A DNA stretch of 64,000 nucleotides from Luteimonas sp. FCS-9 (GTDB lineage: Bacteria; Pseudomonadota; Gammaproteobacteria; Xanthomonadales; Xanthomonadaceae): positions 1 to 64,000 of the forward strand of contig NZ_LASZ01000005.1 of NCBI RefSeq assembly GCF_001014645.1, written 5' to 3'. Shown here in pieces: positions 1 through 64,000 of the stretch. Both the position numbers and the translations under genes were made by a program. Position 1 is the stretch's first letter; every line of letters begins with the position of its first letter. Under the pieces are notes generated by a model that searched no databases, was not told where the DNA came from, and saw only the letters and a program-made list of their open reading frames with translations.

Positions 1-588
1 CCTCCGCTTGCGGGGAGGGTTGGGGGGGGGGCGCTCTCGGGAAAGCCCGTGCCCCCACCCGGCGCGCGGTGCGCGCCGGCCTCCCCCGCACGCGGGGGAG
101 GCGAAGGCGGCATCGCGCGTCTTCACCACGCACGCGATCGAAGCCCTCCTCCGCTTGCGGGGGAGGGTTGGGTGGGGGCGCTTTTCGGGAAAGCCCGCGC
201 CCCCACCCGGCGCGCGGTGCGCGCCGGCCTCCCCCGCACGCGGGGGAGGCGAAGACGGCATCGCGCGTCTTCACTACGCGCGCGATTGAAGCCCTGCTCC
301 GCTTGCGGGGGAGGGTTGGGTGGGGGCGCTCTCGGGAAAGCCCGTACCCCCCACCCGGCGCGCGGTGCGCGCCGGCCTCCCCCGCACGCGAGGGAGGCGA
401 AGGCGGCATCGCGCGTCTTCACTACGCGCGCGATCGAAGCCCTCCCCCGCATCGCGGGGGAGGGTTGGGTGGGGGCGCTCTCGGGAAAGCCCGTGCCCCC
501 ACCCGGCGCGCACCGCGCGCCGGCCTCCCCCGCACGCGGGGGAGGCGAAGGCGGCATCGCGTGTCTTCCTACGCGCGCGATCGAAGCC
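1..588. repeat. Tandem array of four ~147-bp units
   Basis: Four head-to-tail, slightly diverged units are visible, beginning near 1, 147, 294 and 442, with a short partial fifth at 589-612. Each unit has a GC-only stem (cccccgcacgcggggg type), a 'gttgggtgggggcgct' stretch, a 'cccacccggcgcgcggtgcgcgccgg' palindromic stretch and a spacer with 'ggcatcgcgcgtcttcac'. Unit-to-unit differences are mostly single bases. Long open frames across the array exist only because the units are GC-rich and in register; I call no gene here. The same building blocks recur at about 31.75-31.95 kb. Confidence 0.85.
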
Positions 589-613
589 CTCCCCCGCGTG
601 CGGGGGAGGCTCG

Positions 614-1417
614 CTAGGTGTCGAGGATCTCGAAGCGGTCGGCGTCGAGCATCGCGGGGAACCGCTCGCGATGCGCGGCCAGTTCCGATGCCAGCAGCGT
701 CGTCGTCGAGACGACCTCGGCGTCGGTGCATTCGCTCAGCGGGTGGCCGAGGAAGTCGAGCACCGCGCTGTCGCCGGCATAGTCGAGACCGTTGCCGTCG
801 TGACCGACGCGGTTGACCCCGACCACGTAGCACAGGTTCTCGATCGCGCGCGCGCGCAGCAGCGTCTTCCACGCGTACGCACGCGCCGCCGGCCAGTTGG
901 CGACGAACAGTTGCAGGTCGAAATCCAGTTGCCCCGGCCGCTCGACATCGAAACGGTTGCGGCAGAACACCGGGAAGCGCAGGTCGTAGCAGACCTGCGG
1001 ATTGATCCGCCAGCCCTTGAGCTCGACCGTCAGCCGCGCGCGTCCCGGCGCGTAGCGCCTGTGCTCGTTGGCGTAGCGGAACAGGTGACGCTTGTCGTAC
1101 CACTGCAGGCCGCCGTCGGGCGAGGCCCAGAGCATGCGGTTGTAGACGCCGTCGCCGTCGCGCAGCTGCACGCTGCCGGTCACGACCGCGTCGAGCGCGG
1201 CCGCCTGCGCGCGGATCCAAGCCACCGTCGGCCCATCCATGCCCTCGGCCCGCTCGATCGCGTCGTTGCTGAAGCCGCTGGTGAACGTCTCGGGCAGCAC
1301 CACCAGGTCGCTGATGCCGCGCAGCGGCGCGATGAGGCCGCCGTAGTAGTCGCGGTTGGCCTCCGGGTCGTGCCAGACCGTGGCGCCCTGGACGATGGAA
1401 ACGCGCAGGTTGTGCAT
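614..1417 (-). CDS. Carbon-nitrogen hydrolase (YafV-type omega-amidase family)
   Basis: A 267-aa nitrilase-superfamily amidohydrolase. The catalytic triad is visible: Glu43 in LPETF, Lys109 in YDKRHLF and Cys143 in QVCYDLRFP. The YDKRHLF and CYDLRFP signatures fit the YafV/omega-amidase branch, which hydrolyses alpha-ketoglutaramate or ketosuccinamate and so salvages transamination by-products; the substrate here is inferred from family only. There is no signal peptide, so it is cytoplasmic. Its stop lies immediately after the 147-bp repeat array. The next gene upstream is a glycosyltransferase in the same orientation with an 80-bp gap, so cotranscription is possible but no functional link is evident. 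Confidence 0.88.
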   Translation of the reverse strand: MHNLRVSIVQGATVWHDPEANRDYYGGLIAPLRGISDLVVLPETFTSGFSNDAIERAEGMDGPTVAWIRAQAAALDAVVTGSVQLRDGDGVYNRMLWASPDGGLQWYDKRHLFRYANEHRRYAPGRARLTVELKGWRINPQVCYDLRFPVFCRNRFDVERPGQLDFDLQLFVANWPAARAYAWKTLLRARAIENLCYVVGVNRVGHDGNGLDYAGDSAVLDFLGHPLSECTDAEVVSTTTLLASELAAHRERFPAMLDADRFEILDT

Positions 1418-1497
1418 GGAGCCGCCTCGTCGACGACCGCGACGCGGCCGGGCTCCCGATTCTCGTCGGCCCGGCCGCGCGGCTCAAGCCGGGAGGC

Positions 1498-3348
1498 TCA
1501 CTCGGGCGCCGACGCCCGCAGCGGCTGCTCGGCCCAGCGCTCGACCGCGCCGTCGCGGCCGACGATCTCCAGGCCCAGCCAGTAGAGGCCGGGCGGACGG
1601 TCGCGCAGGTCTAGCGTCGCGGCAAACGCGACATTCGGCTGGGCCGGGTCGCGCGAGCGTCCCTGCAGGAAGCCGCCGACCCAGTGGTTGGGCAGTCCGT
1701 AGTGCGCCGTGGCGACGGGTACGCCGTCCAGCGTCACGACGACCGACTCGACGCCCGCGATGTCCCTGACCGCCCAGCCGCTCACCTCGACCCGCCCCGC
1801 CACGCGCGCACCGGACGCGGGCGCATCGATGTGCGCGAGCGCAGGCGTGGCGCACGCATCCGGCACCGGCGCATCGCGGTCGAGGCGCACCAGCAGGAAA
1901 CGCTGCCCGCCCCGGTCGACGTTGACCACGCGCGACACCGGCAGGCTGCCCAGGCGTTCGCACAACTGCTGGTAGCGCTCGAGCAGCGCGCTGAACTTCA
2001 CGTCCGTCGCGCCGACCACGACCAGCGCCGGACGGCCCGCCAATCCGGCGCGATCGTCGAGCTGCAGGCCCCACAGCTCCAACTGCGGCGCGCGGCCATG
2101 ATGGCGGTTGATCGGATGGTCGAGCACGCGGATGTCCGGATCGCCCAGCGCGAACCCGAGCTCCGCGCCGATCTTGAAGTTGTCGGCGACGAGCACCGTG
2201 TCGTCCGGCATGTCGGCCAGCTCCTCGCCGACCGCGGCGGCGAGTTCGTCCCAGCCGGCGAAGTTGGACGGATACCACTTGAGCGCCGCCGCGCGCTCGC
2301 GCAGCTGCGGCGACGACACCGCGACGTAGTAGCCGTTGACCAGCAGGAAGCCGGCGACCAACGTCGCCAACGTCAGCAGCCGCAGCCAGCGCGGCCAGCC
2401 CAGCAGCACGAAGCCGGCCAGCGGCAGCAGCGCCAGGTAGCCGGGCAGCGGCCAGTGGAAGCTCACCCGCTCGGTGTCGGCCACGAAGCCCAGCGCGAAG
2501 AAGCCGGCGACGATCAGCGCGCCGCACAGCGCGAGGAACCGCGCCGCATCGTCGGGCATGCGCCGCATGCGCCAGGCCGCGAGCGCGAGCGCGGCGAACA
2601 GCAGTGGCGTCACCAGCCCGGCCTGGATCACCAGGAACTGCCAGCCGTCGGCATGCAACGCCCACGGATGCCGGTCGACCATCTGGAAGCGCAGCCCCGC
2701 CTCGGCATTGGCGAGGTTCCAGGCCAGCAATGGCCCCCAGGCCGCGGCGCCGAACGCGATCGCGATCCACACCCGCGGATCGCGCAGCGCCGTGCGGCCG
2801 GACGGCAGCGACGCGAGCGCGACGATCCCCACCGCGATGACCGCGATGAAGCGGTAGTGGCTCAATGCGCCGAGCGCCAGGCCGAGCGCGAGCAGCAGCG
2901 CCGCGCCGTAGCTCACGCCGCGCAGCAGCCGCGTGCCGGCATCCAGGCACAGCACCGTCGCCAGCGCCAGCATCGCGTCGGGCAGCGCCATCACGCCGAG
3001 CGAGCCCAGCAGCGGCAGCAGCAGCGCCAGGCAGCCGGTCACCCACGCCGCGTCGGCGTCGAACTCGCGCGCGGTCAGCCGCACCAGCAGCCACGGCACC
3101 AGCGCCGAGATCGCGACGAACGGCAGCCGCACCGCCAGCAAGCCGTCGCCGAACATCTCGGTGCCCAGCCGGATCAGCCACGCGGTCAGCCCCGGCAGAT
3201 CCGAGTACGCCCACGCCGGGCGCTGCCCCTCGAGCCAGTAGAAGGCCTCGTCGACGAACAGCGGCAGCCGCATCGCGATGCCCAGTTTCAGCACGACGAC
3301 CAGCACCCACAGCGCGACGAACACCGTGCGCATCTCCATCCGCCGCAT
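1498..3348 (-). CDS. Glycosyltransferase family 39 membrane protein (ArnT/PMT-like)
   Basis: A 616-aa integral membrane protein. The N-terminal helix is followed by the acidic loop RLPLFVDEAFYW, the first extracytoplasmic DE-type motif of GT39 and ArnT-like lipid-linked sugar transferases. About 10-12 hydrophobic segments follow to roughly residue 360. The C-terminal third (about 370-616) is soluble and presumably periplasmic, ending in an Ig-like fold with 'ASGARVAGRVEVSGWAVRD'. It probably moves a sugar from a polyprenyl carrier to a glycan or lipid; the acceptor is unknown. The start at 3348 is chosen because GAGG sits 9 nt upstream; in-frame ATGs at 3339 and 3333 and an upstream codon at 3378 are alternatives. 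It is divergent from moxR. Confidence 0.82.
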   Translation of the reverse strand: MRRMEMRTVFVALWVLVVVLKLGIAMRLPLFVDEAFYWLEGQRPAWAYSDLPGLTAWLIRLGTEMFGDGLLAVRLPFVAISALVPWLLVRLTAREFDADAAWVTGCLALLLPLLGSLGVMALPDAMLALATVLCLDAGTRLLRGVSYGAALLLALGLALGALSHYRFIAVIAVGIVALASLPSGRTALRDPRVWIAIAFGAAAWGPLLAWNLANAEAGLRFQMVDRHPWALHADGWQFLVIQAGLVTPLLFAALALAAWRMRRMPDDAARFLALCGALIVAGFFALGFVADTERVSFHWPLPGYLALLPLAGFVLLGWPRWLRLLTLATLVAGFLLVNGYYVAVSSPQLRERAAALKWYPSNFAGWDELAAAVGEELADMPDDTVLVADNFKIGAELGFALGDPDIRVLDHPINRHHGRAPQLELWGLQLDDRAGLAGRPALVVVGATDVKFSALLERYQQLCERLGSLPVSRVVNVDRGGQRFLLVRLDRDAPVPDACATPALAHIDAPASGARVAGRVEVSGWAVRDIAGVESVVVTLDGVPVATAHYGLPNHWVGGFLQGRSRDPAQPNVAFAATLDLRDRPPGLYWLGLEIVGRDGAVERWAEQPLRASAPE

Positions 3349-3398
3349 TGAACTCGACCTCGCTACACTCGGGAACACGTCGTCAGGGGAGACCGCGC

Positions 3399-4349
3399 AT
3401 GCCCGATCCGTCCACGACCCGCGCCATGCTAACCGACGCGCAGCGCGACGCCCTGTCGTCGGCCCGCGCGCAGGTCAACCGCCTGGTGCTCGGCAAGGAG
3501 ACCGCGGTCACGATGACCTTCGTCGCGCTGCTCGCCGACGGCCACCTGCTGATCGAGGACCTGCCGGGCCTGGGCAAGACCACGCTCGCCCACGCGATCG
3601 CCGCGACCGTGGGGCTGGGGTTCCAGCGCGTGCAGTTCACCTCCGATCTGCTGCCATCCGACGTGGTCGGCGTCTCGGTCTACGACGGCGCCGCGCGACG
3701 CTTCGAGTTCCACGGCGGCCCGGTGTTCACCAACGTGCTGCTGGCCGACGAGATCAACCGCGCGCCGCCGCGCACGCAGAGCGCGCTGCTCGAGGCGATG
3801 GCCGAGCACCAAGTCACCGTCGACGGCACCACGCACGCCCTACCCGACCCGTTCTTCGTCATCGCCACGCAGAACCCGGTCGACCTGTCGGGTACCTATC
3901 CGCTGCCCGACTCGCAGCTCGACCGGTTCCTGCTACGGCTCAACCTCGGCTATCCCGACCGCGACGCCGAACGCGCCCTGCTCGCCGGCGAGGACCGGCG
4001 CACGCTGATCGCCGGCACGCTGCCGCAGCTGGGCGAGTCCGACCTGCGCGAGATGCGTGCCGCGGCCACCGCGATCCACGCCAGCCCGGCGCTGGTCGAC
4101 TACGTGCAGGCGCTGCTCGCGCGCAGCCGCCACCATCCCGGCGTCCGCGTCGGTCTGTCGCCGCGCGCGGGGCTGGCGCTGCTGCGGGCCGCGCGCGCGC
4201 TGGCGCTGCTCGACGGCCGCGCGCATGCGCTGCCCGACGACGTGCAGCGACTGTTTCCGATGATCGCCTCGCACCGGCTGGTCGCCGACGATGCCGGCGA
4301 CGGCGACGCGCTGGCAGCCGGCATCCTGCAGGCCGTGCCGGTCGACTGA
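3399..4349 (+). CDS. MoxR-family AAA+ ATPase
   Basis: A 316-aa AAA+ ATPase of the MoxR type, a chaperone-like factor usually paired with DUF58 and VWA or transglutaminase proteins. Visible motifs are Walker A GLGKTTLA (about 55-62), Walker B LLADEINRAPP, sensor I ATQNPVD and the family hallmark 'GTYPLPDSQLDRF'. The C-terminal lid contains GLSPRAGLALLRAARALA. The start ATG at 3399 has an AGGGGAG ribosome site 8 nt upstream; ATG 3426 is an alternative. It is the first gene of a four-gene operon: the DUF58 gene starts 4 nt after its stop. Confidence 0.93.
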   Translation: MPDPSTTRAMLTDAQRDALSSARAQVNRLVLGKETAVTMTFVALLADGHLLIEDLPGLGKTTLAHAIAATVGLGFQRVQFTSDLLPSDVVGVSVYDGAARRFEFHGGPVFTNVLLADEINRAPPRTQSALLEAMAEHQVTVDGTTHALPDPFFVIATQNPVDLSGTYPLPDSQLDRFLLRLNLGYPDRDAERALLAGEDRRTLIAGTLPQLGESDLREMRAAATAIHASPALVDYVQALLARSRHHPGVRVGLSPRAGLALLRAARALALLDGRAHALPDDVQRLFPMIASHRLVADDAGDGDALAAGILQAVPVD

Positions 4350-4353
4350 CCCG

Positions 4354-5304
4354 ATGGCTACCGCTGGCCTGCGCCGCCTTGAGGGCTGGATGCGTCCGCG
4401 ACGCCCCGAGGCGCTGCCCGTCCGCCTCGACCGCCGCCGGATCTACGTGCTGCCGACCCCGTTCGGCGGCTTCGTCATCGCGCTGCTGGCGACGATGGCG
4501 GCCGGCGCGCTGAACTACAACAACAATCCCGCGCTGCTGCTGTGCCTGCTGCTGGGCGGCGCGACGCTGGCCAGCCTGCTGTGGACGCAACTGCAGCTCG
4601 GCGGGCTGGAGGTGCGCGCCGTGCGCGGCGAGCCGGTCGCCGCCGGCCGGCCGATGCCGCTGCACGTGCACGTCGGCGCGCCGCCGGGCCGCGAACGCCG
4701 CGGCCTGCGGGTCGATTGCGACGACGCCATCGCCGCGCCGCTGTCGCTCGACGAGACCGGCGGCGAGACCACGCTGGCCCTGCCGACGCAGCGCCGCGGC
4801 TGGATGCCCGCGCCGCGGATCCGCATCTCCAGCACCCGACCACTCGGGCTGGCGCGCGCATGGGCCTGGGTACGGCCTGACGCCCGACTGCTGGTCCACC
4901 CCGCGCCCGAGGCGCACGGCCCGGCGCTGCCGCGCGGCGCCGGCGAGGACGCGCAGGCGCGGCTGCACCCGGCCGGCGACGACCTCCACCACCTGCGCGA
5001 ATGGCGCCAGGGCGATGCGCGGCGCGCGATCGCCTGGAAGGTCTCGGCCCGGCGCGACGCCCTGGTCGTACGCGAGTTCGAGCGGCCGCAGGGCGCCGAC
5101 GTCGTGCTCGACTGGGCGTCGCTGGGCGGCCTCGGCCACGAGGCGCGCATCCGCCGGCTCGCCCGCTGGGTCGACGAGGCCGAGCGCGACGGCGTGCGCT
5201 CGCTGCTGCGCGTGCCCGGCCATCCGCCGCTCGGCCCCGATCGCGGCCCGCACCACCGCCAGGCCTGCCTGAGCGCACTCGCGCTGCTGCCGGAGGCGCC
5301 GTGA
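4354..5304 (+). CDS. DUF58 domain-containing protein
   Basis: A 316-aa DUF58 protein. Two adjacent N-terminal hydrophobic helices (residues about 34-75, TPFGGFVIALLATMAAGALNY and the following leucine-rich stretch) anchor it in the inner membrane. The cytoplasmic remainder has the DUF58 signature 'DDLHHLREWRQGDARRAIAWK' shape around 210-230 followed by LVVREFE. DUF58 proteins are VWA-like and nearly always act with a MoxR ATPase; the biochemical role is not established. The start follows the moxR stop by 4 nt, and the stop overlaps the GTG of tgpA (GTGA), so translation is coupled. Confidence 0.9.
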   Translation: MATAGLRRLEGWMRPRRPEALPVRLDRRRIYVLPTPFGGFVIALLATMAAGALNYNNNPALLLCLLLGGATLASLLWTQLQLGGLEVRAVRGEPVAAGRPMPLHVHVGAPPGRERRGLRVDCDDAIAAPLSLDETGGETTLALPTQRRGWMPAPRIRISSTRPLGLARAWAWVRPDARLLVHPAPEAHGPALPRGAGEDAQARLHPAGDDLHHLREWRQGDARRAIAWKVSARRDALVVREFERPQGADVVLDWASLGGLGHEARIRRLARWVDEAERDGVRSLLRVPGHPPLGPDRGPHHRQACLSALALLPEAP

Positions 5305-7256
5305 CCGCGCGTTCTGGCCACCCGCTGGACGTCGCCGGCCGGCGGCGCGTGCTGCTGGCCGCAGCAGTCTGCCTGCTGCCGCTGCTGCTGCAGCTCCCGC
5401 CGACAGTGGCGATCGTCGTCGCGGCGGTCGGCGCCCTGGTCGTTTCGGTCTCCGGCCGCCGCATGCTGCCGGGCTGGCTGCGCGGCGGCGCCGCGCTCGC
5501 GCTGCTGGCCTGGGTACTCGCGCAGGCGGGCGGCGCGATCGGGCGCGACACCGGCTGCGCGCTGCTCGCCGCGATGCTGGCGGTCAAGCCGTCCGAACTG
5601 CGCACGCTGCGCGACGCCCGCAGCCTGCTCGGCTTCGCGCTGTTCGCACCGTTCGCCACGTTCCTGCTCGACCAGGGTCCGCTGTCGCTGGCACTGGGCC
5701 TGGCCGGCGCGCTGCTGGTCGTGGTCGCGCTGCTCGGGCTGTCGGACGCCGAATCCGGGCTCGCGCCGGGCGGCGCCCGCCGGCAGCTGGGCACCGCGCT
5801 GCGCCTGGTCGCACTCGGCCTGCCGCTCGCGCTGGCGGTGTTCTGGCTGTTCCCGCGCCTGTCCACGCCGCTGTGGGGCGTGCCCGAGCGCTCGTCGGCC
5901 ACGCCGGGGCTGTCGGACGAAATGGGCGCCGGCCAATGGCTCGACCTGCTGGCTGACGATTCGCCGGCGTTGCGCGCGACGTTCGCCGGCCCCGAACCCG
6001 CGGTCTCGCAGATGTACTGGCGCGGTCCGACGCTCACCGACTACGACGGCCGCACCTGGACGATGGCCCGCCGGCAGCCGCCGCCCGCGCCCGACCTGGT
6101 CGCCCATGCCGCACCGGCCTGGGACTACGAAGTCGTGATCGAGCCGACCGGGCGCGACCTGCTGGTCGCGCTGGACCTGCCCACCGCGCTGCCAGACGGC
6201 GTGCGCGGCGGCCGCGACTACACGCTGCGCAGCCCGCGCCGCCTCGACAGCGTGAGCCGCTGGCGCCTGCGCTCGGCGCCACCGCTGCGGTTCGAAACCG
6301 ACCTGCCCGACACCTTCCGCGCCGATGCCCTGCGCGTGCCCGCCGCGCTGAACCCGCGCACCCGCGCGCTCGCGCGGCAATGGCGCGCGGAAACCCCGGA
6401 CGACGCGGCGCTGGTCGCGCGCGCGCTGGCGTGGATCGAGCGCGATTTCGCCTACACCCTCGACACCCCGCTGCCCGGCCGCCACGCGGTCGACGAGTTC
6501 CTGTTCGACCGCCAAGCTGGCTTCTGCGAGCACTTCAGCTCGGCATTCACCGTGCTGATGCGCGAGGCCGGCATTCCCGCGCGCGTGGTCACCGGCTACG
6601 TTGGTGGCCGCCGCAACGCCTACGGCGACTACTGGCTGGTGCGGCGCATGGACGCCCACGCCTGGAGCGAGGTCTGGCTCGAAGGCCGCGGCTGGGTACG
6701 CGTCGACCCGACCGCCGCGGTCGCACCCGAACGCATCTACGACACGCTCGAGGACCGTCTCGCGGCCGGGCGGCCCGGCGGTGCACGCTTCGCGCCGATC
6801 TTCGACCTCGGCGACTGGGCGCGCCGCGGCTGGAACGACTTCGTGCTCGGCTTCGACGCCAACCGCCAGCAGGCGATGCTCGAGCGACTGGGCCTGGCGC
6901 GGCTGGGCGCCGCCGGCCTGGTCGCGCTGCTCGCCGTCGCCGCGCTGCTGGCGCTGGGTGGCATGCTGTGGCTGATCGCGCGCAGCGATCGCGAGACCGA
7001 CCCGCTGCTGCGCGCCTGGCACCGGCTGGGGCGGCGCTACGCACGCCTCGGCCTCGCGCGCCTGCCACACGAACCCGCGTCGGCCTGGATCGTGCGCATC
7101 GGGCCCGCGACGGGCGATTCGGCGGCGCTGGCCGCCCTCACCCGCCGTTTCGTCGCCGCGCGCTACGCTCCGGACCCGGCCGACCCCACCCTGGCGCGCG
7201 ACCTGCGCGCGCATCGCCCCACCGCCGCCCGCGCCGCGAAGGAGACCTCCCGATGA
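5301..7256 (+). CDS. tgpA: TgpA-type transglutaminase (DUF3488 + transglutaminase-like)
   Basis: A 651-aa protein with five or six N-terminal transmembrane helices (about 13-190, DUF3488), a periplasmic transglutaminase core and one more helix near 535-560. The cysteine-protease-like triad is intact: Cys409 in AGFCEHFSS, His453 in DAHAWSEVW and Asp469 in RVDPTAA. The family includes Pseudomonas TgpA, an essential periplasmic enzyme thought to act on the envelope. It starts with GTG overlapping the DUF58 stop (GTGA) and ends overlapping the slp ATG (ATGA), completing a tightly coupled moxR-DUF58-tgpA-slp operon. Confidence 0.9.
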   Translation: MTARSGHPLDVAGRRRVLLAAAVCLLPLLLQLPPTVAIVVAAVGALVVSVSGRRMLPGWLRGGAALALLAWVLAQAGGAIGRDTGCALLAAMLAVKPSELRTLRDARSLLGFALFAPFATFLLDQGPLSLALGLAGALLVVVALLGLSDAESGLAPGGARRQLGTALRLVALGLPLALAVFWLFPRLSTPLWGVPERSSATPGLSDEMGAGQWLDLLADDSPALRATFAGPEPAVSQMYWRGPTLTDYDGRTWTMARRQPPPAPDLVAHAAPAWDYEVVIEPTGRDLLVALDLPTALPDGVRGGRDYTLRSPRRLDSVSRWRLRSAPPLRFETDLPDTFRADALRVPAALNPRTRALARQWRAETPDDAALVARALAWIERDFAYTLDTPLPGRHAVDEFLFDRQAGFCEHFSSAFTVLMREAGIPARVVTGYVGGRRNAYGDYWLVRRMDAHAWSEVWLEGRGWVRVDPTAAVAPERIYDTLEDRLAAGRPGGARFAPIFDLGDWARRGWNDFVLGFDANRQQAMLERLGLARLGAAGLVALLAVAALLALGGMLWLIARSDRETDPLLRAWHRLGRRYARLGLARLPHEPASAWIVRIGPATGDSAALAALTRRFVAARYAPDPADPTLARDLRAHRPTAARAAKETSR

Positions 7257-7744
7257 GCCCTGCCCGCCTGTTGCCCGTCAGCGCCCTGGCGCTGCTGCTC
7301 GGTGCCTGCGCCTCGCAACCCAAGCCCCTGCAGGGCGGATTCGCCGAGACGCCCACGCCGCACGCCGCCGTCCAGGGCGACTACACCGGCACCGCGGTGC
7401 GCTGGGGCGGGCGCATCGTCCAGGTCGAGCCACGGCCCGACGCGACCTGCTTCGAGATGATCGCCACCCGGCTCACCGTCACCGGCCGCCCGTACTGGGC
7501 CAGCGACGACACCAACGGCCGCTTCATCGCGTGCCGCGCCGGCTTCTACGACCCGGCGGTGTTCGAGAAGAACCGCGAGGTCACCTTCACCGGCCGCATC
7601 GCCGGCTACGACAGCCGCCGGATCGGCGAGTACGACTACCGCTTCCCCCGCATCGACGCCGACGTCGTCTACCTGTGGCCGGTGCGCGAGACCGTCGACG
7701 TGCTGGCCCGCCCCGCGCCTTGGCCGTGGTGGGGCTACTGGTGA
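7253..7744 (+). CDS. Slp-family outer-membrane lipoprotein
   Basis: A 163-aa lipoprotein. The signal peptide has the lipobox LLGAC (Cys at about residue 19). The mature part shows the Slp pattern, with VQGDYTGTAVRWGGRIVQVE followed by TCFEMIATRL and a C-terminal VYLWPVRE. Slp proteins are stress or stationary-phase outer-membrane lipoproteins of unclear function. Its ATG overlaps the tgpA stop by 4 nt, so it is the last gene of the operon. Twelve bases after its stop lies a GTAG-type REP palindrome (7756-7779). Confidence 0.87.
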   Translation: MSPARLLPVSALALLLGACASQPKPLQGGFAETPTPHAAVQGDYTGTAVRWGGRIVQVEPRPDATCFEMIATRLTVTGRPYWASDDTNGRFIACRAGFYDPAVFEKNREVTFTGRIAGYDSRRIGEYDYRFPRIDADVVYLWPVRETVDVLARPAPWPWWGYW

Positions 7745-7755
7745 CGCACTGACCT

Positions 7756-7779
7756 GTAGGAGCGCGCTCGCGCGCGATG
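7756..7779 (+). repeat. GTAG-type REP palindrome
   Basis: A 24-nt element starting gtaggagcgcgctcg and ending cgcgatg. It can form a GC stem and has the GTAG head seen in Stenotrophomonas/Xanthomonas REP families. The identical 24 nt occur in the opposite orientation at 44472-44495. Its position directly after slp suggests it also shapes the 3' end of that operon mRNA. Confidence 0.75.
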
Positions 7780-7816
7780 ACGCTTTCCCAATACGCTCCA
7801 CCGCGCGCAAACGCCC

Positions 7817-8161
7817 CTACGCCGGCGTCCCAAACCGCCCCAGCTGCGCGCCCGCGAGCAGGTGCAGATGGATCTGGAACACCGTCTGCCCGCCGTGCTC
7901 GTTGCAGTTCATGACGATGCGGTAACCGTCCTGGTCGAAGCCCTGCGCCTTCGCGTAGCGCGCCGCGGCGACTGCGAGCCTTCCGACGACTTCCGGCGCA
8001 TCCTCGGGCACGTCGTTGAGCGTCGCGTAGTCCTGCTTGGGCACGAACAGCACGTGCACCGGCGCCTGGGGCCCGATGTCGCGGAACGCGATCAGGTGTT
8101 CGTCCTCGTAGACGATGTCGGCCGGGATCTCGCGGCGGATGATCTTGTGGAAGATGGTCAT
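7817..8161 (-). CDS. HIT-family (HinT-like) nucleotide-binding protein
   Basis: A 114-aa histidine-triad protein of the HinT branch, which hydrolyses purine nucleoside phosphoramidates and related AMP conjugates. It begins MTIFHKIIRREIPADIVYED and has the family segment GYRIVMNCNEHGGQ. The triad reads Q-I-H-L-H-L-L: the first histidine is glutamine (codon CAG), while the central, nucleophilic histidine and the third are present. The start is placed at 8161 rather than the upstream codon at 8188, because homologues begin with this methionine. Cytoplasmic, monocistronic. Confidence 0.9.
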   Translation of the reverse strand: MTIFHKIIRREIPADIVYEDEHLIAFRDIGPQAPVHVLFVPKQDYATLNDVPEDAPEVVGRLAVAAARYAKAQGFDQDGYRIVMNCNEHGGQTVFQIHLHLLAGAQLGRFGTPA

Positions 8162-8257
8162 GGGCGATGAACCGTTGGCGATGCGCAATGGCCCCAGAGC
8201 ATACCGCCGCCACCGATCATCGCCACAACCCGGATCGCCGATCGCCGCCGAGCGCCG

Positions 8258-8848
8258 CTACTCGACTTCGCTGCGGCTACCGAACGCGTGCGACAGCGTG
8301 CCGCGATCGACGAACTCCAGTTCCCCGCCGAGCGGCAGGCCGTGCGCGGGGCGGCTCGGGCGCACGCCGTGCTGGCGCGCGATCTGTGCCAGGTAGTGCG
8401 CAGTGGCCTCGCCCTCGACGGTGGGGTTGGTGGCGATGATCAGCTCGCGCACCTCGCCCTCGGCCAGCCGCGCGGCCAGCAGGTCCAGGCCCAGTTCGCG
8501 CGGGCCGATGCCGTCGAGCGGACTCAGCCGGCCCTGCAGCACGAAGTAGAACCCGCGGTAGCCGGTGGCCTGCTCGATCGCCAACCGGTCAGCCGGCGTC
8601 TCGACCGCGCACAGCGTCTGCGCATCGCGCGACGCGCTGGCGCAGGTCGGGCACACCGGCGTCTCGCTGAAATCGCGGCACCGCGCGCAGTGGCCGATCT
8701 TCTCGACCGCCTCGGCCAGCGCCGTCGCCAACCGCGCCCCGCCCTCGCGCCCGCGCCCGAGCACGTGATAGGCCATGCGCTGCGCCGACTTCTGCCCGAC
8801 CCCGGGCAGCACGCGCAACGCATCGATCAGTTGTTCGAGCAGGGACAT
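8258..8848 (-). CDS. recR: Recombination mediator RecR
   Basis: A 196-aa RecR, full length for the family. Domains in order: helix-hairpin-helix ([15 protein letters not shown], about 14-28), a zinc finger with Cys54, Cys57, Cys66 and Cys69, a Toprim domain starting at LCAVETPAD, and a C-terminal walker-like region with [14 protein letters not shown]-type sequence. RecR works with RecF/RecO to load RecA at gaps. It is the distal gene of dnaX-ybaB-recR, a gene order conserved in gamma-proteobacteria, and is separated from ybaB by 100 bp. Confidence 0.96.
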
Positions 8849-8948
8849 GGGCCGTGATGGGTGCGTTGTGAGGGGGGATTGGACAGCGCGTCAGTCCGCG
8901 TGACCCGGTTTCCCGAATCCCGATTCCCCAATTCCGATTCCCGGCTCC

Positions 8949-9272
8949 TCAGAACGGCAGCTTCATGCCCGGCGGCAACGGCATGCCGGCGGTGGCGCCA
9001 GCCATGCGCGCTTTCGATTCCTCGTCGACCTTGTTGGACGCATCGTTGAAGGCGGCCGCGATCAGGTCCTCGGCCATCTCCGGGTCGGACAGCACGGACG
9101 GGTCGATGCGCACCTTGCGGCAGGCCTTGGCGCCGGTCAACGTGACACTGACCATGCCGCCGCCGGCGCTGCCCTCGACCTCGAGGTTGGCCAGCTCTTC
9201 CTGCACGCGCTGCATGTTTTCCTGCATCTTCTGGGCCTGCTGCATCAGCTGGCCGATATTTCCACGCATCAT
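8949..9272 (-). CDS. YbaB/EbfC nucleoid-associated protein
   Basis: A 107-aa YbaB/EbfC family DNA-binding protein. The N-terminal coiled-coil helix ([20 protein letters not shown]) is followed by the sheet region ([16 protein letters not shown]) and the dimerisation helix; the C-terminus ends [11 protein letters not shown], typical of the family. Two adjacent ATGs at 9272 and 9269 are possible starts. The upstream dnaX stop TGA overlaps the first ATG by one base (TGATG), indicating coupled translation. Confidence 0.94.
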
Positions 9273-11113
9273 CAAAGTCCTTGTTCGTCGTAGGGGCGAA
9301 TGGAATCCGGTACGAGTCGGGCGCCCTGCTGCGACATCAGGCGCTGCACGTCCGGATCGGAGAGGAAATTCTGCCCGGCCGCCGCCTGCAGCGCATCGCG
9401 CTGCTGCGCATTGCGCTCGTGCAGCGTCGGCGCCGTGCGTGCGGCTGCGGTTTCGAAGCGGATCTGCGGCGTCGCGCCCAGCGGCCCGGCCAACGCGGAC
9501 GCCAGCTGGTGGACCATGATCGGCGCCTTCAGGTGCTCGTCGGATTCGGGCAGCGCCAGTTTCAGCACCTCGCCCTCGAGCGCGACGAACGCCGCGCTGG
9601 CGGCCAGTTCGCGCACCGGGCCGCGCAGCGGCAGATCGGCCACGAGATCCAGCCAGCCGTCGGCATCGAGTGCCATCGACGTCCGGGCGGCCGACGGCGC
9701 CGGCTCGGCGCGCGGCGCGGGGGCTGCGGGCGGCTCGGCACGGGGCGCAGGCGTGGGCTCGGGCGTCGGTGCAGGCACCGATACCGGGGCTGGAGCCGCC
9801 TTGCGCGGCATGTCGATGCCCTGGCCGGCAGCCGCCATCGGCACTGCATCGACCGGCGCACGGGTTGCCGGACGCGCGGGTGTCACGGCCTCGGGTGCCG
9901 GTGCGGCGGCCCGCGGCGGCGGCGAAGACGCATCGCCCAGCGCGGCCCGCGCCGCGGCCGGCCCCGACACCCGGCCCTGCCCGGTACCGCTGCCCGCAGG
10001 CGCGCCGGCGTTGCCGCCTTCGGCCGGGCGGAACGCAAACATCCGCAGCACGGTCATTTCGAAGCCCGCGCGCGGGCTCGGCGCCAGGCCCAGGTCGCGG
10101 CGGCCGTTGAGCGCCATCTGGTACCACAGCTGCACCACCTCCGGCCGCACCGACGCAGCCAGCGCATCGAGATCAAGGCCCTCGGCCTCGATGCCGACCT
10201 CCGGCACCAGCTGCCGCACCTGGATCCGGTGCAGCGCTTCGGACAGCGCGTCGAGCACACCCGACCAGTCCGGCGAGAACTCCGCCAGCGCCACGACCTC
10301 GGCCATCAGCCGCGCGCCATCGGCCTGCGCCAACGCGGACAACAGGTTGCCGACGCGCGTGCGGTCAACGCTGCCGAGCATCGTCGCGACCGCCGCATCG
10401 GCGAGCGCACCACCCTCGCCGCCCGCACCGGTGTAAGCGATCGCCTGGTCGAGCAGCGACAGCCCGTCGCGCAGACTGCCATCGGCCGCCTTGGAAAGCT
10501 GCCGGATCGCGGCCGCATCCGCCGCGATGCCCTCGGCCGCGAGGATCCGCGTCATCTGGCCCTGGATCTGGTCCTCGTCCAGCCGCTTGAGGTTGAACTG
10601 CAGGCAGCGCGAGAGCACGGTGACCGGCAGCTTCTGCGGGTCGGTCGTCGCCAGCAGGAACTTCACGTGCCCTGGCGGCTCTTCGAGCGTCTTGAGCAGC
10701 GCGTTGAACGCCGACTTCGAGAGCATGTGCACCTCGTCGATCAGGTACACCTTCACCCGGCCGCGCGAGGGCATGTACTGCGCGTTGTCGATGAGCTCGC
10801 GCACATCGTCGACGCCGGTGTTGCTGGCCGCGTCGATCTCCAGCAGGTCGATGTAGCGCCCCGCGTCGATCGCCAGGCACGTCTCGCACTCCCCGCACGG
10901 GTCGGACGAGGTGCCGCGCTCGCAGTTCAGGCTCTTGGCGAAGATGCGCGCGATCGTCGTCTTGCCGACGCCGCGCGTGCCGGTGAACAGGAAGGCGTGA
11001 TGGACGCGGCCGGTCTCCAGCGCGTTGGTCAGCGCACGCACGACGTGCTCCTGCCCGACCAGCTCGGCAAACCGCTTCGGACGCCACTTCCGGGCGAGGA
11101 CGAGATAGGACAT
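9272..11113 (-). CDS. dnaX: DNA polymerase III subunit tau/gamma (clamp loader)
   Basis: A 613-aa DnaX, the clamp-loader ATPase that places the beta clamp on DNA. Walker A GTRGVGKT is at about 45-52, the zinc-binding cysteines are 64, 73, 76 and 79, and Walker [10 protein letters not shown] and the SRC motif (LSRCLQFNL) follow. Residues about 380-500 form a Pro/Ala-rich linker, and the C-terminal part is the tau-specific region that contacts DnaB and the alpha subunit. I see no A-rich slippery heptamer, so a short gamma product by frameshifting is not evident. The start at 11113 ([12 protein letters not shown]) is fixed by family conservation. Confidence 0.96.
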
Positions 11114-11236
11114 GCCGCTATTCTGCCATGGCCGTCCCCCTTCCTTGTGACCGGGCCCAGGCCCAGCTAGAATGGCCGGCCCGCGGCGGTCCAGCCGTCG
11201 CAGCGTGCCGCCCCGCGGCCCGCGCGGGACAGATCC

Positions 11237-11329
11237 GGAGAGGTGTCCGAGTGGTTGAAGGAGCACGCCTGGAAAGTGTGTAAGCGTCTAAACCGCGCTT
11301 CGGGGGTTCGAATCCCCCTCTCTCCGCCA
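11237..11329 (+). tRNA. tRNA-Ser(GGA)
   Basis: 93 nt including an encoded CCA. The acceptor arm is GGAGAGG paired with TCTCTCC (one G-T pair), the anticodon stem is CACGC/GTGTG with loop CTGGAAA (anticodon GGA), there is the long variable arm of class II tRNAs, and the T-loop is GGTTCGAATCC. It marks the junction between the dnaX operon and the A/T-richer accessory region that follows. Confidence 0.96.
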
Positions 11330-11330
11330 G

Positions 11331-11366
11331 AAACGCAAAGCGCCCCGCAAGGGGCGTTTTGCGTTT
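11331..11366 (+). terminator. Terminator after tRNA-Ser
   Basis: An inverted repeat of about 16 bp, aaacgcaaagcgcccc and ggggcgttttgcgttt, around a GCAA loop, with T residues within and after the 3' arm. It starts 2 nt after the tRNA CCA. Confidence 0.85.
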
Positions 11367-11942
11367 CTGGGGGTGTGCGGGGACTTGATGAAGGCCCCCG
11401 GCTCGACGGATTCGCCTGGAGCGAATCCGGCCAGCCCAGAGGGCTGGCCCCGCAGGCGCCCGCGCCGGAGGGGCGAGGCCCATGGATGGGCCGAGCAATC
11501 CCCCTCGTCGCAAGTTATGCAGATGACCGAGGCTTCGGCCAAGCAGTTCCGGAACTATCCTACTAAAAGACTGACCTCCTCCCAGTAACTGGTGGTACGG
11601 CTACTGGGGGCAAGTCAGCCAACCTCGGCCTCTCGCAGGAGAGCCGATGATCTGCTCTTCGTTGAAACGCTTCTTCACGTCCAATCTCCTTCTCGTTCGG
11701 AATTGGACTCCAAAGCAGACTGCTACTCAATTGCGGGGGGGGGGCCGTCGAGGCGGGCTGGATCGTTGGTGAGCATAACGAAGAATGGCCGATTTTGCCG
11801 GAAGCGGCCGACGTGTCCGGCCAGCCGCAGCCTCACCATTGGTTACAAAGATTGCTCTCGAATGCGCAAGCGCAGTTCAAGTTCATCTTGTTGCAAGAGA
11901 GCGCCTCCTTGGAAGGCCAGAACCCACGTGCTCAGAGGACAA
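11367..11942. other. Gene-free stretch with three perfect inverted repeats
   Basis: No convincing protein-coding gene. Three short perfect palindromes lie in a row: 11408-11428 (ggattcgc / gcgaatcc, 5-nt loop), 11429-11449 (ggccagccc / gggctggcc, 3-nt loop) and 11477-11492 (ggcccat / atgggcc). From about 11500 the sequence turns A/T-richer and contains an IS3-type transposase remnant at 11621-11678. Open frames crossing this interval overlap the tRNA or the remnant and show no family motif. Confidence 0.6.
11621..11678 (-). mobile_element. IS3-family transposase OrfA remnant (frameshifted)
   Basis: On the minus strand the sequence from 11678 reads V-K-K-R-F-N-E-E-Q-I-I-G. After skipping one extra base in the next codon it reads F-L-R-E-A-E-V. 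This is the N-terminus of an IS3-type OrfA (KKRFxEEQIIGFLREAEAG). A ggagattg ribosome-site-like sequence precedes it. The frame is broken by a one-base insertion and homology stops after about 19 codons, so only a 5' scrap survives. No inverted terminal repeats were found. Confidence 0.7.
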
Positions 11943-13883
11943 TCAGGCGCCGCGAATGCCAATAGCCCGCGCGTCGGCACGTGCCTGCGCGTATCGCCCA
12001 ACCGCATCGCGCATCGCGCCCTCAAGCGCTTGACGCTGAGCGGTGGCTACCTGTCGCATCTGCTGCAAATCTGCCCTGCCGGCCTGAAGTTCCTTGAGAA
12101 TTTCAGCCCGGCGAACCGCAATGCTGCGGTCAAGGTCGGCAACAAGCCTTGGATCAACGCCGCCGCTCGCATTGAACCGAAATTTCCCCTCTAGCCCGCG
12201 CCGCCACTTCAATAGCCGCTCCGTAAGCGCCGGTCCAAATCCAGGCACATTCATGACGGCGCGCTTGTCGACATCAGCCGCCGTCTCGATGCCGAAAGAC
12301 TCAAGCATTGCCTTCTTCGCGGCGCCGATCCCAGGGATCGAGGCTCGTTCAATCTCGAACTGATCCAAGTAGACGCGCAGCGCGTGCGTCTGGCGATCCT
12401 GGACAAGCCGGCTGTAGCGCGCATCGCGCTTTTGCTGCAGTTGGCCCAGCTCAGTTTTCAGCGCGTCCAAGCCTTGACGCTTGGCGCGGAACTGGGCATC
12501 CGCACGATCTTCGCGCCATCGCACGCAAAGACCCTCGAAATGATCCTTTGCCTGGCGAAATCGACTCTCGATCGGTGCTATGTCGCTGCGTCCACGGCTG
12601 TTGATCCAAACACCGAGACCTGCGCCCAAAAGTCCCCACAGAAGGATCAGATCAACGCTGACCAGCACGCCGAGCAGAATAACGCTGAGCGCGACCGCCC
12701 ATGCCACCGTCTGCCATACGCCTTTGCGTTGCCCCAAGGCCGCGATCGCAGGAGAGGCTAGGACCGCCGGCACCTGTGGCGGCGCGGGCCAAGCAGGGAG
12801 CGCGATTGACAGGATGTCGCGCCAGATCGCGTCAGCATTCGTGGGGCCGCTTTGCACTGGCGGCGCCGATCCAAGGGGCATTCCAAAGAGCGCAATGCCG
12901 GCCCGCTCGATTGGGCACCATGGGCACGCGCTGAGCGCGCCGTAGTAGTAATGCGCGGGGTGGGCGGAGCACCGAGCGAACTTTCTCTCGACCACCTCAA
13001 GCGCTTTGATCCACTCCTGCGCGGACGGACGCGCGCCCGGAGCCGTGCCCGCTTGCCCAAACGCACGCTCCCAAAGCTGCGCCACCGGCGCAGACGCCGC
13101 CGATGCTGGCGCGCTAAATGGAGGCGGCTGCATGCGCAGCGCAGCGCCGTTTGCGGTATACGCGTATCGAAATTCCGGGATCGCCCTCTCGATCGGCATG
13201 TCCCCTGGGCCGCTGTAGCGCCCTGCAAATGGGTGGCGGCCGTTGAGCAACATTTGAAAAATCAGGACCGCTAGACCGAAGTTGTCATGATTAACAGTAC
13301 GCGTGATCGATGCGAAGGCCTTCCCGTGGAGCTCTGGAGGGGTGAAGTCCTGGACACCGACTTCGCAGCGAAACACGCGCCCCTGATGCGACACCTGAAA
13401 GCTGTCGGTGTCGATCAGTCGCACAGTCGCATCTGATGCGACGCGAACGCCGCCATGATTGACGTCTCCAACGAGGTGCCCGGCCTGATGAAGCGCCGCA
13501 AAGGCACGCGCCGTGTTGAGCGCGGCACGCACCACCATGCGCCAGTCGGCATTTGGGAAATCCGCGAGGCGACTCTTGGGGCTGTAGAGCCTGTGGATGT
13601 CCTTGGAGCCGCGCAGGTTCTCCATCAAAAACCCGCGCACCTTCCCGTCTGGCTGGCGGAGCACATCGATGGGCCACGCAGTGAGCTGACTGATCACAGA
13701 TGTGCGCAGGCTCGGCATTACTGCGAGCTTTGCGCTCCGCTCCTCGTTCGCAGGCGCGAGGTAGATCTTGGCTGCGAGCTCGGGCCGCCCACTCACTTCG
13801 TAGACTGAGCCCTCGCCACCCTTCCCGAGGAGCGTGCCGAGGACCACCCGGCCCGCGCTGCCGCGGACGTCGGGCGCGCTCAC
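11943..13883 (-). CDS. Ser/Thr-kinase-like protein with zinc-ribbon, TM and HhH domains (TerY-P triad kinase)
   Basis: A 646-aa protein. The kinase domain (about 12-300) has glycine loop GKGGEGSVY, ATP lysine Lys39 in LAAKIYL, catalytic-loop Asp140 in VGDVNHGG and Asp158 in IDTDSF. The usual metal-binding Asn at Asp+5 is Gly145, so activity may be altered. A Cys305 / Cys320-x2-Cys323 cluster resembles a zinc ribbon. Two transmembrane helices lie at about 390-427, a coiled coil at 440-510 and two helix-hairpin-helix motifs (PGIGAAKKA, PGFGPALTE) at 516-560. This architecture matches E. coli YegI. It is the last gene of a VWA-PP2C-kinase operon, with GTG directly abutting the phosphatase stop. 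Confidence 0.88.
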   Translation of the reverse strand: MSAPDVRGSAGRVVLGTLLGKGGEGSVYEVSGRPELAAKIYLAPANEERSAKLAVMPSLRTSVISQLTAWPIDVLRQPDGKVRGFLMENLRGSKDIHRLYSPKSRLADFPNADWRMVVRAALNTARAFAALHQAGHLVGDVNHGGVRVASDATVRLIDTDSFQVSHQGRVFRCEVGVQDFTPPELHGKAFASITRTVNHDNFGLAVLIFQMLLNGRHPFAGRYSGPGDMPIERAIPEFRYAYTANGAALRMQPPPFSAPASAASAPVAQLWERAFGQAGTAPGARPSAQEWIKALEVVERKFARCSAHPAHYYYGALSACPWCPIERAGIALFGMPLGSAPPVQSGPTNADAIWRDILSIALPAWPAPPQVPAVLASPAIAALGQRKGVWQTVAWAVALSVILLGVLVSVDLILLWGLLGAGLGVWINSRGRSDIAPIESRFRQAKDHFEGLCVRWREDRADAQFRAKRQGLDALKTELGQLQQKRDARYSRLVQDRQTHALRVYLDQFEIERASIPGIGAAKKAMLESFGIETAADVDKRAVMNVPGFGPALTERLLKWRRGLEGKFRFNASGGVDPRLVADLDRSIAVRRAEILKELQAGRADLQQMRQVATAQRQALEGAMRDAVGRYAQARADARAIGIRGA

Positions 13884-14693
13884 TCAGGGCGCCTCGGCAG
13901 ACAGTGCAATCGGCTGATACGGCGGCAAGCGGCTTGCCAAGATGAGCGTCTTGTCGTCATCGGTCCGCTCGCATACGACAGGCGACGACAGATATTCATT
14001 GAGCTTCTCAGACAACTCTTGGTCAATGCCGCCCATCGGCAAGGCCCGCACAGCCTGAAACATCTGGTCGAAGAACGGGCCGTGAACCGTCTGGGATGCA
14101 TAGTGCAACACAAGCGCCTCGATACCGTCGGTAAATGCGGCAACTTCATCGATTGGGCCGACTTGCGATGAAAATTCGACGTTGTCAATCGCGGCCGGGT
14201 CGGTTACGAACACCGTCTGATTGATGAACTCGCCATGCTGTGGCCAGAAGATGTAGGCCCAATCATCTCCACGCGGACGCACGACCATCGCGCCATCGCC
14301 AATCTGCAAAAAGCATGCATGATCCGGGGATACGATCGCCGCAAGCAGCGTGCAGGCGTACTCGCGAACCGCCATCCCATCCTGCTCCGCGCGATGGCTG
14401 ATCCTGGCCACGACATTGCGAATCCATGCCTGTGCGGTTTCGCGCGTGAGCGCACGTAGCTCATTGCCATCGTTAAAAAAACCGCGCACCGAGTCGAGAA
14501 GCTCTGCGGTTGCAAGCTGCGCGCCGCTGTCAGACCGAGAAGCGCTACCGGCGCCATCCGCGGCCACCAGCACCAAGACAGGGTCCTCACCTAAGAGCGC
14601 CCAGGCATGCGCGTCCTGACAGGGCGCACCTGTCTTCGAGTGCGAAGCTCCGAGCGCAGATGCGGCTGCCAGCCGCCACGCCTGGAGATCCAT
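13884..14693 (-). CDS. PP2C-family phosphatase (TerY-P triad, PphC-like)
   Basis: A 269-aa PP2C-type metal-dependent Ser/Thr phosphatase. Visible signatures are GASHSKTGAPCQDAHAW near the N-terminus, the metal-site [15 protein letters not shown], the QIGDGAMVV strand and AAFTDGIEALVL, and a C-terminal DDDKTLILA. This is the arrangement of the PP2C_2 group, which includes E. coli PphC (YegK). It presumably reverses phosphorylation by the adjacent kinase. The start at 14693 forms TAATG with the VWA stop; an ATG at 14708 would add five residues. Cytoplasmic. Confidence 0.9.
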   Translation of the reverse strand: MDLQAWRLAAASALGASHSKTGAPCQDAHAWALLGEDPVLVLVAADGAGSASRSDSGAQLATAELLDSVRGFFNDGNELRALTRETAQAWIRNVVARISHRAEQDGMAVREYACTLLAAIVSPDHACFLQIGDGAMVVRPRGDDWAYIFWPQHGEFINQTVFVTDPAAIDNVEFSSQVGPIDEVAAFTDGIEALVLHYASQTVHGPFFDQMFQAVRALPMGGIDQELSEKLNEYLSSPVVCERTDDDKTLILASRLPPYQPIALSAEAP

Positions 14694-15370
14694 TAAACCG
14701 TCGCCCATCCTTCGGGAACGGCCGGATTCTGCAATGGAACAGCGTCGCCAGGCGTGGAGCGCGAGACGGCGCTCATGGAGTTGGATAGCCAGCTAAAGAG
14801 CTCGCGGAACTGCAGTCCCCGCAGGCTCAGCGGCGCGCGCACGGAAATCTGACGCAGCGTCCCCATGTCTGCGCCCTGCACGCCCACGGCGAAGAACTGA
14901 AAATTCTTAGTGGCCTCGCCCTCACGCACGAGCTCGGCTGCGCGCTTCCAGTTATCGGTCGGCGCGCCGTCGGTAATCAGAAAGATCCACGGGCGGTAGT
15001 AAGACACGCCGTTGGCCTTGTAGATCTCTTTGCGCTGGCGAAGCATCTCGAGCCCCTGCTCGATCGCAGCGCCCATCGGCGTATCTCCAGTGCACGCAAG
15101 CGTTGGCGGATAGAAGCTGTCGGCGGTTACGAACTCCGTCATCGTCTGTACGGGGCCGAAAGTTACGATCCCTACCTCAACGCGCTTGGCGGCAAGAGAA
15201 TCGGCGGTAAGCTCTTCGCGAAACTGCATCAGCCCTTCGTTGAGCTGCTGAATTGCCGGGCCGTTCATCGACATCGAGGTGTCGAGGAGCAAGAGGCACG
15301 CGCACCGGTTTTCCGGGTTCTCCGCGAAGGTGTGTGAACCAAAGGGCATCTGCTCAAATTCGCTTGTCAT
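14693..15370 (-). CDS. VWA-domain protein, TerY/YegL-like (TerY-P triad)
   Basis: A 225-aa von Willebrand A domain protein. The metal-ion-dependent adhesion site is intact: Asp30-x-Ser32-x-Ser34 (DTSMSM), the downstream Thr in TGDTPMGAA and Asp in ITDGAPTD. TerY/YegL proteins are believed to organise partner proteins through this metal site. It is the first gene of the triad. The start at 15370 has AGGGAGA upstream with proper spacing; an upstream in-frame codon at 15418 lacks one. A TAGAAT box on the minus strand (15396-15401) could serve as -10. The TAA stop overlaps the phosphatase ATG. Confidence 0.9.
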
Positions 15371-15446
15371 ATCGGATCTCCCTGTCCTGTGCAGAATTCT
15401 AGTCGAAAACCTTGGCACCTGAGCGAGGCGGGCTTAGCATCCGAGC

Positions 15447-16085
15447 ATGCTGAACGCGCTTCCCACCGCCACCGCTTCTTGGACGCCCCGCGGCGCCGCC
15501 GATTGGGCGCCACTCGTCGCGTCGGGCGCGGTGCTTACAGGGTTTTTGCTCACTCTTGCGCTTGGTGATCGATCATATCCTGAGCAACCCTCCTCCGCGC
15601 CGATCTCGCAGGAAGTCGCCGTGGCTCCGGCCGAGGTGCCCGCGCTTCGAGCAGTGCCCCCGAGCGTGCGAAGTGGCAACCGGGGCTCCATCCGGCTTGT
15701 CGGAACGAATGCCCTTCCTTCGCCAAAAGGCCCGTTAGCGTCCGCAAGCGGCTGCCCCCGCTCACAACCCCATCTGCCCTCGCCTGCCGCAGCTGCAGCC
15801 CTAAAAGCGGGCTGGCACGTGAGCGCTGACCTGCATCGAGCCGGTTACCAGCTCGTCCTTGTGGACGCAGGTGTTGAGCGCAAAGGCGAACGGTGCGTGC
15901 CGATTGGTGCGTCTGTGCTTGTATTTATCGAGTCAGGGCTTGTCGCGATCGCCTACGACAGAAGCGGCAGATCTGCTTCGCGCTTGGCAGCGATCGAGCT
16001 TGCAGAGCCTCATGGCGTAAACCTGATGGGCGGCGCGGGCACGCTCGCGCATCTGGCACTAGGCGATCAGCTGATCCTTCGCTAG
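15447..16085 (+). CDS. Hypothetical protein with one N-terminal TM helix
   Basis: A 212-aa protein that I do not recognise. A hydrophobic segment at about 24-40 (LVASGAVLTGFLLTLAL) is followed by a Pro/Ser/Ala-rich linker (45-120) and a compact C-terminal part with alternating hydrophobics (AGWHVSADLHRAGYQLVLV, VLVFIESGLVAIAY). That would fit an inner-membrane anchor with a small periplasmic or cytoplasmic domain. It diverges from the VWA gene and converges on the exonuclease gene, 14 bp short of it. The ribosome site is weak, so the gene is plausible but unproven. Confidence 0.5.
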   Translation: MLNALPTATASWTPRGAADWAPLVASGAVLTGFLLTLALGDRSYPEQPSSAPISQEVAVAPAEVPALRAVPPSVRSGNRGSIRLVGTNALPSPKGPLASASGCPRSQPHLPSPAAAAALKAGWHVSADLHRAGYQLVLVDAGVERKGERCVPIGASVLVFIESGLVAIAYDRSGRSASRLAAIELAEPHGVNLMGGAGTLAHLALGDQLILR

Positions 16086-16099
16086 GGGCTCCGCTGGGC

Positions 16100-16966
16100 T
16101 CAGCAAATCGCTTGGGTTTCCACGATCTGCTTGAAGTCGGACTCGCGCAGTACACGGATTGCGTATCCCTTCGCAATAAGCGCTTCCGCTTTCAAATGTT
16201 TGGCGCTCTTGGTCTTCCCAGCGAGCTTACGCGCGTCCTGATCTCCAACGATCAAAAGCGTCGTCTTTTTGCTGACGCTAGCAGCGACGTCGCAGCCTGC
16301 CTTCGCCGCCAGATCAGCGGCATGACGCCGCGGGATCTCCAACGACCCTGTGAACACCGCGATCTGCCCAAAGAGCGGCCCCTCACAGTCCCCGAGGCGC
16401 GTTACGTGCCCCTCAGTGCTCAGATCGATCGGACGCCGCACGCGCCCCTGCCAGTCGGCGAGCGTCAGCCCTGGCGCCCCGCTCGCGCGGCAGAGCACCT
16501 CCCCGGCTGCGCGCGCGTCTTCGAGCGCATCGTGGTGCTCGAAGCGAATACCAAGAAACGCGGACACCGGACGCAGGCCATATCCACGCGCGCCAAAGCG
16601 ATCCGGCCATGCCCGCCGGACAACGCGTGCGGTGTCGAGCCACTGCCAGACGGGCACGCTCAGGCCATAGCGTTCACAAGCACGGCGAACCGCTCCCTGA
16701 TCGAACGGGGTATGACAGGCAACGACACTCGCGTCCAGGCGCTGCCTGAGTGCTTCGGCAATCTGCGGCCATGTGGGCGCGCCGCGGACATCTGCTTCGG
16801 TGATCCCATGGATGTCGACGTTGAAGGCATCGAATTCACCCTCCGGATCGACGAGCGCCGAATACGAATCGACATGTCGCCCGTCTCGAAAAAACGCAAC
16901 GCCAACCTGGCAAATGCTGCCAAGATCAGCGTTGGCCGTTTCAACATCAAGGGCTGCAAATTCCAT
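16100..16966 (-). CDS. DEDDh exonuclease with C-terminal BRCT domain
   Basis: A 288-aa protein. The N-terminal DnaQ-type 3'-5' exonuclease has Asp7 and Glu9 (ALDVETAN), the HGITEADV segment, AxHTPFDQGAV (Exo II Asp) and HHDALEDAR (Exo III His and Asp). From about 200 a BRCT domain follows: GQIAVFTGSLEIPRR, AKAGCDVAASVSKKTTLLIVGDQ, then a KxxKAEALIAKGYAIRVL tail as in the DNA-ligase BRCT. BRCT would recruit it to DNA ends or phosphoproteins. The chromosomal DnaQ at 37.6 kb is distinct. It lies in the accessory region beside a phosphorylation triad, so a role in defence or repair is an inference. Confidence 0.87.
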   Translation of the reverse strand: MEFAALDVETANADLGSICQVGVAFFRDGRHVDSYSALVDPEGEFDAFNVDIHGITEADVRGAPTWPQIAEALRQRLDASVVACHTPFDQGAVRRACERYGLSVPVWQWLDTARVVRRAWPDRFGARGYGLRPVSAFLGIRFEHHDALEDARAAGEVLCRASGAPGLTLADWQGRVRRPIDLSTEGHVTRLGDCEGPLFGQIAVFTGSLEIPRRHAADLAAKAGCDVAASVSKKTTLLIVGDQDARKLAGKTKSAKHLKAEALIAKGYAIRVLRESDFKQIVETQAIC

Positions 16967-17066
16967 TTTGCTCCGATGGACATATCACGCGATCACGCCC
17001 TGATGAGCTGGCAACGCGGCATGGTCGTTAGGCGACACCGCATCCTGCGCTTACGCTTTAGGCGGA

Positions 17067-17198
17067 CTACTTGTTTGGCTTGTGCTTGTGCGGCTTGAGC
17101 GAAGGCGTATTTCCAGGCGTTTCCTTGTTATCTCGCCTCCTCTTATCAGGCTCGCCTGTCGATGGAGCGATTGGCTTTGGACCCGGTTTGATTGCCAT
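17067..17198 (-). CDS. 43-aa basic Pro/Lys-rich protein
   Basis: A small ORF beginning MAIKPGPKPIAPSTGEPD and ending KPHKHKPNK, with a perfect AGGAGG at 17205-17210 placed 6 nt before the ATG, the best ribosome site in this region. It contains 10 Lys/Arg and 9 Pro in 43 residues and no hydrophobic segment, so it should be soluble and possibly disordered or nucleic-acid binding. No family recognised. It lies between the exonuclease gene and the DUF4236 gene, in the same orientation as both, with 100-180 bp gaps. Confidence 0.6.
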   Translation of the reverse strand: MAIKPGPKPIAPSTGEPDKRRRDNKETPGNTPSLKPHKHKPNK

Positions 17199-17375
17199 GA
17201 AGAGCCTCCTTTTCGATTGGTGAAGAGCAATTCCTCGCGGTGCCGCCTAACGCAATTTTCGTAAGTGCCGTTCGAGCCCGGCAATTCGACTCCCGATCCT
17301 GCCACGGACCCCAAGGCGACGACTCCAAGTTGCCTTTTATCGCCGATGTCGGCATTTTGCAACTCAAACTACCAC

Positions 17376-18473
17376 CTAGGATTTCACAACTCGAGAGAGG
17401 GCCTGCAGCTGCGTCGCGAATGCGACAGCGGCGCCCCCCTTGGAGACGTGCAGCAGCTCGTCGATCCCTGTCGCACTGGTGATTCCGAGGCGATCGTAGG
17501 CGCAGATCGGAATCTGATGATTATTCTTAAATCGCTTGTCCGGCCCGCCGCGCTTGTTTACGAACCGCCAGGTGTAGCCCGTAATCGTCGCGTCAGAAGG
17601 CACGCCCTCATCCTCAATAAAGCTTGTAGGGCCCGCTTCAAGGCGCAGGGTTCCGAATGACGCGCCACCCACACCAGAGCTGTCGTAGATCAAGACGCGA
17701 TCTGGAAAGAAGTGGAGCGTCTGAGCACCGACCTCCACTGCAATCGTTTCTACATTCGTCTTCACGAAAGGCGGTGCAGCGCGAGAGACGCGCGTTTTCC
17801 TACGTTTTACAAGGCCACTGGCACCCGCATGATACTTCGCATTATGCACATGTGCGCGCGCCGAAATGTGCCACACGCGAGACGCTCCCGCAATTCCATC
17901 GGCTGCCCTGTGGAATGCTTCGAGTGCCTGCTCAATATCCTTGTCGAGCTCGTAAAGGAGCACGACAGATTTGCGCAGGAGATCGGCGTAGTAAGCCCAT
18001 GCAACGCCGATCCCACCGACAAGGAGGGCGACCCAAATTGCCCAGACCGGAGCGCCTCGCATAAACAGGATCAGCAAGGCGGTGAGTAGCGCCGTGAGAG
18101 CCCATGGCCAAAAGCGGACACGCCGCTGCTTGTCGCTCAGTTCATCCAGCAGTTCCGCCGATGACGAATCAACGATTGTTGTTGCGAGCGCCGAATCGAT
18201 GTCGACCATAGGACCATGCGTGCCTGAGGGCACATCGCTCCAATCGAGCGAAGCGGGCGGCGGCATGGGCACCCTAGGCGTGCTTTGTGAACCCGAAATC
18301 GCTGGAAGCGTCGCGCGGTAATGGATACCGCCCCGCCCCATGTGGACGTAGTTGCCTCTTGGGCCGGTCCCAACGCGAAGACCCTTGACGCCGACAGACA
18401 CACCGACTCCACCCTTGGAGAGGTTGAATCTGAACGGCCCCACCCACACGCTTTTACGCAGATAGATTCCCAT
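17376..18473 (-). CDS. DUF4236 domain-containing membrane protein
   Basis: A 365-aa protein. Residues about 3-55 are a DUF4236 domain (YLRKSVWVGPFRFNLSKGG, GVSVGVKGLRVGTGPRGNY), a short module of unknown function common in accessory regions. Two transmembrane helices follow at about 122-165 (WPWALTALLTALLILF, VWAIWVALLVGGIGVAWAYY). A long soluble C-terminus contains FVKTNVETIAVEVGAQTLHFFPDRVLI. The start at ATG 18473 has AAAAGGAAC upstream; a TTG at 18476 is in frame. It appears to be the leftmost-transcribed gene of this minus-strand accessory block. Confidence 0.8.
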   Translation of the reverse strand: MGIYLRKSVWVGPFRFNLSKGGVGVSVGVKGLRVGTGPRGNYVHMGRGGIHYRATLPAISGSQSTPRVPMPPPASLDWSDVPSGTHGPMVDIDSALATTIVDSSSAELLDELSDKQRRVRFWPWALTALLTALLILFMRGAPVWAIWVALLVGGIGVAWAYYADLLRKSVVLLYELDKDIEQALEAFHRAADGIAGASRVWHISARAHVHNAKYHAGASGLVKRRKTRVSRAAPPFVKTNVETIAVEVGAQTLHFFPDRVLIYDSSGVGGASFGTLRLEAGPTSFIEDEGVPSDATITGYTWRFVNKRGGPDKRFKNNHQIPICAYDRLGITSATGIDELLHVSKGGAAVAFATQLQALSRVVKS

Positions 18474-18867
18474 CAATCAAGTTCCTTTTGACCCTCGATA
18501 CGCTCACACGTACCCACCAGCAACTCCCGGGGCAAACGCTTTGCAACGCAGCGGCGCCCCAACTCTGGACCTTCGCGCCGATGGTGACAGATGTTTTCGT
18601 AGCTAGCCCTAGTATTCAAGCCGCACGCCTCGTAGCGAAGCCTTGGAGAATGCCGGGAACTACCGACGCCCCCCGCAATTGAGCAGCAAGGAGCTCTGGA
18701 GTCCAATCCCGAAGAGCTTGCCCAGCTTCCCCACTTCCGTCCCCCCGGCTCAAGAAGAGGAATTTCGGCTCACGGAACTTCTTCGGAGGCGCTCAGTACT
18801 ACTTGACAACCGCACAATTCGCTAGCAAGCTCGACTACGGAGCGTAGAAACTCCTCAGACAGCGGTA
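18474..18867. other. Gene-free spacer
   Basis: About 390 bp between the divergent DUF4236 gene and the structured leader. Short open frames exist on both strands but none has a family motif or a convincing ribosome site. The sequence is A/T-richer than the flanking chromosome and probably includes the promoters of both divergent units, which I cannot place with confidence. Confidence 0.5.
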
Positions 18868-19036
18868 CCCACCTCCGACAACCTGGTGGGTTTTTTGTGC
18901 CCGGCGCTTTGCGGGCACAACCGACGCGATGCCTGCGTCGGGAGGGCGGCTAATACAACACCCTTCGGGGAAATACGCCCGCCGTCTGTCTGCGGTTTCT
19001 AACCTCCCGACTTCCCGTCCGCCATCCGGTGGGCGG
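18868..19036 (+). promoter_or_regulatory. Structured 5' leader with several hairpins
   Basis: A run of stems precedes the gene at 19068. Stem 1 is CCCACC/GGTGGG at 18868-18890 followed by six T (terminator-like). Stem 2 is TGTGCCC/GGGCACA at 18896-18919. Stem 3 is CCGACGC/GCGTCGG at 18921-18941. Stem 4 is a long-range GGGCG/CGCCC pairing at 18944-18980 enclosing 'acacccttcgggg'. A last GC stem lies at about 19018-19035. The ribosome site AAGGAGG lies at 19053-19060. The T-run after stem 1 suggests attenuation, or the end of an upstream small RNA. I cannot assign a known riboswitch class. Confidence 0.55.
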
Positions 19037-19067
19037 GCCACTTCGATGGAATGAAGGAGGCAACATC

Positions 19068-19745
19068 ATGTCGAACCGCGAATCGAACGAGAGCCAACGG
19101 GCTGGCTACTTCCTGCCGGAAGACGACAGGACGCGGCTGGCGAAACTGCGCGACCACATGGAATTCCTGTCGCGCTTGGCGGAGCCGCGCACGTACGACG
19201 AGGAGCAGGACGATCCGCCCGAAGTCAGCCACGGCGAACTGGCCACGTGCCTGGCCATGCTGGCCGAACAGGCGGAACTGGTGCTGGAGGCGATGGCGTG
19301 GCGGCCGTCGCAAGGCAAGCAACCCGACACGCGTGCAGCCGTGCCCGAGACCGAAGCCCCCGCCGAATCCGCCGGCGAACTGGAAGCGCGACCGTACGCG
19401 ACGCAGGATGCGGCGTCGGTTCCGCCGGCGAATACGGCCGACGTGCCGGAGGCCTACGTCTTCGGCGTCACCATCGACCAGGCCGACGCGCTCGACCGGC
19501 TGGTGCAGACGCTGATGGCGCATGGCGATGTCCTCGCATCCGGGCATGAGGACGATCTGGCCGATGCCACGGTGCCGGTGCTGGGGCTGGCGATCTCGGA
19601 AGGCGCGGACGCCGTGCGGGACATCCTGGACCGCGTGCAGGACCAGCGGATCCCGCGCGCCGCGAAGGCGCAGGGCGGCGTGCGTGAAGACCGTCCGGTG
19701 TACGGCGCCATGCCGCAGCCGGCCACGCACGCCTCGCTGCACTGA
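19068..19745 (+). CDS. XAC0095-like protein with a second helical domain
   Basis: A 225-aa acidic, mostly helical protein. Domain 1 (about 10-85) has YFLPEDDRTRLAKLRDHMEF, LAEPRTYDEEQDD and TCLAMLAEQAELVLEAMAW, which resembles the Xanthomonas XAC0095-type family. A variable linker follows. Domain 2 (about 130-205, FGVTIDQADALDRLVQTLMA then TVPVLGLAISEGADAVRDIL) is paralogous to the small protein at 20191-20442. The start at 19068 is set by AAGGAGG 7 nt upstream. Function unknown; it is the first gene after the structured leader and upstream of a SymE toxin. Confidence 0.78.
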   Translation: MSNRESNESQRAGYFLPEDDRTRLAKLRDHMEFLSRLAEPRTYDEEQDDPPEVSHGELATCLAMLAEQAELVLEAMAWRPSQGKQPDTRAAVPETEAPAESAGELEARPYATQDAASVPPANTADVPEAYVFGVTIDQADALDRLVQTLMAHGDVLASGHEDDLADATVPVLGLAISEGADAVRDILDRVQDQRIPRAAKAQGGVREDRPVYGAMPQPATHASLH

Positions 19746-19752
19746 TCGGCCC

Positions 19753-19804
19753 CGGAGCCGGGCTCGCCTTCGGCGGCCGTTGCCGAACGGCGCGCCCGGC
19801 TCCG
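19753..19804 (+). terminator. Hairpin between XAC0095-like gene and symE
   Basis: A perfect 11-bp inverted repeat, cggagccgggc (19753-19763) and gcccggctccg (19794-19804), encloses 30 nt with a nested cggc/gccg pairing. There is no U-tract, so it may attenuate or stabilise mRNA rather than fully terminate transcription before the toxin gene. Confidence 0.5.
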
Positions 19805-19859
19805 TTCTCGACCGCGTTCGCGCGCGCATGCGCGCGCCTGTCCGTCACGGAGGATTGCC

Positions 19860-20189
19860 ATGCCTCACCCGCCCCAGACCGCCCGCGCCGCCGCGCGCCG
19901 GGCCGATGTCCCCACGACGGCGCCGACGTCGCGCTCCGAACTGCTTATGCCAACCGCGCTGGATCACGACCGCCCCACTCCGCCCCGCCGTGCGCGCCAG
20001 CCACGGCGCTGCACGGTCGGCTCCCAGCACTACCCCGCACGCGAACCCTACGAGAACGACGACGAAGTGCCCTATCTGCGCTTGCGCGGCCTGTGGCTGG
20101 AAGCGATGGGATTCACCGTCGGCGCGCGTTTGCGCATCCAGGCCGACGCCGGCGTCTTGACGCTGACGCTCGACAGCGCGGAGCGCTGA
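19860..20189 (+). CDS. symE: SymE-family type I toxin
   Basis: A 109-aa protein whose C-terminal 60 residues match the SymE toxin core: RRCTVGSQHYPAREPYENDD, then PYLRLRGLWLEAMGF and a VGARLRIQADAGVLTLTL strand set, an AbrB-like beta fold. SymE of E. coli is SOS-induced, affects RNA and nucleoid, and is controlled by antisense RNA SymR. The N-terminal 50 residues are low-complexity and basic. The start at 19860 has GGAGG 6 nt upstream; ATG 19947 would trim the extension. Here it is flanked by two paralogous helical proteins, with the next ATG 1 bp after its stop. Confidence 0.82.
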   Translation: MPHPPQTARAAARRADVPTTAPTSRSELLMPTALDHDRPTPPRRARQPRRCTVGSQHYPAREPYENDDEVPYLRLRGLWLEAMGFTVGARLRIQADAGVLTLTLDSAER

Positions 20190-20190
20190 C

Positions 20191-20442
20191 ATGGGCCGCC
20201 ATCTCCCCTCGTTCGGCATCAGCCTGGATCAGGTGGACCGCTTCGACAGCCTCATCCGCCTCATCGTCGCACAGGGCGACGTGCTTTCGTCGGTCGACCC
20301 GCGGCAACTGGAAGCCGACAGCGTGCCCGCGCTCGGCGATGCGATCTACGAAGCAGGCGTGGCGCTGCGTACGCTCATGGAGCAGGTGGGCGAGCAGGCG
20401 CTGCAGGACGCGGATGCGACAGCGGGGACAAAGCCAGGTTGA
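20191..20442 (+). CDS. Small helical protein, paralogue of domain 2 of the 19068-19745 protein
   Basis: An 83-aa acidic protein. Residues 8-68 (FGISLDQVDRFDSLIRLIVA, then SVPALGDAIYEAGVALRTLM) align without gaps to domain 2 of the XAC0095-like protein at roughly 40 percent identity by eye. It starts one base after the symE stop, so its translation is probably coupled to the toxin. No signal peptide or TM helix. Function unknown; being tied to a toxin gene makes an antitoxin or toxin-modulator role worth considering, but this is inference. Confidence 0.72.
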   Translation: MGRHLPSFGISLDQVDRFDSLIRLIVAQGDVLSSVDPRQLEADSVPALGDAIYEAGVALRTLMEQVGEQALQDADATAGTKPG

Positions 20443-20656
20443 CCAAGGCATCGCGCGTTGAATCAAACCCGCACTGCGCGTCGGTACGGCGAGGTTGAGA
20501 GCAGGTCGCACCGCCAATCGGCTGGAGCGAACTGGACGGCTCTTGGACGGCGCCGATGGCGCCATTGCAGATCAACGCCTTCGTCGCGCAGCCCGCTGCG
20601 GGCCCCTGCCGGCTGCGGTAAAGTCCGGCCATCACAGGACGTGAGGAGGCGGTGTC

Positions 20657-22489
20657 GTGGCAAGACACCTGATCGTGGTCGGCGATCCGACCAGTGGCGG
20701 CGGCGTGGTCGTCAGCGGTTCGCCGTTCACCGACATCGAAGGCAAGCCGGTCTCGCGCATCAACGACCACGCCACGTGCCCCAAACACAAGGGCACCTTC
20801 CCCATCGTGACCGGCGACCTGACGCTCGTCATCGATGGCCAGCCCGTCGCGCGCGATGGTGATCGGCTGGCTTGCGGTTGCAGCGTGCTGTCCAACAAGC
20901 AGTATCGCGTGTTCATCGATTCGGGCGGCAATGTCGGCCGTGCGGCAGCCGGGGTCGGCGGCCTGTTCGCCGCCTCCCCCGCGCCAGCGCCCTTGGAGAC
21001 ACCACTGCAGGCCTCGTCCGCACCGGCGGAGGAACCGACCACGGCGGTGACATTGCGCATCGGCGTGTTTTTCGACGGCACCAACAACAACGCGTCCAAC
21101 ATTGCGCTCGGCGCGCAGTGCCGGGCCTCATCGGCCGACGCGCTCGGCCAGGACGCCGAGGACCGCGCCGCGATCGCCGAGCACTGCCGCCCTTACATGC
21201 TGAAGCCGGGCAGCAGCTACGACAATGGCATTACCAACGTGGCGCGGCTGTACGAACTGTATGAGGACAGTTCGAGCGAGTCATGGAGCGAAAGCGACAC
21301 CAGCTACTGTATTCCGATCTACGTGGACGGTATCGGCACACTCGCCGGAGAAGCGGACGACTTGCTGTCCCAGGGGCTGGGAACCGGACGGAGCGGCGTG
21401 TTGGCGCGGGTCTCGGAGACGATGTCTCGAAGTATTCCAGAGCAACTGGCAGCCTTCGTCGCGAACGCATCCGGCGCAGAGGTGGAGGCGATCGAGTTTG
21501 ATGTCTTTGGTTTCTCGCGGGGCGCGGCCGCAGCACGACATTTCGTGCATGAGGTCAATCGCAAGGGGCATGGCCCCTTGGCAGGTGCGCTACTGGGCAG
21601 CGGCGTGCGCTACACACCTGACTTCGAGTTCGTCGAAAGCGTAAGTGTGGAGTTCGTCGGGCTATTCGATTCAGTCTCGGCGATCGGCAGCCTGGCCGAT
21701 GGTTTGAACGTGCGCGACGGCCGGACGGGAGGCGTCCAGATGGCCTTGCCGGCAGGATGCGCGCGCCAAGTCGTCCATCTCGTGGCCCGAGACGAGCGGC
21801 GAGCCAACTTCATGCTGACCAGTGCGGACCCGCCCCATGGGGATATTGTGCTGCCTGGCGTGCATTCCGATATCGGTGGCGGCTATCACCGCGACCGCGA
21901 GGGGCCGTTGCTGCTGACAAAGCCTGTCGGCTTCGACGAGCCTGCCGAAGGGCTTGCGCCCGGGCAAGCGCCAGATCGCGGCCAACTCGAGCGCAGTCGG
22001 GCGTTTCGCCGAGCGGCAACGGAGTGCGCGCGTTGGCGCGAGCAACTCGACGCCGACGCAGAGACGGTGCGGGTGGAGGTGTGGCACCAATGGCAGTCGC
22101 GGCGTCGCGCAGGCAGCCACAGCGTGCAGCCCGATCGAGCGCTGCGAATCTATGCCGCAGTCAGCCTGGAGCGCGCAGTGGATTGGCGCTACCAGCTGAT
22201 TCCGCTGAGATTGATGCATCGGAAGGCGAGCGAAGGTGGCGTACCTTGGAGGCAATCGCCAGACGATGTGCCCGATATGAGCCTGACGGACGAGCTCCTT
22301 CCCTTGGCTGACAAGCTGATCAACGGCCAAGCTTTGATCAAACAAGAAGAAGCCCTATTGAGAAGGAAGTACCTACATCAGTCGTCCCACTGGAATTATG
22401 CACTTGGGCGCAATCCCGTGTCGCTTGAACTGGTGTACGCCAGTCGTCCCGATCCAAGCGGTCAACGAAACATTCTGCCGAATCGATGA
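20657..22489 (+). CDS. PAAR-domain Tle1-type phospholipase (T6SS effector)
   Basis: A 610-aa fusion. Residues 1-90 are a PAAR-like tip domain (GDPTSGGGVVVSGSPFTDIE, HATCPKHKGTF, LACGCSV), which would mount the effector on the VgrG spike. From about 132 comes a DUF2235 / Tle1 alpha/beta hydrolase: FFDGTNNN, nucleophile Ser287 in GFSRG, Asp338 in GLFDSVS and His403 in GVHSDIGGGY form the triad. Tle1 enzymes cleave membrane phospholipids of neighbouring bacteria. It uses a GTG start with GAGGAGG upstream. The immunity gene overlaps its stop. No other T6SS gene is in the window, so it is an orphan effector module. Confidence 0.92.
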   Translation: MARHLIVVGDPTSGGGVVVSGSPFTDIEGKPVSRINDHATCPKHKGTFPIVTGDLTLVIDGQPVARDGDRLACGCSVLSNKQYRVFIDSGGNVGRAAAGVGGLFAASPAPAPLETPLQASSAPAEEPTTAVTLRIGVFFDGTNNNASNIALGAQCRASSADALGQDAEDRAAIAEHCRPYMLKPGSSYDNGITNVARLYELYEDSSSESWSESDTSYCIPIYVDGIGTLAGEADDLLSQGLGTGRSGVLARVSETMSRSIPEQLAAFVANASGAEVEAIEFDVFGFSRGAAAARHFVHEVNRKGHGPLAGALLGSGVRYTPDFEFVESVSVEFVGLFDSVSAIGSLADGLNVRDGRTGGVQMALPAGCARQVVHLVARDERRANFMLTSADPPHGDIVLPGVHSDIGGGYHRDREGPLLLTKPVGFDEPAEGLAPGQAPDRGQLERSRAFRRAATECARWREQLDADAETVRVEVWHQWQSRRRAGSHSVQPDRALRIYAAVSLERAVDWRYQLIPLRLMHRKASEGGVPWRQSPDDVPDMSLTDELLPLADKLINGQALIKQEEALLRRKYLHQSSHWNYALGRNPVSLELVYASRPDPSGQRNILPNR

Positions 22490-23148
22490 GACAGGCTATG
22501 AAGCGAATTGGAATTGGTGCGCTACTCGCGCTGTTGTTGGCTGCCTGCGCCTCGGGGGCCGCGAATGCGCGACTGCCTTACGAGGCATGGCGGCTTGGAT
22601 TTCTCGCACCGCACTACATGGAAGTATGGACCGAGGATGCAGCGATCGAAGATGTCCGCGGCCGTGTGTTCTCGGGCTATCGAAGCGGCACCGTGGCCGT
22701 GGCGCATTCCGGCGACGCTGCCGGTTGGCCCGTCACCCAGAGCATGGGTAAGGGGCGGTATGTCGTCGGCGCCGACTTGCCGCGGCGCATCCATGTCCGC
22801 TGGCAGTCGCTGGTGGAGCCGCAGACCTATCGGATCACATTGGACATCCCCGACGAGATGCGTGCGTTGATGCTGGAGAAAGCCAATTCGATCGCGGTGC
22901 CAGGAAGGCAGGAATATCGCAATGCTGTCGTCGTCGGGCTGGCACCTGGCGGCTGGGTCAAGGTCTGGGTGAAGAGCCCTGGAAGCGAGCGGATCGAAGC
23001 GCTTTGCCAGAAAGCTGAAGTTGAACCCAAAGGACCGGACCAGGGCGCACACGGAGGTCGTTACGTCACCCTGCCACCGAAAGTAAAAGCCTACATCGAC
23101 CAAAATCCCGTGCCCTACGATTCCTGGAAATGCCCAGAGAACGCGTAA
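22486..23148 (+). CDS. DUF2931 lipoprotein, probable Tle1 immunity protein
   Basis: A 220-aa lipoprotein with lipobox LLAAC (Cys at about 21). The mature sequence WRLGFLAPHYMEVWTEDAA, VRGRVFSGYRSG and IHVRWQSLVEPQTYRITLDIP fits DUF2931, a family repeatedly found next to Tle1 lipases as periplasmic immunity proteins. The start ATG overlaps the effector stop (ATGA); a second ATG at 22498 (MKRIGIGALLALLLAACA) gives a more typical signal peptide. It would neutralise the toxin delivered into the periplasm by sister cells. Confidence 0.82.
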   Translation: MRQAMKRIGIGALLALLLAACASGAANARLPYEAWRLGFLAPHYMEVWTEDAAIEDVRGRVFSGYRSGTVAVAHSGDAAGWPVTQSMGKGRYVVGADLPRRIHVRWQSLVEPQTYRITLDIPDEMRALMLEKANSIAVPGRQEYRNAVVVGLAPGGWVKVWVKSPGSERIEALCQKAEVEPKGPDQGAHGGRYVTLPPKVKAYIDQNPVPYDSWKCPENA

Positions 23149-23256
23149 TCGGCGCTGGGCTCCGGCGTGCGTTGAAGCCGACGTGGCGTTCGGTTTGCTC
23201 ACGGCATAGCGGCTGAATCAGCTCCTGCGCCACGAGCATGCGACGAGGCGAAGCGG

Positions 23257-23285
23257 AACCGCCCGCGCGAGATACGCGGGCGGTT
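23257..23285. terminator. Bidirectional hairpin between converging genes
   Basis: A perfect 11-bp stem, aaccgcccgcg and cgcgggcggtt, with a 7-nt loop lies between the immunity gene (+) and the small secreted protein gene (-). There is no long T-run, but its position suggests a shared terminator. Confidence 0.6.
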
Positions 23286-23315
23286 CGCAGACCGCTTGGT
23301 AGGCGAATCCATCAA

Positions 23316-23549
23316 TCAATGGATGACGCAGTAGCCGCTTGTGTCGAAGGTGCACTCGTACAGGAAGCGCCACTCGCCGTTCTGACACATAAAGACGCGC
23401 TGACCGTTCAACAGGTCAACGGATCCGATCACTCCATTGGCCGTGCACTCGCTCGCAGGTGGCGTCTCAAGCGCCTGAGACGATGCTGTTCCGATCGTGA
23501 GCGACAGCCCGATTGCCAGGGTGCCTACCGCTTTCGTCAAGGCCTTCAT
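23316..23549 (-). CDS. Small secreted cysteine-containing protein
   Basis: A 77-aa precursor. A classical signal peptide (MKALTKAVGTLAIGLSLTIGT, then ASSQA) leaves a mature protein of about 50 residues with four cysteines (ECTANG, FMCQNG, YECTFD, GYCVIH), enough for two disulfides. The start at 23549 is chosen because GGAG sits 7 nt upstream; M at 23555 is poorly spaced. No family recognised. A 9-bp inverted repeat lies 43-78 bp upstream. Product likely periplasmic or secreted. Confidence 0.7.
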   Translation of the reverse strand: MKALTKAVGTLAIGLSLTIGTASSQALETPPASECTANGVIGSVDLLNGQRVFMCQNGEWRFLYECTFDTSGYCVIH

Positions 23550-23591
23550 CTGCATTCTCCATGAGTTGACGTGATGTGGCGTAGGCGATCT

Positions 23592-23627
23592 GATTGTCTC
23601 AGCGCGCGGATACGCCGCGAGACAATC
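23592..23627 (-). promoter_or_regulatory. Inverted repeat upstream of the small secreted protein
   Basis: A perfect 9-bp inverted repeat, gattgtctc (23592-23600) and gagacaatc (23619-23627), with an 18-nt GC-rich centre lies in the 314-bp gene-free interval 23550-23863. It could be an operator or a leader hairpin of the gene starting at 23549. I see no other element in the rest of that interval. Confidence 0.45.
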
Positions 23628-23863
23628 TCGTAGGTCAACCAAAGCAAGAGAATCAGAGAACTACTTGGTTGAGAGTAAGAATAGTCCTACGTGCATGCAT
23701 CGTCTGATTGACAGAGGCATCGCCACTTCGAAGCGTCTGTCGTGATCGCTGCATATTGAAGCGCATCAGACATCTAGCCTCACCGCCTTTACAGTGACCA
23801 ATCCATGGGCACGATGCCGCGCCGCCAAGCGTCCGTCCTTGGACGCTCGGTCGAGCCTGGCGC

Positions 23864-24031
23864 TTATTCCTCCTCTTCCTGACCAGGACGATTCTGGTTG
23901 CGCTCGTTTTCGCCCTGGCGCTGGTCACGGCCGCCCTGCTGACCACCACCCTGCTGGCCGCCTCCCTGCTGGCCGCCCTGCTGCGGATTCTGGTTCTGGC
24001 CTTCGCGCTGGTTCTGGTTGTTCGGACTCAT
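23864..24031 (-). CDS. 55-aa Gln/Gly/Asn-rich low-complexity protein
   Basis: The sequence starts MSPNNQNQREGQNQNPQQ, continues with three GGQQGG-type repeats and ends in RPGQEEEE. A GGAG ribosome site lies 7 nt before the ATG at 24031, which favours a real gene. It has no hydrophobic residues to form a core, so it should be intrinsically disordered. Unknown function; the composition is reminiscent of hydrophilic stress-associated or phase-separating proteins, but nothing in the sequence proves this. Confidence 0.6.
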   Translation of the reverse strand: MSPNNQNQREGQNQNPQQGGQQGGGQQGGGQQGGRDQRQGENERNQNRPGQEEEE

Positions 24032-24281
24032 GCGTCGTCTCCATGCGGCGGACATTCGCCACGTTGACGACGCTGCGCCGGCCGACGTTAGTTGGGCGCG
24101 AGGATGCTGCATTCAGGGTCGGCGGAATCTTCCGGATTCGTGAATCCGCCACGCGGGGCGACCAAGCGCCCATCAGGCGCAACGCAATCTTGCGCGCGCG
24201 GACAACGCCAAAGTCATCGCCGATCACGCCGCATTGCCGCCGCGGCTGGTTGCATCCGGGCTTTGCCCCTAAGGAGATGCG

Positions 24282-25451
24282 ATGAAAGCCCTGACCTATC
24301 ATGGCACGCGGGACGTCCGGGTCGAGACGGTGCCCGATCCCGTCCTGCGCGAACGCGACGACATCCTGCTGCGCGTGACCGCCACCGCAATCTGCGGCTC
24401 GGACCTGCATCTGTACCGCGGCAAGATTCCGGAGCTGCACGACGGCGACATCCTGGGCCACGAGTTCATGGGCGTGGTCGAGGACGTCGGGCCCGACGTC
24501 ACGTCGGTGCGCAAGGGCGACCGGGTCGTGATTCCGTTCGTGATCGCCTGTGGCGACTGCTTCCATTGCCGGCTCTCGGAGTTCTCCGCGTGCGAGACGA
24601 CGAACACCGGACAGGGCGCGTCGCTCAACCGCAAGGGCATGCGGCCGCCGGCGGCGCTGTTCGGCTACAGCCATCTGTACGGCGGCATCTCCGGCGGCCA
24701 GGCGGAATTCGTGCGCGTGCCCAAGGCCAACGTCGGCCCGCTGGTCGTGCCGGAGGTGTTGAGCGACGAGCAGGTGCTGTTCCTGTCGGACATCCTGCCG
24801 ACCGGCTATCAGGCGGTCCTCGACGCGAATGTCACGAAGGGCTCGACGGTCGCGATCTTCGGCGCCGGTCCGGTCGGGCTGATGGCGGCGGCGTGCAGCC
24901 GGATGCTGGGCGCGGAGCGCATCTTCATGGTCGACCGTTACCAGTACCGGCTCGACTTCGCGCAGGCCACCTACGGCGTGATCCCGCTGAACTTCGAGGA
25001 GATCGACGATCCGGCCGACGTGATCGTCTCGCAGACCGACGGGCGCGGCGTGGACGCGTCGATCGACGCAGTCGGCTTCGAGGCCAAGGGCAGCAAGGCC
25101 GACACGTTGCTGACCGGCCTCAAGCTCGAGACCAGCAGCGGCGCGGCAGTGCGGCAGTGCATCGCGGCGACGCGGCGCGCGGGCACGGTCAGCATCCCGG
25201 GCGTGTATGCAGGCTTCATCCACGCGTTCATGCTCGGCGATGCGTTCGACAAGGGCCTGACCTTCAAGATGGGACAGACCGACGTGCAGCGCTACATGCC
25301 CGAACTGCTGACGCGCATCGGCGATGGCGACCTGCAGCCGGACGTCATCATCTCGCACCGGATGAAGCTCGAAGACGCGGCGCGCGGCTACGAGATCTTC
25401 GACGGCAAGGATGAGGACGATGCTTGCCGCAAGGTGGTGCTGACGCCCTGA
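24282..25451 (+). CDS. Zinc-dependent alcohol/formaldehyde dehydrogenase
   Basis: A 389-aa medium-chain dehydrogenase. Catalytic zinc ligands are Cys38, His60 and Glu61 (ICGSDLH, GHEFMG). The structural zinc lobe has Cys90, Cys93, Cys96 and Cys104. The NAD-binding Rossmann motif is [11 protein letters not shown]. The length and the [20 protein letters not shown] region fit the glutathione-independent formaldehyde-dehydrogenase-like subgroup; the substrate is not determined by sequence. AAGGAG lies 5 nt before the ATG. It stands alone, with the SRP RNA gene converging 57 bp downstream. Confidence 0.9.
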
Positions 25452-25508
25452 CGGTGTCGCGGCGCCGGCCATGCCGGCGTCGCGCCTGCACGGCCCCCAC
25501 ATGGCGAT

Positions 25509-25610
25509 GGCCCCGCCGACTGACCTCGGCGCCCGCATCGACCGATACCGTTGCTGCCTTCCGGCCCTGGCGGGATTTTCGATCTAGCGTCGCGAGGGGC
25601 CGACGGGGCC
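25509..25610 (-). ncRNA. ffs: 4.5S signal recognition particle RNA
   Basis: The minus strand folds into one long hairpin: GGCCCCGTCGGC at the 5' end pairs with GTCGGCGGGGCC at the 3' end. The apical part contains CAGGGCCGGAAGGCAGCAACGG, matching the conserved SRP domain IV with its GGAA tetraloop and symmetric loop that bind Ffh. Length about 102 nt, ends estimated from pairing. It converges on the alcohol dehydrogenase gene. Confidence 0.9.
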
Positions 25611-25703
25611 ACCATGGAGACGTACGCCGGGCAGGCCCGGCCCCGCGTCAGCGGGAGGGGGATTCTAGCAGGGCCGGCGCGCCTGCGCCTATCCGTTGCC
25701 GCC

Positions 25704-26261
25704 TCATTCGCCCCGCTCCACCACCGGCACGCCGTCGTGCTGACGGAAGCGGATCGCGTAGGACAGCCGCACGGGCGTCGGCGTCTCGGTCGCGTCCGCA
25801 GCGCTGCAGGGATCGCTGCCGTCGAACCCGTCCGGCGCGGTGCACAGCGCGGCGGGCCAGTAGGTCCAGGCGCGCACGGCGGCCAGCGTCGGCGCCACGA
25901 ACGCGGCGCGATCGGGCACGTCGCCGGGCATCGTGCAACGCGCATCCGCTCGCTCGGCGGCGGCCGTCACCTGGCCCTGGGTGCCGACGACGACATCCAC
26001 GCAGACCTCGACCGGCGGCAGGCGCAGCGGCAGCAACTCGGCGGGATAGGCCGGCAACGCGGCGGGTTGTTCGAGCGTGGGATAGACGAAGCGCTGGTGG
26101 CGCCCGAGGGCCATCCGGTGGGTATCGCCCTCGGGCGCCAGCAACGCGGCACCGACCTCGCCGCGCGCGGGCGGCGCCGGCGGCGGTTCCGGCGGCACCG
26201 GTACGCTCGCGCAGCCGGCCAGCAGCAGGGCGAAGACGCCAGGCGCCGCCGTCCGTGTCAC
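25704..26261 (-). CDS. Putative lipoprotein with TonB-C-like segment
   Basis: A 185-aa protein with lipobox LLLAGC (Cys at about 17) followed by a proline-rich stretch (VPVPPEPPPAPPARG). The mature part has PLRLPPVEVCVDVVVGTQGQV and FVAPTLAAVRAWTYWPA, which recalls the TonB C-terminal fold (strand-helix with VRxWxxxPA), but this is weak. It starts with GTG overlapping the moaE stop (GTGA), so it is the last gene of the moa run, although no molybdopterin role is apparent. Confidence 0.7.
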   Translation of the reverse strand: MTRTAAPGVFALLLAGCASVPVPPEPPPAPPARGEVGAALLAPEGDTHRMALGRHQRFVYPTLEQPAALPAYPAELLPLRLPPVEVCVDVVVGTQGQVTAAAERADARCTMPGDVPDRAAFVAPTLAAVRAWTYWPAALCTAPDGFDGSDPCSAADATETPTPVRLSYAIRFRQHDGVPVVERGE

Positions 26262-26704
26262 TGCGGCGCCCCGTCCCCTGCCGGTTCGGGATGCAGCCAG
26301 GTGGCATCGCCGTCCGCGTAGCGCTCGTGCTTCCAGATCGGCACGCGGTCCTTGATCTCGTCGATGATGTAGCGGCAGGCATCGAACGCCGCGCCGCGGT
26401 GCGGGGCGGACACGCCGACCCACACCGCCATGTCGCCGATCGCCAGGTCGCCGATGCGATGCACGCACACGGCCTCGCACAGCGCGAAGCGCGCGCGGGC
26501 CTCGGCGAGCACCTTCGCGCCCTCGGCCTGCGCCAACTCGACATAGGATTCGTAGCGCAGCCCGAGCACCGGGCGGCCGTCGTTGTGGTCGCGCACCCAG
26601 CCTTCGAAGCTGGCGAAGGCGCCGGCGCGATCGTGCTGCAGCCGCGCGCGCAACGGGACCAGGTCGACCGGCGCGTCGGCCAGCCAGAAGTCGCGATCGG
26701 TCAT
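26258..26704 (-). CDS. moaE: Molybdopterin synthase catalytic subunit MoaE
   Basis: A 148-aa MoaE, which together with MoaD converts precursor Z (cPMP) to molybdopterin. Family segments are GAFASFEGWVRDHNDGR, LRYESYVELA, VCVHRIGDLAIGD and IIDEIKDRVPIWKHERYADG, with the catalytic lysine in the IWKHE motif. The start ATG at 26704 lies 1 nt after the moaD stop. The stop overlaps the downstream lipoprotein start. Confidence 0.95.
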   Translation of the reverse strand: MTDRDFWLADAPVDLVPLRARLQHDRAGAFASFEGWVRDHNDGRPVLGLRYESYVELAQAEGAKVLAEARARFALCEAVCVHRIGDLAIGDMAVWVGVSAPHRGAAFDACRYIIDEIKDRVPIWKHERYADGDATWLHPEPAGDGAPQ

Positions 26705-26705
26705 T

Positions 26706-26948
26706 TCAGCCTCCGCTGACCGGGGGAATGAAGGCGATCTCGCTGTCGCCGCGGACCGCATCGTCCCAGCGCGCGAACGCGCCGTCGACGGCAACGCGCA
26801 GGCGCTCGGCCGGCAGCGCGAAGCCGTGCTGTGCGCGTACCTCGGCGTAGAGCGCGCGCAGGTCGGGCGCGGTGGTCTGCCAGGTCTCCTCGCTGCGGCC
26901 GGCGGCATCGCGCAGGCTGGCGAAGTACAACAGTCGAACGTCGGTCAT
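26706..26948 (-). CDS. moaD: Molybdopterin synthase sulfur carrier MoaD
   Basis: An 80-aa ubiquitin-like sulfur carrier. It starts [17 protein letters not shown] and ends [10 protein letters not shown]; the terminal Gly-Gly is the site of thiocarboxylation. It overlaps moaC by 4 nt (ATGA) and is followed directly by moaE. Confidence 0.95.
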
Positions 26949-27463
26949 GGTGCGGCACCTCCCTCGATCGTGCCGACGTCGCGCTTGCCGCCGCGCTTGC
27001 CGACCAGCTTCGCCGGTCCGAGCACGATGGCGTGCGAGAGCGCCTTGCACATGTCGTAGACGGTCAGCGCGGCGACGGTCGCGCCGGTCAGCGCTTCCAT
27101 CTCCACGCCGGTGCGGTGGGTGGTCTTGACGGTGCAGTCGATGCGCAGCTCGCGCTCGCCGCACCAGTCGATCGCGATCCGCACGCCGTCGATCGGCAGC
27201 GGGTGGCAGAACGGGATCAGCTCAAAGGTGCGCTTGACCGCCATCGTGCCGGCGACGATCGCGGTGTCGACGATCCCGCCCTTGGCGCTGCGCAGGCCGC
27301 TGGCGCGCAGTTGCGCGGCGACCGGCGCCGGGAACCGGATGCGGCATTCGGCACTCGCGGCGCGGGCGGTGACGGTTTTGGCCGAGACGTCGACCATGGT
27401 CGGCCGGCCGTCGGGATCGATGTGGGTCAGCGTCGGGGACGCCGGGGTTCTGCTGCGGGCCAT
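26945..27463 (-). CDS. moaC: Cyclic pyranopterin monophosphate synthase MoaC
   Basis: A 172-aa MoaC, second step of molybdopterin synthesis. Diagnostic segments are [30 protein letters not shown], and [19 protein letters not shown] followed by LTVYDMCKA, with the catalytic lysine near the C-terminus (KRGGKRD). The start at 27463 ([16 protein letters not shown]) gives the normal length; a codon at 27526 would add 21 unusual residues. It lies 75 bp downstream of moaA. Confidence 0.95.
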
Positions 27464-27538
27464 TTCGCCTGCGTCGTGACTGCGGAACCCGGATGGTACC
27501 GGCCCCGGTGTCCGGCGTCCCCTCACGGGGTGCTCCGC

Positions 27539-28561
27539 TCAGCCGCCGACCAGGAACATTTCGACGTGCCGGCGCGGGGCGCGGGTGCTGCCGCGCAGTT
27601 CGCTGTAGCGGTCGGCACGGCGCGACCACAGGTCGGTGAGCCGGGACGCGAACGCGGCCTCGCCCTCGGCCAGCCAGCCGCGCAGCGGCTGCCCCTGGCC
27701 GGCGAACAGGCAGGTGTAGAGGCTGCCGTCGGCCGAGACGCGGGCGCGATGGCAGTCGCCGCAGAACGGCGCGGTCACCGAGCTGATGAAGCCGATCTCG
27801 CCGGCGCCGTCCGCATAGGCGTGCCGCTGGGCGACCTCGCCGCGGTAGTCGGCATCGAGCGCGCGCAGCGGCCAGCGCGCCTGGATGCGCGCGTGCAGTT
27901 CGCGCGAGGGCACCACCAGCGCGCGGTCCCAGCCGTTGCAGGTGCCCACGTCCATGTACTCGATGAAGCGCACGACGTGGCCGGTGCCGCGGAAATGCGC
28001 CGCCATGCGCTCGACCTCGTGGTCGTTGACGCCGCGCTGCACCACGCAGTTGAACTTGATCGACGAGAACCCGGCGCGTTCGGCCGCGTCCACGCCTGCC
28101 AGCACCGCGTCGATGTCGCCGCGCCCGCCCGACAACTGGTGGAACAGCGCCGGATCGAGCGCATCGAGGCTGATCGTCAGGCGCCGCAGGCCGGCGTCGC
28201 GCAGCGCCTGGGCCTGGCGCGCGAGCAGCGAGCCATTGGTCGTCATCGCCAGGTCCTCGATGCCGGGGACCTTGGCCAAACGTTCGATCAGCGACGGCAG
28301 GTGCTTGCGCAGCAGCGGCTCGCCGCCGGTGATGCGCAGCTTGCGCATGCCCAGCCGCGCGAAGCCGCGCACCAGCGTCTCGATCTCGTCGAACGACAGC
28401 CGCCCGGCCTGGTCGAAACCGTAGTCGTCGGGCACGCGATCGGCGGGCATGCAGTAGCCGCAGCGGAAGTTGCAGGCCTCGATCACCGACAGCCGCAGGT
28501 CGTGCAGCGGGCGGCCGAGGCGGTCCAGCGGGGCCTGGGGCAGTTGCGGCAGGGCGCTCAT
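27539..28561 (-). CDS. moaA: GTP 3',8-cyclase MoaA (radical SAM)
   Basis: A 340-aa radical-SAM enzyme for the first step of molybdenum cofactor synthesis. The SAM cluster is Cys30-x3-Cys34-x2-Cys37 (ACNFRCGYC), ITGGEPLLRK follows, and the C-terminal substrate cluster is FCGDCHRARVSADGSLYTC. The protein ends in the Gly-Gly tail required for activity (MFLVGG). It overlaps the upstream MBL-fold gene by 4 nt. Confidence 0.96.
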   Translation of the reverse strand: MSALPQLPQAPLDRLGRPLHDLRLSVIEACNFRCGYCMPADRVPDDYGFDQAGRLSFDEIETLVRGFARLGMRKLRITGGEPLLRKHLPSLIERLAKVPGIEDLAMTTNGSLLARQAQALRDAGLRRLTISLDALDPALFHQLSGGRGDIDAVLAGVDAAERAGFSSIKFNCVVQRGVNDHEVERMAAHFRGTGHVVRFIEYMDVGTCNGWDRALVVPSRELHARIQARWPLRALDADYRGEVAQRHAYADGAGEIGFISSVTAPFCGDCHRARVSADGSLYTCLFAGQGQPLRGWLAEGEAAFASRLTDLWSRRADRYSELRGSTRAPRRHVEMFLVGG

Positions 28562-29316
28562 GCGCGCACATCCTGCGCGTGCGCCGGTGCACGCAGCGCG
28601 AACCGATCGCCCGGGCGCGCCACGCGATGGCCGCGCGCGCGCATCGCCTCGCCGTCGGCGTCCGATGCGTAGTGGTAGAGCACGCAGCGGGCGAGCAGCG
28701 CGGGCGGATAGTCGCGTTCGAGATCGTCGATGCCGCTGTGCGACGGATTGCCGTGCAGGCCGCAGTCGTGGGCGACCAGCTCGTCGCGGTCGGCATAGCG
28801 CGCGAGCATCTCCGGAACGGGCCGCGTGTCGCCGCTCCACACCAGGCTGCCGGGCAGCCGCAGCCCATAGGCCGTCTCCGGCCAGTGGTGGCGCACCGGG
28901 AACACCTCCAGGCGCACGCCGTCGTGCCAGAAGGCCTCGCCGACCGGGATCAGCCGGAACGCGTCCCAGAAGTTCGCGCCGCCTTCGGCGAGCACGTTGG
29001 GATAGTCGCCCACGCGCCGGTGCAGCAGCGGCACCACCGGGGCCGGCACATACAGCGGCATCGCGCCGCGACGCGCGGGATCGAAGTAGCGGTCGACGAA
29101 CAGCCGCTCGAAGCCGCCGACGTGGTCGAGGTGCACATGGGTGACGAACAGCGCGCGCGGCGCCTCGCCGTAGCGATCGAGATGCGCGGTCAGGCCTTCG
29201 TTGCCGCAGTCGATCGTCAGCCACGGCGCGCCGTCGCGCTCGATCGTCGCCATCGGCGAGCCCAATGCGACCGCCGACGCGTTGCCGACCCCCAGGAACC
29301 GCAGTGCCCAGTCCAT
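28558..29316 (-). CDS. Metallo-beta-lactamase-fold hydrolase
   Basis: A 252-aa MBL-fold protein. Metal ligands are HVHLDH (about 60-65), Asp in WSGDTRPVP and histidines in VRHHWPET and AHDCGLH. Sequence features (WLTIDCGNEGLTAHLD, YVALMT-free lactonase-like length) suggest the ribonuclease-Z/lactonase-like hydrolase group, but the substrate cannot be called. It is sandwiched between kdkA (1-nt overlap, TGATG) and moaA (ATGA), so it is cotranslated with both. Confidence 0.83.
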   Translation of the reverse strand: MDWALRFLGVGNASAVALGSPMATIERDGAPWLTIDCGNEGLTAHLDRYGEAPRALFVTHVHLDHVGGFERLFVDRYFDPARRGAMPLYVPAPVVPLLHRRVGDYPNVLAEGGANFWDAFRLIPVGEAFWHDGVRLEVFPVRHHWPETAYGLRLPGSLVWSGDTRPVPEMLARYADRDELVAHDCGLHGNPSHSGIDDLERDYPPALLARCVLYHYASDADGEAMRARGHRVARPGDRFALRAPAHAQDVRA

Positions 29317-30074
29317 CAGATGCCCCGGCTCCAGAGCACGTCGTAGGAGCGGCGCAGGCGCGCGAAATCCGCCGCCACCGCGTCCTCGCTGCGCGCCCCG
29401 CGCAGCTTCTGCAGCGAGCGCTCCAGCCGCGCAAGGTTGCGCGCGCGCCAGCGGGTCTCGGGAATGCGCAGGCGGCCGCGGTCGAGATCGATCAGCCAGC
29501 CCTTGCCCAGGCCGTCGAACAGGATGTTGTGGGCGTTGAGGTCGGCATGGTCCAGCCCGGCGCGATGGAAGCGCGCGATCAGGCGGCCGGTCTGCTCCCA
29601 AGGCGCGTCTTCAGGCGCCTGCGCGACCAGATCGGCCAGCGAGCGCACGTCGACCAGCCGCTCGATCAGGATCCAGGCCCGGTAGGTGAGCCCGCGGCGC
29701 AGGTAGCTCGCGGCGATGGGCTGGGGCACCGGCAGGTCGCGCTGCAGCAGTTCGCGCAGCAGCCGGAACTCGACGAAGCTGCGCACGCGCGGCCCGCCGC
29801 GCCACAGGTGCAGGTCGCGGTTGACGCGGCCGACCATGCCGCCGCGCAGGTACTGCCGCAGCACGCACGGCCCGTGCGAGGCGTCGATGAACCACGCGCC
29901 GCCGCGCCCGCTGCCCGAGACCCGCTGCGCGCGCTCGCCCCACAGCGCCGGATCGAACCAGCGCGGATCGGCTTGCCGCAGCTGCGTGCCGTCGAACAGA
30001 ATGGCGCCGTACTCGCCCGCGCGACCGTCCGCCGGAATCGGCGTCAGGCTTTCGCTGGGGTCGAATCTGTTCAT
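29316..30074 (-). CDS. kdkA: 3-deoxy-D-manno-octulosonic acid kinase
   Basis: A 252-aa Kdo kinase of the WaaP/protein-kinase-like fold. It phosphorylates the Kdo residue of the LPS inner core at O-4. Motifs are the catalytic loop [12 protein letters not shown] and metal site IDLDRGRLR, with [14 protein letters not shown] near the C-terminus; [11 protein letters not shown] is a further family segment. It lies beside a heptosyltransferase gene transcribed in the opposite direction and a DUF6165 gene, forming an LPS-core neighbourhood. It is the promoter-proximal gene of a seven-gene minus-strand run to 25.7 kb. Confidence 0.9.
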
Positions 30075-30162
30075 CCAGCGAGTTTACCAAGCCTTGGCCC
30101 CTGCCCCGCCCGTCGCGCCCCCCGTTTCCGCCGGACCGGCGCCTGCTTTCAGGCCCCGTTCC

Positions 30163-31206
30163 GTGTGCCTGCTGCGCCTGTCGGCGCTCGGCGACGTGAC
30201 CCACGTGCTGCCGTTGATCGAGACGCTGCGCCGCGCCTGGCCCGACGTCGCGCTGAGCTGGGTCATCGGCAAGGGTGAGCATCGCCTGCTCGAAGGCCTG
30301 CCGGGCGTGGACTTCGTCGTCTACGACAAGAAAACGGGGCTGGCCGGCATGCGTGCGATGCGGCGCGAACTGCGCGCGCGCCTGGGCACGGCGCGCCGGT
30401 TCGACGCGCTGCTGCAGATGCAGGTCGCCGCGCGCGCGAACCTGCTCTCGGGCTTCGTGCCCGCGCGCCGGCGCGTGGGCTACGACCGCGCCCGGTCCAA
30501 GGACCTGCACGGCCTGTTCGTCAACGAGCGCATTCCCGACCGGCCCGGCATCCACGTGCTCGACGCGATCGGCAGCTTCTGCGAGCCGCTGGGCCTGCGC
30601 CAGGACGCGGTGACCTGGGCGATGCCGGTGCCCGACGACGCGCACGCCTGGGCGCGGGCGCAGTGGGACGACGACGGCCGGCCGGTGCTGATGATCTCGC
30701 CGTGCTCGAGCCACGTGCGCCGCAACTGGTATCCCGACCGCCACGCCGCGCTCGCCGACCACGCCGCGGACGCCGGCTGGCGGGTGGTGCTGTGCGGCGG
30801 CCGCAGCGAACTGGAGCGCCGTACGGCCGACGCGATCCTGGCGGCGATGCGGCACGAGGCGCTCGACCTGGTCGGCAAGGACACGCTCAAGCAGTTGCCG
30901 GCACTGCTGGCGCGCGCGCAGCTGCTGGTCACGCCCGATTCGGGGCCGATGCACATCGCCAACGCGATGGGCACCAAGGTGCTGGGCCTGCACGCGGCCA
31001 GCAACCCGGCGCGCAGTGGCCCGTACTCGGACCGCCGGTTCTGCGTGGACCGCTACGACGACGCCGCGCGCCGGTTCCTCGGCAAGCCGGCGGCGGATCT
31101 CAAATGGGGCACCAAGATCGAGTTCGACGACGTCATGGCGCTGGTCACCCTCGACGACACGATCCAAGCGTTCGAGCGCCGGCGCGCCGACCTCGGGCAG
31201 GCTTGA
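30163..31206 (+). CDS. Glycosyltransferase family 9 (heptosyltransferase-like)
   Basis: A 347-aa GT9 protein that would add heptose to the LPS inner core. It opens with LLRLSALGDVTHVLPLIETL, the N-terminal donor-proximal motif; the C-terminal half has LLVTPDSGPMHIANAMGTKVLGLHAAS, the ADP-heptose binding region. GTG at 30163 places the motif at the usual distance from the N-terminus; a TTG at 30094 is in frame and would add 23 Pro/Ala-rich residues, and neither has a good ribosome site. It is divergent from kdkA and converges on DUF6165. Confidence 0.87.
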   Translation: MCLLRLSALGDVTHVLPLIETLRRAWPDVALSWVIGKGEHRLLEGLPGVDFVVYDKKTGLAGMRAMRRELRARLGTARRFDALLQMQVAARANLLSGFVPARRRVGYDRARSKDLHGLFVNERIPDRPGIHVLDAIGSFCEPLGLRQDAVTWAMPVPDDAHAWARAQWDDDGRPVLMISPCSSHVRRNWYPDRHAALADHAADAGWRVVLCGGRSELERRTADAILAAMRHEALDLVGKDTLKQLPALLARAQLLVTPDSGPMHIANAMGTKVLGLHAASNPARSGPYSDRRFCVDRYDDAARRFLGKPAADLKWGTKIEFDDVMALVTLDDTIQAFERRRADLGQA

Positions 31207-31233
31207 GCGGCGGGTGCTGCCCCGCGGGCGCAG

Positions 31234-31644
31234 TCAGGGCGCGGCGTCGCCCGTGCGATAGTCGGCGTAGGACTTTTCCTCGACATAGGCCGAGCCCAGC
31301 GCGAGGTTGATCGCCTTCTTGATGCGCGCGCGCTCGTCGTTCTCGATGTAGACGCTGCGCGCCAACTGCACGAACGCCTCGTCGAAGGCCTGGGCCTTCT
31401 CCTTGAGCCGGATCTCGTCCTCGATGTCCCACAGCCGCTCGTTGACGGCCTTCAGGTCGGCGCGCAGCCGCACGATGTCGTGCCCGGCGCCCGGATGCGC
31501 CATCCAGGTCTGCTCCAGCGCGGTCAGCTCCCGGCGCACGTTGGCGAGCTTGGCGGCATCGGTCATGCGCTCGGACTTGATCTGCAGGATCGAGATCTTG
31601 TCGAGCAGCTCGCCGAAGGACACGGGCACGGAAATCTCGGACAT
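31234..31644 (-). CDS. DUF6165 family protein
   Basis: A 136-aa soluble, largely helical protein: MSEISVPVSFGELLDKISIL, KLANVRRELTALEQ, then NERLWDIEDEIRLKE and SVYIENDERARIKKAIN. This pattern fits DUF6165, which often lies beside LPS-core genes, but its function is unknown. No signal peptide. The gene converges on the heptosyltransferase with 27 bp between stops. Its upstream side is a repeat-rich interval. Confidence 0.75.
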   Translation of the reverse strand: MSEISVPVSFGELLDKISILQIKSERMTDAAKLANVRRELTALEQTWMAHPGAGHDIVRLRADLKAVNERLWDIEDEIRLKEKAQAFDEAFVQLARSVYIENDERARIKKAINLALGSAYVEEKSYADYRTGDAAP

Positions 31645-31992
31645 GGGGGCTGCCGGAACGGACGGGCCGGCCAGTGTACCGCTGCCGCGGAGGGGCCGCG
31701 GTGGGCGATGCCGCGTGGATTCGGCCACGATCGAAGAGCACGACGCGTATCTCACCTCCCCCGCCTGCGGGGGAGGTCGGCGCCAACAGGCGCCGGGTGG
31801 GGGCACGGGCTTTGCGCGAACACGGGCTTTGCGCGAAGAAGCATCCCCACCCAACCCTTGAAAGGCGCAATGCCCCGCAAGCGGGGGAAGGCACCAAAAC
31901 GCAGCACGGCGCGCGAGTGACCTCCCCGCACGCGGGGGAAGGCTTCCCTCTCGCGCCTCGTGCGGCCGGGCCGGACGTACGCGAAAACCCAC
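31645..31992. repeat. Dispersed copy of the 'gggggagg' intergenic repeat
   Basis: No gene. 31754-31775 (cctcccccgcctgcgggggagg), 31859-31898 and 31921-31947 contain the same GC stems and 'gtgggggcacgggctttgcgcgaa' spacers as the 1-612 array, plus a small internal duplication of 'cacgggctttgcgcgaa' (31804-31838). It appears to be a broken, rearranged member of the family. Confidence 0.7.
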
Positions 31993-32021
31993 AAAAAAGG
32001 GCTGCGTCCAGGACGCAGCCC
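31993..32021 (-). terminator. Terminator after tRNA-Ser(CGA)
   Basis: On the minus strand an 11-bp perfect stem (GGGCTGCGTCC / GGACGCAGCCC, 1-nt loop in the plus reading) is followed by six U (31993-31998 A-run). It lies 12 nt beyond the tRNA 3' end. Confidence 0.88.
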
Positions 32022-32032
32022 CTTGTCGATTC

Positions 32033-32123
32033 TGGCGGAGAGGGGGGGATTCGAACCCCCGAGGCGCTATAAACGCCTGCCTGATTTCGAGTCAGGTACA
32101 TTCAACCACTCTGCCACCTCTCC
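32033..32123 (-). tRNA. tRNA-Ser(CGA)
   Basis: 91 nt including CCA. Acceptor GGAGAGG / CCTCTCC, anticodon stem CCTGA / TCAGG with loop CTCGAAA (anticodon CGA), long variable arm, T-loop GGTTCGAACC. Confidence 0.96.
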
Positions 32124-32408
32124 GGTGGTCCCGGGCCTGCGTGCAGATCCCGGGGGCGCAATCATACGGGGGCCGTGCTTGGCCGACAAGCGGGCGACGC
32201 CGGACGCGGAGGCCGCTCGATTTCAACAGGCGCGTCGAGGCCTCGACGCGAACCCCACGCGCGACGCACGGCGTTCGGCAGCCCGCCGCCCGCGCCCCGT
32301 CCGCATGGCCGGCGCATTCACGCCATGCCGCCTGGCCGCCCTGCACCCTCCACGTCCCATTAACCGCCAGCTGACTAGGGTCATTGGCCTCCAGTACGGA
32401 CGAACGTC

Positions 32409-33704
32409 ATGCCACAACCCACCGTGCTGATCCTCGACGACGACGGCACGTTCTCCCGCGCCGCCGGACAGCTTGCCTTCGCGGCCGGGTTGCGCGTCCA
32501 ACTCGCCGAAACGCTCGCCGAGGCCCGCGATTTCCTGTCGCGCGCCCGTGCCGACCTGATGCTGCCCGACCTGCAACTGCCCGACGGGTCCGGCCTCGAC
32601 CTGCTCGACGACATCGACCTGGCCGAACATGGCCAGATCGCGGTCGTCACCGGGCGGCCCACGGTCGAATCGGCCGCGCGCGCGGTCGCCTCGCCGGTGA
32701 TCGAATACCTGGTCAAGCCGCTCGACCCCACCCAGCTGCGCCGGCTGATGGAGCGAGCGGTCGCGCGCTACCGCCCACCGCGCTCGCCCGACGTGCCGGC
32801 CGCGATCGGCGACATCGCCGGCAACTCGCCGCAGATCCGCCGCGTCGTCGACCAGGTCCTGCGCATCGGCGCCACCGACGCGCCGGTGCTGGTGTCGGGC
32901 GAGCACGGCACCGGCAAGACGCTCGTCGCACGGGCGCTGCACACCGCCAGCGGGCGCAAGGGGCCGCTGGTCACCGTGGACTGCAGCGCGACCACGCCCG
33001 AGCGACTCGCCGCCGACCTGTTCGACGACGGCGACGGCCTCGGCGACGCCTTCCGCCGCGCCGCGGACGGGACGTTGTTCCTCGCCGACCTCACGGCGAT
33101 GCCGATGCCGTTGCAGGCCCGGCTGCTGCGCGCGCTCGAGGACGGCACCGACCGGTCCGGCCCGAGCGCACGGCTGGTCGCGGCCACGCACCGCGACCCG
33201 CACGAGGCGATGCGCGAGGGCACGCTGCGCGACGATCTCTACCATCTGCTGGCGGCACTGCCGCTGCCGGCGCTGCGCGACCGCGACGAGGACGTGGCGG
33301 TGCTCGCGCACCTGTTCGTCGACAAGCTCAACGCGCACTACGGCCGCAGCAAGCGGCTGGCCGCCGGCAGCGAGTCCGGGCTGCTGCGCCACGACTGGCC
33401 CGGCAACGTGCGCGAGCTGCGCAGCGCGGTCCAGCGTGCCTACCTGCTGCAGGAAGGCGACGAGCTGTACGTGCGGCCGAGCCTGCCGAGCGAGACGGTG
33501 CTCAAGGAGTCGGAGACCTCGATCATGTTCTCGGTCGGCACGACGCTGGCCGAACTCGAGCGTCGCGCGCTGCTCAAGACCCTGGCGCACTTCAACAACG
33601 ACAAGACCGCCACCGCGCGGGCACTGGGCATCAGCGTGCGCACCGTCCACAACCAGCTCGCACGTCTGGCCGGGCAGGACGCCGGCCGCAAGGCCGCGCC
33701 GTGA
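32409..33704 (+). CDS. NtrC-like response regulator with degenerate AAA+ domain
   Basis: A 431-aa protein. The receiver domain (1-120) is intact: acidic pair at Asp10-Asp12, phospho-acceptor Asp54 (LPDLQLPDG), Thr81 and Lys103. The AAA+ domain (about 135-365) keeps Walker A GEHGTGKT (164-171) and NVREL, but the sigma-54-contacting GAFTGA loop is missing (DGDGLGDAFRRA instead) and the Walker B GTLFLDE reads GTLFLAD. The C-terminal Fis-type helix-turn-helix (about 385-420, TATARALGISVRTVHNQL) remains. It is therefore unlikely to activate sigma-54 promoters in the standard way. A small ORF overlaps its stop. Confidence 0.9.
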   Translation: MPQPTVLILDDDGTFSRAAGQLAFAAGLRVQLAETLAEARDFLSRARADLMLPDLQLPDGSGLDLLDDIDLAEHGQIAVVTGRPTVESAARAVASPVIEYLVKPLDPTQLRRLMERAVARYRPPRSPDVPAAIGDIAGNSPQIRRVVDQVLRIGATDAPVLVSGEHGTGKTLVARALHTASGRKGPLVTVDCSATTPERLAADLFDDGDGLGDAFRRAADGTLFLADLTAMPMPLQARLLRALEDGTDRSGPSARLVAATHRDPHEAMREGTLRDDLYHLLAALPLPALRDRDEDVAVLAHLFVDKLNAHYGRSKRLAAGSESGLLRHDWPGNVRELRSAVQRAYLLQEGDELYVRPSLPSETVLKESETSIMFSVGTTLAELERRALLKTLAHFNNDKTATARALGISVRTVHNQLARLAGQDAGRKAAP

Positions 33705-33913
33705 GCCCGCCCGGCCCGCAGCCCGGCGGCGCGGACCCCGACTGGCTGCACGCGATGCGCAACGCGGCCAATGCGGCCGCGATTGCCGCCGCTGCGGTGC
33801 GCAGTGCGCTCGAGGCCGGCGACCAAGCACGCGCGGCCCGGTTTCTCGACGAGGCCGACGCCGCGTGCGGGCGCATGCGCACGTTGCTGACGCCACCCGC
33901 GAGCCGCGGCTGA
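33701..33913 (+). CDS. Small helical protein, possible DHp/Hpt-like
   Basis: A 70-aa protein starting at GTG that overlaps the upstream regulator stop (GTGA). After a Pro/Gly-rich start, two helices are predicted: WLHAMRNAANAAAIAAAAVRS and ARAARFLDEADAACGRMRTLL. The LHAMRN segment resembles the H-box of histidine phosphotransfer or dimerisation domains, which would fit its position after a receiver-domain regulator. The resemblance is short and unproven. Confidence 0.55.
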   Translation: MSPPGPQPGGADPDWLHAMRNAANAAAIAAAAVRSALEAGDQARAARFLDEADAACGRMRTLLTPPASRG

Positions 33914-33931
33914 GCGCGCACGCCGCCGGCG

Positions 33932-34276
33932 CTACAGTCCCAGGAGCGCCAGTGCCTGCGCGAGGTCGATCGGCTTCAGGCAGTGCGCGGCGTCCGCGAA
34001 CTCCCCCGGCAGCAGGTCGCGGTCGTAACCGGACGCGAACACGAACGGGACACCCGTCTGCCGCAACCGGCGCGCGAGCGGGTAGCTCTTCTCGCCGTCG
34101 AGGTTGACGTCGAGGATGGCGGCGTCGAGGTCGGGCTCGCGTTCGACCAGCGCGAGCGCGGCGTCCAGCGTGGCGACCGGGCCGACGACGGCGAAGCCGC
34201 GCGCGCACAGGCCGTCGTGCAGGTGCATCGCCAGCATGTATTCGTCCTCGGCAACGAGGACCCGCGGCCGCCTCAT
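33932..34276 (-). CDS. Single-domain response regulator
   Basis: A 114-aa stand-alone receiver. Acidic residues in VAEDEYML, phospho-acceptor Asp in AILDVNLDGEKSY, Ser in VFASGYD and Lys in CLKPID are all present. The start ATG at 34276 overlaps the stop of the upstream HWE histidine kinase by 4 nt, so the pair forms a two-component unit. With no output domain it probably acts by phospho-relay or protein binding, as in HWE-kinase general-stress systems. Confidence 0.92.
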   Translation of the reverse strand: MRRPRVLVAEDEYMLAMHLHDGLCARGFAVVGPVATLDAALALVEREPDLDAAILDVNLDGEKSYPLARRLRQTGVPFVFASGYDRDLLPGEFADAAHCLKPIDLAQALALLGL

Positions 34277-36636
34277 GCCATCCTTCCCCGCTGCGTGCCC
34301 GGTGCGCCGCCGAGCGGCACGTCGATCCGGCACAGGATACCGTCCGCATGCAGCGCATGGTGAGTCCGGGCCCCCAGTTGGTAGGGCAAGGCATGCTCGA
34401 TCAGCTCACGGCCATAGCCGGCGACGGCGGTCGCCGGTGCCATCCCCGCGACGCCCGTCTCGCGCCAGGTCAGGCGCAGCTCGCGAGGCCGCTGCGCATC
34501 GCCGGGCACGATCTCCCAGCGGATGTCGAGCCGCCCGCCGGCGTCCGACAGCGCGCCGTGCTTGAGTGCGTTGGTCATGAGCTCGTGCAGCGCGAGCGCG
34601 AGCGTCTGCACCACGCGCGAGCGCAGCGGCACGCCGGCCGGTCCGTCGAGCGTCACGCGCGCATCGTCCTCGCCCACGCCGTGCGCCTCGAGCTCCTGGC
34701 GCAGGATCGCGTCGAACGTGATCCGGCCCGACGCGGCGCCCTGCGACAGCAGGCCCTGCACCCGGCCCAGCGCGTCGAGCCGCGCGCTGAAACGGGCGCC
34801 GAACGACGCGAGATCCGGACTGCACTGCAGCGTGCGCCGCGCCAGCGACTGGACGACCGCGATCAGGTTGCGGGTGCGGTGCTGGAGTTCGGCGACGAGC
34901 GTCTCCAGCAGCGCCCCGTGCTCGCGCTCGGCGGTGATGTCGCGGCCGATCCCGGCGATCCGCTGCACCCGGCCGGCCTCGTCGAACAGCGGAAAGGCGG
35001 TGTTGCGCACCCAGATCGTGCGCCCGTCGGACGGCCGCAGCACGCGGAACTCGAACGCCGCGCGCCCGCCGCGGCGCACCTTGCGCATGCTCGCGCGCAC
35101 GTCCGCCAGGTCGTCGGGATGCACGGTCGACATCCACAGCCCCGGATCGCGCATCGCGGCCTCGCGCGTGCCGCCGTAGATCGTCTCGAACGCCGGGCTC
35201 AGGTACTCGAGCGCCAGCGTCTCCGCATCGCGGATCCACAGCACGTCCGAGGAGGCCTCGCCGAACTGGCGGAACCGCGCCTCGCTCTCGCGCAACGCCA
35301 GTTCGGCCTGGCGATGGCCGGTCAGGTCCATGCTGACCGCCAGGCTGCCGACGATCGCGCCGGCGGGATCGCGCCAGGGCACCACCGACAACCGGAGCCA
35401 GCGCGCCTCGCCGGCAACGACGACGCGTTTCTCGATGGTGTTCGAGGCGCCCTCGGCGAGCACGCGGCGCAGCACGTCCGCACTCTCGGCACGGTCGTCG
35501 GGATGCGTGAGCTCGTCGATCCGCCGGCCCTCCAGCGCCTCGCGCACGGTGCCCAGCGCGCGGCAGTGCTGGTCGTTGACGTAGACCAGCCGGCTGTCGC
35601 GATCGGCGATCGCCACGCCGACCCCGGCCTGCTCGGCGACCGCGCGGTAGCGCTGCTCGCTGGCGGTCAGCGCGATCTCGGCCGCGGCGCGCTCGGAGGC
35701 TGCGCCCGCGCGCTCCCCGACCTCCCGCAAGAGGTTCAGTTCGGCCGCGCTCCAGCGGCGTGGGGCGCGCGCAGCCGCGACGAACGCCGACATCCCGTGT
35801 CCGCGCCGGGCGCGCACCGCCACCGCGAGCGCTGCGATGTCCTGCGCCAGCAGCGCGCCGCGCATGGCGGCCGGCAGCGCGATGTCGCGCTCGACGTCGT
35901 CACTCACCAGGTCGCCCTGCCCGGCCGGCCAGTCGGGCAGGCGCAGCGCGGCCGCGGCATCGTCGCGGTTCCAGCCCTCGCGCACGCGCAGGCCGCCGGC
36001 CGGATCGGAGACCGCCAGTCCCACCCGGTCGAGCCCGAGATGCTCGCCCAGCATCCGCGAGGCCACGCCCAGGATCCGCGCCGGCGCCGTCAGCGTCCGC
36101 AGCGCATCGCTCAGCGCCAGCAGGAACGCCTCATGTCTGCCCGTCTCGCGCGCGGCGGCCAGCATCGATTCGCGGGTCAGCTCGCGGACGATCGCCAGCA
36201 TGCCGGCGGGGGCGCCGCGGTCGTCGCGCAGCGGCGAGTAGTCGACGTCGAACAGCACGCGCTCGACGACGCCGTTGCGCATCAGGTCGAACGGACGCCC
36301 GCGCAACTGCAGCGGGCGCCCGGCCAGGGCCTCGGCCAGCACGTGGTCGACGAACGCCTCCGCCTCGGGCCAGGCCTCGATCAGCGGCAGGCCGAGCTGG
36401 CGCGGGTGGCGGCTGCCCAGCAGGTCGCGCTGGGCATCGTTGTAGAGGAACAGCCCGCGGGGCCCCCAGGCGAGCGTCATCGGCGCCGGCGAGTCGAGCA
36501 TCGTCGCAACCGCGTGGCGCAGCGCCGGCGGCCACCGGTCGATGGGGCCGAGCGGCGTCGCCCGCCAGTCGAACGCGCGGATGCGTCCGGCCATCTCGCC
36601 ATCGTTCCAGGACCACGGGACATCGGGTGCTTGCAT
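34273..36636 (-). CDS. PAS/GAF-containing HWE-family histidine kinase
   Basis: A 787-aa sensor kinase without transmembrane segments. Domains in order: PAS (about 15-150), GAF-like (170-330), PAS (350-460), PAS with PAC (465-585), then the HWE kinase core with phosphorylated His586 in AELQHRTRNLIAVVQSLARR, N-box LALHELMTNALKHGALS and the WxExG segment LRLTWRETGV. HWE kinases often couple light or redox signals to stress responses, but no LOV cysteine motif (NCRFLQ) is seen. It is cotranscribed with the single-domain receiver. The start ATG at 36636 opens MQAPDVPWSWNDGEMA. Confidence 0.9.
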   Translation of the reverse strand: MQAPDVPWSWNDGEMAGRIRAFDWRATPLGPIDRWPPALRHAVATMLDSPAPMTLAWGPRGLFLYNDAQRDLLGSRHPRQLGLPLIEAWPEAEAFVDHVLAEALAGRPLQLRGRPFDLMRNGVVERVLFDVDYSPLRDDRGAPAGMLAIVRELTRESMLAAARETGRHEAFLLALSDALRTLTAPARILGVASRMLGEHLGLDRVGLAVSDPAGGLRVREGWNRDDAAAALRLPDWPAGQGDLVSDDVERDIALPAAMRGALLAQDIAALAVAVRARRGHGMSAFVAAARAPRRWSAAELNLLREVGERAGAASERAAAEIALTASEQRYRAVAEQAGVGVAIADRDSRLVYVNDQHCRALGTVREALEGRRIDELTHPDDRAESADVLRRVLAEGASNTIEKRVVVAGEARWLRLSVVPWRDPAGAIVGSLAVSMDLTGHRQAELALRESEARFRQFGEASSDVLWIRDAETLALEYLSPAFETIYGGTREAAMRDPGLWMSTVHPDDLADVRASMRKVRRGGRAAFEFRVLRPSDGRTIWVRNTAFPLFDEAGRVQRIAGIGRDITAEREHGALLETLVAELQHRTRNLIAVVQSLARRTLQCSPDLASFGARFSARLDALGRVQGLLSQGAASGRITFDAILRQELEAHGVGEDDARVTLDGPAGVPLRSRVVQTLALALHELMTNALKHGALSDAGGRLDIRWEIVPGDAQRPRELRLTWRETGVAGMAPATAVAGYGRELIEHALPYQLGARTHHALHADGILCRIDVPLGGAPGTQRGRMA

Positions 36637-36842
36637 CGGGGGTCGCAGGCGGGCCGGGCCCTCACGATACGGCAGCCGGCCCGGGCCGCAACCCCGCCTC
36701 CACGGCGCCCGCGCCGGCCATGGCCTATGCTGCGCAGCCCCCCGGCGCCACAATGCCCCATGCGCGTCCCACCCCCGAGCCCCACCGCCCGCCTCCTGCC
36801 CCGCCCCGGTCCGTCCACGGCCATCCGTCCCGGAGGCCGCGC

Positions 36843-37547
36843 ATGATCGAGTTCGGCCACCTGACCCACGTCGGCCTGCGCCGCGAGCTCAACGAGGACA
36901 CCTACTACGGCGACAGCGAGCTGGGGCTGTGGCTGGTCGCCGACGGCATGGGCGGCCACGAGTACGGCGAGGTCGCCAGCGCGCTCGCGCGCGAGGCGAT
37001 CGTGCGCGAGATCCGCCAGGGGCGCTCGCTGCCGCAGGCGATCCGGCTGGCCGACGAGGAGATCATCCGCGCCTCGCGCCGCCGCAACGACAGCCTGCCG
37101 ATGGGCACCACGGTCGTCGCCGCGCGGATCTCGGGCAACCGCTTCGAGGTGGCCTGGGTCGGCGACAGCCGCGTCTACCTGTGGCGGGACGGCCAGCTCG
37201 CGCAGCTGTCTCAGGACCACAGCTACGTGCAGGCGCTGATCGCGCAGGGCGCGCTGAACGTGGACCAGGCGCGCAGCCATCCGCAGCGCAACGTCGTGAC
37301 CCAGGCGCTGGGCGTCACCGATCCGCAGGCGCTCAACGTCGAGACGCTGGCCGGCGAGCTCGCACCGGGCAACCAGCTGCTGCTGTGCAGCGACGGGCTG
37401 ACCGAGGAGGTCGACGACCGCGCGATCGCCCAGGTGCTGGCGCACTCGGAATGCAGCGCACAGGAATGCGTCGACGGCCTGGTGGCCGCGGCGCTCGACG
37501 GCGGCGGCTCGGACAACGTCACCGCGATCCTGATCCGGCGCCACTGA
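36843..37547 (+). CDS. PP2C-family Ser/Thr phosphatase (Stp1-like)
   Basis: A 234-aa cytosolic PP2C phosphatase. Motifs: LNEDTYYGD, WLVADGMGGHEYG (metal ligands Asp34 and Gly35), MGTTVVAA, VAWVGDSRVYLWRDG, LLCSDGLTEEV and GGSDNVTAIL. It is close to the Stp1/PppA-type that antagonises Hanks-type kinases, but no partner kinase is adjacent. The start ATG at 36843 follows GGAGGCCGC. It converges on dnaQ with 28 bp between. Confidence 0.92.
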   Translation: MIEFGHLTHVGLRRELNEDTYYGDSELGLWLVADGMGGHEYGEVASALAREAIVREIRQGRSLPQAIRLADEEIIRASRRRNDSLPMGTTVVAARISGNRFEVAWVGDSRVYLWRDGQLAQLSQDHSYVQALIAQGALNVDQARSHPQRNVVTQALGVTDPQALNVETLAGELAPGNQLLLCSDGLTEEVDDRAIAQVLAHSECSAQECVDGLVAAALDGGGSDNVTAILIRRH

Positions 37548-37575
37548 CCCGAGCACCGGCGCGCCGCGCGGCCGG

Positions 37576-38289
37576 TCAGACCGCCTCGGCCACCGCGGGC
37601 GCGTCCCACAGGCAGCTGCCCGCCTTGCGGCGGATCGCCTCGACGCGCGCGGCGTGCAGCGCGAGGTCCGCCTCCGGCACCACGAGCGCCGGCCGTACGC
37701 CGGTGGGCTGCACGGCGACCACGCGCACCGTCGACGGTGCCTCGACCGGCGCGGCGAAGCCGATCTCGTGCTGGCCGGCGGTCAGCGCGAGGTAGACCTC
37801 GGCCAGCAGCTGCGCATCGAGCAGCGCGCCGTGGAGCTGGCGGTGCGCGTTGTCCACGCCCAGGCGCTTGCACAGCGCGTCGAGCGAGTTGCGCTGGCCC
37901 GGGTAGCGCTGGCGCGCGAGCAGCAGCGAGTCCTCGACCGTGACCCGGCTGCGGATGTCGCCGTAGTGCGGCCCGAGGCGCGAGAGCTCGTAGTCGAGGA
38001 AGCCGACGTCGAACGCTGCGTTGTGGATGACCAGCTCCGCGCCGTCGATGAAGGCCAGGAAGTCGTCGGCGATCGCCTCGAACGGCGGCTTGTCGGCGAG
38101 GAACTCCAGGCTCAGGCCGGTCACCTCGGCCGCGCCCTGCTCGAAGTCGACGTCGGGCTTGATGTACTGGTGGAAGGTGCGGCCGGTCGGCCGGCGCTCG
38201 ACGAGCTCCACGCAGCCGATCTCGACCACCCGGTTGCCCTTCTTCCACTCCAGGCCGGTGGTCTCGGTATCGAGGACGATCTGTCGCAT
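37576..38289 (-). CDS. dnaQ: DNA polymerase III subunit epsilon (proofreading)
   Basis: A 237-aa DEDDh exonuclease. Exo I is LDTETTGLEW, Exo II is HNAAFDVGFLDYEL and Exo III is HGALLDAQLLAEVYL. KKGNRVVEIGCVELVERR is typical of epsilon. The C-terminal tail binds the alpha subunit. It is downstream of rnhA, the order rnhA-dnaQ being conserved, with a 25-bp gap. Confidence 0.96.
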   Translation of the reverse strand: MRQIVLDTETTGLEWKKGNRVVEIGCVELVERRPTGRTFHQYIKPDVDFEQGAAEVTGLSLEFLADKPPFEAIADDFLAFIDGAELVIHNAAFDVGFLDYELSRLGPHYGDIRSRVTVEDSLLLARQRYPGQRNSLDALCKRLGVDNAHRQLHGALLDAQLLAEVYLALTAGQHEIGFAAPVEAPSTVRVVAVQPTGVRPALVVPEADLALHAARVEAIRRKAGSCLWDAPAVAEAV

Positions 38290-38314
38290 CGGGTCGTGCT
38301 CCTTCGGGCGCGGG

Positions 38315-38761
38315 TCAGGCGAACGCCGCGCGCTGGGCGCGGGCCGCGGCGGTGGCGAGCGCGTCCGCGCGCTCGTTCTCCGGATGCCCGGCATGGCCCT
38401 TGACCCAGTGCCATTCGATCTCGTGGCGCTGGCAGGCCAGCTGCAGCCGCTGCCACAGGTCCTGGTTCTTGACCGCACCGCCGCTGGCCGTCTTCCAGCC
38501 GCGTCGTACCCAGTTGCGCAGCCACTCGGTGATGCCCTGGCGAACGTACTGCGAATCGGTGTGCAGGTCGACCCGGCACGGCTCGGTCAGCGCCTCGAGC
38601 GCGGCGATCGCCGCCATCAGCTCCATGCGGTTGTTGGTCGTCTGCGGCTCGCCGCCGCTGAGCTCGCGCTCGGTGCTGCGGTAGCGCAGCAGCGCGCCCC
38701 AGCCGCCGGGGCCGGGATTGCCGAGGCAGGCGCCGTCGGTATAGATCTCGATCGACTTCAT
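38315..38761 (-). CDS. rnhA: Ribonuclease HI
   Basis: A 148-aa type 1 RNase H that removes RNA from RNA-DNA hybrids. Catalytic residues appear in [17 protein letters not shown] (Asp), NNRMELMA (Glu), [11 protein letters not shown] (Asp) and the C-terminal [14 protein letters not shown] (His, Asp). Full length, soluble. It follows a methyltransferase gene (22-bp gap) and precedes dnaQ. Confidence 0.97.
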
Positions 38762-38783
38762 CGATGTCCTGTTGCGGGGTGGA

Positions 38784-39446
38784 TCAAGCGGCCGGCGCGA
38801 CGGCCGGCAGCGCCAGCGTGCGGGCCTGGCGAACCGGGGTCAGCGGCAGGTGCCGCTTCTGGCAGCGCATCGCGTACGCGGCGCGGATGCCCGGCCCGTT
38901 CTGGGAGGCCGGCGACGGCACCGGACGCCAGCTGGGACCGACACCGCGCGAGACGGCGTCGGGCGCGAGCCCGGCCTCGCGCAGGCGCCGGCGCCAGGCC
39001 AGCGGTTCGGCGCTGGCGATGCCGCTGCCCCGCCAGCGCCAGCGGTACGGCGTCAGCGGGTTGAGCAGCAGCAGCCACAGGTGGCCGCCGGGCGCGAGCA
39101 CGCGCGCGGCCTCTTCCAGCAGGCCGAGGTCGTCGCCGTGCGGGCCGACGACATGCTGCAGCAGCACCGCGCCGAAAGCCTCGCTCGGCAGCGGGAGCGG
39201 CCAGCCGCACCGTACCGGGCCGTCCAGGCCGCGCCCACGGCGCACCAGGCACAGGCCGCGGCCCTCGATCCCCAGCTGCGGCGCGGCCGGCGTCAGCCAC
39301 AGCCACGGCAGGCCCGGATGCCCGCCCAGCGCCTCCGCCACGAGGGCGTGTTCGCTGTCGAGCACCGCGCGCCCGGCCGGCGTTTCGAACCAGTCGCAGG
39401 CGCTGCCGGGTTGACCGGATGGAGAAATCGCGGGCATGGTCCGCAT
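38784..39446 (-). CDS. Class I SAM-dependent methyltransferase
   Basis: A 220-aa methyltransferase-like protein, comparable in context to E. coli yafS. The N-terminal glycine-rich SAM motif is weak ([14 protein letters not shown]), but [17 protein letters not shown] and [21 protein letters not shown] are a typical post-I/motif III pair. The start ATG at 39446 has GGAGG 7 nt upstream; ATG 39437 lacks one. It is divergent from gloB, the conserved gloB/yafS-rnhA-dnaQ arrangement. Substrate unknown. Confidence 0.85.
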
Positions 39447-39483
39447 TGTAAGGCCTCCGGCCGCCACCCGACCTTCCCGACCG

Positions 39484-40251
39484 ATGCGACTGCAGGCGCT
39501 GCGTGCGTTCGAGGACAACTACATCTGGACGCTCGTGGCGGACGATGGTCGTGCGCTGGTCGTGGACCCGGGCGACGCCGCCCCCGTGCTGTCGGCCGCC
39601 GATGCCGGGCTGCGCCCCGAGGCGGTGCTGCTGACCCACCACCACGACGACCACATCGGTGGTGTGGCGGCCCTGCACGCACGCTGGCCCGCGCTGGCGA
39701 TCGTCGCACCCGAGGAGCCGCGCATCCCGCTGGCGACCCGCCGGGTCGGCGACGGCGCGCGGGTCGAGGCCGGTCCGTGGACCTTCGACGTGCTGTCGGT
39801 ACCGGGCCACACCCGCAGCCACGTCGCCTTCGTCGGGCAGGGCCACCTGTTCTGCGGCGACACGCTGTTCAGCCTCGGGTGTGGACGCATGTTCGAAGGT
39901 ACCCCGGCCCAGATGCTGGCCTCGCTCGACCGTCTGGCGGCCCTGCCCGCCGATACGCTGGTCTGCTGCGGCCATGAATACACCCGGTCCAACGCGGCGT
40001 TCGCGCGCGTTGTTGATCCGGACAACGCGGCGCTGCGGCGGCGCGAACAGGAGATCGTCTCGATGCGCAGCGCCGACAGGCCCACGCTTCCCGTCCCCCT
40101 GCAGGACGAACTGACCTGCAATCCGTTCCTGCGTATCGACGCCCCGGCCGTCCGGGCCGCGGTCGCCGCGCACGACGGCCTGGCCCCCGGGGCCGCCCGT
40201 GCCGACGTGTTCGCCGCGTTGCGGCGCTGGAAGGACGGCTTCCGCGCATGA
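39484..40251 (+). CDS. gloB: Hydroxyacylglutathione hydrolase (glyoxalase II)
   Basis: A 255-aa enzyme that hydrolyses S-lactoylglutathione in methylglyoxal detoxification. Metal ligands: [10 protein letters not shown] (His52, His54, Asp56, His57), [22 protein letters not shown] and CCGHEYT. The C-terminal substrate domain has the [12 protein letters not shown] ending. It overlaps mltD by 4 nt (ATGA). Confidence 0.96.
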
Positions 40252-41453
40252 GGGCGGGCCGTCGTACCCGGCTCGCGGCGGGCCTGCTGGCCGCCGCACT
40301 GCCGGTGCTCTGCCACGCGGGCGGTCCGTCCGGCGCGCCGCTCCCCACCGGGCCCGGCGCGGCCGCCGCTGGCATGCAGGCCGCGGGCGCCACGCGTCCG
40401 CCGGGCCCGACCCGCAGCGGACAGGAGATCTACCAGCGTTTCCGCGACGGCCTGGCCGAGCAGGACTGCAGCGACGATGCCAGCGAGCGCTGGCGCTCGC
40501 ATTTCTCGCACGTCCCGCGCCAGCTCACCTCGCGCAGCAACGATGTGCTGCCGCTGTTCGGCTACGTGGTCGACGCGGTGCGCGAGGCGCACCTGCCGAC
40601 CGAGTACGCGCTGATCCCGTTCATCGAGAGCGGCTACCGGCCCGGCGCCCGCAGCGCCTCGGGGCCGGCCGGGCTGTGGCAGTTCATCGCCGTGACCGCG
40701 CGCAACCACCAGATCCCGATCCGCGCCGGCTACGACGGCCGGCTCTCGCCCGCCGACTCCACGCGCGCGGCGGTGCGCTACCTCAAGACGCTGCACGGCA
40801 TGTTCGCCGGCGACTGGCGGCTGGCGGTCATGGCCTACAACGCCGGCGAGTACCGCGTGTTCGGCGCGCTCAAGCGCGCCGGCCAGGTCCCGGCCGACGC
40901 CGACCCGCAGGCGCTGCCGATGCCCGAGCTCACCCACGCCTACGTGCGCAAGCTGCACGCGCTGTCGTGCCTGATCAAGGAGGCGGAAACGCGCGAGGGC
41001 TGGATGGCCGCGCTCGACCGCGAGGTGCCGGTGCTGCAGGCGATCCCGGTGCCCGAGGGCATCGGCGATCTCGACGGACTCGCCTCGCGGCACGAGACCG
41101 ACGCCGCCCAGCTCAAGCGGCTCAATCCCGCGCACGCCGACGGCCGCATCGCGCGCATCGGCCAGCCGACGCAGGTGCTGGTGCCGCCGGCCGCGGCCGC
41201 GCCGCCGGTGTTCCTCGCCGAGGCGCCGCCGGAGTTCGAACCGCTGCCGCCGGCTGGCGGCGCCGGCCTCGCCGCCGCGGCGCTGCACGCCGCCGCGCAG
41301 CGCATGCACACCGTCGCCAATGGCGAGTCGATCTGGTCGATCGCGCGTCGCTACGGCCTCAGCAGCCAGGAGCTGCTCCGCCGCAACGGACTGGACCCGC
41401 GCGCGATCCTGCGACCGGGCATGGAACTGCGCATCGACGACGGCGCGCACTGA
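40248..41453 (+). CDS. mltD: Membrane-bound lytic transglycosylase D-like protein
   Basis: A 401-aa exported murein hydrolase. A signal peptide (about 1-25, ending LCHAGG) lacks a clear lipobox. The SLT domain has catalytic Glu127 in [12 protein letters not shown] followed by [11 protein letters not shown], then [12 protein letters not shown] single C-terminal LysM (about 350-400, [17 protein letters not shown]) binds peptidoglycan, whereas E. coli MltD has two. The start overlaps the gloB stop, as is common in gamma-proteobacteria. Confidence 0.92.
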
Positions 41454-41586
41454 CGCCGTCGCGTCGCGGCATCGCGGTGCGGGCGAACGCACGGCGACGC
41501 GACGATGCGCGGTCGGCATGGAGCCCCGACGGCTTGTGACCCGCACGGCATCGGCGGTATCCGCCGGACCGCCCCCTCCACAAAGC

Positions 41587-41613
41587 AGAACGCCCGGCAT
41601 GGCCGGGCGTTCT
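41587..41613. terminator. Bidirectional terminator between mltD and ppiD
   Basis: A 12-bp perfect stem, agaacgcccggc / gccgggcgttct, with a 3-nt loop lies between the converging mltD and ppiD genes. The run of T is short on both sides. Confidence 0.75.
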
Positions 41614-41663
41614 CGTATCCTGCCCCGGCCCGCTGGTCGGCGGGCGCGTGGCGCGAGGCCGGC

Positions 41664-43643
41664 CTAGAGGCGCTCCTCGTTGACGGTGATCTTCATCTGC
41701 CGGCGCAGTTCGCGCTGCAGGACCTCCGCATCTTCGTTGCCGAGCAGCGCGCCGAGCTGCTGGCGCAGCATGGCCTGCTCCTGCGGCTGCGCTTCCGCCG
41801 GATCGCCGGGGATCACGCGATCGACGGTGAACACCACGGCGCTGCCGTCGGGCAGCATCGCGCGGCCCGGCGTCGACTTGCCTGCCTCGGGCGCCAGCGC
41901 GCGGAAGTAGGCCTGGCTCGTCGCCGCATCCGGCACGGGCGCACCGCGCGGCAGGCCCGGGATCGACTGCGCCTCGAGCGAGCGCGCCTGCGCCAGCGCC
42001 TGCACGGTCTTGCCGGCCGCCAGTTCGGCGACCATCGCATCGGCGGTCTGCTCGGCCTGGCGGCGCGCGCGATCGGCCCGCACCTCGGCGGTCACCCGCC
42101 CGCGGACCTCGTCCAGCGGCTGCGCGCGCTCGGGCGTGTGCGCGGTGACGCGGATGAAGACGGTGTGGTTGGGCGCGATCTCGATCGGATCGCTGACCGT
42201 GCCGTCCTGGGTCAGCGCCTCGGAGAACGCGGCCTGCTCGACCGCGCGGTTCGCGGCGATGCCGGTGCCGGCGCCGCGCGCGAACGGCGCGAGCGTGCGC
42301 ACCTCGACCTGCCCGGCGGCCGCAGCCTGCTCGAGCGACATCGGGTGGCGGTTGATCTCGTCGACGATGCGGCCGACCTGGTCGTTGTAGGCGCGCGCGC
42401 CCTCGCCCTCGCGGACCTCGCGCACCATCTCGTCGCGGACGTCCTCGAACGCGACCGGCTTGCCGGCATCGACCTCGCGCAGCTGCAGCACGTGCCAGCC
42501 GAAGTCGGTCTTCACCGGCTGGCTGACCGTGCCGGCCTGCATGCCGAACAGCGCGTCCTCGAACGGACCGGTCATCATGCCCTTCTCGACCCAGCCCAGG
42601 TCGCCGCCACCGTCGCGCGAGCCCGGATCGTCGGAATGCGCACGCGCCAGCGCGGCGAAGTCCGCGCCCGGCTGCGCCGCCTTCGCGGCGAGGTCGGCGG
42701 CTTCCTTCTGCGCCGCCTGCTGCGCGGCCGCGTCGGCGCCCGCCGGCACCTCGATCAGGATGTGCGAGGCAAGCCGGCGCTCGCTCGCCACGAAGCGCGA
42801 CTTGACCTGCTCGAAGTGCGCACGCGCCTCGGCCTCGTCGACGTCGCCGCCCTCGGCCTGCGGCTGCGCGACCACTTCGATGTACTCCAGCGCGACCGTT
42901 TCCGGCGCGCGGTAGCGGCTGGCGTTCTTCTCGAACCACGCCTGCAGGTCCGCATCCGGCACCGGCGTCTCGTCGGCCGCCGGCGGCGGCACGACGACGA
43001 AGCTCACGTCGCGACGCTCGCCCAGCAGGCGCATCAGGCGCTCGCTCTCGGCGGTCGTGACGAATGCCGACTCGGCGATCGCCTGCGGCACGAGCGCGCG
43101 CTGCAGGTCGAGGCGGATCGACGCCTGGAACTCGGCGGGCGTGCGCGGCGGCTGCGCCGACTGCAGCGTCATCTGGTAACGCTGCGCATCGAAGCGGCCG
43201 TCGACCTGGAACGCCGGGATCGACGAGATGACCTCGCGCACCTGCGCATCGCCGACGACGATGTTCGCGCGCTCGGCGGCCAGCCCCAGCACCGCGCGGT
43301 CGATCAGCTGCTCGAGGACCTCGCGCTTGCTTTCCATCGTCTCGAACGCGCGCGCGTCGAAATTCTCGCCCTCGTCGCGGCGTCGCTGTTCGCGCGCCGC
43401 GTCGAACGCCTGGCGGAATTCCTCGGGACCGACCTCGGTCGAGGTCCACGCCAGCTTGCGCACCAGCCACACGTCCGGCGCCGAACGCCACCACTTCGGC
43501 GGGGCCTCGACCTTGGCCGCATAGTCGGCGTTGTTCTGGAACAGGTAGTGCTCCATCCCGAAGAACGCGAACGGCACCGCCAGCAGCGCGACGATGGCGA
43601 TGGCGATCCAACCACTGGTCTTTTCTCGAAGCGCTTGCAGCAT
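41664..43643 (-). CDS. ppiD: Periplasmic folding chaperone PpiD-like
   Basis: A 659-aa protein with one N-terminal TM helix (GWIAIAIVALLAVPFAFFG) and a large periplasmic part. It contains SurA_N-3 sequence (AFETMESKREVLEQLIDRAV), one parvulin domain (ASHILIEVPAGADAAAQQAA, then GGGDLGWVEKGMMTGPFEDALF and WHVLQLREV) and a C-terminal SurA/PpiD tail (NEDAEVLQRELRRQMKITVNEERL). It assists folding of outer-membrane proteins at the Sec exit. It is divergent from hupB; in many relatives it is downstream of lon-hupB in the same direction. Confidence 0.94.
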   Translation of the reverse strand: MLQALREKTSGWIAIAIVALLAVPFAFFGMEHYLFQNNADYAAKVEAPPKWWRSAPDVWLVRKLAWTSTEVGPEEFRQAFDAAREQRRRDEGENFDARAFETMESKREVLEQLIDRAVLGLAAERANIVVGDAQVREVISSIPAFQVDGRFDAQRYQMTLQSAQPPRTPAEFQASIRLDLQRALVPQAIAESAFVTTAESERLMRLLGERRDVSFVVVPPPAADETPVPDADLQAWFEKNASRYRAPETVALEYIEVVAQPQAEGGDVDEAEARAHFEQVKSRFVASERRLASHILIEVPAGADAAAQQAAQKEAADLAAKAAQPGADFAALARAHSDDPGSRDGGGDLGWVEKGMMTGPFEDALFGMQAGTVSQPVKTDFGWHVLQLREVDAGKPVAFEDVRDEMVREVREGEGARAYNDQVGRIVDEINRHPMSLEQAAAAGQVEVRTLAPFARGAGTGIAANRAVEQAAFSEALTQDGTVSDPIEIAPNHTVFIRVTAHTPERAQPLDEVRGRVTAEVRADRARRQAEQTADAMVAELAAGKTVQALAQARSLEAQSIPGLPRGAPVPDAATSQAYFRALAPEAGKSTPGRAMLPDGSAVVFTVDRVIPGDPAEAQPQEQAMLRQQLGALLGNEDAEVLQRELRRQMKITVNEERL

Positions 43644-43892
43644 GAGTCGGGCACGGGATGGGCGAGCCGGGCAGTTTACCCGCAAGCACGGACCTGCGCA
43701 GGACGCGCCGCGCAAGCCCTGTCGCAGCGCCGTCGGGGAGCCATTCAGGCCCATACCCGCAAGGTCGTATTCGCCCGGGGGATCGCGTACCATGCGCGTC
43801 CGACCGGCGCCGCCCGGCCGGCGGCGCCGCGCATGCCGGCTCAGCGTCCAGACGACGCTCAACGTCGAAATAATTAAAAGAGGAATTCACTG

Positions 43893-44171
43893 ATGGCCCT
43901 TAGCAAGAACGATGTCCTGGCTTCCGTCGCCGAGAAGGCAGGCCTGTCGCGCGCCGACGCCGGCCGTGCGGTCGACGCGCTGCTCGACACCATCACCGAA
44001 GCGCTGAAGAACGGCGACGCGGTGAACTTCGTCGGCTTCGGTTCGTTCGTCGCCCGTCCGCGCGCCGCGCGCACCGGCCTGAACCCGCAGACCAAGGAAA
44101 CGATCCAGATCCCCGCCTCGACCGTCCCGGCATTCAAGGCTGGCAAGGCGCTCAAGGATGCGGTAAAGTAA
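43893..44171 (+). CDS. hupB: DNA-binding protein HU
   Basis: A 92-aa HU protein that compacts DNA. Recognisable are NKxDVLASVAEKAGLSRAD, DTITEALKNGDAVNFVGFGSF, the beta-arm RPRAARTGLNPQTKETIQIPAS (abbreviated in this record) and the terminal FKAGKALKDAVK. The ribosome site AAGAGGAA precedes the ATG. Three tRNAs follow on the same strand. lon, often adjacent, is not in this window at this point. Confidence 0.97.
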   Translation: MALSKNDVLASVAEKAGLSRADAGRAVDALLDTITEALKNGDAVNFVGFGSFVARPRAARTGLNPQTKETIQIPASTVPAFKAGKALKDAVK

Positions 44172-44191
44172 GCGGCTCGGCTGTTCCGCAT

Positions 44192-44266
44192 GGGTGCTTA
44201 GCTCAGCGGTAGAGCGTCTCCCTTACAAGGAGAGGGTCGGGGGTTCGACACCCTCAGCACCCACCA
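44192..44266 (+). tRNA. tRNA-Val(TAC)
   Basis: 75 nt including CCA. Acceptor GGGTGCT / AGCACCC, anticodon loop CTTACAA (TAC), T-arm GGGGGTTCGACACCC. It lies 20 bp after hupB, suggesting a shared transcript or close promoter. Confidence 0.96.
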
Positions 44267-44285
44267 CGCAACAGGTTTCCAATGC

Positions 44286-44362
44286 GGAGCGGTAGTTCAG
44301 CTGGTTAGAATGCTGGCCTGTCACGCCGGAGGTCGCGGGTTCGAGTCCCGTCCGCTCCGCCA
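44286..44362 (+). tRNA. tRNA-Asp(GTC), copy 1
   Basis: 77 nt including CCA. Acceptor GGAGCGG / CCGCTCC, anticodon loop CTGTCAC (GTC), T-arm CGGGTTCGAGTCCCG. Identical in sequence to the copy at 44933. Confidence 0.96.
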
Positions 44363-44374
44363 CTGGTTGAAGAG

Positions 44375-44401
44375 AAAACCCCGCTTCGGCGGGGTTTTTT
44401 T
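44375..44401 (+). terminator. Terminator after tRNA-Asp copy 1
   Basis: Stem ccccgc / gcggggt with TTCG loop and a run of seven T after it, 13 nt beyond the tRNA. Confidence 0.9.
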
Positions 44402-44471
44402 GTTGCGCATTCGCCATCCGCCGCCGGTATCGCAGGCGCGCGCGCGCGCGATAGGACAGACCTGTAAAGCC

Positions 44472-44495
44472 CATCGCGCGCGAGCGCGCTCCTAC
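44472..44495 (-). repeat. GTAG-type REP palindrome, second copy
   Basis: The reverse complement of this 24-nt stretch equals 7756-7779 exactly. It lies in the gene-free interval 44403-44932 between two tRNA-Asp genes. Confidence 0.75.
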
Positions 44496-44550
44496 GTGGC
44501 GAAGGAAGCGCGAGCACAGCCAGGAACGCGGCCCCCTGCATATGCACTTC

Positions 44551-44828
44551 GATCCGCCATCGCCCCTCTATCCAGCGCCTGTCGGGTGCCGTGACCACCA
44601 AGCGGATATCGGGCCGCGACTGGGCGCGGCACCCGGCAGGCGCATGCGCGAACATCGCCGCGCCAGATTTCGGCGACGTCGCCACCATTCCGAAGCCGTA
44701 TGACCGGCCAACGCAGCCATGCGCTCTCCGATCCGCCATCGCCCCTCTATCCAGCGTCTGTCGGTGCCGTGACCACCAAGCGGACATCGGGCCGCGACTG
44801 GGCCCGGTACGCGGCAGGCGCACGCGTA
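44551..44828. repeat. Direct repeat pair of about 100 bp
   Basis: 44551-44650 and 44730-44828 are near-identical (gatccgccatcgcccctcta at both starts; differences include cgcct/cgtct, gatatc/gacatc and the last 20 nt). The copies are 179 bp apart and lie between two identical tRNA-Asp genes. The rest of 44403-44932 holds the REP and no gene. Confidence 0.8.
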
Positions 44829-44932
44829 TCGACATACCACCGCACGCCACGAACCCCGATTCAAGGGAGAAGAAAAAAAAGCCGCGACACCCCCTTCCCA
44901 AGCGCAAGGATTCGCGTAGAATCTCGCGCCTC

Positions 44933-45009
44933 GGAGCGGTAGTTCAGCTGGTTAGAATGCTGGCCTGTCACGCCGGAGGTCGCGGGTTCGAGTCCCGTCC
45001 GCTCCGCCA
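44933..45009 (+). tRNA. tRNA-Asp(GTC), copy 2
   Basis: 77 nt including CCA, same sequence as the copy at 44286-44362, anticodon GTC. Confidence 0.96.
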
Positions 45010-45019
45010 GTGTTGCGAA

Positions 45020-45048
45020 GAACCCCTGCAGCGATGCAGGGGTTTTTC
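45020..45048 (+). terminator. Terminator after tRNA-Asp copy 2
   Basis: Stem acccctgca / tgcaggggt with GCGA loop followed by TTTTT, 11 nt beyond the tRNA. Confidence 0.9.
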
Positions 45049-45122
45049 GTTTCTGCCGCACGATCCGAAGATCGCGACCGCGCTGCATCGCGCGCCCAAC
45101 GGCGCAGGTGCAACGGCACCGC

Positions 45123-46700
45123 TCAGTCGCAATCGCCGACGCGCACCAGTGCCAGGTCCTCGAAGTCGTAGCTGAAGTCCGCGTCCGGATCGACCTTCGC
45201 CATCTGCAGCGCCTGCACGCGCCCGCGCACAGACGTCGGACGCAGCCACGCATCCACGTCGACATCCGACGCGCGCCAGCGCACCCGCAGCCCGCCCCCG
45301 ACCGCGACCACATTGCCGTCCAGTTTCGGCGATCGAGCCGCAATCCAGCGCAACGCGCCATCGCGCGGACACAGCGCGACCTCGCCGAACCACGGATCCC
45401 GGTAGCGACCGGCGAGCGACGCCGCGACCGCCGTCGACACCGGCACCGCGGTGTCGGCCTCCGGCGGCACGGCATCGCCCGTGTCCGCCCGACGCGCCGC
45501 GTCCAGCAGCGCGGCGTAATACCCCACGTCGTGCGCCCCGCCGTCGGTCGCGACGAACTGCTTGACCAGTGCCTGGGTCAGCACGGTGCGCGCCTCGTCG
45601 GCATCGCCGTTGATCAGCACCACGATGCCGACACCGCGCTCGGGCAGCAGCACGAGCGAGGAGACCATGCCCGACAGCGTGCCCGTGTGCGACACCTTCG
45701 CCGTGCCGTCGACATCGGTCAGCCGCCACCCGTAGCCGTAGGCCGAGAAGTGGCTGCGGTCCCATGCGCGCATGCGCGCCGTCAGCGGCATCGGCATGTG
45801 CGCCGTCCATGCCGCTTCGCGCTGTACCGCCGACAGCCATGGACCTTCCGCCGCATCGACGGCCCCGGGATCGAGCCAGGCCTGCGCCCAGCGCAGCATG
45901 TCGTCGAGACTGCAGCGCAGGCCACCGGCCGCCATCATCGGTTCGTCGGGGATCGACGCCTCGTCCCCGCGCACGACCACATTGCGCCCGCCGATGCGCG
46001 CATGCGGCTGGGCGACATTGCCGACCGCATCGCGCTGCCACGCGCCGGCCTGGCAGCGCGTCATGCCGAGCGGCGCGAAGACCTCGCGGCGCACCAGCGC
46101 GTCGTACGGCGCGCCGCCGGCCGCCGCCGCGACCTCGCCGGCGACGATGTAGAGCGTGTTGTCGTAGGCGTAGCGCGCACGGAAGCTCCAGCGTGGCCGC
46201 AGGTGGCGCAGCCCCGCGATCACCTGCGCGCGCGTGAACGCGTTCGGCGACGGCCACAGCATCAGGTCGCCCGCCCCCGGCCCCAGCCCGCTGTTGTGGA
46301 TCAGCAGGTCGCGTACCTGGATCTCGCGCGTGACCCAGTCCTCGTACATGCGGAACTCCGGCAGGTGCCGCACGACCGGATCGTCCCAGCGCAGCCGGCC
46401 GGCGTCGACCAGCCGCGCGAGCACGGCGGCGGTCATCGCCTTGCTGTTGGATGCGATCTTGAACAGCGTCGCCGCATCGACCGCCTCGCCCTCGCCTGCG
46501 CGCAGTTCGCCGCGCGCGTGGCGCAGCACCACCTCGCCGTCGACGACCACGCCCACCGCGATGCCGGGCAACGCGTAGCGCTGCACGGCGTCGTCGACCA
46601 GCGCGGCCAGCCGTGCCGGTTCGACCGAGGGAGCCGCGGCCGCCAGCGGCGCCGCGACCAGCCAGCCGACCAGCGCCCACGCGACGCGATACCCGCGCAT
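45123..46700 (-). CDS. Serine hydrolase, class C beta-lactamase family
   Basis: A 525-aa exported protein. The signal peptide (about 1-23, ending in AAAAPS) is followed by a beta-lactamase/esterase domain: catalytic Ser84-x-x-Lys87 (IASNSK), second motif Tyr-x-Asn as YAYDN and the third region HTGTLSGM. A C-terminal beta-rich extension (about 420-525) carries AGRYRDPWFGEVALC. Members hydrolyse D-amino-acid peptides or esters, and many are not lactam-active. It is 5 bp downstream of a TonB-dependent receptor gene, so receptor and hydrolase are probably coexpressed to import and cleave a peptide-like substrate. Confidence 0.9.
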   Translation of the reverse strand: MRGYRVAWALVGWLVAAPLAAAAPSVEPARLAALVDDAVQRYALPGIAVGVVVDGEVVLRHARGELRAGEGEAVDAATLFKIASNSKAMTAAVLARLVDAGRLRWDDPVVRHLPEFRMYEDWVTREIQVRDLLIHNSGLGPGAGDLMLWPSPNAFTRAQVIAGLRHLRPRWSFRARYAYDNTLYIVAGEVAAAAGGAPYDALVRREVFAPLGMTRCQAGAWQRDAVGNVAQPHARIGGRNVVVRGDEASIPDEPMMAAGGLRCSLDDMLRWAQAWLDPGAVDAAEGPWLSAVQREAAWTAHMPMPLTARMRAWDRSHFSAYGYGWRLTDVDGTAKVSHTGTLSGMVSSLVLLPERGVGIVVLINGDADEARTVLTQALVKQFVATDGGAHDVGYYAALLDAARRADTGDAVPPEADTAVPVSTAVAASLAGRYRDPWFGEVALCPRDGALRWIAARSPKLDGNVVAVGGGLRVRWRASDVDVDAWLRPTSVRGRVQALQMAKVDPDADFSYDFEDLALVRVGDCD

Positions 46701-46705
46701 CGCGC

Positions 46706-49489
46706 TCAGAAGTCGAACGTGACGTTCGCGAACACCTGACGGCCGATCGCGCTGTAGGAACTGGCGAAGTACGGCCATGCGGTGTGCGAATCGTCGCGCG
46801 GCGGCATCTCGTCGAGCAGGTTGAGCACGCTCAGCCCCAGCGTGACGTGGTCGGTGATGCGCCGCGACACGTCGGCGTTCCAGATCACGTAGGCCGGGGT
46901 CCGACCGGGCAGCAACGTGCCGTTGTAGTTCGGCCGCCCGCCCCAGCGATAGCCGTAGAGGCTGGTCGTCCAGTCGCCGACGGCCCAGTTCGCGCGCCAG
47001 TTGGCGCGGCTGCGGAACGCGTTGTACTCGACCGTGCTGCGCACGTCGCGCGGCGCCTCGTCGTCGAACTGCGCGACCTCGAATTCCAGCACATGCGTGT
47101 AGCCCAGTTGCACGCCCAGGTCGCCCCAACGGCCGAGGTCCTGGCCCCAGCGCAGCGTCGCGTCGAGGCCTTCGGTGCGCATCAAGGAGGCATTGATCGG
47201 ATAGGTCGCGAACCGCGTGATACGACCCTCCGGGTTGAGGTCGGACACCGTGCGCTCGACCGCGCCGGCGTAGAACTCGCAGGCCTGCGACCCCGCATCG
47301 ACGGGATTGCCCGCGCGATCGACGCCGAGCCGGCAGTTCGCCTCCTGCTCGAGGTAGTAGCTGCTGGACAGCGTCTGCACCCGGCCTTCGAGCTCGATCC
47401 GGTACCAGTCGACCCCGATCGAAAGGTTCGGCAGCGCGTCCCACACCACGCCGAGCGTCGTCGACTTGCCCTCCTCCTCCTCGAGCAGCGGGTTCGAGGA
47501 CTGGGTCATGTAGGTCTGGTAGTTGTAGGCCGACGTGCACGCGGGCGTCTCGGCGGCGATGCCGTTGGCGCGGCACAGGTACTCGTCGTCGACGAAGGGG
47601 TTCGACCCGGTGGTGCCGGCGTGGATCCACAGCAGGTCGGGCGCGCGGAAGCTGGTCGCGTGCGCGCCGCGTACCAGCAGGTTGCGCAGCGGCCGCCATT
47701 CCAGGCCGGCCTGCCAGGTCACCGCGTCGTCGACGGACGTGATGTCGTCGTACTTGTCGTAGCGCGCGGCGAGCGTGGCCTCCAGGCGCGCGTGCACCGG
47801 CACGCGCAGTTCGAGGCCGGCGGCATAGCGGTCGCGCGGACCGCCGCCGGGCGTGCTGGTGAGGTTGTAGACGCGGTCCGGACCGGTGTAGTCGACGGTC
47901 GTGCGCGGATCGGGCGTCAGCTCGTATTCCTGCTGCGCGGCCTCGACGACGGCGGCCATCTGCACCGGGCCGGCCGGCAGGTCGAACAGCGGGCCGCTGA
48001 ACACGAACTGCGCCTGGTCGGACTTCGACGTGCCCGAACTGACGACGGTCGTGGTCAGTTGGTCGTAGAGCTCGGGTGTGCCGGGCGCGAACAGCCGGTC
48101 GACGAGGAACTCGCGGATCTCGGTGCCGTTGGCCGTGTAGCCCTGGATCGGGCCCATGTAGTGGTCGCGCACCGCCCGGGTCAGGAAGCGCGGCCGCGTG
48201 GTCTCGATCTCGAAGCGCGACGAGGTGACGCCCACGTCCCAGTCGAAGCGGCCGCCGAACGCCGTGCCGCGCACGCCGGCGTTGAGGTTCCAGGCGCGCT
48301 CGTCGTACTCGATCCGCTTTACGCCGCCGACCTCGTCGGGCAGGAAGATCCGCTGCGCGGTCACCAGGCCCAGCGTCGGGTCCTGCACCGTGAACGGTCC
48401 TTCGCCGATGTAGTAGTGGGTCTGGCTGGAGCTCTTGTCCTGCGAGCGGCTGCCGAGCACCTGGGCGTAGCCGGTCACCGATTCGCTGAAATCGAAGCTG
48501 CCCGACAGGTAGGCCGAGGTCTTGCCGTAGGCGTTCTGGATCGAGCGCGCGTTGTAGTAGTCGAGCGCGCCGCAGCGGTTGGGCACCGGCGCGCTGGTCG
48601 CCGAGTGGAACGGTACGAAGTCCGGGTTGGTCGCCGCGCACGCCTGCAGCATCGCGTCGTAGCCGGGCAACAGCACGCCGTCGTCGCCGCGCCACAGGTA
48701 GTTGGACCCGGCGAGGAAGTACACGCCCGAGATCGACGCGGTCGGACGCTCGGGCTCGGTGCGGTACTGCGGGTGCGCGAGATAGGTCAGGTCGCGCTGC
48801 GCGGCGACGATCTCCTCGCGGTCGAGCCGCTCGAACGCGTAGGTCAGGCTCCAGCGATCGCCGCTGCGCCCACCGCTCCACTGCAGTTGCCCGGTGTCGC
48901 CGCCGCCCCCGGACGTGGTGCCGCCGCGCAGGCGCACGGTGTCGCCGCTGAAGTTCTCGCGGGTGATGATGTTGACCACGCCGGCGACCGCATCCGAACC
49001 GTAGATCGCCGACGCGCCGCCGCTCATGACCTCGATGCGCTCGATCGCCGCGGCCGGGATGCTGCCCAGGCTCACCGCGGTGCCGTTGGAGCCGTAGGGC
49101 TGCGGATAGTCGGCCAGCCGCTGCCCGTTGAGCAGGATCAGCTGGTAGCCCGGGCCCAGGCCGCGCAGGTTCATGAACTGCCCGTTGGGCGCGTTGCCGG
49201 TCTGGTCCGACTCGTTGAGCGTGTTGCCGGTGAACTGGGTCAGCGTGCCCAGCGATTCCCACACCGTGCTGAAGCCCTGCTTCTGGATCTCCTCGGCGGT
49301 GATCACGGTGACCGGCGCCGGGCCTTCCACCTGCGTGCGCGCGATGCGCGAGCCGGTGACCTGGACCTGGTCGAGCGTGTTGACGCGCGCATCGGTCGTC
49401 TGCGCTGCGGCCGGCATCGCGATCGCCGCGAGCAGCGCGACCGCGAGCGGACAGCGGCCGGAACGGAAGTGTCTGGGCGGTACGGGCAT
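46706..49489 (-). CDS. TonB-dependent outer-membrane receptor
   Basis: A 927-aa receptor. The signal peptide ends near AAQTTDA. A TonB-box-like stretch (TLDQVQVTGSRI) leads into the plug domain (about 45-165: APVTVITAEEIQKQGFSTVW, then NLRGLGPGYQLILLNGQRL and GSDAVAGVVNIITR). The rest is a 22-strand beta-barrel ending ...QVFANVTFDF, with the terminal Phe needed for BAM insertion. The NLRGLG and GSDAVAGVVNI plug sequences match the Oar-like/peptide group common in Xanthomonadaceae. The ligand is unknown; the adjacent peptidase-like hydrolase suggests peptides. Confidence 0.93.
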   Translation of the reverse strand: MPVPPRHFRSGRCPLAVALLAAIAMPAAAQTTDARVNTLDQVQVTGSRIARTQVEGPAPVTVITAEEIQKQGFSTVWESLGTLTQFTGNTLNESDQTGNAPNGQFMNLRGLGPGYQLILLNGQRLADYPQPYGSNGTAVSLGSIPAAAIERIEVMSGGASAIYGSDAVAGVVNIITRENFSGDTVRLRGGTTSGGGGDTGQLQWSGGRSGDRWSLTYAFERLDREEIVAAQRDLTYLAHPQYRTEPERPTASISGVYFLAGSNYLWRGDDGVLLPGYDAMLQACAATNPDFVPFHSATSAPVPNRCGALDYYNARSIQNAYGKTSAYLSGSFDFSESVTGYAQVLGSRSQDKSSSQTHYYIGEGPFTVQDPTLGLVTAQRIFLPDEVGGVKRIEYDERAWNLNAGVRGTAFGGRFDWDVGVTSSRFEIETTRPRFLTRAVRDHYMGPIQGYTANGTEIREFLVDRLFAPGTPELYDQLTTTVVSSGTSKSDQAQFVFSGPLFDLPAGPVQMAAVVEAAQQEYELTPDPRTTVDYTGPDRVYNLTSTPGGGPRDRYAAGLELRVPVHARLEATLAARYDKYDDITSVDDAVTWQAGLEWRPLRNLLVRGAHATSFRAPDLLWIHAGTTGSNPFVDDEYLCRANGIAAETPACTSAYNYQTYMTQSSNPLLEEEEGKSTTLGVVWDALPNLSIGVDWYRIELEGRVQTLSSSYYLEQEANCRLGVDRAGNPVDAGSQACEFYAGAVERTVSDLNPEGRITRFATYPINASLMRTEGLDATLRWGQDLGRWGDLGVQLGYTHVLEFEVAQFDDEAPRDVRSTVEYNAFRSRANWRANWAVGDWTTSLYGYRWGGRPNYNGTLLPGRTPAYVIWNADVSRRITDHVTLGLSVLNLLDEMPPRDDSHTAWPYFASSYSAIGRQVFANVTFDF

Positions 49490-49609
49490 GCGGCGTTCCC
49501 CCTGGCGGTGGCGTGAAGCGGCGCGGCCGCTCGCGGCATGCAGTGCGTGCGCCGGTCGCAGCGTTGCCTGTGCGCGACCGCTCCCCGTGCGGCGCAAGAT
49601 GACATCGTG

Positions 49610-49636
49610 ATTACACCGGCCCGGAAACCTTGTCAA
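49610..49636 (-). promoter_or_regulatory. Possible promoter of the TonB receptor gene
   Basis: On the minus strand TTGACA (49631-49636) lies 15 nt before TGTAAT (49610-49615). The -35 is a perfect match and the -10 matches at five of six; the spacing is short. The start codon is about 120 nt downstream. Confidence 0.45.
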
Positions 49637-49650
49637 TTGAAAAGGCCGGC

Positions 49651-49678
49651 TTGTCCGATGGGTGAAAACGCCTATGCT
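49651..49678 (+). promoter_or_regulatory. Possible promoter of the NlpC/P60 gene
   Basis: TTGTCC (49651-49656) and TATGCT (49673-49678) are separated by 16 nt, about 49 nt upstream of the ATG at 49727. Four of six matches in each box, so weak evidence. Confidence 0.35.
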
Positions 49679-49726
49679 CGGGCCTCGTCCACCAGGCCGG
49701 CCGAGCCTGCCATCAGGAGCTCCACG

Positions 49727-51160
49727 ATGCAGACGACATCGCCGCCGGCGTCCGCGTCCAGCGCCGGTCTCGCGCCGCGACGCGTCCGCCGCCGCGCGCT
49801 GCTGGCCGGCTGGTGCATGCTGGCTTCGGCGGTGCTCGCGACCGCATCGGCGACGACGCCCCCAATCCCGGGCATGACCCGCGCGCAGCTCGATCCCGGG
49901 TACTGGATCGCCCGGCTCGACGCGCCCGACGCCCCGATCCTCGACCGCGCCGGGATCGCGAAGCAGAACGCCGCGATGCGCCGCGACGATCCCTCGATCC
50001 ACGACGTGCTCGCGCTGCCCGACACGCTCGACCGCGCGACCGTCGCCCGCTGGATCGGCGGTGTGTCGGCGCGCCCGACGCAGGCGCGCTACGACGTCGA
50101 CGGCCGCCTGCTGGATGCAGCGGCGCTCGACCGGCTCGTCGCCGACGTCGACCTGGCCGCACTGCCCGCCTCGCCCGTGCCGCGCTTCGGCCTCGTCGTG
50201 CGCCGCGCGGACCTGCGCGCGTTCCCGACCCGGGCGCGGGTGTTCAGCCGGCCGGACGACGCCGACATCGATCGCTTCCAGGAGGACGCGCTGTTTCCCG
50301 GCGCGCCGGTGGCGGTCGTGCACGCCAGCCGCGACGGCGCCTGGTACTTCGTCGTCAGCGAGCGCTACGCCGCATGGATCGCCGCGACCGACGTCGCGCT
50401 GGGCACGCGCGCGGCGGTCGCCGACTATGCCGCACGCGCGGCGCGTGGCCCGATCGTCACCGGCGCGACCGCACGCACGGTGTTCACGCCGCAGGCGCCC
50501 GAGGTGTCCGACGTGCAACTCGAGATGGGCGTGCGCGTGCCCGCGCTCGACTGGCCGGGCGACCGCGTGCTCAACGGCCAGATCCCGTGGTACGGCCGCG
50601 TCGTGGAACTGCCGGTGCGCACCGCCGATGGCGGGCTCGCGTTCGCGCCTGCGATGCTGCCGCAGGCGGCCGACGTCGCCGACGACGCGCTCGCGCACAC
50701 CCGCGCCCAGCTGATCCGACAGGCATTCAAGTTCCTCGGCGAACGCTACGGCTGGGGGCACGCGTACAACGCGCGCGACTGCAGCGGCTTCGTCTCGGAG
50801 ATCTACCGCAGCGTCGGCATCCTGCTGCCGCGCAACACCGGCGCGCAGGCGACGAGCCCGGCGCTGGACCGGGTCGCCTTCGCGCCGACGATGTCGCATG
50901 ACGCGCGCCTGCGGCTGCTGCGCGACACCGACGTCGGCGACCTGGTCTACATCCCGGGCCACGTGATGATGGTGATCGGCCATGTCGACGGCGACCCGTG
51001 GGTGATCCACGACACCGCCGGCACCTTCGTGCGCGGCGCCGACGGCGCGATCGCGCGGTCGCCGCTCAACGGCGTCGTGGTCACGCCGCTGCTGCCGCTG
51101 CTGGGCGGCGACGGCGAGGCGACGATCGACCGCATCACCAGCATCCAGCGCGTGCGCTGA
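49727..51160 (+). CDS. SH3-domain NlpC/P60 endopeptidase
   Basis: A 477-aa exported protein. The signal peptide runs to about residue 42 (twin-arginine-like RRVRRRALLAGW). Two SH3-like regions (about 150-300) precede an NlpC/P60 domain: Cys352 in ARDCSGFVS, His412 in IPGHVMMVIG and the third residue in VIHDT. Such enzymes cleave gamma-D-Glu-diamino-acid bonds in peptidoglycan stem peptides. CAGGAG precedes the start. The next gene encodes a dipeptide epimerase, so the pair would release and process murein peptides such as L-Ala-D-Glu. Confidence 0.9.
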   Translation: MQTTSPPASASSAGLAPRRVRRRALLAGWCMLASAVLATASATTPPIPGMTRAQLDPGYWIARLDAPDAPILDRAGIAKQNAAMRRDDPSIHDVLALPDTLDRATVARWIGGVSARPTQARYDVDGRLLDAAALDRLVADVDLAALPASPVPRFGLVVRRADLRAFPTRARVFSRPDDADIDRFQEDALFPGAPVAVVHASRDGAWYFVVSERYAAWIAATDVALGTRAAVADYAARAARGPIVTGATARTVFTPQAPEVSDVQLEMGVRVPALDWPGDRVLNGQIPWYGRVVELPVRTADGGLAFAPAMLPQAADVADDALAHTRAQLIRQAFKFLGERYGWGHAYNARDCSGFVSEIYRSVGILLPRNTGAQATSPALDRVAFAPTMSHDARLRLLRDTDVGDLVYIPGHVMMVIGHVDGDPWVIHDTAGTFVRGADGAIARSPLNGVVVTPLLPLLGGDGEATIDRITSIQRVR

Positions 51161-51182
51161 CGCGCCGTCCAGGGACCGCACG

Positions 51183-52280
51183 ATGAAGATCACCGATATC
51201 CGCCTCGGCATGCTGCGCGTGCCGCTCCGGACCCCGTTCAAGACCGCGCTGCGCACGGTCGAACGGGTCGAGGACGTCGTCGTCGCGATCCACACCGACA
51301 CCGGCCACGTCGGCCACGGCGAGGCCGCCGCGACCGCGGTGATCACCGGCGACACGCACGGCGCGATCGTCGCGGCGATCGCGCAGGTCATCGCGCCGCG
51401 GCTGGTCGGCCAGGAGGTCGGCGACCTCAACCGGCTCGTGCGCCTGGTGCAGACCGCGCTGGTGCGCAACACCAGCGCCAAGGCCGCGGTCGAGATCGCG
51501 CTCTACGACCTGTTCGCGCAGCTACACGGCGCGCCGCTGTACCGCATCCTCGGCGGCGGCACGCCGGTACTGACCACCGACATCACGATCAGCGTCGGCG
51601 ACGTCGACGCGATGGTCGCCGACGCGCGCTCGGCGCTCGAGCGCGGTTTCGGCGCGCTGAAGATCAAGGTCGGCCAGGACATCGCGCTCGACTTCGACCG
51701 CGTCCGCGCGATCCACGCCGCGGTCGACGGCCGCGCGTCGCTGCGGCTCGACGCCAACCAGGGCTGGACGCCCAAGCAGGCGGTGCAGGCCATGCGCCGG
51801 CTCGAGAACGCCGGCATCCATCCCGAACTGCTCGAGCAGCCGGTGCCGGCACATGACCTGCACGGGCTGAAGTTCGTCACCGACCGGATCGCCGCGCCGG
51901 TGATGGCCGACGAGAGCGTGTTCGGCCCGGTCGAGCTGATCGAGCTGATCCGCCTGCGCGCCGCCGACATCGTCAACATCAAACTGATGAAGACCGGCGG
52001 CCTGTCGAACGCGATCCGGCTGGCCGACATCGCCGCCGTGCACGGCATGGACTGCATGATCGGCTGCATGCTCGAAAGCAGCATCAGCGTCGCGGCGGCG
52101 GTGCACCTGGCCGCCGCCCGGTCCGACGCGATCACCAGGATCGACCTCGACGGGCCGTCGCTGTGCGCCTACGACCCGGTCGAGGGCGGCGCGCGCTTCG
52201 ACGGCCCGACGATCACGATCGGCGATGCGCCCGGCCTGGGCATCGTGTCGATCCGCGACGTCGAGCCGATCCCGGCCTGA
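51183..52280 (+). CDS. Dipeptide epimerase (L-Ala-D/L-Glu epimerase type)
   Basis: A 365-aa enolase-superfamily enzyme. The lid domain starts MKITDIRLGMLRVPLRTPFK. The barrel has the KxK acid/base pair (GALKIKVGQD), metal ligands in RLDANQGW, LLEQPV and MADESVF, the second-half lysine VNIKLMKTGG and GCMLESSISV. This matches the YcjG/YkfB epimerase group converting L-Ala-D-Glu to L-Ala-L-Glu. It lies 22 bp after the NlpC/P60 gene, consistent with murein peptide recycling. Confidence 0.92.
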   Translation: MKITDIRLGMLRVPLRTPFKTALRTVERVEDVVVAIHTDTGHVGHGEAAATAVITGDTHGAIVAAIAQVIAPRLVGQEVGDLNRLVRLVQTALVRNTSAKAAVEIALYDLFAQLHGAPLYRILGGGTPVLTTDITISVGDVDAMVADARSALERGFGALKIKVGQDIALDFDRVRAIHAAVDGRASLRLDANQGWTPKQAVQAMRRLENAGIHPELLEQPVPAHDLHGLKFVTDRIAAPVMADESVFGPVELIELIRLRAADIVNIKLMKTGGLSNAIRLADIAAVHGMDCMIGCMLESSISVAAAVHLAAARSDAITRIDLDGPSLCAYDPVEGGARFDGPTITIGDAPGLGIVSIRDVEPIPA

Positions 52281-52315
52281 GCCGCCTGTCGCGCCCCCAT
52301 CGCCTGGAGATCCCG

Positions 52316-52399
52316 ATGCCCTGCCCCGTCGTTCCACCACGCCCCGATCGCGACATGCGCATCCGTCGCTCCCGCATCGAGAAGGCCATCGCGCGATGA
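52316..52399 (+). CDS. 27-aa ORF overlapping the GNAT start
   Basis: MPCPVVPPRPDRDMRIRRSR then IEKAIAR, with ggagatccc upstream. Its TGA overlaps the acetyltransferase ATG (ATGA), as in translational-coupling leaders. Very short; could be chance. Confidence 0.3.
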   Translation: MPCPVVPPRPDRDMRIRRSRIEKAIAR

Positions 52400-52857
52400 C
52401 CGCGGCACCGTTGCCTGCGCGCGCCGCCACGCCGGACGATCGCGACCGCGTGCTGGCGATGATGCGCGCGTTCTACGCCGAGGACCGGCTGGTCTTCGAT
52501 CCCGCCGCGACCGGCGCCGCGCTCGACGCGCTGCTGGCCGAGCCGCGCCACGGCGCGGTGCTGCTGCTCGGCGCGAACGCCGACGATGGCTACCTCGCGC
52601 TCACCCGCGGCTTCAGCCTCGAACAGCGCGGGGCGTTCGCGCTGCTCGACGAGCTCTTCGTCGCGCCGCATGCGCGCGGCCGCGGGCTGGGCGCGCAGGC
52701 GCTGGCGCTGGCCGCCGCGCAGGCCCGGGCCTGGGGCGTCGCGACGCTGCGGCTGGAGGTCCACCACCACAATCCGCGCGCCAAGGCGCTGTACCTGCGC
52801 GCGGGCTTCGTCGACGGCCACCGCGACATGCTGACGCTGACGCTGGACGCGTCGTGA
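52396..52857 (+). CDS. GNAT-family N-acetyltransferase
   Basis: A 153-aa acetyltransferase. The core shows AVLLLGANADDGYLALTRGFS, LLDELFVAPHARGRGLGAQAL (the acetyl-CoA R/Q-x-x-G-x-G/A loop is ARGRGLGAQ) and the C-terminal LEVHHHNPRAKALYLRAGF. Substrate unknown; it sits in the murein-peptide gene set, so a peptide or amino acid is plausible. The start at 52396 overlaps a 27-aa ORF stop. Confidence 0.9.
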   Translation: MTAAPLPARAATPDDRDRVLAMMRAFYAEDRLVFDPAATGAALDALLAEPRHGAVLLLGANADDGYLALTRGFSLEQRGAFALLDELFVAPHARGRGLGAQALALAAAQARAWGVATLRLEVHHHNPRAKALYLRAGFVDGHRDMLTLTLDAS

Positions 52858-52924
52858 CGATCGCGCGCCTCCAGCGGGCACGCGCGTGGCATGCTCGCCC
52901 GGCCCACCTTTGCCCGCCCGCCCG

Positions 52925-54211
52925 ATGACGTCCAGCTCGCCTGCGCCTTCACGCTTCCGCCTGTCGATGCCCGCACGCGTGCTGATCGCGCTGGCGGCCG
53001 GCGCCGTCATCGGCCTGGGCCTGGCGGCCTGGGACCCGGACGTCGCGGTGCGCGCGGCCGACATCGCCCAGCCGATCGGCACACTGTGGCTGCACGCGCT
53101 GCAGATGACGGTCGTGCCGCTGGTCGCCGCGCTGGTGGTCGTCGGCGTCAACGCCGCGTCGGACGCGGCCGCGTCCGGGCGCACCGCGCGCCTGGCGATG
53201 GGCACGTTCCTCGTCATGCTCGCGCTGTCGGCGACGTTCGCCGCGATCGCGGCCCCGGGGCTGCTGTCGCTGGTGCCGCGCGACGAGACCCAGGCCGCGC
53301 TGTTCCGCGCGGCGATCGGCGCGCCCGACGTGCTGCCGCAGGCGCCGGCGTTCGGGCTGTGGATCACCAGCCTCATCCCGAGCAACGCGATCGCCGCCGC
53401 GGCCGCCAGCGCGATGCTGCCGCTGGTGGTGTTCTCGATGTTCTTCGGCTTTGCGCTGACGCGCCTGGAGGCCGAGCGCCGCGCGCGGATGCTCGAACTG
53501 GTGCGCACGATCGCCGATGCGATGATCGTCGTCGTGCGCTGGGTGCTGGTCGCGGCGCCCTTGGGCGTGTTCGCGCTGGTGCTGTCGGTGTGCGCGCACG
53601 TCGGCCTGGGCGTGCTCGCTGCACTGGGCACCTACATCGCGTTGCAGTGCGCGCTGTACGTAGCGGTCACGCTGCTGATGTACGCGGTCGCCGGGCTGGT
53701 CGCCCGCGAGCGGCCCGCGCGCTTCGCCGCCGCGCTGCTGCCGGTCCAGGCGATCGCGGCGAGCACGCAGTCCTCGCTCGCCGCGCTGCCGGTCATGGTC
53801 GACAGCGCGCGCACCCGCCTGGGCTACCCGCTGGCGGTGACCTCGCTGGTGCTGCCGATGGCGGTGTCGCTGTTCCGCATCGCCAGCCCCGTGCAGTACC
53901 TGAGCGTGGTGAGCTTCATCGCCTGGATCTACGGGATCGAGCTGGGCGCCGCGCAGCTGGCGATCGCCGTCGCGCTCTCCATCGTGATCAGCATGGGCTC
54001 GGTCGGCCTGCCCGGGCAGGTCAGCTTCATGACCAACAACCTGCCCGTCACCCAGGCCCTGGGCCTGCCGGTCGAACCGCTGGGCGTGCTGCTCGCGGTC
54101 GACACCCTGCCCGACGCGTTCGCGACCGTCGCCAACACCACCGCCGACGTCACCGCGACCGGCGTGGTCGCGCGCCGCAGCGGCGCGCCGCCCGATCCCG
54201 ACCCGACCTGA
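52925..54211 (+). CDS. Dicarboxylate/amino acid:cation symporter (DAACS)
   Basis: A 428-aa transporter with eight TM helices plus two re-entrant loops. Visible are the helix 1 MPARVLIALAAGAVIGLGLA, FALTRLEAERRARML after helix 5, the HP1 serine-rich AIAASTQSSLAALPVM and the helix 7/8 MTNNLPVTQALGLPVEPLG with DTLPDAFATVANTTADVTA (substrate binding). The family takes up glutamate, aspartate or C4-dicarboxylates with Na+ or H+. It could import glutamate released from L-Ala-L-Glu. Start ATG 52925. Confidence 0.9.
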   Translation: MTSSSPAPSRFRLSMPARVLIALAAGAVIGLGLAAWDPDVAVRAADIAQPIGTLWLHALQMTVVPLVAALVVVGVNAASDAAASGRTARLAMGTFLVMLALSATFAAIAAPGLLSLVPRDETQAALFRAAIGAPDVLPQAPAFGLWITSLIPSNAIAAAAASAMLPLVVFSMFFGFALTRLEAERRARMLELVRTIADAMIVVVRWVLVAAPLGVFALVLSVCAHVGLGVLAALGTYIALQCALYVAVTLLMYAVAGLVARERPARFAAALLPVQAIAASTQSSLAALPVMVDSARTRLGYPLAVTSLVLPMAVSLFRIASPVQYLSVVSFIAWIYGIELGAAQLAIAVALSIVISMGSVGLPGQVSFMTNNLPVTQALGLPVEPLGVLLAVDTLPDAFATVANTTADVTATGVVARRSGAPPDPDPT

Positions 54212-54227
54212 CCCACCCCTTTCCGCC

Positions 54228-54584
54228 ATGACCGACGATTTCACGCTCTACCACAACCCCCGCTGTTCCAAGTCGCGTGCCGCCCTGGACCTGCTGCAGG
54301 CCCGCGGCATCACGCCGCGCGTGGTGCGCTATCTCGACGCGCCGCCCGATGCCGACACCCTGCGCGACTTGCTGCGCCGGCTCGGCATCGCACCCCGCGC
54401 GTTGCTGCGCACCGGCGAGGCCGAGTATCGCGACCTCGGCCTCGACGATCCGGCGCTCGATGACGCGGCGATCGTCGCGGCCATGGCCGCCCATCCGCGG
54501 TTGATCGAGCGCCCGATCCTGGTCCGGGGCGAGCGCGCGGTCGTCGGCCGGCCGACCGAACGACTGCTCGACCTGCTGCCCTGA
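54228..54584 (+). CDS. ArsC-family arsenate reductase-like protein
   Basis: A 118-aa thioredoxin-fold ArsC protein. Cys13 in HNPRCSKSRAALDLL is the catalytic cysteine. LIERPILVRGERAVVGRP near the C-terminus is the conserved arginine and glutaredoxin-docking region. It may be a true arsenate reductase or one of the YffB/Spx-like homologues; no ars genes lie nearby. It follows the symporter by 16 bp. Confidence 0.88.
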   Translation: MTDDFTLYHNPRCSKSRAALDLLQARGITPRVVRYLDAPPDADTLRDLLRRLGIAPRALLRTGEAEYRDLGLDDPALDDAAIVAAMAAHPRLIERPILVRGERAVVGRPTERLLDLLP

Positions 54585-54623
54585 AGTCCGCCGCCCGCGG
54601 GTGCGCGATCGAAAGCACGCCGC

Positions 54624-55607
54624 TCAGGTCGCCAGCACCTGCGCGATATGGCTCCGGTTGCGGCCGGCGCGCTTGGCCAGGTACAGCGACGTGTCCGCGC
54701 GGCCGAACCAGTCCTGCCAGTCGTGCTCGGCGGCGAGCATCGCGCCGCCGATCGACACCGTGACCGGCCCGCCGGGACTGCGCAGCCGCTGCTCGACCGC
54801 GCCGCGCAGGCGCTCGGCCGCGGCCGCCAGCGCGGCCGCGTCGTCGACCGGCAGCACCAGCACGAACTCCTCGCCGCCGAAGCGGTACGCGGCGTCGTCC
54901 TCGCGCAGTTCGTCGCGCAGGATCGCGGCCAGTTCGACCAGCACCGCATCGCCGACCGCGTGGCCGAAGGTGTCGTTGACCGCCTTGAAGCGGTCGATGT
55001 CGAGCACCAGCAATCCGGCGGCGGTCTGCCGGCGGTCCGCCATCAGGTTGCGCAGGTGCGCTTCCATCGCGCCGCGGTTGGGCAGCCGGGTCAGCGGATC
55101 GAGCGTGGCGCGGCGTTCGAGCGAATCGTTGTAGACGCGGATCCGGCGCGAGAACACGAACGAGAACGCATACACGAGCAGCCAGGTGACCACCGTCGCC
55201 GGGCGCTCGATGCCGTCCTCGGGCAGCACCAGCACCGCCGACGCGGCCGCGATCAGCAACGCGCCGCAGCAGGCGGCGATCCGCATGCGGGCGATGTAGA
55301 AGTTGGTCATCAGCGCCACGTAGACCCAGCCGCTGGCCGCCTCGCCGATCAGCACGCAGGCGGCGGCGCAGAATCCGGTGTTGAACAACGCCATCAGCGT
55401 GCCGGCGGTCTCGGTGCGGCCCGGCCGCCACGCCAGCCGCACGACGCTGCCGATCGCCAGGACGACCGTCGCATCGAACGCGGCCAGCCACCACTCACCA
55501 CGCGTCAGCCGCCAGACCAGGAAGCCGGCCAGGGTCAGCAGCGTCGTCAGCCCCAGCAGGGACACGATCGCGAGCTGGAAATCGTCGCGGAGTCTCGAGG
55601 CGCCCAT
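54624..55607 (-). CDS. GGDEF diguanylate cyclase, membrane-bound
   Basis: A 327-aa protein with five or six N-terminal TM helices (about 8-155), then a GGDEF domain (about 165-325). The active-site loop is GGEEF at 244-248; LDPLTRLPNRGAMEAHL and LVLDIDRFKAVNDTFGHAVGD precede it. RSPGGPVTVSIGGA contains no RxxD I-site five residues before GGEEF (LREDDAAYRF), so feedback inhibition may be absent. It makes c-di-GMP. ATG 55607 is preferred over GTG 55616. Confidence 0.9.
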   Translation of the reverse strand: MGASRLRDDFQLAIVSLLGLTTLLTLAGFLVWRLTRGEWWLAAFDATVVLAIGSVVRLAWRPGRTETAGTLMALFNTGFCAAACVLIGEAASGWVYVALMTNFYIARMRIAACCGALLIAAASAVLVLPEDGIERPATVVTWLLVYAFSFVFSRRIRVYNDSLERRATLDPLTRLPNRGAMEAHLRNLMADRRQTAAGLLVLDIDRFKAVNDTFGHAVGDAVLVELAAILRDELREDDAAYRFGGEEFVLVLPVDDAAALAAAAERLRGAVEQRLRSPGGPVTVSIGGAMLAAEHDWQDWFGRADTSLYLAKRAGRNRSHIAQVLAT

Positions 55608-55752
55608 ACCGTCCACCGCATTCGCACGCGGCGATGCGCCTGTCTCCCCTTGCCAGCGTCAATCCCCCAATCTAGGGCCGGACCGGTGAAGGGCGAATGA
55701 CCCGTGGCGTCGGGCCGCAGGCAGGCGGTGGTGCGGGGCGTACGGCGTGGAG

Positions 55753-55839
55753 TGGTGCCCGGAGCCGGAATCGAACCGGCACGGCCTTGCGGCCAACGGA
55801 TTTTAAGTCCGGTGCGTCTACCAGTTTCGCCATCCGGGC
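55753..55839 (-). tRNA. tRNA-Leu(TAA)
   Basis: 87 nt including CCA. Acceptor GCCCGGA / TCCGGGC, anticodon loop CTTAAAA (TAA), class II variable arm (TTGGCCGCAAGGCC), T-arm CCGGTTCGATTCCGG. Last of a four-tRNA minus-strand cluster after pgsA. Confidence 0.95.
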
Positions 55840-55905
55840 ACGCGCGGCGCCAAGGGTGCCTGAGCGCCGGGCGAATTGAAACCGGCCGGTGCGGCGGGCG
55901 CAAAC

Positions 55906-55928
55906 GAAAAACCCCGCTTGCGCGGGGT
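55906..55928 (-). terminator. Terminator after tRNA-Gly copy 2
   Basis: On the minus strand GACCCCGC / GCGGGGTT-type stem (accccgc / gcggggt, TTGC loop) followed by a run of U (A-run 55906-55911). Confidence 0.8.
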
Positions 55929-55939
55929 CGTTCTTGAAC

Positions 55940-56015
<76 letters not shown>

Positions 56016-56061
56016 ATGGAACCGAATTATACCCTGCCTGCGACCTTCGTGGTGCGCCGGC

Positions 56062-56135
56062 TGGAGGCCTGGGTCGGAATCGAACCGGCGTACACGGATT
56101 TGCAATCCGCTGCATAACCACTCTGCCACCAGGCC
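56062..56135 (-). tRNA. tRNA-Cys(GCA)
   Basis: 74 nt including CCA. Acceptor GGCCTGG / CCAGGCC, anticodon loop TTGCAAA (GCA), T-arm CCGGTTCGATTCCGA. Confidence 0.95.
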
Positions 56136-56172
56136 GGTGACCCGCCGGCGGATCCGCGATGGATCGGCCGAC

Positions 56173-56205
56173 AAAACGAAACCCCGCATGCAACCCGGGG
56201 TTTCG
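56173..56205 (-). terminator. Hairpin between tRNA-Gly and tRNA-Cys
   Basis: A 10-bp perfect stem, cgaaaccccg / cggggtttcg, with 9-nt loop. On the minus strand it is followed by UUUU. It may partly terminate the tRNA transcript or mark a processing boundary. Confidence 0.7.
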
Positions 56206-56215
56206 CGTTCGAAAC

Positions 56216-56291
<76 letters not shown>

Positions 56292-56328
56292 TCGGGGAGG
56301 CGAAATTCTACCGTTCGCCGGCAGGGTG

Positions 56329-56928
56329 TCAATACTTGTTTCGCTCCGCGGCACGCATGATCGGCCAGGCCGCGCGCAGGTACGCCAGTCCCGACCACAG
56401 CGTGAGCAGCGCGGCGAGCGCGAGCAGCCAGTCGCCGACGACGAAGATCTCGCGGCCCAGCCACGGCAGCGGCCTCGGCGGCTGCTCGGGCGTAACCGAG
56501 TACAGCAGGCACAGCAAGGCGACCATCTGCGCGATGGTCTTGACCTTGCCGATCGCCGCGACCTTGACCGTGGCGCGCTGCCCTAGCTCGGCCATCCACT
56601 CGCGCAGCGCGGAGACCGCGATCTCGCGGCCCACGATCACCGCGGCCCAGATCGCCATCCACGGCGAGGGATGCCCCTGCACGATCAGGAACAGCGCGAC
56701 GGCGACCATCAGCTTGTCGGCGACCGGATCGAGGAACGCGCCGAATGCCGAGGACAGGCCGTAGCGGCGTGCGATCCAGCCGTCGAGCCAGTCGGTGACC
56801 GCGGCGAGCCCGAACACGAACGCGGCGGCGAAGTTGGTCCACTTGAACGGCAGGTAGAACACCAGCACCAGCACCGGGATCATCAGGATCCGCAGCAGCG
56901 TGAGCCAGGTGGGAATCGTCAGTTTCAT
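56329..56928 (-). CDS. pgsA: CDP-diacylglycerol-glycerol-3-phosphate phosphatidyltransferase
   Basis: A 199-aa inner-membrane enzyme that makes phosphatidylglycerol phosphate. The CDP-alcohol motif is complete: Asp46/Asp49-Gly50, Ala53-Arg54, Gly63, Asp67, Asp71 (DWLDGWIARR, FLDPVADK). It has about four TM helices. It lies downstream of uvrC (18-bp gap), and tRNA-Gly follows, an order conserved in gamma-proteobacteria. Confidence 0.96.
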   Translation of the reverse strand: MKLTIPTWLTLLRILMIPVLVLVFYLPFKWTNFAAAFVFGLAAVTDWLDGWIARRYGLSSAFGAFLDPVADKLMVAVALFLIVQGHPSPWMAIWAAVIVGREIAVSALREWMAELGQRATVKVAAIGKVKTIAQMVALLCLLYSVTPEQPPRPLPWLGREIFVVGDWLLALAALLTLWSGLAYLRAAWPIMRAAERNKY

Positions 56929-56946
56929 CGCAAGCCTGTGGGGGAA

Positions 56947-58815
56947 TCAGTCCTGGCCGGCGCCGGGCGCACCGGCGTCGAGCCCGTGTAGGGTCGCATA
57001 GATGCGCTGCGCGAGTGCCGCGTTGACGCCCTCGACCTGCGCGATCTCCTCGGTGCCCGCGGCCTTCAGGCCGCCCAGGCCGCCGAAATGCTTGAGCAGG
57101 CTCGCGCGGCGGCGCGGCCCGATGCCGGGGATGTCCTCCAGCCGGCTGGTGTTGCGCGCCTTCTGACGCCGGCCGCGATGGCCGGTGATCGCGAAGCGGT
57201 GCGCCTCGTCGCGCACCTGCTGCACCAGTTGCAGCCCGGGCGAGGCGGCGCCCGGCTTGAGCTCGCGCCCGTCGGGCAGCAGCAGCGTCTCGTCGCCCGG
57301 CTTGCGCGCCTCGCCCTTGGCCACGCCGACCAGGCAGACGCCCGTGATGCCGTAGCCGTCGAGCACCGCGCGCGCCTGCGCGACCTGGCCGGCGCCGCCG
57401 TCGATCAGCAGCACGTCCGGCAGCACGCCATCGTCCTCGACCGCCTTGCGGAACCGGCGCGTGAGCGCCTGGTGCATCGCCGCGTAGTCGTCGCCCGGCT
57501 CGATGCCGGCGATGTTGTAGCGCCGGTACTGGCCGCGGACGGGGCCCTGGGCGTCGAACACCACGCAGGAGGCAACCGTGGCCTCGCCCATCGTGTGGCT
57601 GATGTCGAAGCACTCGATGCGCTGCGCCGGCTCGGCCAGGCCCAGCATCTCGCGCAGGGAGTCGGCGCGCGCCTGCTGCGCGGCCTGGCTGCCGAGTTCG
57701 CTGGCCAGCGCGATCTCGGCGTTGCGCCGCGCCAGATCGACGTAGCGCGCGCGGTCGCCGCGCACGTTGCACTTGAGCTGCACGCGGCGCCCGGCGGCCT
57801 CGCTGAACGCCTGTTCGAGCAGCGCGACGTCCTCGATCGACCGGTCGAGCACGATCTCGCGCGGCGGCACCTGTTCGGCGTAGTGCTGCGACACGAATGC
57901 GGCGAGCACCTCGGCCGGGTCGTCGCTGCCATTGGTGCGCGGGTGGAACGCGCGCGTGCCCAGGTTGCGGCCGTCGCGGAACGACAGCAGCAGCACGCAG
58001 GCCTGGCTGCCGCGCATCGCGCAGGCGAGCACGTCGAGTTCGGCGACCTTGCCGTCCACGTACTGGCGCGCCTGCATGCCGCGCATGTTGCCCAGCAGGT
58101 CGCGCAGCCGCGCGGCCTCCTCGAAATCCAGGCGCCCGGCGGCCGCCTCCATGTCGCGCGTGACCTCGTCGGTCAGCGCGTCGCTGCGGCCTTCCAGGAA
58201 CATCGACGCGCGGCGCACGGCGTCGGCGTAGTCGCGCTCCGACACCAGCCCGACGCACGGCGCCGTGCAGCGGCCGATCTGGTGCTGCAGGCAAGGACGG
58301 GAGCGGTTGCGGAAGACGCTGTCCTCGCAATTGCGCAGCTTGAACAGCTTCTGCATCAGGTTCAGCGTCTCGCGCACCGCGGTCACGCCCGGGTACGGGC
58401 CGAAGTAGCGGCCGGGCACGTTGCGCGGCCCGCGGTGGACGGCGATCCGCGGCCAGGCGTCGCGCGTCACCAGCACGTAGGGATAGCTCTTGTCGTCGCG
58501 CAGCGAGACGTTGTAGCGCGGCTTGAGCGACTTGATCAGTTGGTTCTCCAGCAGCAGCGCCTCGGCCTCGGTGCGGGTGACGGTGACTTCCATGCGCGCG
58601 ATCTGCGCGATCATCGCCATCGTCCGCGTCGCCTTGGGCGTGGCGTTGAAGTAGCTCGCCACGCGCTTGCGCAGGTCCGCCGCCTTGCCGACGTACAGCA
58701 CCGCGTCGTCGGCCGCGATCATGCGGTAGACGCCCGGCGCGGTGCTCAGGCCGCCGACGAACGCCTTGCCATCGAACGCCGTCCTCGCGCCGCGCGCTTT
58801 CGCCGTCCCGGTCAT
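56947..58815 (-). CDS. uvrC: Excinuclease ABC subunit C
   Basis: A 622-aa UvrC, the dual-incision nuclease of nucleotide-excision repair. The GIY-YIG domain (PGVYRMIAADDAVLYVGKA) is at about 27-50. A cysteine-containing segment (RSRPCLQHQIGRCTAPCVG) follows, then the UVR motif (DFEEAARLRDLLGNM), the RNase-H-like C-terminal endonuclease (ECFDISHTMGEATVASCVVF, LLIDGGAGQV) and two HhH motifs (DIPGIGPRRRASLLKHFGG). The start at 58815 overlaps the thioredoxin/NHL gene stop (ATGA). Confidence 0.97.
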   Translation of the reverse strand: MTGTAKARGARTAFDGKAFVGGLSTAPGVYRMIAADDAVLYVGKAADLRKRVASYFNATPKATRTMAMIAQIARMEVTVTRTEAEALLLENQLIKSLKPRYNVSLRDDKSYPYVLVTRDAWPRIAVHRGPRNVPGRYFGPYPGVTAVRETLNLMQKLFKLRNCEDSVFRNRSRPCLQHQIGRCTAPCVGLVSERDYADAVRRASMFLEGRSDALTDEVTRDMEAAAGRLDFEEAARLRDLLGNMRGMQARQYVDGKVAELDVLACAMRGSQACVLLLSFRDGRNLGTRAFHPRTNGSDDPAEVLAAFVSQHYAEQVPPREIVLDRSIEDVALLEQAFSEAAGRRVQLKCNVRGDRARYVDLARRNAEIALASELGSQAAQQARADSLREMLGLAEPAQRIECFDISHTMGEATVASCVVFDAQGPVRGQYRRYNIAGIEPGDDYAAMHQALTRRFRKAVEDDGVLPDVLLIDGGAGQVAQARAVLDGYGITGVCLVGVAKGEARKPGDETLLLPDGRELKPGAASPGLQLVQQVRDEAHRFAITGHRGRRQKARNTSRLEDIPGIGPRRRASLLKHFGGLGGLKAAGTEEIAQVEGVNAALAQRIYATLHGLDAGAPGAGQD

Positions 58816-60239
58816 TCGCCGATCGCAACGTGGCGCAGCGCGCCGGTGGCCGGATCCAGCCGCAGCACGGCATGGGCGTCGGTGTCGGCGATCCACACCG
58901 CGCCGGCGGCCGCGGCCAGCGCGGTCGGGCCATGCAGGCGCTGCGGCAGCGCGACGGTCGCCAGCTCGCCGCCGCCCAGCCGCAAGCTGCGCAGCGTGTC
59001 GTTGCCGCTGTCGGCGATCCACAGCACCGGGGCGTCGGGTGCGAGCGCCAGCGCCTGCGGCGCCTGCAGCCGCGCGTCGTCGCGCGCACCGTCGACGTCT
59101 CCGAACTGCCAGGGCCCCGCGCCGACGAGCGTTGCGACCCGGCCGGTCGGCAGGTGGACGCTGCGGATCGCCGAACCCGCGGCGTCGCAGACGTAGAGCG
59201 TCTGCTGCACGCAGGCCAGGGCCACGGGTTCGGCGAACGTGGCCGCCTCGCCGACGCCGTCGCCGGTGCCGAGCACGCCGCTGCCGCACAGCGGCGCGAT
59301 CCGCGCACCGCCCAGGTCGAGCTGCCAGATGCGGTTGTCGCCGGCGGTCGCCACGTACAGCCGGTCGCCCGACAGCACGATGCCGCGCGGCTGGTCGAGC
59401 GCGACCGCGCGCGGGTCGGCCAGCGACCCGGCGGCCGTCCTGCCGGGCCGGCCGGCGCCGCACACCGTGGACACGTCGCCGCTGCGCAGCGCGATCCGGC
59501 GCACTGCATGGTTGCCGGTATCGGCGACGTAGAGCGCGTCGCGCGCGACGAACAGGCCATGGGGACGGGTCAGCGCGGCCAGTTCCATGGGACCGTCGAT
59601 GAAACCCGCACTGCCGCTGCCGAACTGCCTGAGGATGCGCCCGCCCGCATCGCATTCCAGGACCCGATGGTGGCCGCAGTCGGCGATGTAGAGCAGCTCG
59701 CCGGATACCGCCAGACCCGCGGGAAACCGCAGCGGCAGCGCGGGCTCGACCTCGCGGCGCAGCCGGATCGGTTCGGCGCTCGAGGGGTGCGGGGTGAGCT
59801 CGCCGAGCAGCGCGCCGATGCGCGCATCGAGCTCGCGGATGCCGCCCTCGCCGACGATGCGCTCGCGCACCCGGCCCTCGCCGTCGATCAGCAGCACCGT
59901 GGGCCAGGCGTCGAGCCCGAAGTGCTGCCAGGCCGTCCAGTCGCCGTCGTGCGCGACCGGGAACTCGTATTGCTGGAGCAGCACGCGCTGCGCACTGCGG
60001 CGCGCGTCGCGTTCGGCATCGAAGCGCGGGACGTGCACCGCCGCCACCTGCAGCCGTTCGCGATGGCGTGCGCGCAGGTGGCCGAGATCCGCGAGCCGCT
60101 GCTGGCACCACGCCGAGCCCAGGTTGACGAACGCCAGCGCGCAGACGCGGCCGCGCAGCTGCGCCATGCGCAGCGGGTCGCGCAGGTTCAGCCACGCCAG
60201 GCCGGCCGGGAATTCGGGCGCTGCGACGGCGTCGTTCAT
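58812..60239 (-). CDS. Thioredoxin-like/NHL-repeat protein (NHLRC2-like)
   Basis: A 475-aa soluble protein. Residues about 10-150 are a thioredoxin-like fold (WLNLRDPLRMAQLRGRVCAL, then FVNLGSAWCQQRL), but the CxxC redox pair is reduced to a single Cys. The remainder is NHL repeats forming a beta-propeller: FPAGLAVSGELLYIADCGHHRV, LTRPHGLFVARDALYVADTGNHAV and four similar. The architecture resembles NHLRC2. It would be a binding scaffold rather than an oxidoreductase. It is translationally coupled to uvrC. Confidence 0.87.
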   Translation of the reverse strand: MNDAVAAPEFPAGLAWLNLRDPLRMAQLRGRVCALAFVNLGSAWCQQRLADLGHLRARHRERLQVAAVHVPRFDAERDARRSAQRVLLQQYEFPVAHDGDWTAWQHFGLDAWPTVLLIDGEGRVRERIVGEGGIRELDARIGALLGELTPHPSSAEPIRLRREVEPALPLRFPAGLAVSGELLYIADCGHHRVLECDAGGRILRQFGSGSAGFIDGPMELAALTRPHGLFVARDALYVADTGNHAVRRIALRSGDVSTVCGAGRPGRTAAGSLADPRAVALDQPRGIVLSGDRLYVATAGDNRIWQLDLGGARIAPLCGSGVLGTGDGVGEAATFAEPVALACVQQTLYVCDAAGSAIRSVHLPTGRVATLVGAGPWQFGDVDGARDDARLQAPQALALAPDAPVLWIADSGNDTLRSLRLGGGELATVALPQRLHGPTALAAAAGAVWIADTDAHAVLRLDPATGALRHVAIGE

Positions 60240-60367
60240 GGCGCGATTATGCGGGATCGCCCACCCGCGCCATGTCGAGACCGGGCACTCCGTCCGGGCC
60301 GCGGATGACCGGCGCCCGGGCTGCCGACGACGCGGCCGGGCCGGCCGGTTGCAGTGTCGTCGTCCGC

Positions 60368-61147
60368 TCAGTTCCCGGTGTCCGCGGCCGCCAGCCGCGC
60401 CTGCGCCCGGGCCAGGTCCTCCGGCGTGTCGACACCCGGCGGGAACGCATCCGGTGCGATCCCGACCGCGACCCGGCAGCCGGCCTCGAGCACGCGCAGC
60501 TGCTCGAGCATCTCGACCTGCTCCAGTTCGCCCGGCGCCATCGCGGCGAAGCGGCGCAGGAAGCCCACCCGGTAGCCGTAGATCCCGATATGCCGCCACC
60601 AGCGTCCGGCCGGCATCGTCGTGCGGTCGCGCGCGAACGCATCGCGCGGCCAGGGCACCGGCGCGCGGCTGAAGTACAGCGCATCGCCGTCCGCCCCGCG
60701 CACGACCTTGACCGCGTTCGGGTCCAGCAGCGTCCCGACGTCGTCGATCGGCGCGGCCAGCGTCGCCAACGCGACGCCCGGCTGCGCGGCGAGTCCGGCG
60801 ACCGCGCGGATGCCCGAGGCCGGCGCGAACGGCTCGTCGCCCTGCAGGTTCACGACCACGCGGTCGTCGTCCCAGCCGGCGAGCGCGGCGCATTCGGCGA
60901 GCCGGTCGGTGCCCGAGGGGTGGTCGGGCGACGTCATCGCGACCCGGACCGGGAACCCGGCCAGCGCGTCGCGCACCCGGGCATCGTCGGTCGCGACCCA
61001 GACCTCGGCGGCCCCGGCCTCCAGCGCGCGTTGCGCCACGTGCAGCACCAGCGGGCGGTCGCCCAACGGCTGCAGCGGCTTGCCCGGCAGGCGGGTGGAA
61101 GCATGGCGCGCCGGAATGGCGACGACGAAATCGGCGGGAACGTCCAT
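60368..61147 (-). CDS. kdsB: CMP-Kdo synthetase
   Basis: A 259-aa 3-deoxy-manno-octulosonate cytidylyltransferase that activates Kdo for LPS. Motifs: [20 protein letters not shown] (nucleotide binding), [24 protein letters not shown] and [12 protein letters not shown], ending with [12 protein letters not shown]. The start ATG at 61147 (MDVPADFV). kdkA, further left, is another Kdo gene. It lies 128 bp upstream of the NHL gene; nothing else is in that gap. Confidence 0.96.
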
Positions 61148-61354
61148 GGCGGGATTCTGGCATGCGCGGTCGTCGCCAGGGCCTTCGCAGGGGCGATGTC
61201 GCCGCCGCGACGCGGCTTCAGCCGCCCGACGCGATCGTCGCGCGGCGACTGCGCACAACCGAGCGAAGCCGCGCCAGGCCTCCGGCCGCCTCCAGCCGGA
61301 AGTCGAGTGGAAACTGGGAAGACCGGACACGACGCCGTGCCGCCGCCCGGAGCG

Positions 61355-61717
61355 TCAGGAATGCGCGCCGGTGGCCGGAAACTCGCGCTCGTCGCCGTTC
61401 GCGACGGCGCTGGCGTCCGCGCGCATCTGCGCCCACAGCGCGCGACCGGCCGACGTGCGACGGCCATCCGCCGCGCGGACGCGCGCCTGGCGCGCCGCGC
61501 GGCGCATCGCATGCAGACGCCGGCGCCAGCGCAGCACGCCGGCCACCGCCAGCAAGGCCGCCAGCCCGACCGACAGCACCAGCGCCCAGGGCGCGAGCGC
61601 CGCCAACCCGCCGATGATCGAGCCCTGGGTGCGCGCAAGCGCGAATGCGAACACGGCGCCCGCGATCAACACGTAGGACGGCAGCACCAGAATGCGCCAG
61701 ACGGCCCGGGCCGGCAT
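61355..61717 (-). CDS. Small membrane protein
   Basis: A 120-aa protein with two TM helices at about 10-28 and 38-62 (ILVLPSYVLIAGAVFAFAL, PWALVLSVGLAALLAVAGVL) and a basic cytoplasmic tail with many arginines (RWRRRLHAMRRAARQARVRA). No family recognised. The ATG overlaps the stop of the upstream gene by one base (TGATG) and has an AGGAG site 8 nt before it. Confidence 0.7.
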   Translation of the reverse strand: MPARAVWRILVLPSYVLIAGAVFAFALARTQGSIIGGLAALAPWALVLSVGLAALLAVAGVLRWRRRLHAMRRAARQARVRAADGRRTSAGRALWAQMRADASAVANGDEREFPATGAHS

Positions 61718-62052
61718 CACGGCATCTCCTCGTGGCCGGGCGATGTCCGCCCCGGCGTGGGGACCGCTGCGCGCCGATCGTCGCCACGCGCAGCGACGAC
61801 CCTGGGCGCGTGCGCCGAAGGCGACAGCACCACGGCCGGGCATGCGTACTGGTTGCCCGAGCGCCAGTGCGTGGCGGCCTGCGGACGGACCTGTTCCCAG
61901 TTCGCGCCGCGGGTCGCGGACTCCCAGACCTCGCGCATCAGCGGCTCGACCTCGTGCCAGTCCGCATCCGGGTGCCCGGCCCGCGTCGCACGCGCCAGTT
62001 CGGCAAGGATCACGTGGTGCTGGGCGGCGGGAGCGGGCGCGGCGCGATGCAT
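61717..62052 (-). CDS. Hypothetical protein
   Basis: A 111-aa protein. The N-terminal half has a helical stretch HHVILAELARATRAGHPDAD, then HEVEPLMREVWESATRGANW; the C-terminal half is Pro/Arg-rich. Not recognised. It starts at ATG 62052 and runs into the membrane-protein gene, so the pair is cotranslated. It is divergent from the FMN glutamate-synthase-family gene. Confidence 0.65.
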   Translation of the reverse strand: MHRAAPAPAAQHHVILAELARATRAGHPDADWHEVEPLMREVWESATRGANWEQVRPQAATHWRSGNQYACPAVVLSPSAHAPRVVAARGDDRRAAVPTPGRTSPGHEEMP

Positions 62053-62230
62053 GTCCGGAAGGCGTTGGGGAGACTTGCGATCCAGCCTAGGCAGCGCGCC
62101 GCCAATCCGCCGTGAAACCCGCGGGCCGCGCGGCGAGCGTTCAGCGACGGGTGGCCCCGCGGCGGCGGCCTCCCCTACCATGGCCGTCCGCATCGGGACC
62201 GGCGCGGGCCGGGCCGCACGAAGGAGTCGG

Positions 62231-63862
62231 ATGGTTCGTTACCTGGCGTATTGCGTGGTCGTCGTCATGGCGCTGGTGTCGCTGGGCTGCGCGCTCGCGC
62301 TGCGCTCGGGCGGCTGGGCGGTCGCGGCGGCGGTGTTCGTCGCGCTCGCGATCCTGGGCACGGTGGACCTGCTGCAGCGCCGGGCGACGTTGCGCCGGCT
62401 CTATCCGCTGACCGCGCACTTCCGCTACGGGCTGGAATCGTTCCGGCCCGAGATCCGCCAGTATTTCATCGAGGACGACCAGGACGAGGTGCCGTTCTCG
62501 CGCCAGCAGCGCGCGCTCGTCTACCAGCGCGCGAAGAACGTCAGCGACGTCGTGCCGTTCGGCAGCGAACTGCCGATGTACGGCTCGCAGTACGAATGGA
62601 TCAACCATTCGCTGGTGCCCGCGCACGCGGCCTCGCACGATTTCCGCATCCCGGTCGGAGAGGAACGCGCCCGCCCGTATGCGGCCAGCGTGTTCAATAT
62701 CTCGGCGATGAGTTTCGGCTCGCTGTCGGCCAACGCGATCCGGGCGCTGAACCTGGGCGCGCAGCGCGGCGGCTTCTATCACGACACCGGCGAAGGCGCG
62801 ATCTCGCCCTACCACCGGGAGCACCGTGGCGACCTGGTCTGGGAGATCGGCTCGGGCTACTTCGGCTGCCGCGACGCCGACGGCCGCTTCGACGAGGCGC
62901 GCTTCGCCCGCAACGCCGCCGACGCGCAGGTGAAGATGATCGAGATCAAGCTCTCGCAGGGCGCCAAGCCGGGGCATGGGGGCCTGCTGCCGGGCGCGAA
63001 GGTCACGCCTGAGATCGCGCTCACGCGCGGGATCCCGGTCGGCATCGACTGCGAATCGCCCGCCGCGCACGCGACGTTCTCCACGCCGGCCGGCCTGCTG
63101 GCGTTCGTCGCGCGGCTGCGGACCCTGGCCGACGACAAGCCGGTGGGCTTCAAGCTCGCGATCGGGCATCCCTGGGAGTGGTTCGGCATCGCCAAGGCCA
63201 TGCTCGAGACCGGCATCCTGCCCGACTTCATCGTCGTCGACGGCGCCGAGGGCGGCACCGGCGCGGCGCCGTCGGAATTCATCAACCACGTCGGCCTGCC
63301 GCTGCAGGAAGCGCTGATGCTGGTGCACAACACGCTGGTGGGCATCGGCCTGCGCGAACGCGTGCGCGTGGCTGCGGCCGGCAAGATCACCAGCGGCTTC
63401 GACATCGCCCGCCAGCTCGCGATGGGCGCGGACTGGTGCAACGCCGGGCGCGGCTTCATGTTCGCGCTGGGCTGCATCCAGTCGCGCAGCTGCCACAACG
63501 ACCTGTGCCCCACCGGCGTGGCGACCCAGGATCCGCGCCGCTGGCGGCTGCTCGACGTGCCGGACAAGGCCGAGCGCGTGTTCCATTTCCATCAGAACAC
63601 GCTGCGCGGCCTGCGCGACATGCTGGGCGCGGCCGGCCTCGAGCATCCGATGCAGATCGGGCCCGAGCACATCCTGCGCCGCGTCTCGCCGACCGAGGTG
63701 CGCTCGCTGGCGGCGCTCTACCGGTTCCTGGAGCCCGGCGAACTGCTGACCGGCGTGCCCGAGCACGCGGTGTTCCGGACGTTCTGGCCGGTCGCGCGCG
63801 CGGACAGCTTCGCGCCGCCCGAGCGGGCGCGCGCGATGTCCGCGGTCAAGCGCGCGTCCTGA
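62231..63862 (+). CDS. FMN-binding glutamate synthase family protein
   Basis: A 543-aa protein. Two N-terminal TM helices (about 3-50) precede the GltS FMN barrel domain: NISAMSFGSLSANAIRALNL, GAQRGGFYHDTGEGAIS, IEIKLSQGAKPGHGG, DFIVVDGAEGGTGAAPSEF and the cluster-binding ALGCIQSRSCHNDLCPTGVA (three cysteines for a 3Fe-4S centre). It lacks the amidotransferase domain of GltB, so the in vivo substrate is uncertain. AAGGAG lies 4 nt before the ATG. Confidence 0.92.
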   Translation: MVRYLAYCVVVVMALVSLGCALALRSGGWAVAAAVFVALAILGTVDLLQRRATLRRLYPLTAHFRYGLESFRPEIRQYFIEDDQDEVPFSRQQRALVYQRAKNVSDVVPFGSELPMYGSQYEWINHSLVPAHAASHDFRIPVGEERARPYAASVFNISAMSFGSLSANAIRALNLGAQRGGFYHDTGEGAISPYHREHRGDLVWEIGSGYFGCRDADGRFDEARFARNAADAQVKMIEIKLSQGAKPGHGGLLPGAKVTPEIALTRGIPVGIDCESPAAHATFSTPAGLLAFVARLRTLADDKPVGFKLAIGHPWEWFGIAKAMLETGILPDFIVVDGAEGGTGAAPSEFINHVGLPLQEALMLVHNTLVGIGLRERVRVAAAGKITSGFDIARQLAMGADWCNAGRGFMFALGCIQSRSCHNDLCPTGVATQDPRRWRLLDVPDKAERVFHFHQNTLRGLRDMLGAAGLEHPMQIGPEHILRRVSPTEVRSLAALYRFLEPGELLTGVPEHAVFRTFWPVARADSFAPPERARAMSAVKRAS

Positions 63863-63890
63863 TCGCCGGGTCGCGCCGACGGCGCGCCCG

Positions 63891-64000
63891 TCAGGCCTTC
63901 GGCGCCGCCGCGCGGGCGCGGACCGCGTCCAGGCGGTCGAGCAGCGCGATCCAGAACGCCTCGGGCAGGTGCGCGCCGATCGGCACGCTGTAGTGCCGCT
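63891..64000 (-). CDS. Partial CDS, C-terminal 36 codons
   Basis: The minus strand reads RHYSVPIGAHLPEAFWIALL then DRLDAVRARAAAPKA and stops at 63891. The start lies beyond the window. Too short for family assignment. Confidence 0.5.
   Translation of the reverse strand, partial: RHYSVPIGAHLPEAFWIALLDRLDAVRARAAAPKA

Follow-up and report, generated by a model that had tools for sequence, protein, structure and literature searches.

Are the three genes that follow a tRNA-Ser gene in Luteimonas sp. FCS-9 a horizontally acquired defence module of the antiphage TerY-P kind, as a sequence-only reading of the locus had proposed, or a phospho-signalling unit of another sort? The locus lies in a stretch of 64,000 nucleotides (hereafter the window), in which a VWA protein, a PP2C phosphatase and a kinase are encoded on the minus strand at 11943-15370. 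We addressed the question by examining the proteins, the mobility of the locus, the genes that accompany it and its relationship to known defence systems.

The triad is of the YegL-PphC-YegI type

The VWA protein (14693-15370, minus strand; Pfam PF00092, E=2.7e-10) carries a MIDAS whose DxSxS motif is formed by D30, S32 and S34, and its T97 and D134 are invariant in seven aligned sequences. The likely ATG of the phosphatase gene (13884-14693, minus strand; PF13672, E=4.1e-51) shares 1 nt with the VWA stop codon, with an alternative ATG upstream at 14708, while the kinase gene (11943-13883, minus strand) starts with a GTG that directly abuts the phosphatase stop. For the kinase protein, Pfam detected the kinase domain (E=3e-4) and the helix-hairpin-helix (HhH) tail (E=0.08) only below its curated cut-offs; the identity of both was settled by alignment to Escherichia coli YegI (35% identity over 636 columns, E=2e-112), in which all elements are aligned, HhH tail included. 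Across seven aligned kinases the zinc-ribbon residues C305, H311, C320 and C323 are invariant, the HhH tail (residues ~511-560) is conserved, and a hydrophobic hairpin is present in every case (residues 388-428 in the window protein). Gene calls, Pfam, the YegI alignment and these conserved features agree with the initial description of three abutting or 1-nt-overlapping genes, whose products are a VWA protein with a MIDAS, a phosphatase of the PP2C family and a kinase that has zinc-ribbon, TM and HhH parts. Purifying selection acts on all three genes, the dN/dS values against the copy in genome G014 being 0.03, 0.13 and 0.08; the kinase value against the nearer relative G042, 0.19, is less clear. 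Searches of PDB sequences with the three proteins returned no relatives at E<=0.01.

The equation of the triad with E. coli yegL-pphC-yegI also held, the window proteins aligning over nearly their full length with YegL (63% identity, 220 columns) and PphC (41%, 253 columns) as well as with YegI. By homology, the window triad is of the YegL-PphC-YegI type, with predicted kinase and phosphatase activity. The E. coli pair YegI/PphC has been reported as an autophosphorylating kinase and the phosphatase that reverses its action (work cited in PMC13232886), and according to that source the condition that induces them has not been defined so far. In contrast to the contiguous window genes, E. coli K-12 has yegJ between pphC and yegI, and neither DUF4236 nor ORF212, two companions of the window triad described below, is annotated within the 20 kb examined there. 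Moreover, yegL, the only gene of the trio queried, belongs to the E. coli core chromosome (5364 of 5426 genomes), and because of this near-universality a YegL-type triad alone is not a marker of defence.

The triad sits on a mobile island beside tRNA-Ser

The triad sits on a horizontally acquired, mobile island, and the horizontal placement postulated from the sequence was borne out by several observations. A tRNA-Ser (GGA) gene (11237-11329, plus strand) anchors a variable slot, and downstream of it a transferred block of low G+C content (57-64%; 11892-18664) is collinear with G042 and G014. Identity to G042 is 94.6% over 11892-17372 and 93.1% over 17369-18664, and identity to G014 is 83% and 77%, covering 11938-18490. 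A comparison of presence and absence between the tRNA-Ser and the conserved chromosome, which had been suggested as a check, found the full-length kinase in just 3 of the 52 host-genus genomes, whereas 51 have the flank on its dnaX side; in G031 and G045 the slot is near-empty. As far as slot contents were scanned with PADLOC, two genomes were positive: G036 carries a PDC-S37/Hhe helicase (a candidate defence system), and G014 carries Wadjet JetC/JetD alongside the triad block. The slot gene of G007 equals that of G036 in size and start.

In G042 and G014 the far side of the block carries a copy of the tRNA-Ser 3' end, where shuffled sequences led us to expect 0.01 and 0.00 matches by chance, respectively. 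Within the first 30 kb of the window no such copy was found at up to 4 mismatches besides the tRNA itself, and extending the search to the entire window added just one match (1 mismatch), a second tRNA-Ser at 32 kb. Inspection by eye of the listed genes revealed no evident integrase at the window slot; the copy in Xanthomonas genome G213 adjoins another tRNA-Ser and, again judged by eye, an integrase-like gene.

Two further genes travel with the triad

The mobile unit exceeds the three genes first described: it takes in two companions that had been missed, ORF212 (15447-16085, plus strand) and a gene for a DUF4236-domain membrane protein (17376-18473, minus strand). Both are found with the triad in each of the six copies that we examined in the host family, which come from Xanthomonas and the host genus, and both products carry hydrophobic TM segments. 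ORF212, which runs divergent to the triad, consists of an N-terminal TM segment, a linker and a C-terminal part that is probably beta-rich according to a low-confidence model. The upstream region shared by ORF212 and the VWA gene (15371-15446, 76 bp) measures 74-76 bp across the six copies, and includes an invariant 14-nt stretch just 5' of the VWA start that contains the likely ribosome-binding site. As for the kinase, the dN/dS of ORF212 against G042 (0.51) is less clear than that against G014.

Among 297 genomes of the host family, five have the full-length kinase; strong matches to ORF212 occur in exactly these five and strong matches to DUF4236 in eight, including the same five, in a co-occurrence test that ignores kinship among the genomes. 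These counts derive from searches that gave 9 genomes for ORF212 at E<=1e-3 (four of them weak, at E 1e-5 or worse), 10 for DUF4236 at E<=1e-5 (two weak or partial, G098 and G311) and 21 for the kinase at E<=1e-10 (16 being kinase-domain-only matches of other triads). Next to DUF4236 genes that lack a triad, SF1 helicases related to PADLOC MkoA/MkoC/PDC-S37 were found in two of three genomes, and the triad-less copy in G093 has a Dsr1-like SIR2 protein nearby.

The block also holds a gene for a DEDDh exonuclease with a BRCT domain (16100-16966, minus strand). We considered it as a nuclease effector or core part and rejected it, since it is missing from the Xanthomonas copies, occurring only in the three copies of the host genus, and is broken in G042; we regard it as a passenger. 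Structure predictions from two-row alignments (mean pLDDT 48 for ORF212 and 35 for DUF4236) were too poor for fold searches. Weak PDB matches of DUF4236 to tryptophan synthase (E>=0.036) and of ORF212 to methyl parathion hydrolase (E=0.19) were treated as chance.

Related triads are widespread and have varied neighbours

A search with the VWA alignment gave at least 529 related loci, of which we analysed the best 80, from many phyla; a search with the kinase alone found none. Among these best 80, PP2C is present at 79 and a kinase match at 75 (70 of them in a frame of at least 480 aa), and 74 keep the order VWA-PP2C-kinase on one strand, some of the departures running into contig ends. A kinase tree of 70 rows, from which six Saccharibacillus rows and loci with no kinase frame reaching 480 aa (e.g. 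Mesorhizobium L125, 161 aa) were excluded, places E. coli YegI in a clade separate from the window kinase. L152 has a weakly supported position in this tree, and what count as three changes could be one gain and two losses. In Mesorhizobium and in a MAG of the Bryobacteraceae, too, YegL-type triads have DUF4236-domain proteins next to them, as found by a PF14020 search of 49 genomes chosen from these best 80 VWA-homologous loci.

We then scanned 101 hand-picked nearest-neighbour proteins of at most 600 aa from 67 of the 80 loci (99 of 224 listed, plus two added). Among the 25 of 123 PADLOC families listed, none had hits to more than 2 of these 101 proteins, a count made without a background set; there are isolated matches to a defence-type reverse transcriptase, to PDC-S02 and, for two neighbours, to Cas1. 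The triad has neither a nuclease nor an evident killer effector as a conserved partner. The commonest neighbour domains are TetR regulators (9/101), followed by SH3_3 (6/101), which is often found in secreted or cell-wall proteins, several of the six coming from related Mesorhizobium. The triad has SH3_3 proteins beside it in Mesorhizobium, both SH3_3 and PG_binding_1 proteins in Rhizobium phaseoli, and an LprI-type protein in Bordetella.

The triad does not match the PADLOC models of antiphage TerY-P

The antiphage TerY-P system reportedly goes back to Gao et al. 2020, and the window triad had been assigned to it. The PADLOC TerY-P models matched none of the three triad proteins at E<=0.01: the VWA protein and the phosphatase matched no PADLOC family at this threshold, TerY (PDLC02224) and PP2C (PDLC02222) included, and the kinase did not match STK_OB (PDLC02223), its only matches being weak ones (18 bits) to two PD-T4-6 models. 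E. coli YegL itself reached PDLC02224 only at E=0.032. As the scan, which had been proposed as the check on this assignment, gave no TerY-P call, we dropped the TerY-P filing. The two kinds of triad share the same VWA-PP2C-kinase plan, but their VWA and PP2C proteins show no more than a distant relationship (44% probability over 44 columns in hhalign; E=0.18 in BLASTP). The antiphage variant has a kinase with a C-terminal OB-fold, according to PMC11090510, whereas no OB-fold was recognised in the window kinase, which has the zinc ribbon, TM and HhH parts instead. Other TerY-P systems guard Pseudomonas aeruginosa from phage, according to PMC10889362.

PDLC02224 had no match in 21 relatives and 14 controls, and a single one across 369 genomes of the class, in G668, which has two PADLOC-recognised TerY-P triads. 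The HhH tail of one of them is homologous to that of the window kinase (hhalign probability 90%, E=1.5e-6), making this triad a bridge between YegI-type and antiphage TerY-P kinases; with the second, the YegI-type profile gave nothing at E<=1e-3. The TerY-P triads of Type II and III-A CoCoNuT systems, which according to PMC11090510 comprise a VWA protein, a PP2C and a zinc-ribbon-fused kinase, resemble the window triad in all three components. Unlike these systems, the window block has the HhH tail and DUF4236/ORF212, and its scanned ORFs include no McrBC or helicase gene.

Possible roles of the module

The account we favour, with about even confidence, is that a YegL-PphC-YegI phospho-signalling module, mobile together with DUF4236 and ORF212 on the tRNA-Ser island, gives net protection against phage or invading DNA. 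In such a mechanism, the TM hairpin would anchor the kinase in the inner membrane, leaving both its kinase/zinc-ribbon part and its HhH tail on the cytoplasmic side. Once the tail bound DNA or some other stress ligand, (auto)phosphorylation would follow, the VWA protein would link the kinase to its substrates via the MIDAS, and the PP2C would return the switch to its resting state. DUF4236 and ORF212 could feed signals into the switch or carry them onward at the envelope, and the outcome would be that phage or other invading DNA is held off. The module may help to resist phages. Of the defence role first proposed, the TerY-P antiphage label is only partly borne out; the slot does house known or candidate defence genes in G036 and G014, the two other genomes whose slots gave PADLOC matches. 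This sharing of the slot with PDC-S37/Hhe and Wadjet JetC/JetD counts in favour of defence, as do the G668 triad with its homologous HhH tail and the triad-less DUF4236 genes beside defence-like helicases. Against it count the unmatched PADLOC TerY-P models and the core status of yegL in E. coli, the immediate neighbours of YegI-type triads, which in the scan of 101 appeared mostly not to be recognised defence genes, the lack of a conserved nuclease or killer effector, and the second G668 triad, which the YegI-type profile did not match.

A rival reading is a module for envelope or cell-wall stress. In it, the membrane kinase would keep watch on the envelope together with secreted or membrane proteins (ORF212, DUF4236, and the SH3 and peptidoglycan-binding neighbours), and the location on an island would reflect adaptation to a niche rather than defence. 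We consider this possible, though less likely. The SH3_3, PG_binding_1 and LprI-type neighbours, the TM segments of ORF212 and DUF4236 and the chromosomal yegL of E. coli all point this way; however, in the host family the module lies on tRNA-Ser islands whose slot is also used by defence genes, known or candidate, and a pure envelope sensor has no obvious need of the HhH tail that all seven aligned kinases keep. A Ter-type switch, in which the trio would work in metal-dependent signalling (tellurite or metal stress) unrelated to phage, is improbable. TerY-P triads have been linked to tellurite resistance and to a hypothetical metal-sensing phosphorylation switch (PMC11090510), and the MIDAS and zinc ribbon are conserved; but Pfam revealed no Ter gene among the six block ORFs scanned, and the VWA protein is of the YegL subfamily, outside the reach of the PADLOC TerY model. 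We hold it just as improbable that the module maintains or regulates the integrative element itself, being selected for the island rather than the host. In two genera it is indeed linked to tRNA-Ser genes, to att-like repeats and to genes resembling integrases, but the module persists in the window, where the genes listed at the slot include no evident integrase and no far att-like copy was found up to 30 kb, and it is under purifying selection, with a related yegL in the E. coli core.

A bolder form of the phage-protection account, of which we are rather doubtful, is that the triad and its two companions form one inner-membrane system of five genes, not described before, that serves immunity or stress. 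In it, the HhH kinase would sense foreign DNA at the membrane and pass a phosphorylation signal on to DUF4236 and ORF212 as a dedicated pair; DUF4236 would be reusable, either with the triad or with the MkoA/MkoC/PDC-S37-related SF1 helicases, and HhH tails would have been swapped between YegI-type and antiphage TerY-P kinases. DUF4236, almost unmentioned in the literature searched, is now tied to kinase-phosphatase triads and to defence-like helicases. For YegI and PphC, a genetic handle is offered by this mobile relative, which has two conserved membrane proteins as companions and occupies a slot where defence genes also occur.

A transferred triad equivalent to yegL-pphC-yegI

Downstream of tRNA-Ser(GGA) (11237-11329), gene calling places three minus-strand genes, which encode a VWA protein (14693-15370), a PP2C phosphatase (13884-14693, with an alternative start at 14708) and a kinase (11943-13883). 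The VWA stop overlaps the likely PP2C start by 1 base, and the PP2C stop is directly abutted by the GTG start of the kinase. VWA and PP2C are clearly recognized by Pfam, with the kinase and helix-hairpin-helix (HhH) domains below curated cut-offs. An alignment of seven kinases shows K39, D158, the glycine loop and the GDVN catalytic loop (with D140) to be invariant, together with the zinc-ribbon residues C305, H311, C320 and C323 and a large part of the HhH tail; a hydrophobic hairpin, at residues 388-428 of the window's kinase, is present in every one. Gene calls, Pfam and alignments therefore bear out the sequence-only reading of a VWA, PP2C and kinase trio, the last with zinc ribbon, TM and HhH domains. 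Its equivalence to E. coli yegL-pphC-yegI was settled by pairwise comparison with the K-12 proteins, which gave 63% identity to YegL over 220 columns, 41% to PphC over 253 and 35% to YegI over 636. Autophosphorylation of YegI and its reversal by PphC are cited in an excerpt of PMC13232886.

The window genome (3.95 Mb, 55 contigs) belongs to the same family as Xanthomonas. Within the genus, three of 52 genomes have the full-length kinase, namely the window genome, G042 (96%) and G014 (88%), and two further ones have kinase-domain-only matches. All but one of the 52 have the dnaX side of the flank; the exception, G035 (73% complete), is matched by the tRNA part only. G042 and G014 share the 11892-18664 block collinearly, at 93-95% and 77-83% respectively. 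G031 and G045 have a near-empty slot (<1 kb), and G036 and G007 have other contents there. To the left of the block (8-11 kb) G+C content is 70-72%; it is 57-64% within the block and 71% at 19-20 kb, then 59-68% at 20-25 kb, a stretch also missing from the compared genomes, and 71-73% beyond 25 kb. The kinase distribution, widespread flank, near-empty slots and low G+C uphold the proposal that the triad was placed horizontally. Adjoining the block, window 20657-23148 (plus strand) encodes a probable effector-immunity pair: a PAAR protein bearing a phospholipase domain of the T6SS Tle1-like type and, after it, a DUF2931 protein.

The 18-nt 3' end of tRNA-Ser recurs beyond the block's far end in G042 (2 mismatches) and G014 (0 mismatches), compared with 0.01 and 0.00 matches expected from shuffled sequence; such copies are the hallmark of integration targeted to a tRNA. 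Near the first copy in G014 there is another in inverted orientation, a copy also occurs in G007, a sibling without the block, and none was found in the window's slot. An integrase-type gene adjoins the tRNA in G014 (DUF6538 above cut-off, Phage_integrase just below), and in Xanthomonas G213 the module adjoins a different tRNA-Ser (TGA) and a gene that is recombinase-like by eye.

The mobile unit exceeds the triad

The mobile unit includes ORF212 (15447-16085, plus strand), which encodes a TM protein and is divergent from the VWA gene, and a DUF4236 (PF14020) membrane protein gene (17376-18473), which is on the minus strand in this genus and convergent with the kinase in Xanthomonas copies. 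Both accompany the triad in all six family copies examined (window, G042, G014 and Xanthomonas G213, G258 and G338), and the 74-76 bp gap between VWA and ORF212 contains a 14-nt invariant stretch. Across 297 family genomes, the full-length YegI-type kinase occurs in five, strong ORF212 matches (E≤1e-40) in the identical five, and strong DUF4236 matches (E≤1e-120) in eight, including all five (hypergeometric p for co-occurrence with the kinase 5e-11 for ORF212 and 3e-9 for DUF4236, uncorrected for kinship within two genera). Judged against G014, both genes are under purifying selection (dN/dS 0.23 for ORF212, 0.09 for DUF4236); values against the closer G042 are 0.51 and 0.18. The anatomy, conservation and co-mobility of the module are observed features. 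In the G042 copy, an exonuclease-BRCT gene (L009 7239-7880) is split into two pieces of 125 and 85 aa and is therefore broken.

Three Mesorhizobium loci and one Bryobacteraceae MAG likewise have a DUF4236-domain protein next to the triad, which together with X. arboricola makes 5 of 80 loci (the best 80 of at least 529 VWA-related loci). The common part of the Mesorhizobium and Bryobacteraceae proteins is the N-terminal domain; in the one Mesorhizobium protein scanned (L148), an SH3 domain replaces the long C-terminal part. PF14020 occurs in 9 of 49 triad genomes searched whole, in five of them beside the triad. On the kinase tree, the association amounts to three changes, which may represent one gain and two losses; a number as low occurred in 0 of 500 shuffles. 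The long DUF4236 protein is also found in three family genomes (G180, G093 and G307) without any triad kinase match. In G180 and G093 it adjoins a ~1,430-aa SF1 helicase (L198 10728-14999; L200 5392-9714), parts of which resemble PADLOC MkoA, MkoC and PDC-S37. In G093, an FRG-domain protein and a SIR2 protein resembling Dsr1 are encoded nearby as well. The ORF listing of G307 showed no neighbour of a comparable kind.

Defence setting, TerY-P kinship and a possible envelope-stress role

The slot of G036 holds a 1,886-aa DUF4011 helicase matching Hhe and the candidate defence system PDC-S37 (1,755 bits) in PADLOC, and that of G007 a protein alike in size and start. In G014, the triad lies together with Wadjet JetC and JetD in a single stretch of 47 kb bounded by tRNA-Ser and the repeat. 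The known or candidate defence genes in these two scanned slots (G036 and G014) support the idea that the module was placed horizontally among defence genes, but they do not support the further suggestion that the triad acts in defence itself. The Wadjet-bearing stretch of G014 also encodes a 1,455-aa protein (L055 7812-12179) with no match in Pfam (E≤0.001) or PADLOC (E≤1e-5).

Assignment of the triad to TerY-P holds by architecture but not by the PADLOC check, as none of the three models that make up this system (TerY, PP2C and STK_OB) matches the window proteins; E. coli YegL barely matches TerY (E=0.032). Two PADLOC TerY-P triads are present in G668, a class-sample genome. In one (L212, contig C21, 6084-9923), VWA and PP2C are only remote relatives of the window ones, whereas the kinase joins an STK_OB-type N-terminal part to a YegI-like HhH tail homologous to the window's; this triad is a hybrid of the YegI-type and TerY-P designs. 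The other does not match the YegI-type profile. Because of this pattern, the two types look like sister designs with a common, exchangeable tail. Class-wide, the YegI-type kinase profile matches 8 of 369 genomes at E≤1e-80 (three over the first ~60% only) and PADLOC TerY matches one of 369. Many further VWA-PP2C-kinase triads occur in the family (L071-L088) and in the genus itself (L006-L008, L015-L017); by eye, their kinases mostly have a zinc ribbon and TM segment and no recognisable HhH tail.

TerY-P is described as antiphage in P. aeruginosa in an excerpt of PMC10889362, which also mentions a variant from manual search, and a commentary on Gao et al. reports activity against T7-like phages (PMC7699616). 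Excerpts of PMC13232886, PMC9674922 and PMC11140677 give no phage role for YegI. A role in envelope stress is a serious rival, since yegL is near-universal in E. coli (5364 of 5426 complete genomes; chromosomal at all but one of 5370 places) and the proteins near triads include cell-envelope candidates: among 101 such neighbours scanned, SH3_3 domains recur in six, alongside single PG_binding_1 and LprI proteins, and no PADLOC family matches more than two (single matches include a defence-type reverse transcriptase and PDC-S02). Also to be set against a simple defence reading, VWA homologs occur in 50 of 72,556 plasmid-collection records (E≤1e-30) and 2 of 50,697 phage records (E≤1e-10, <40% identity).

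A proposed membrane-tethered phospho-switch

The best-supported model is a membrane-tethered phospho-switch, in which the HhH tail would take DNA or another ligand as input, the kinase would write phosphorylation and PP2C erase it, VWA would serve as a metal-dependent adaptor, and DUF4236 and ORF212 would provide membrane input or output; its topology, ligand, substrate and biological purpose are inferred. The kind of system is known, and what is new is its five-gene, island-borne form.
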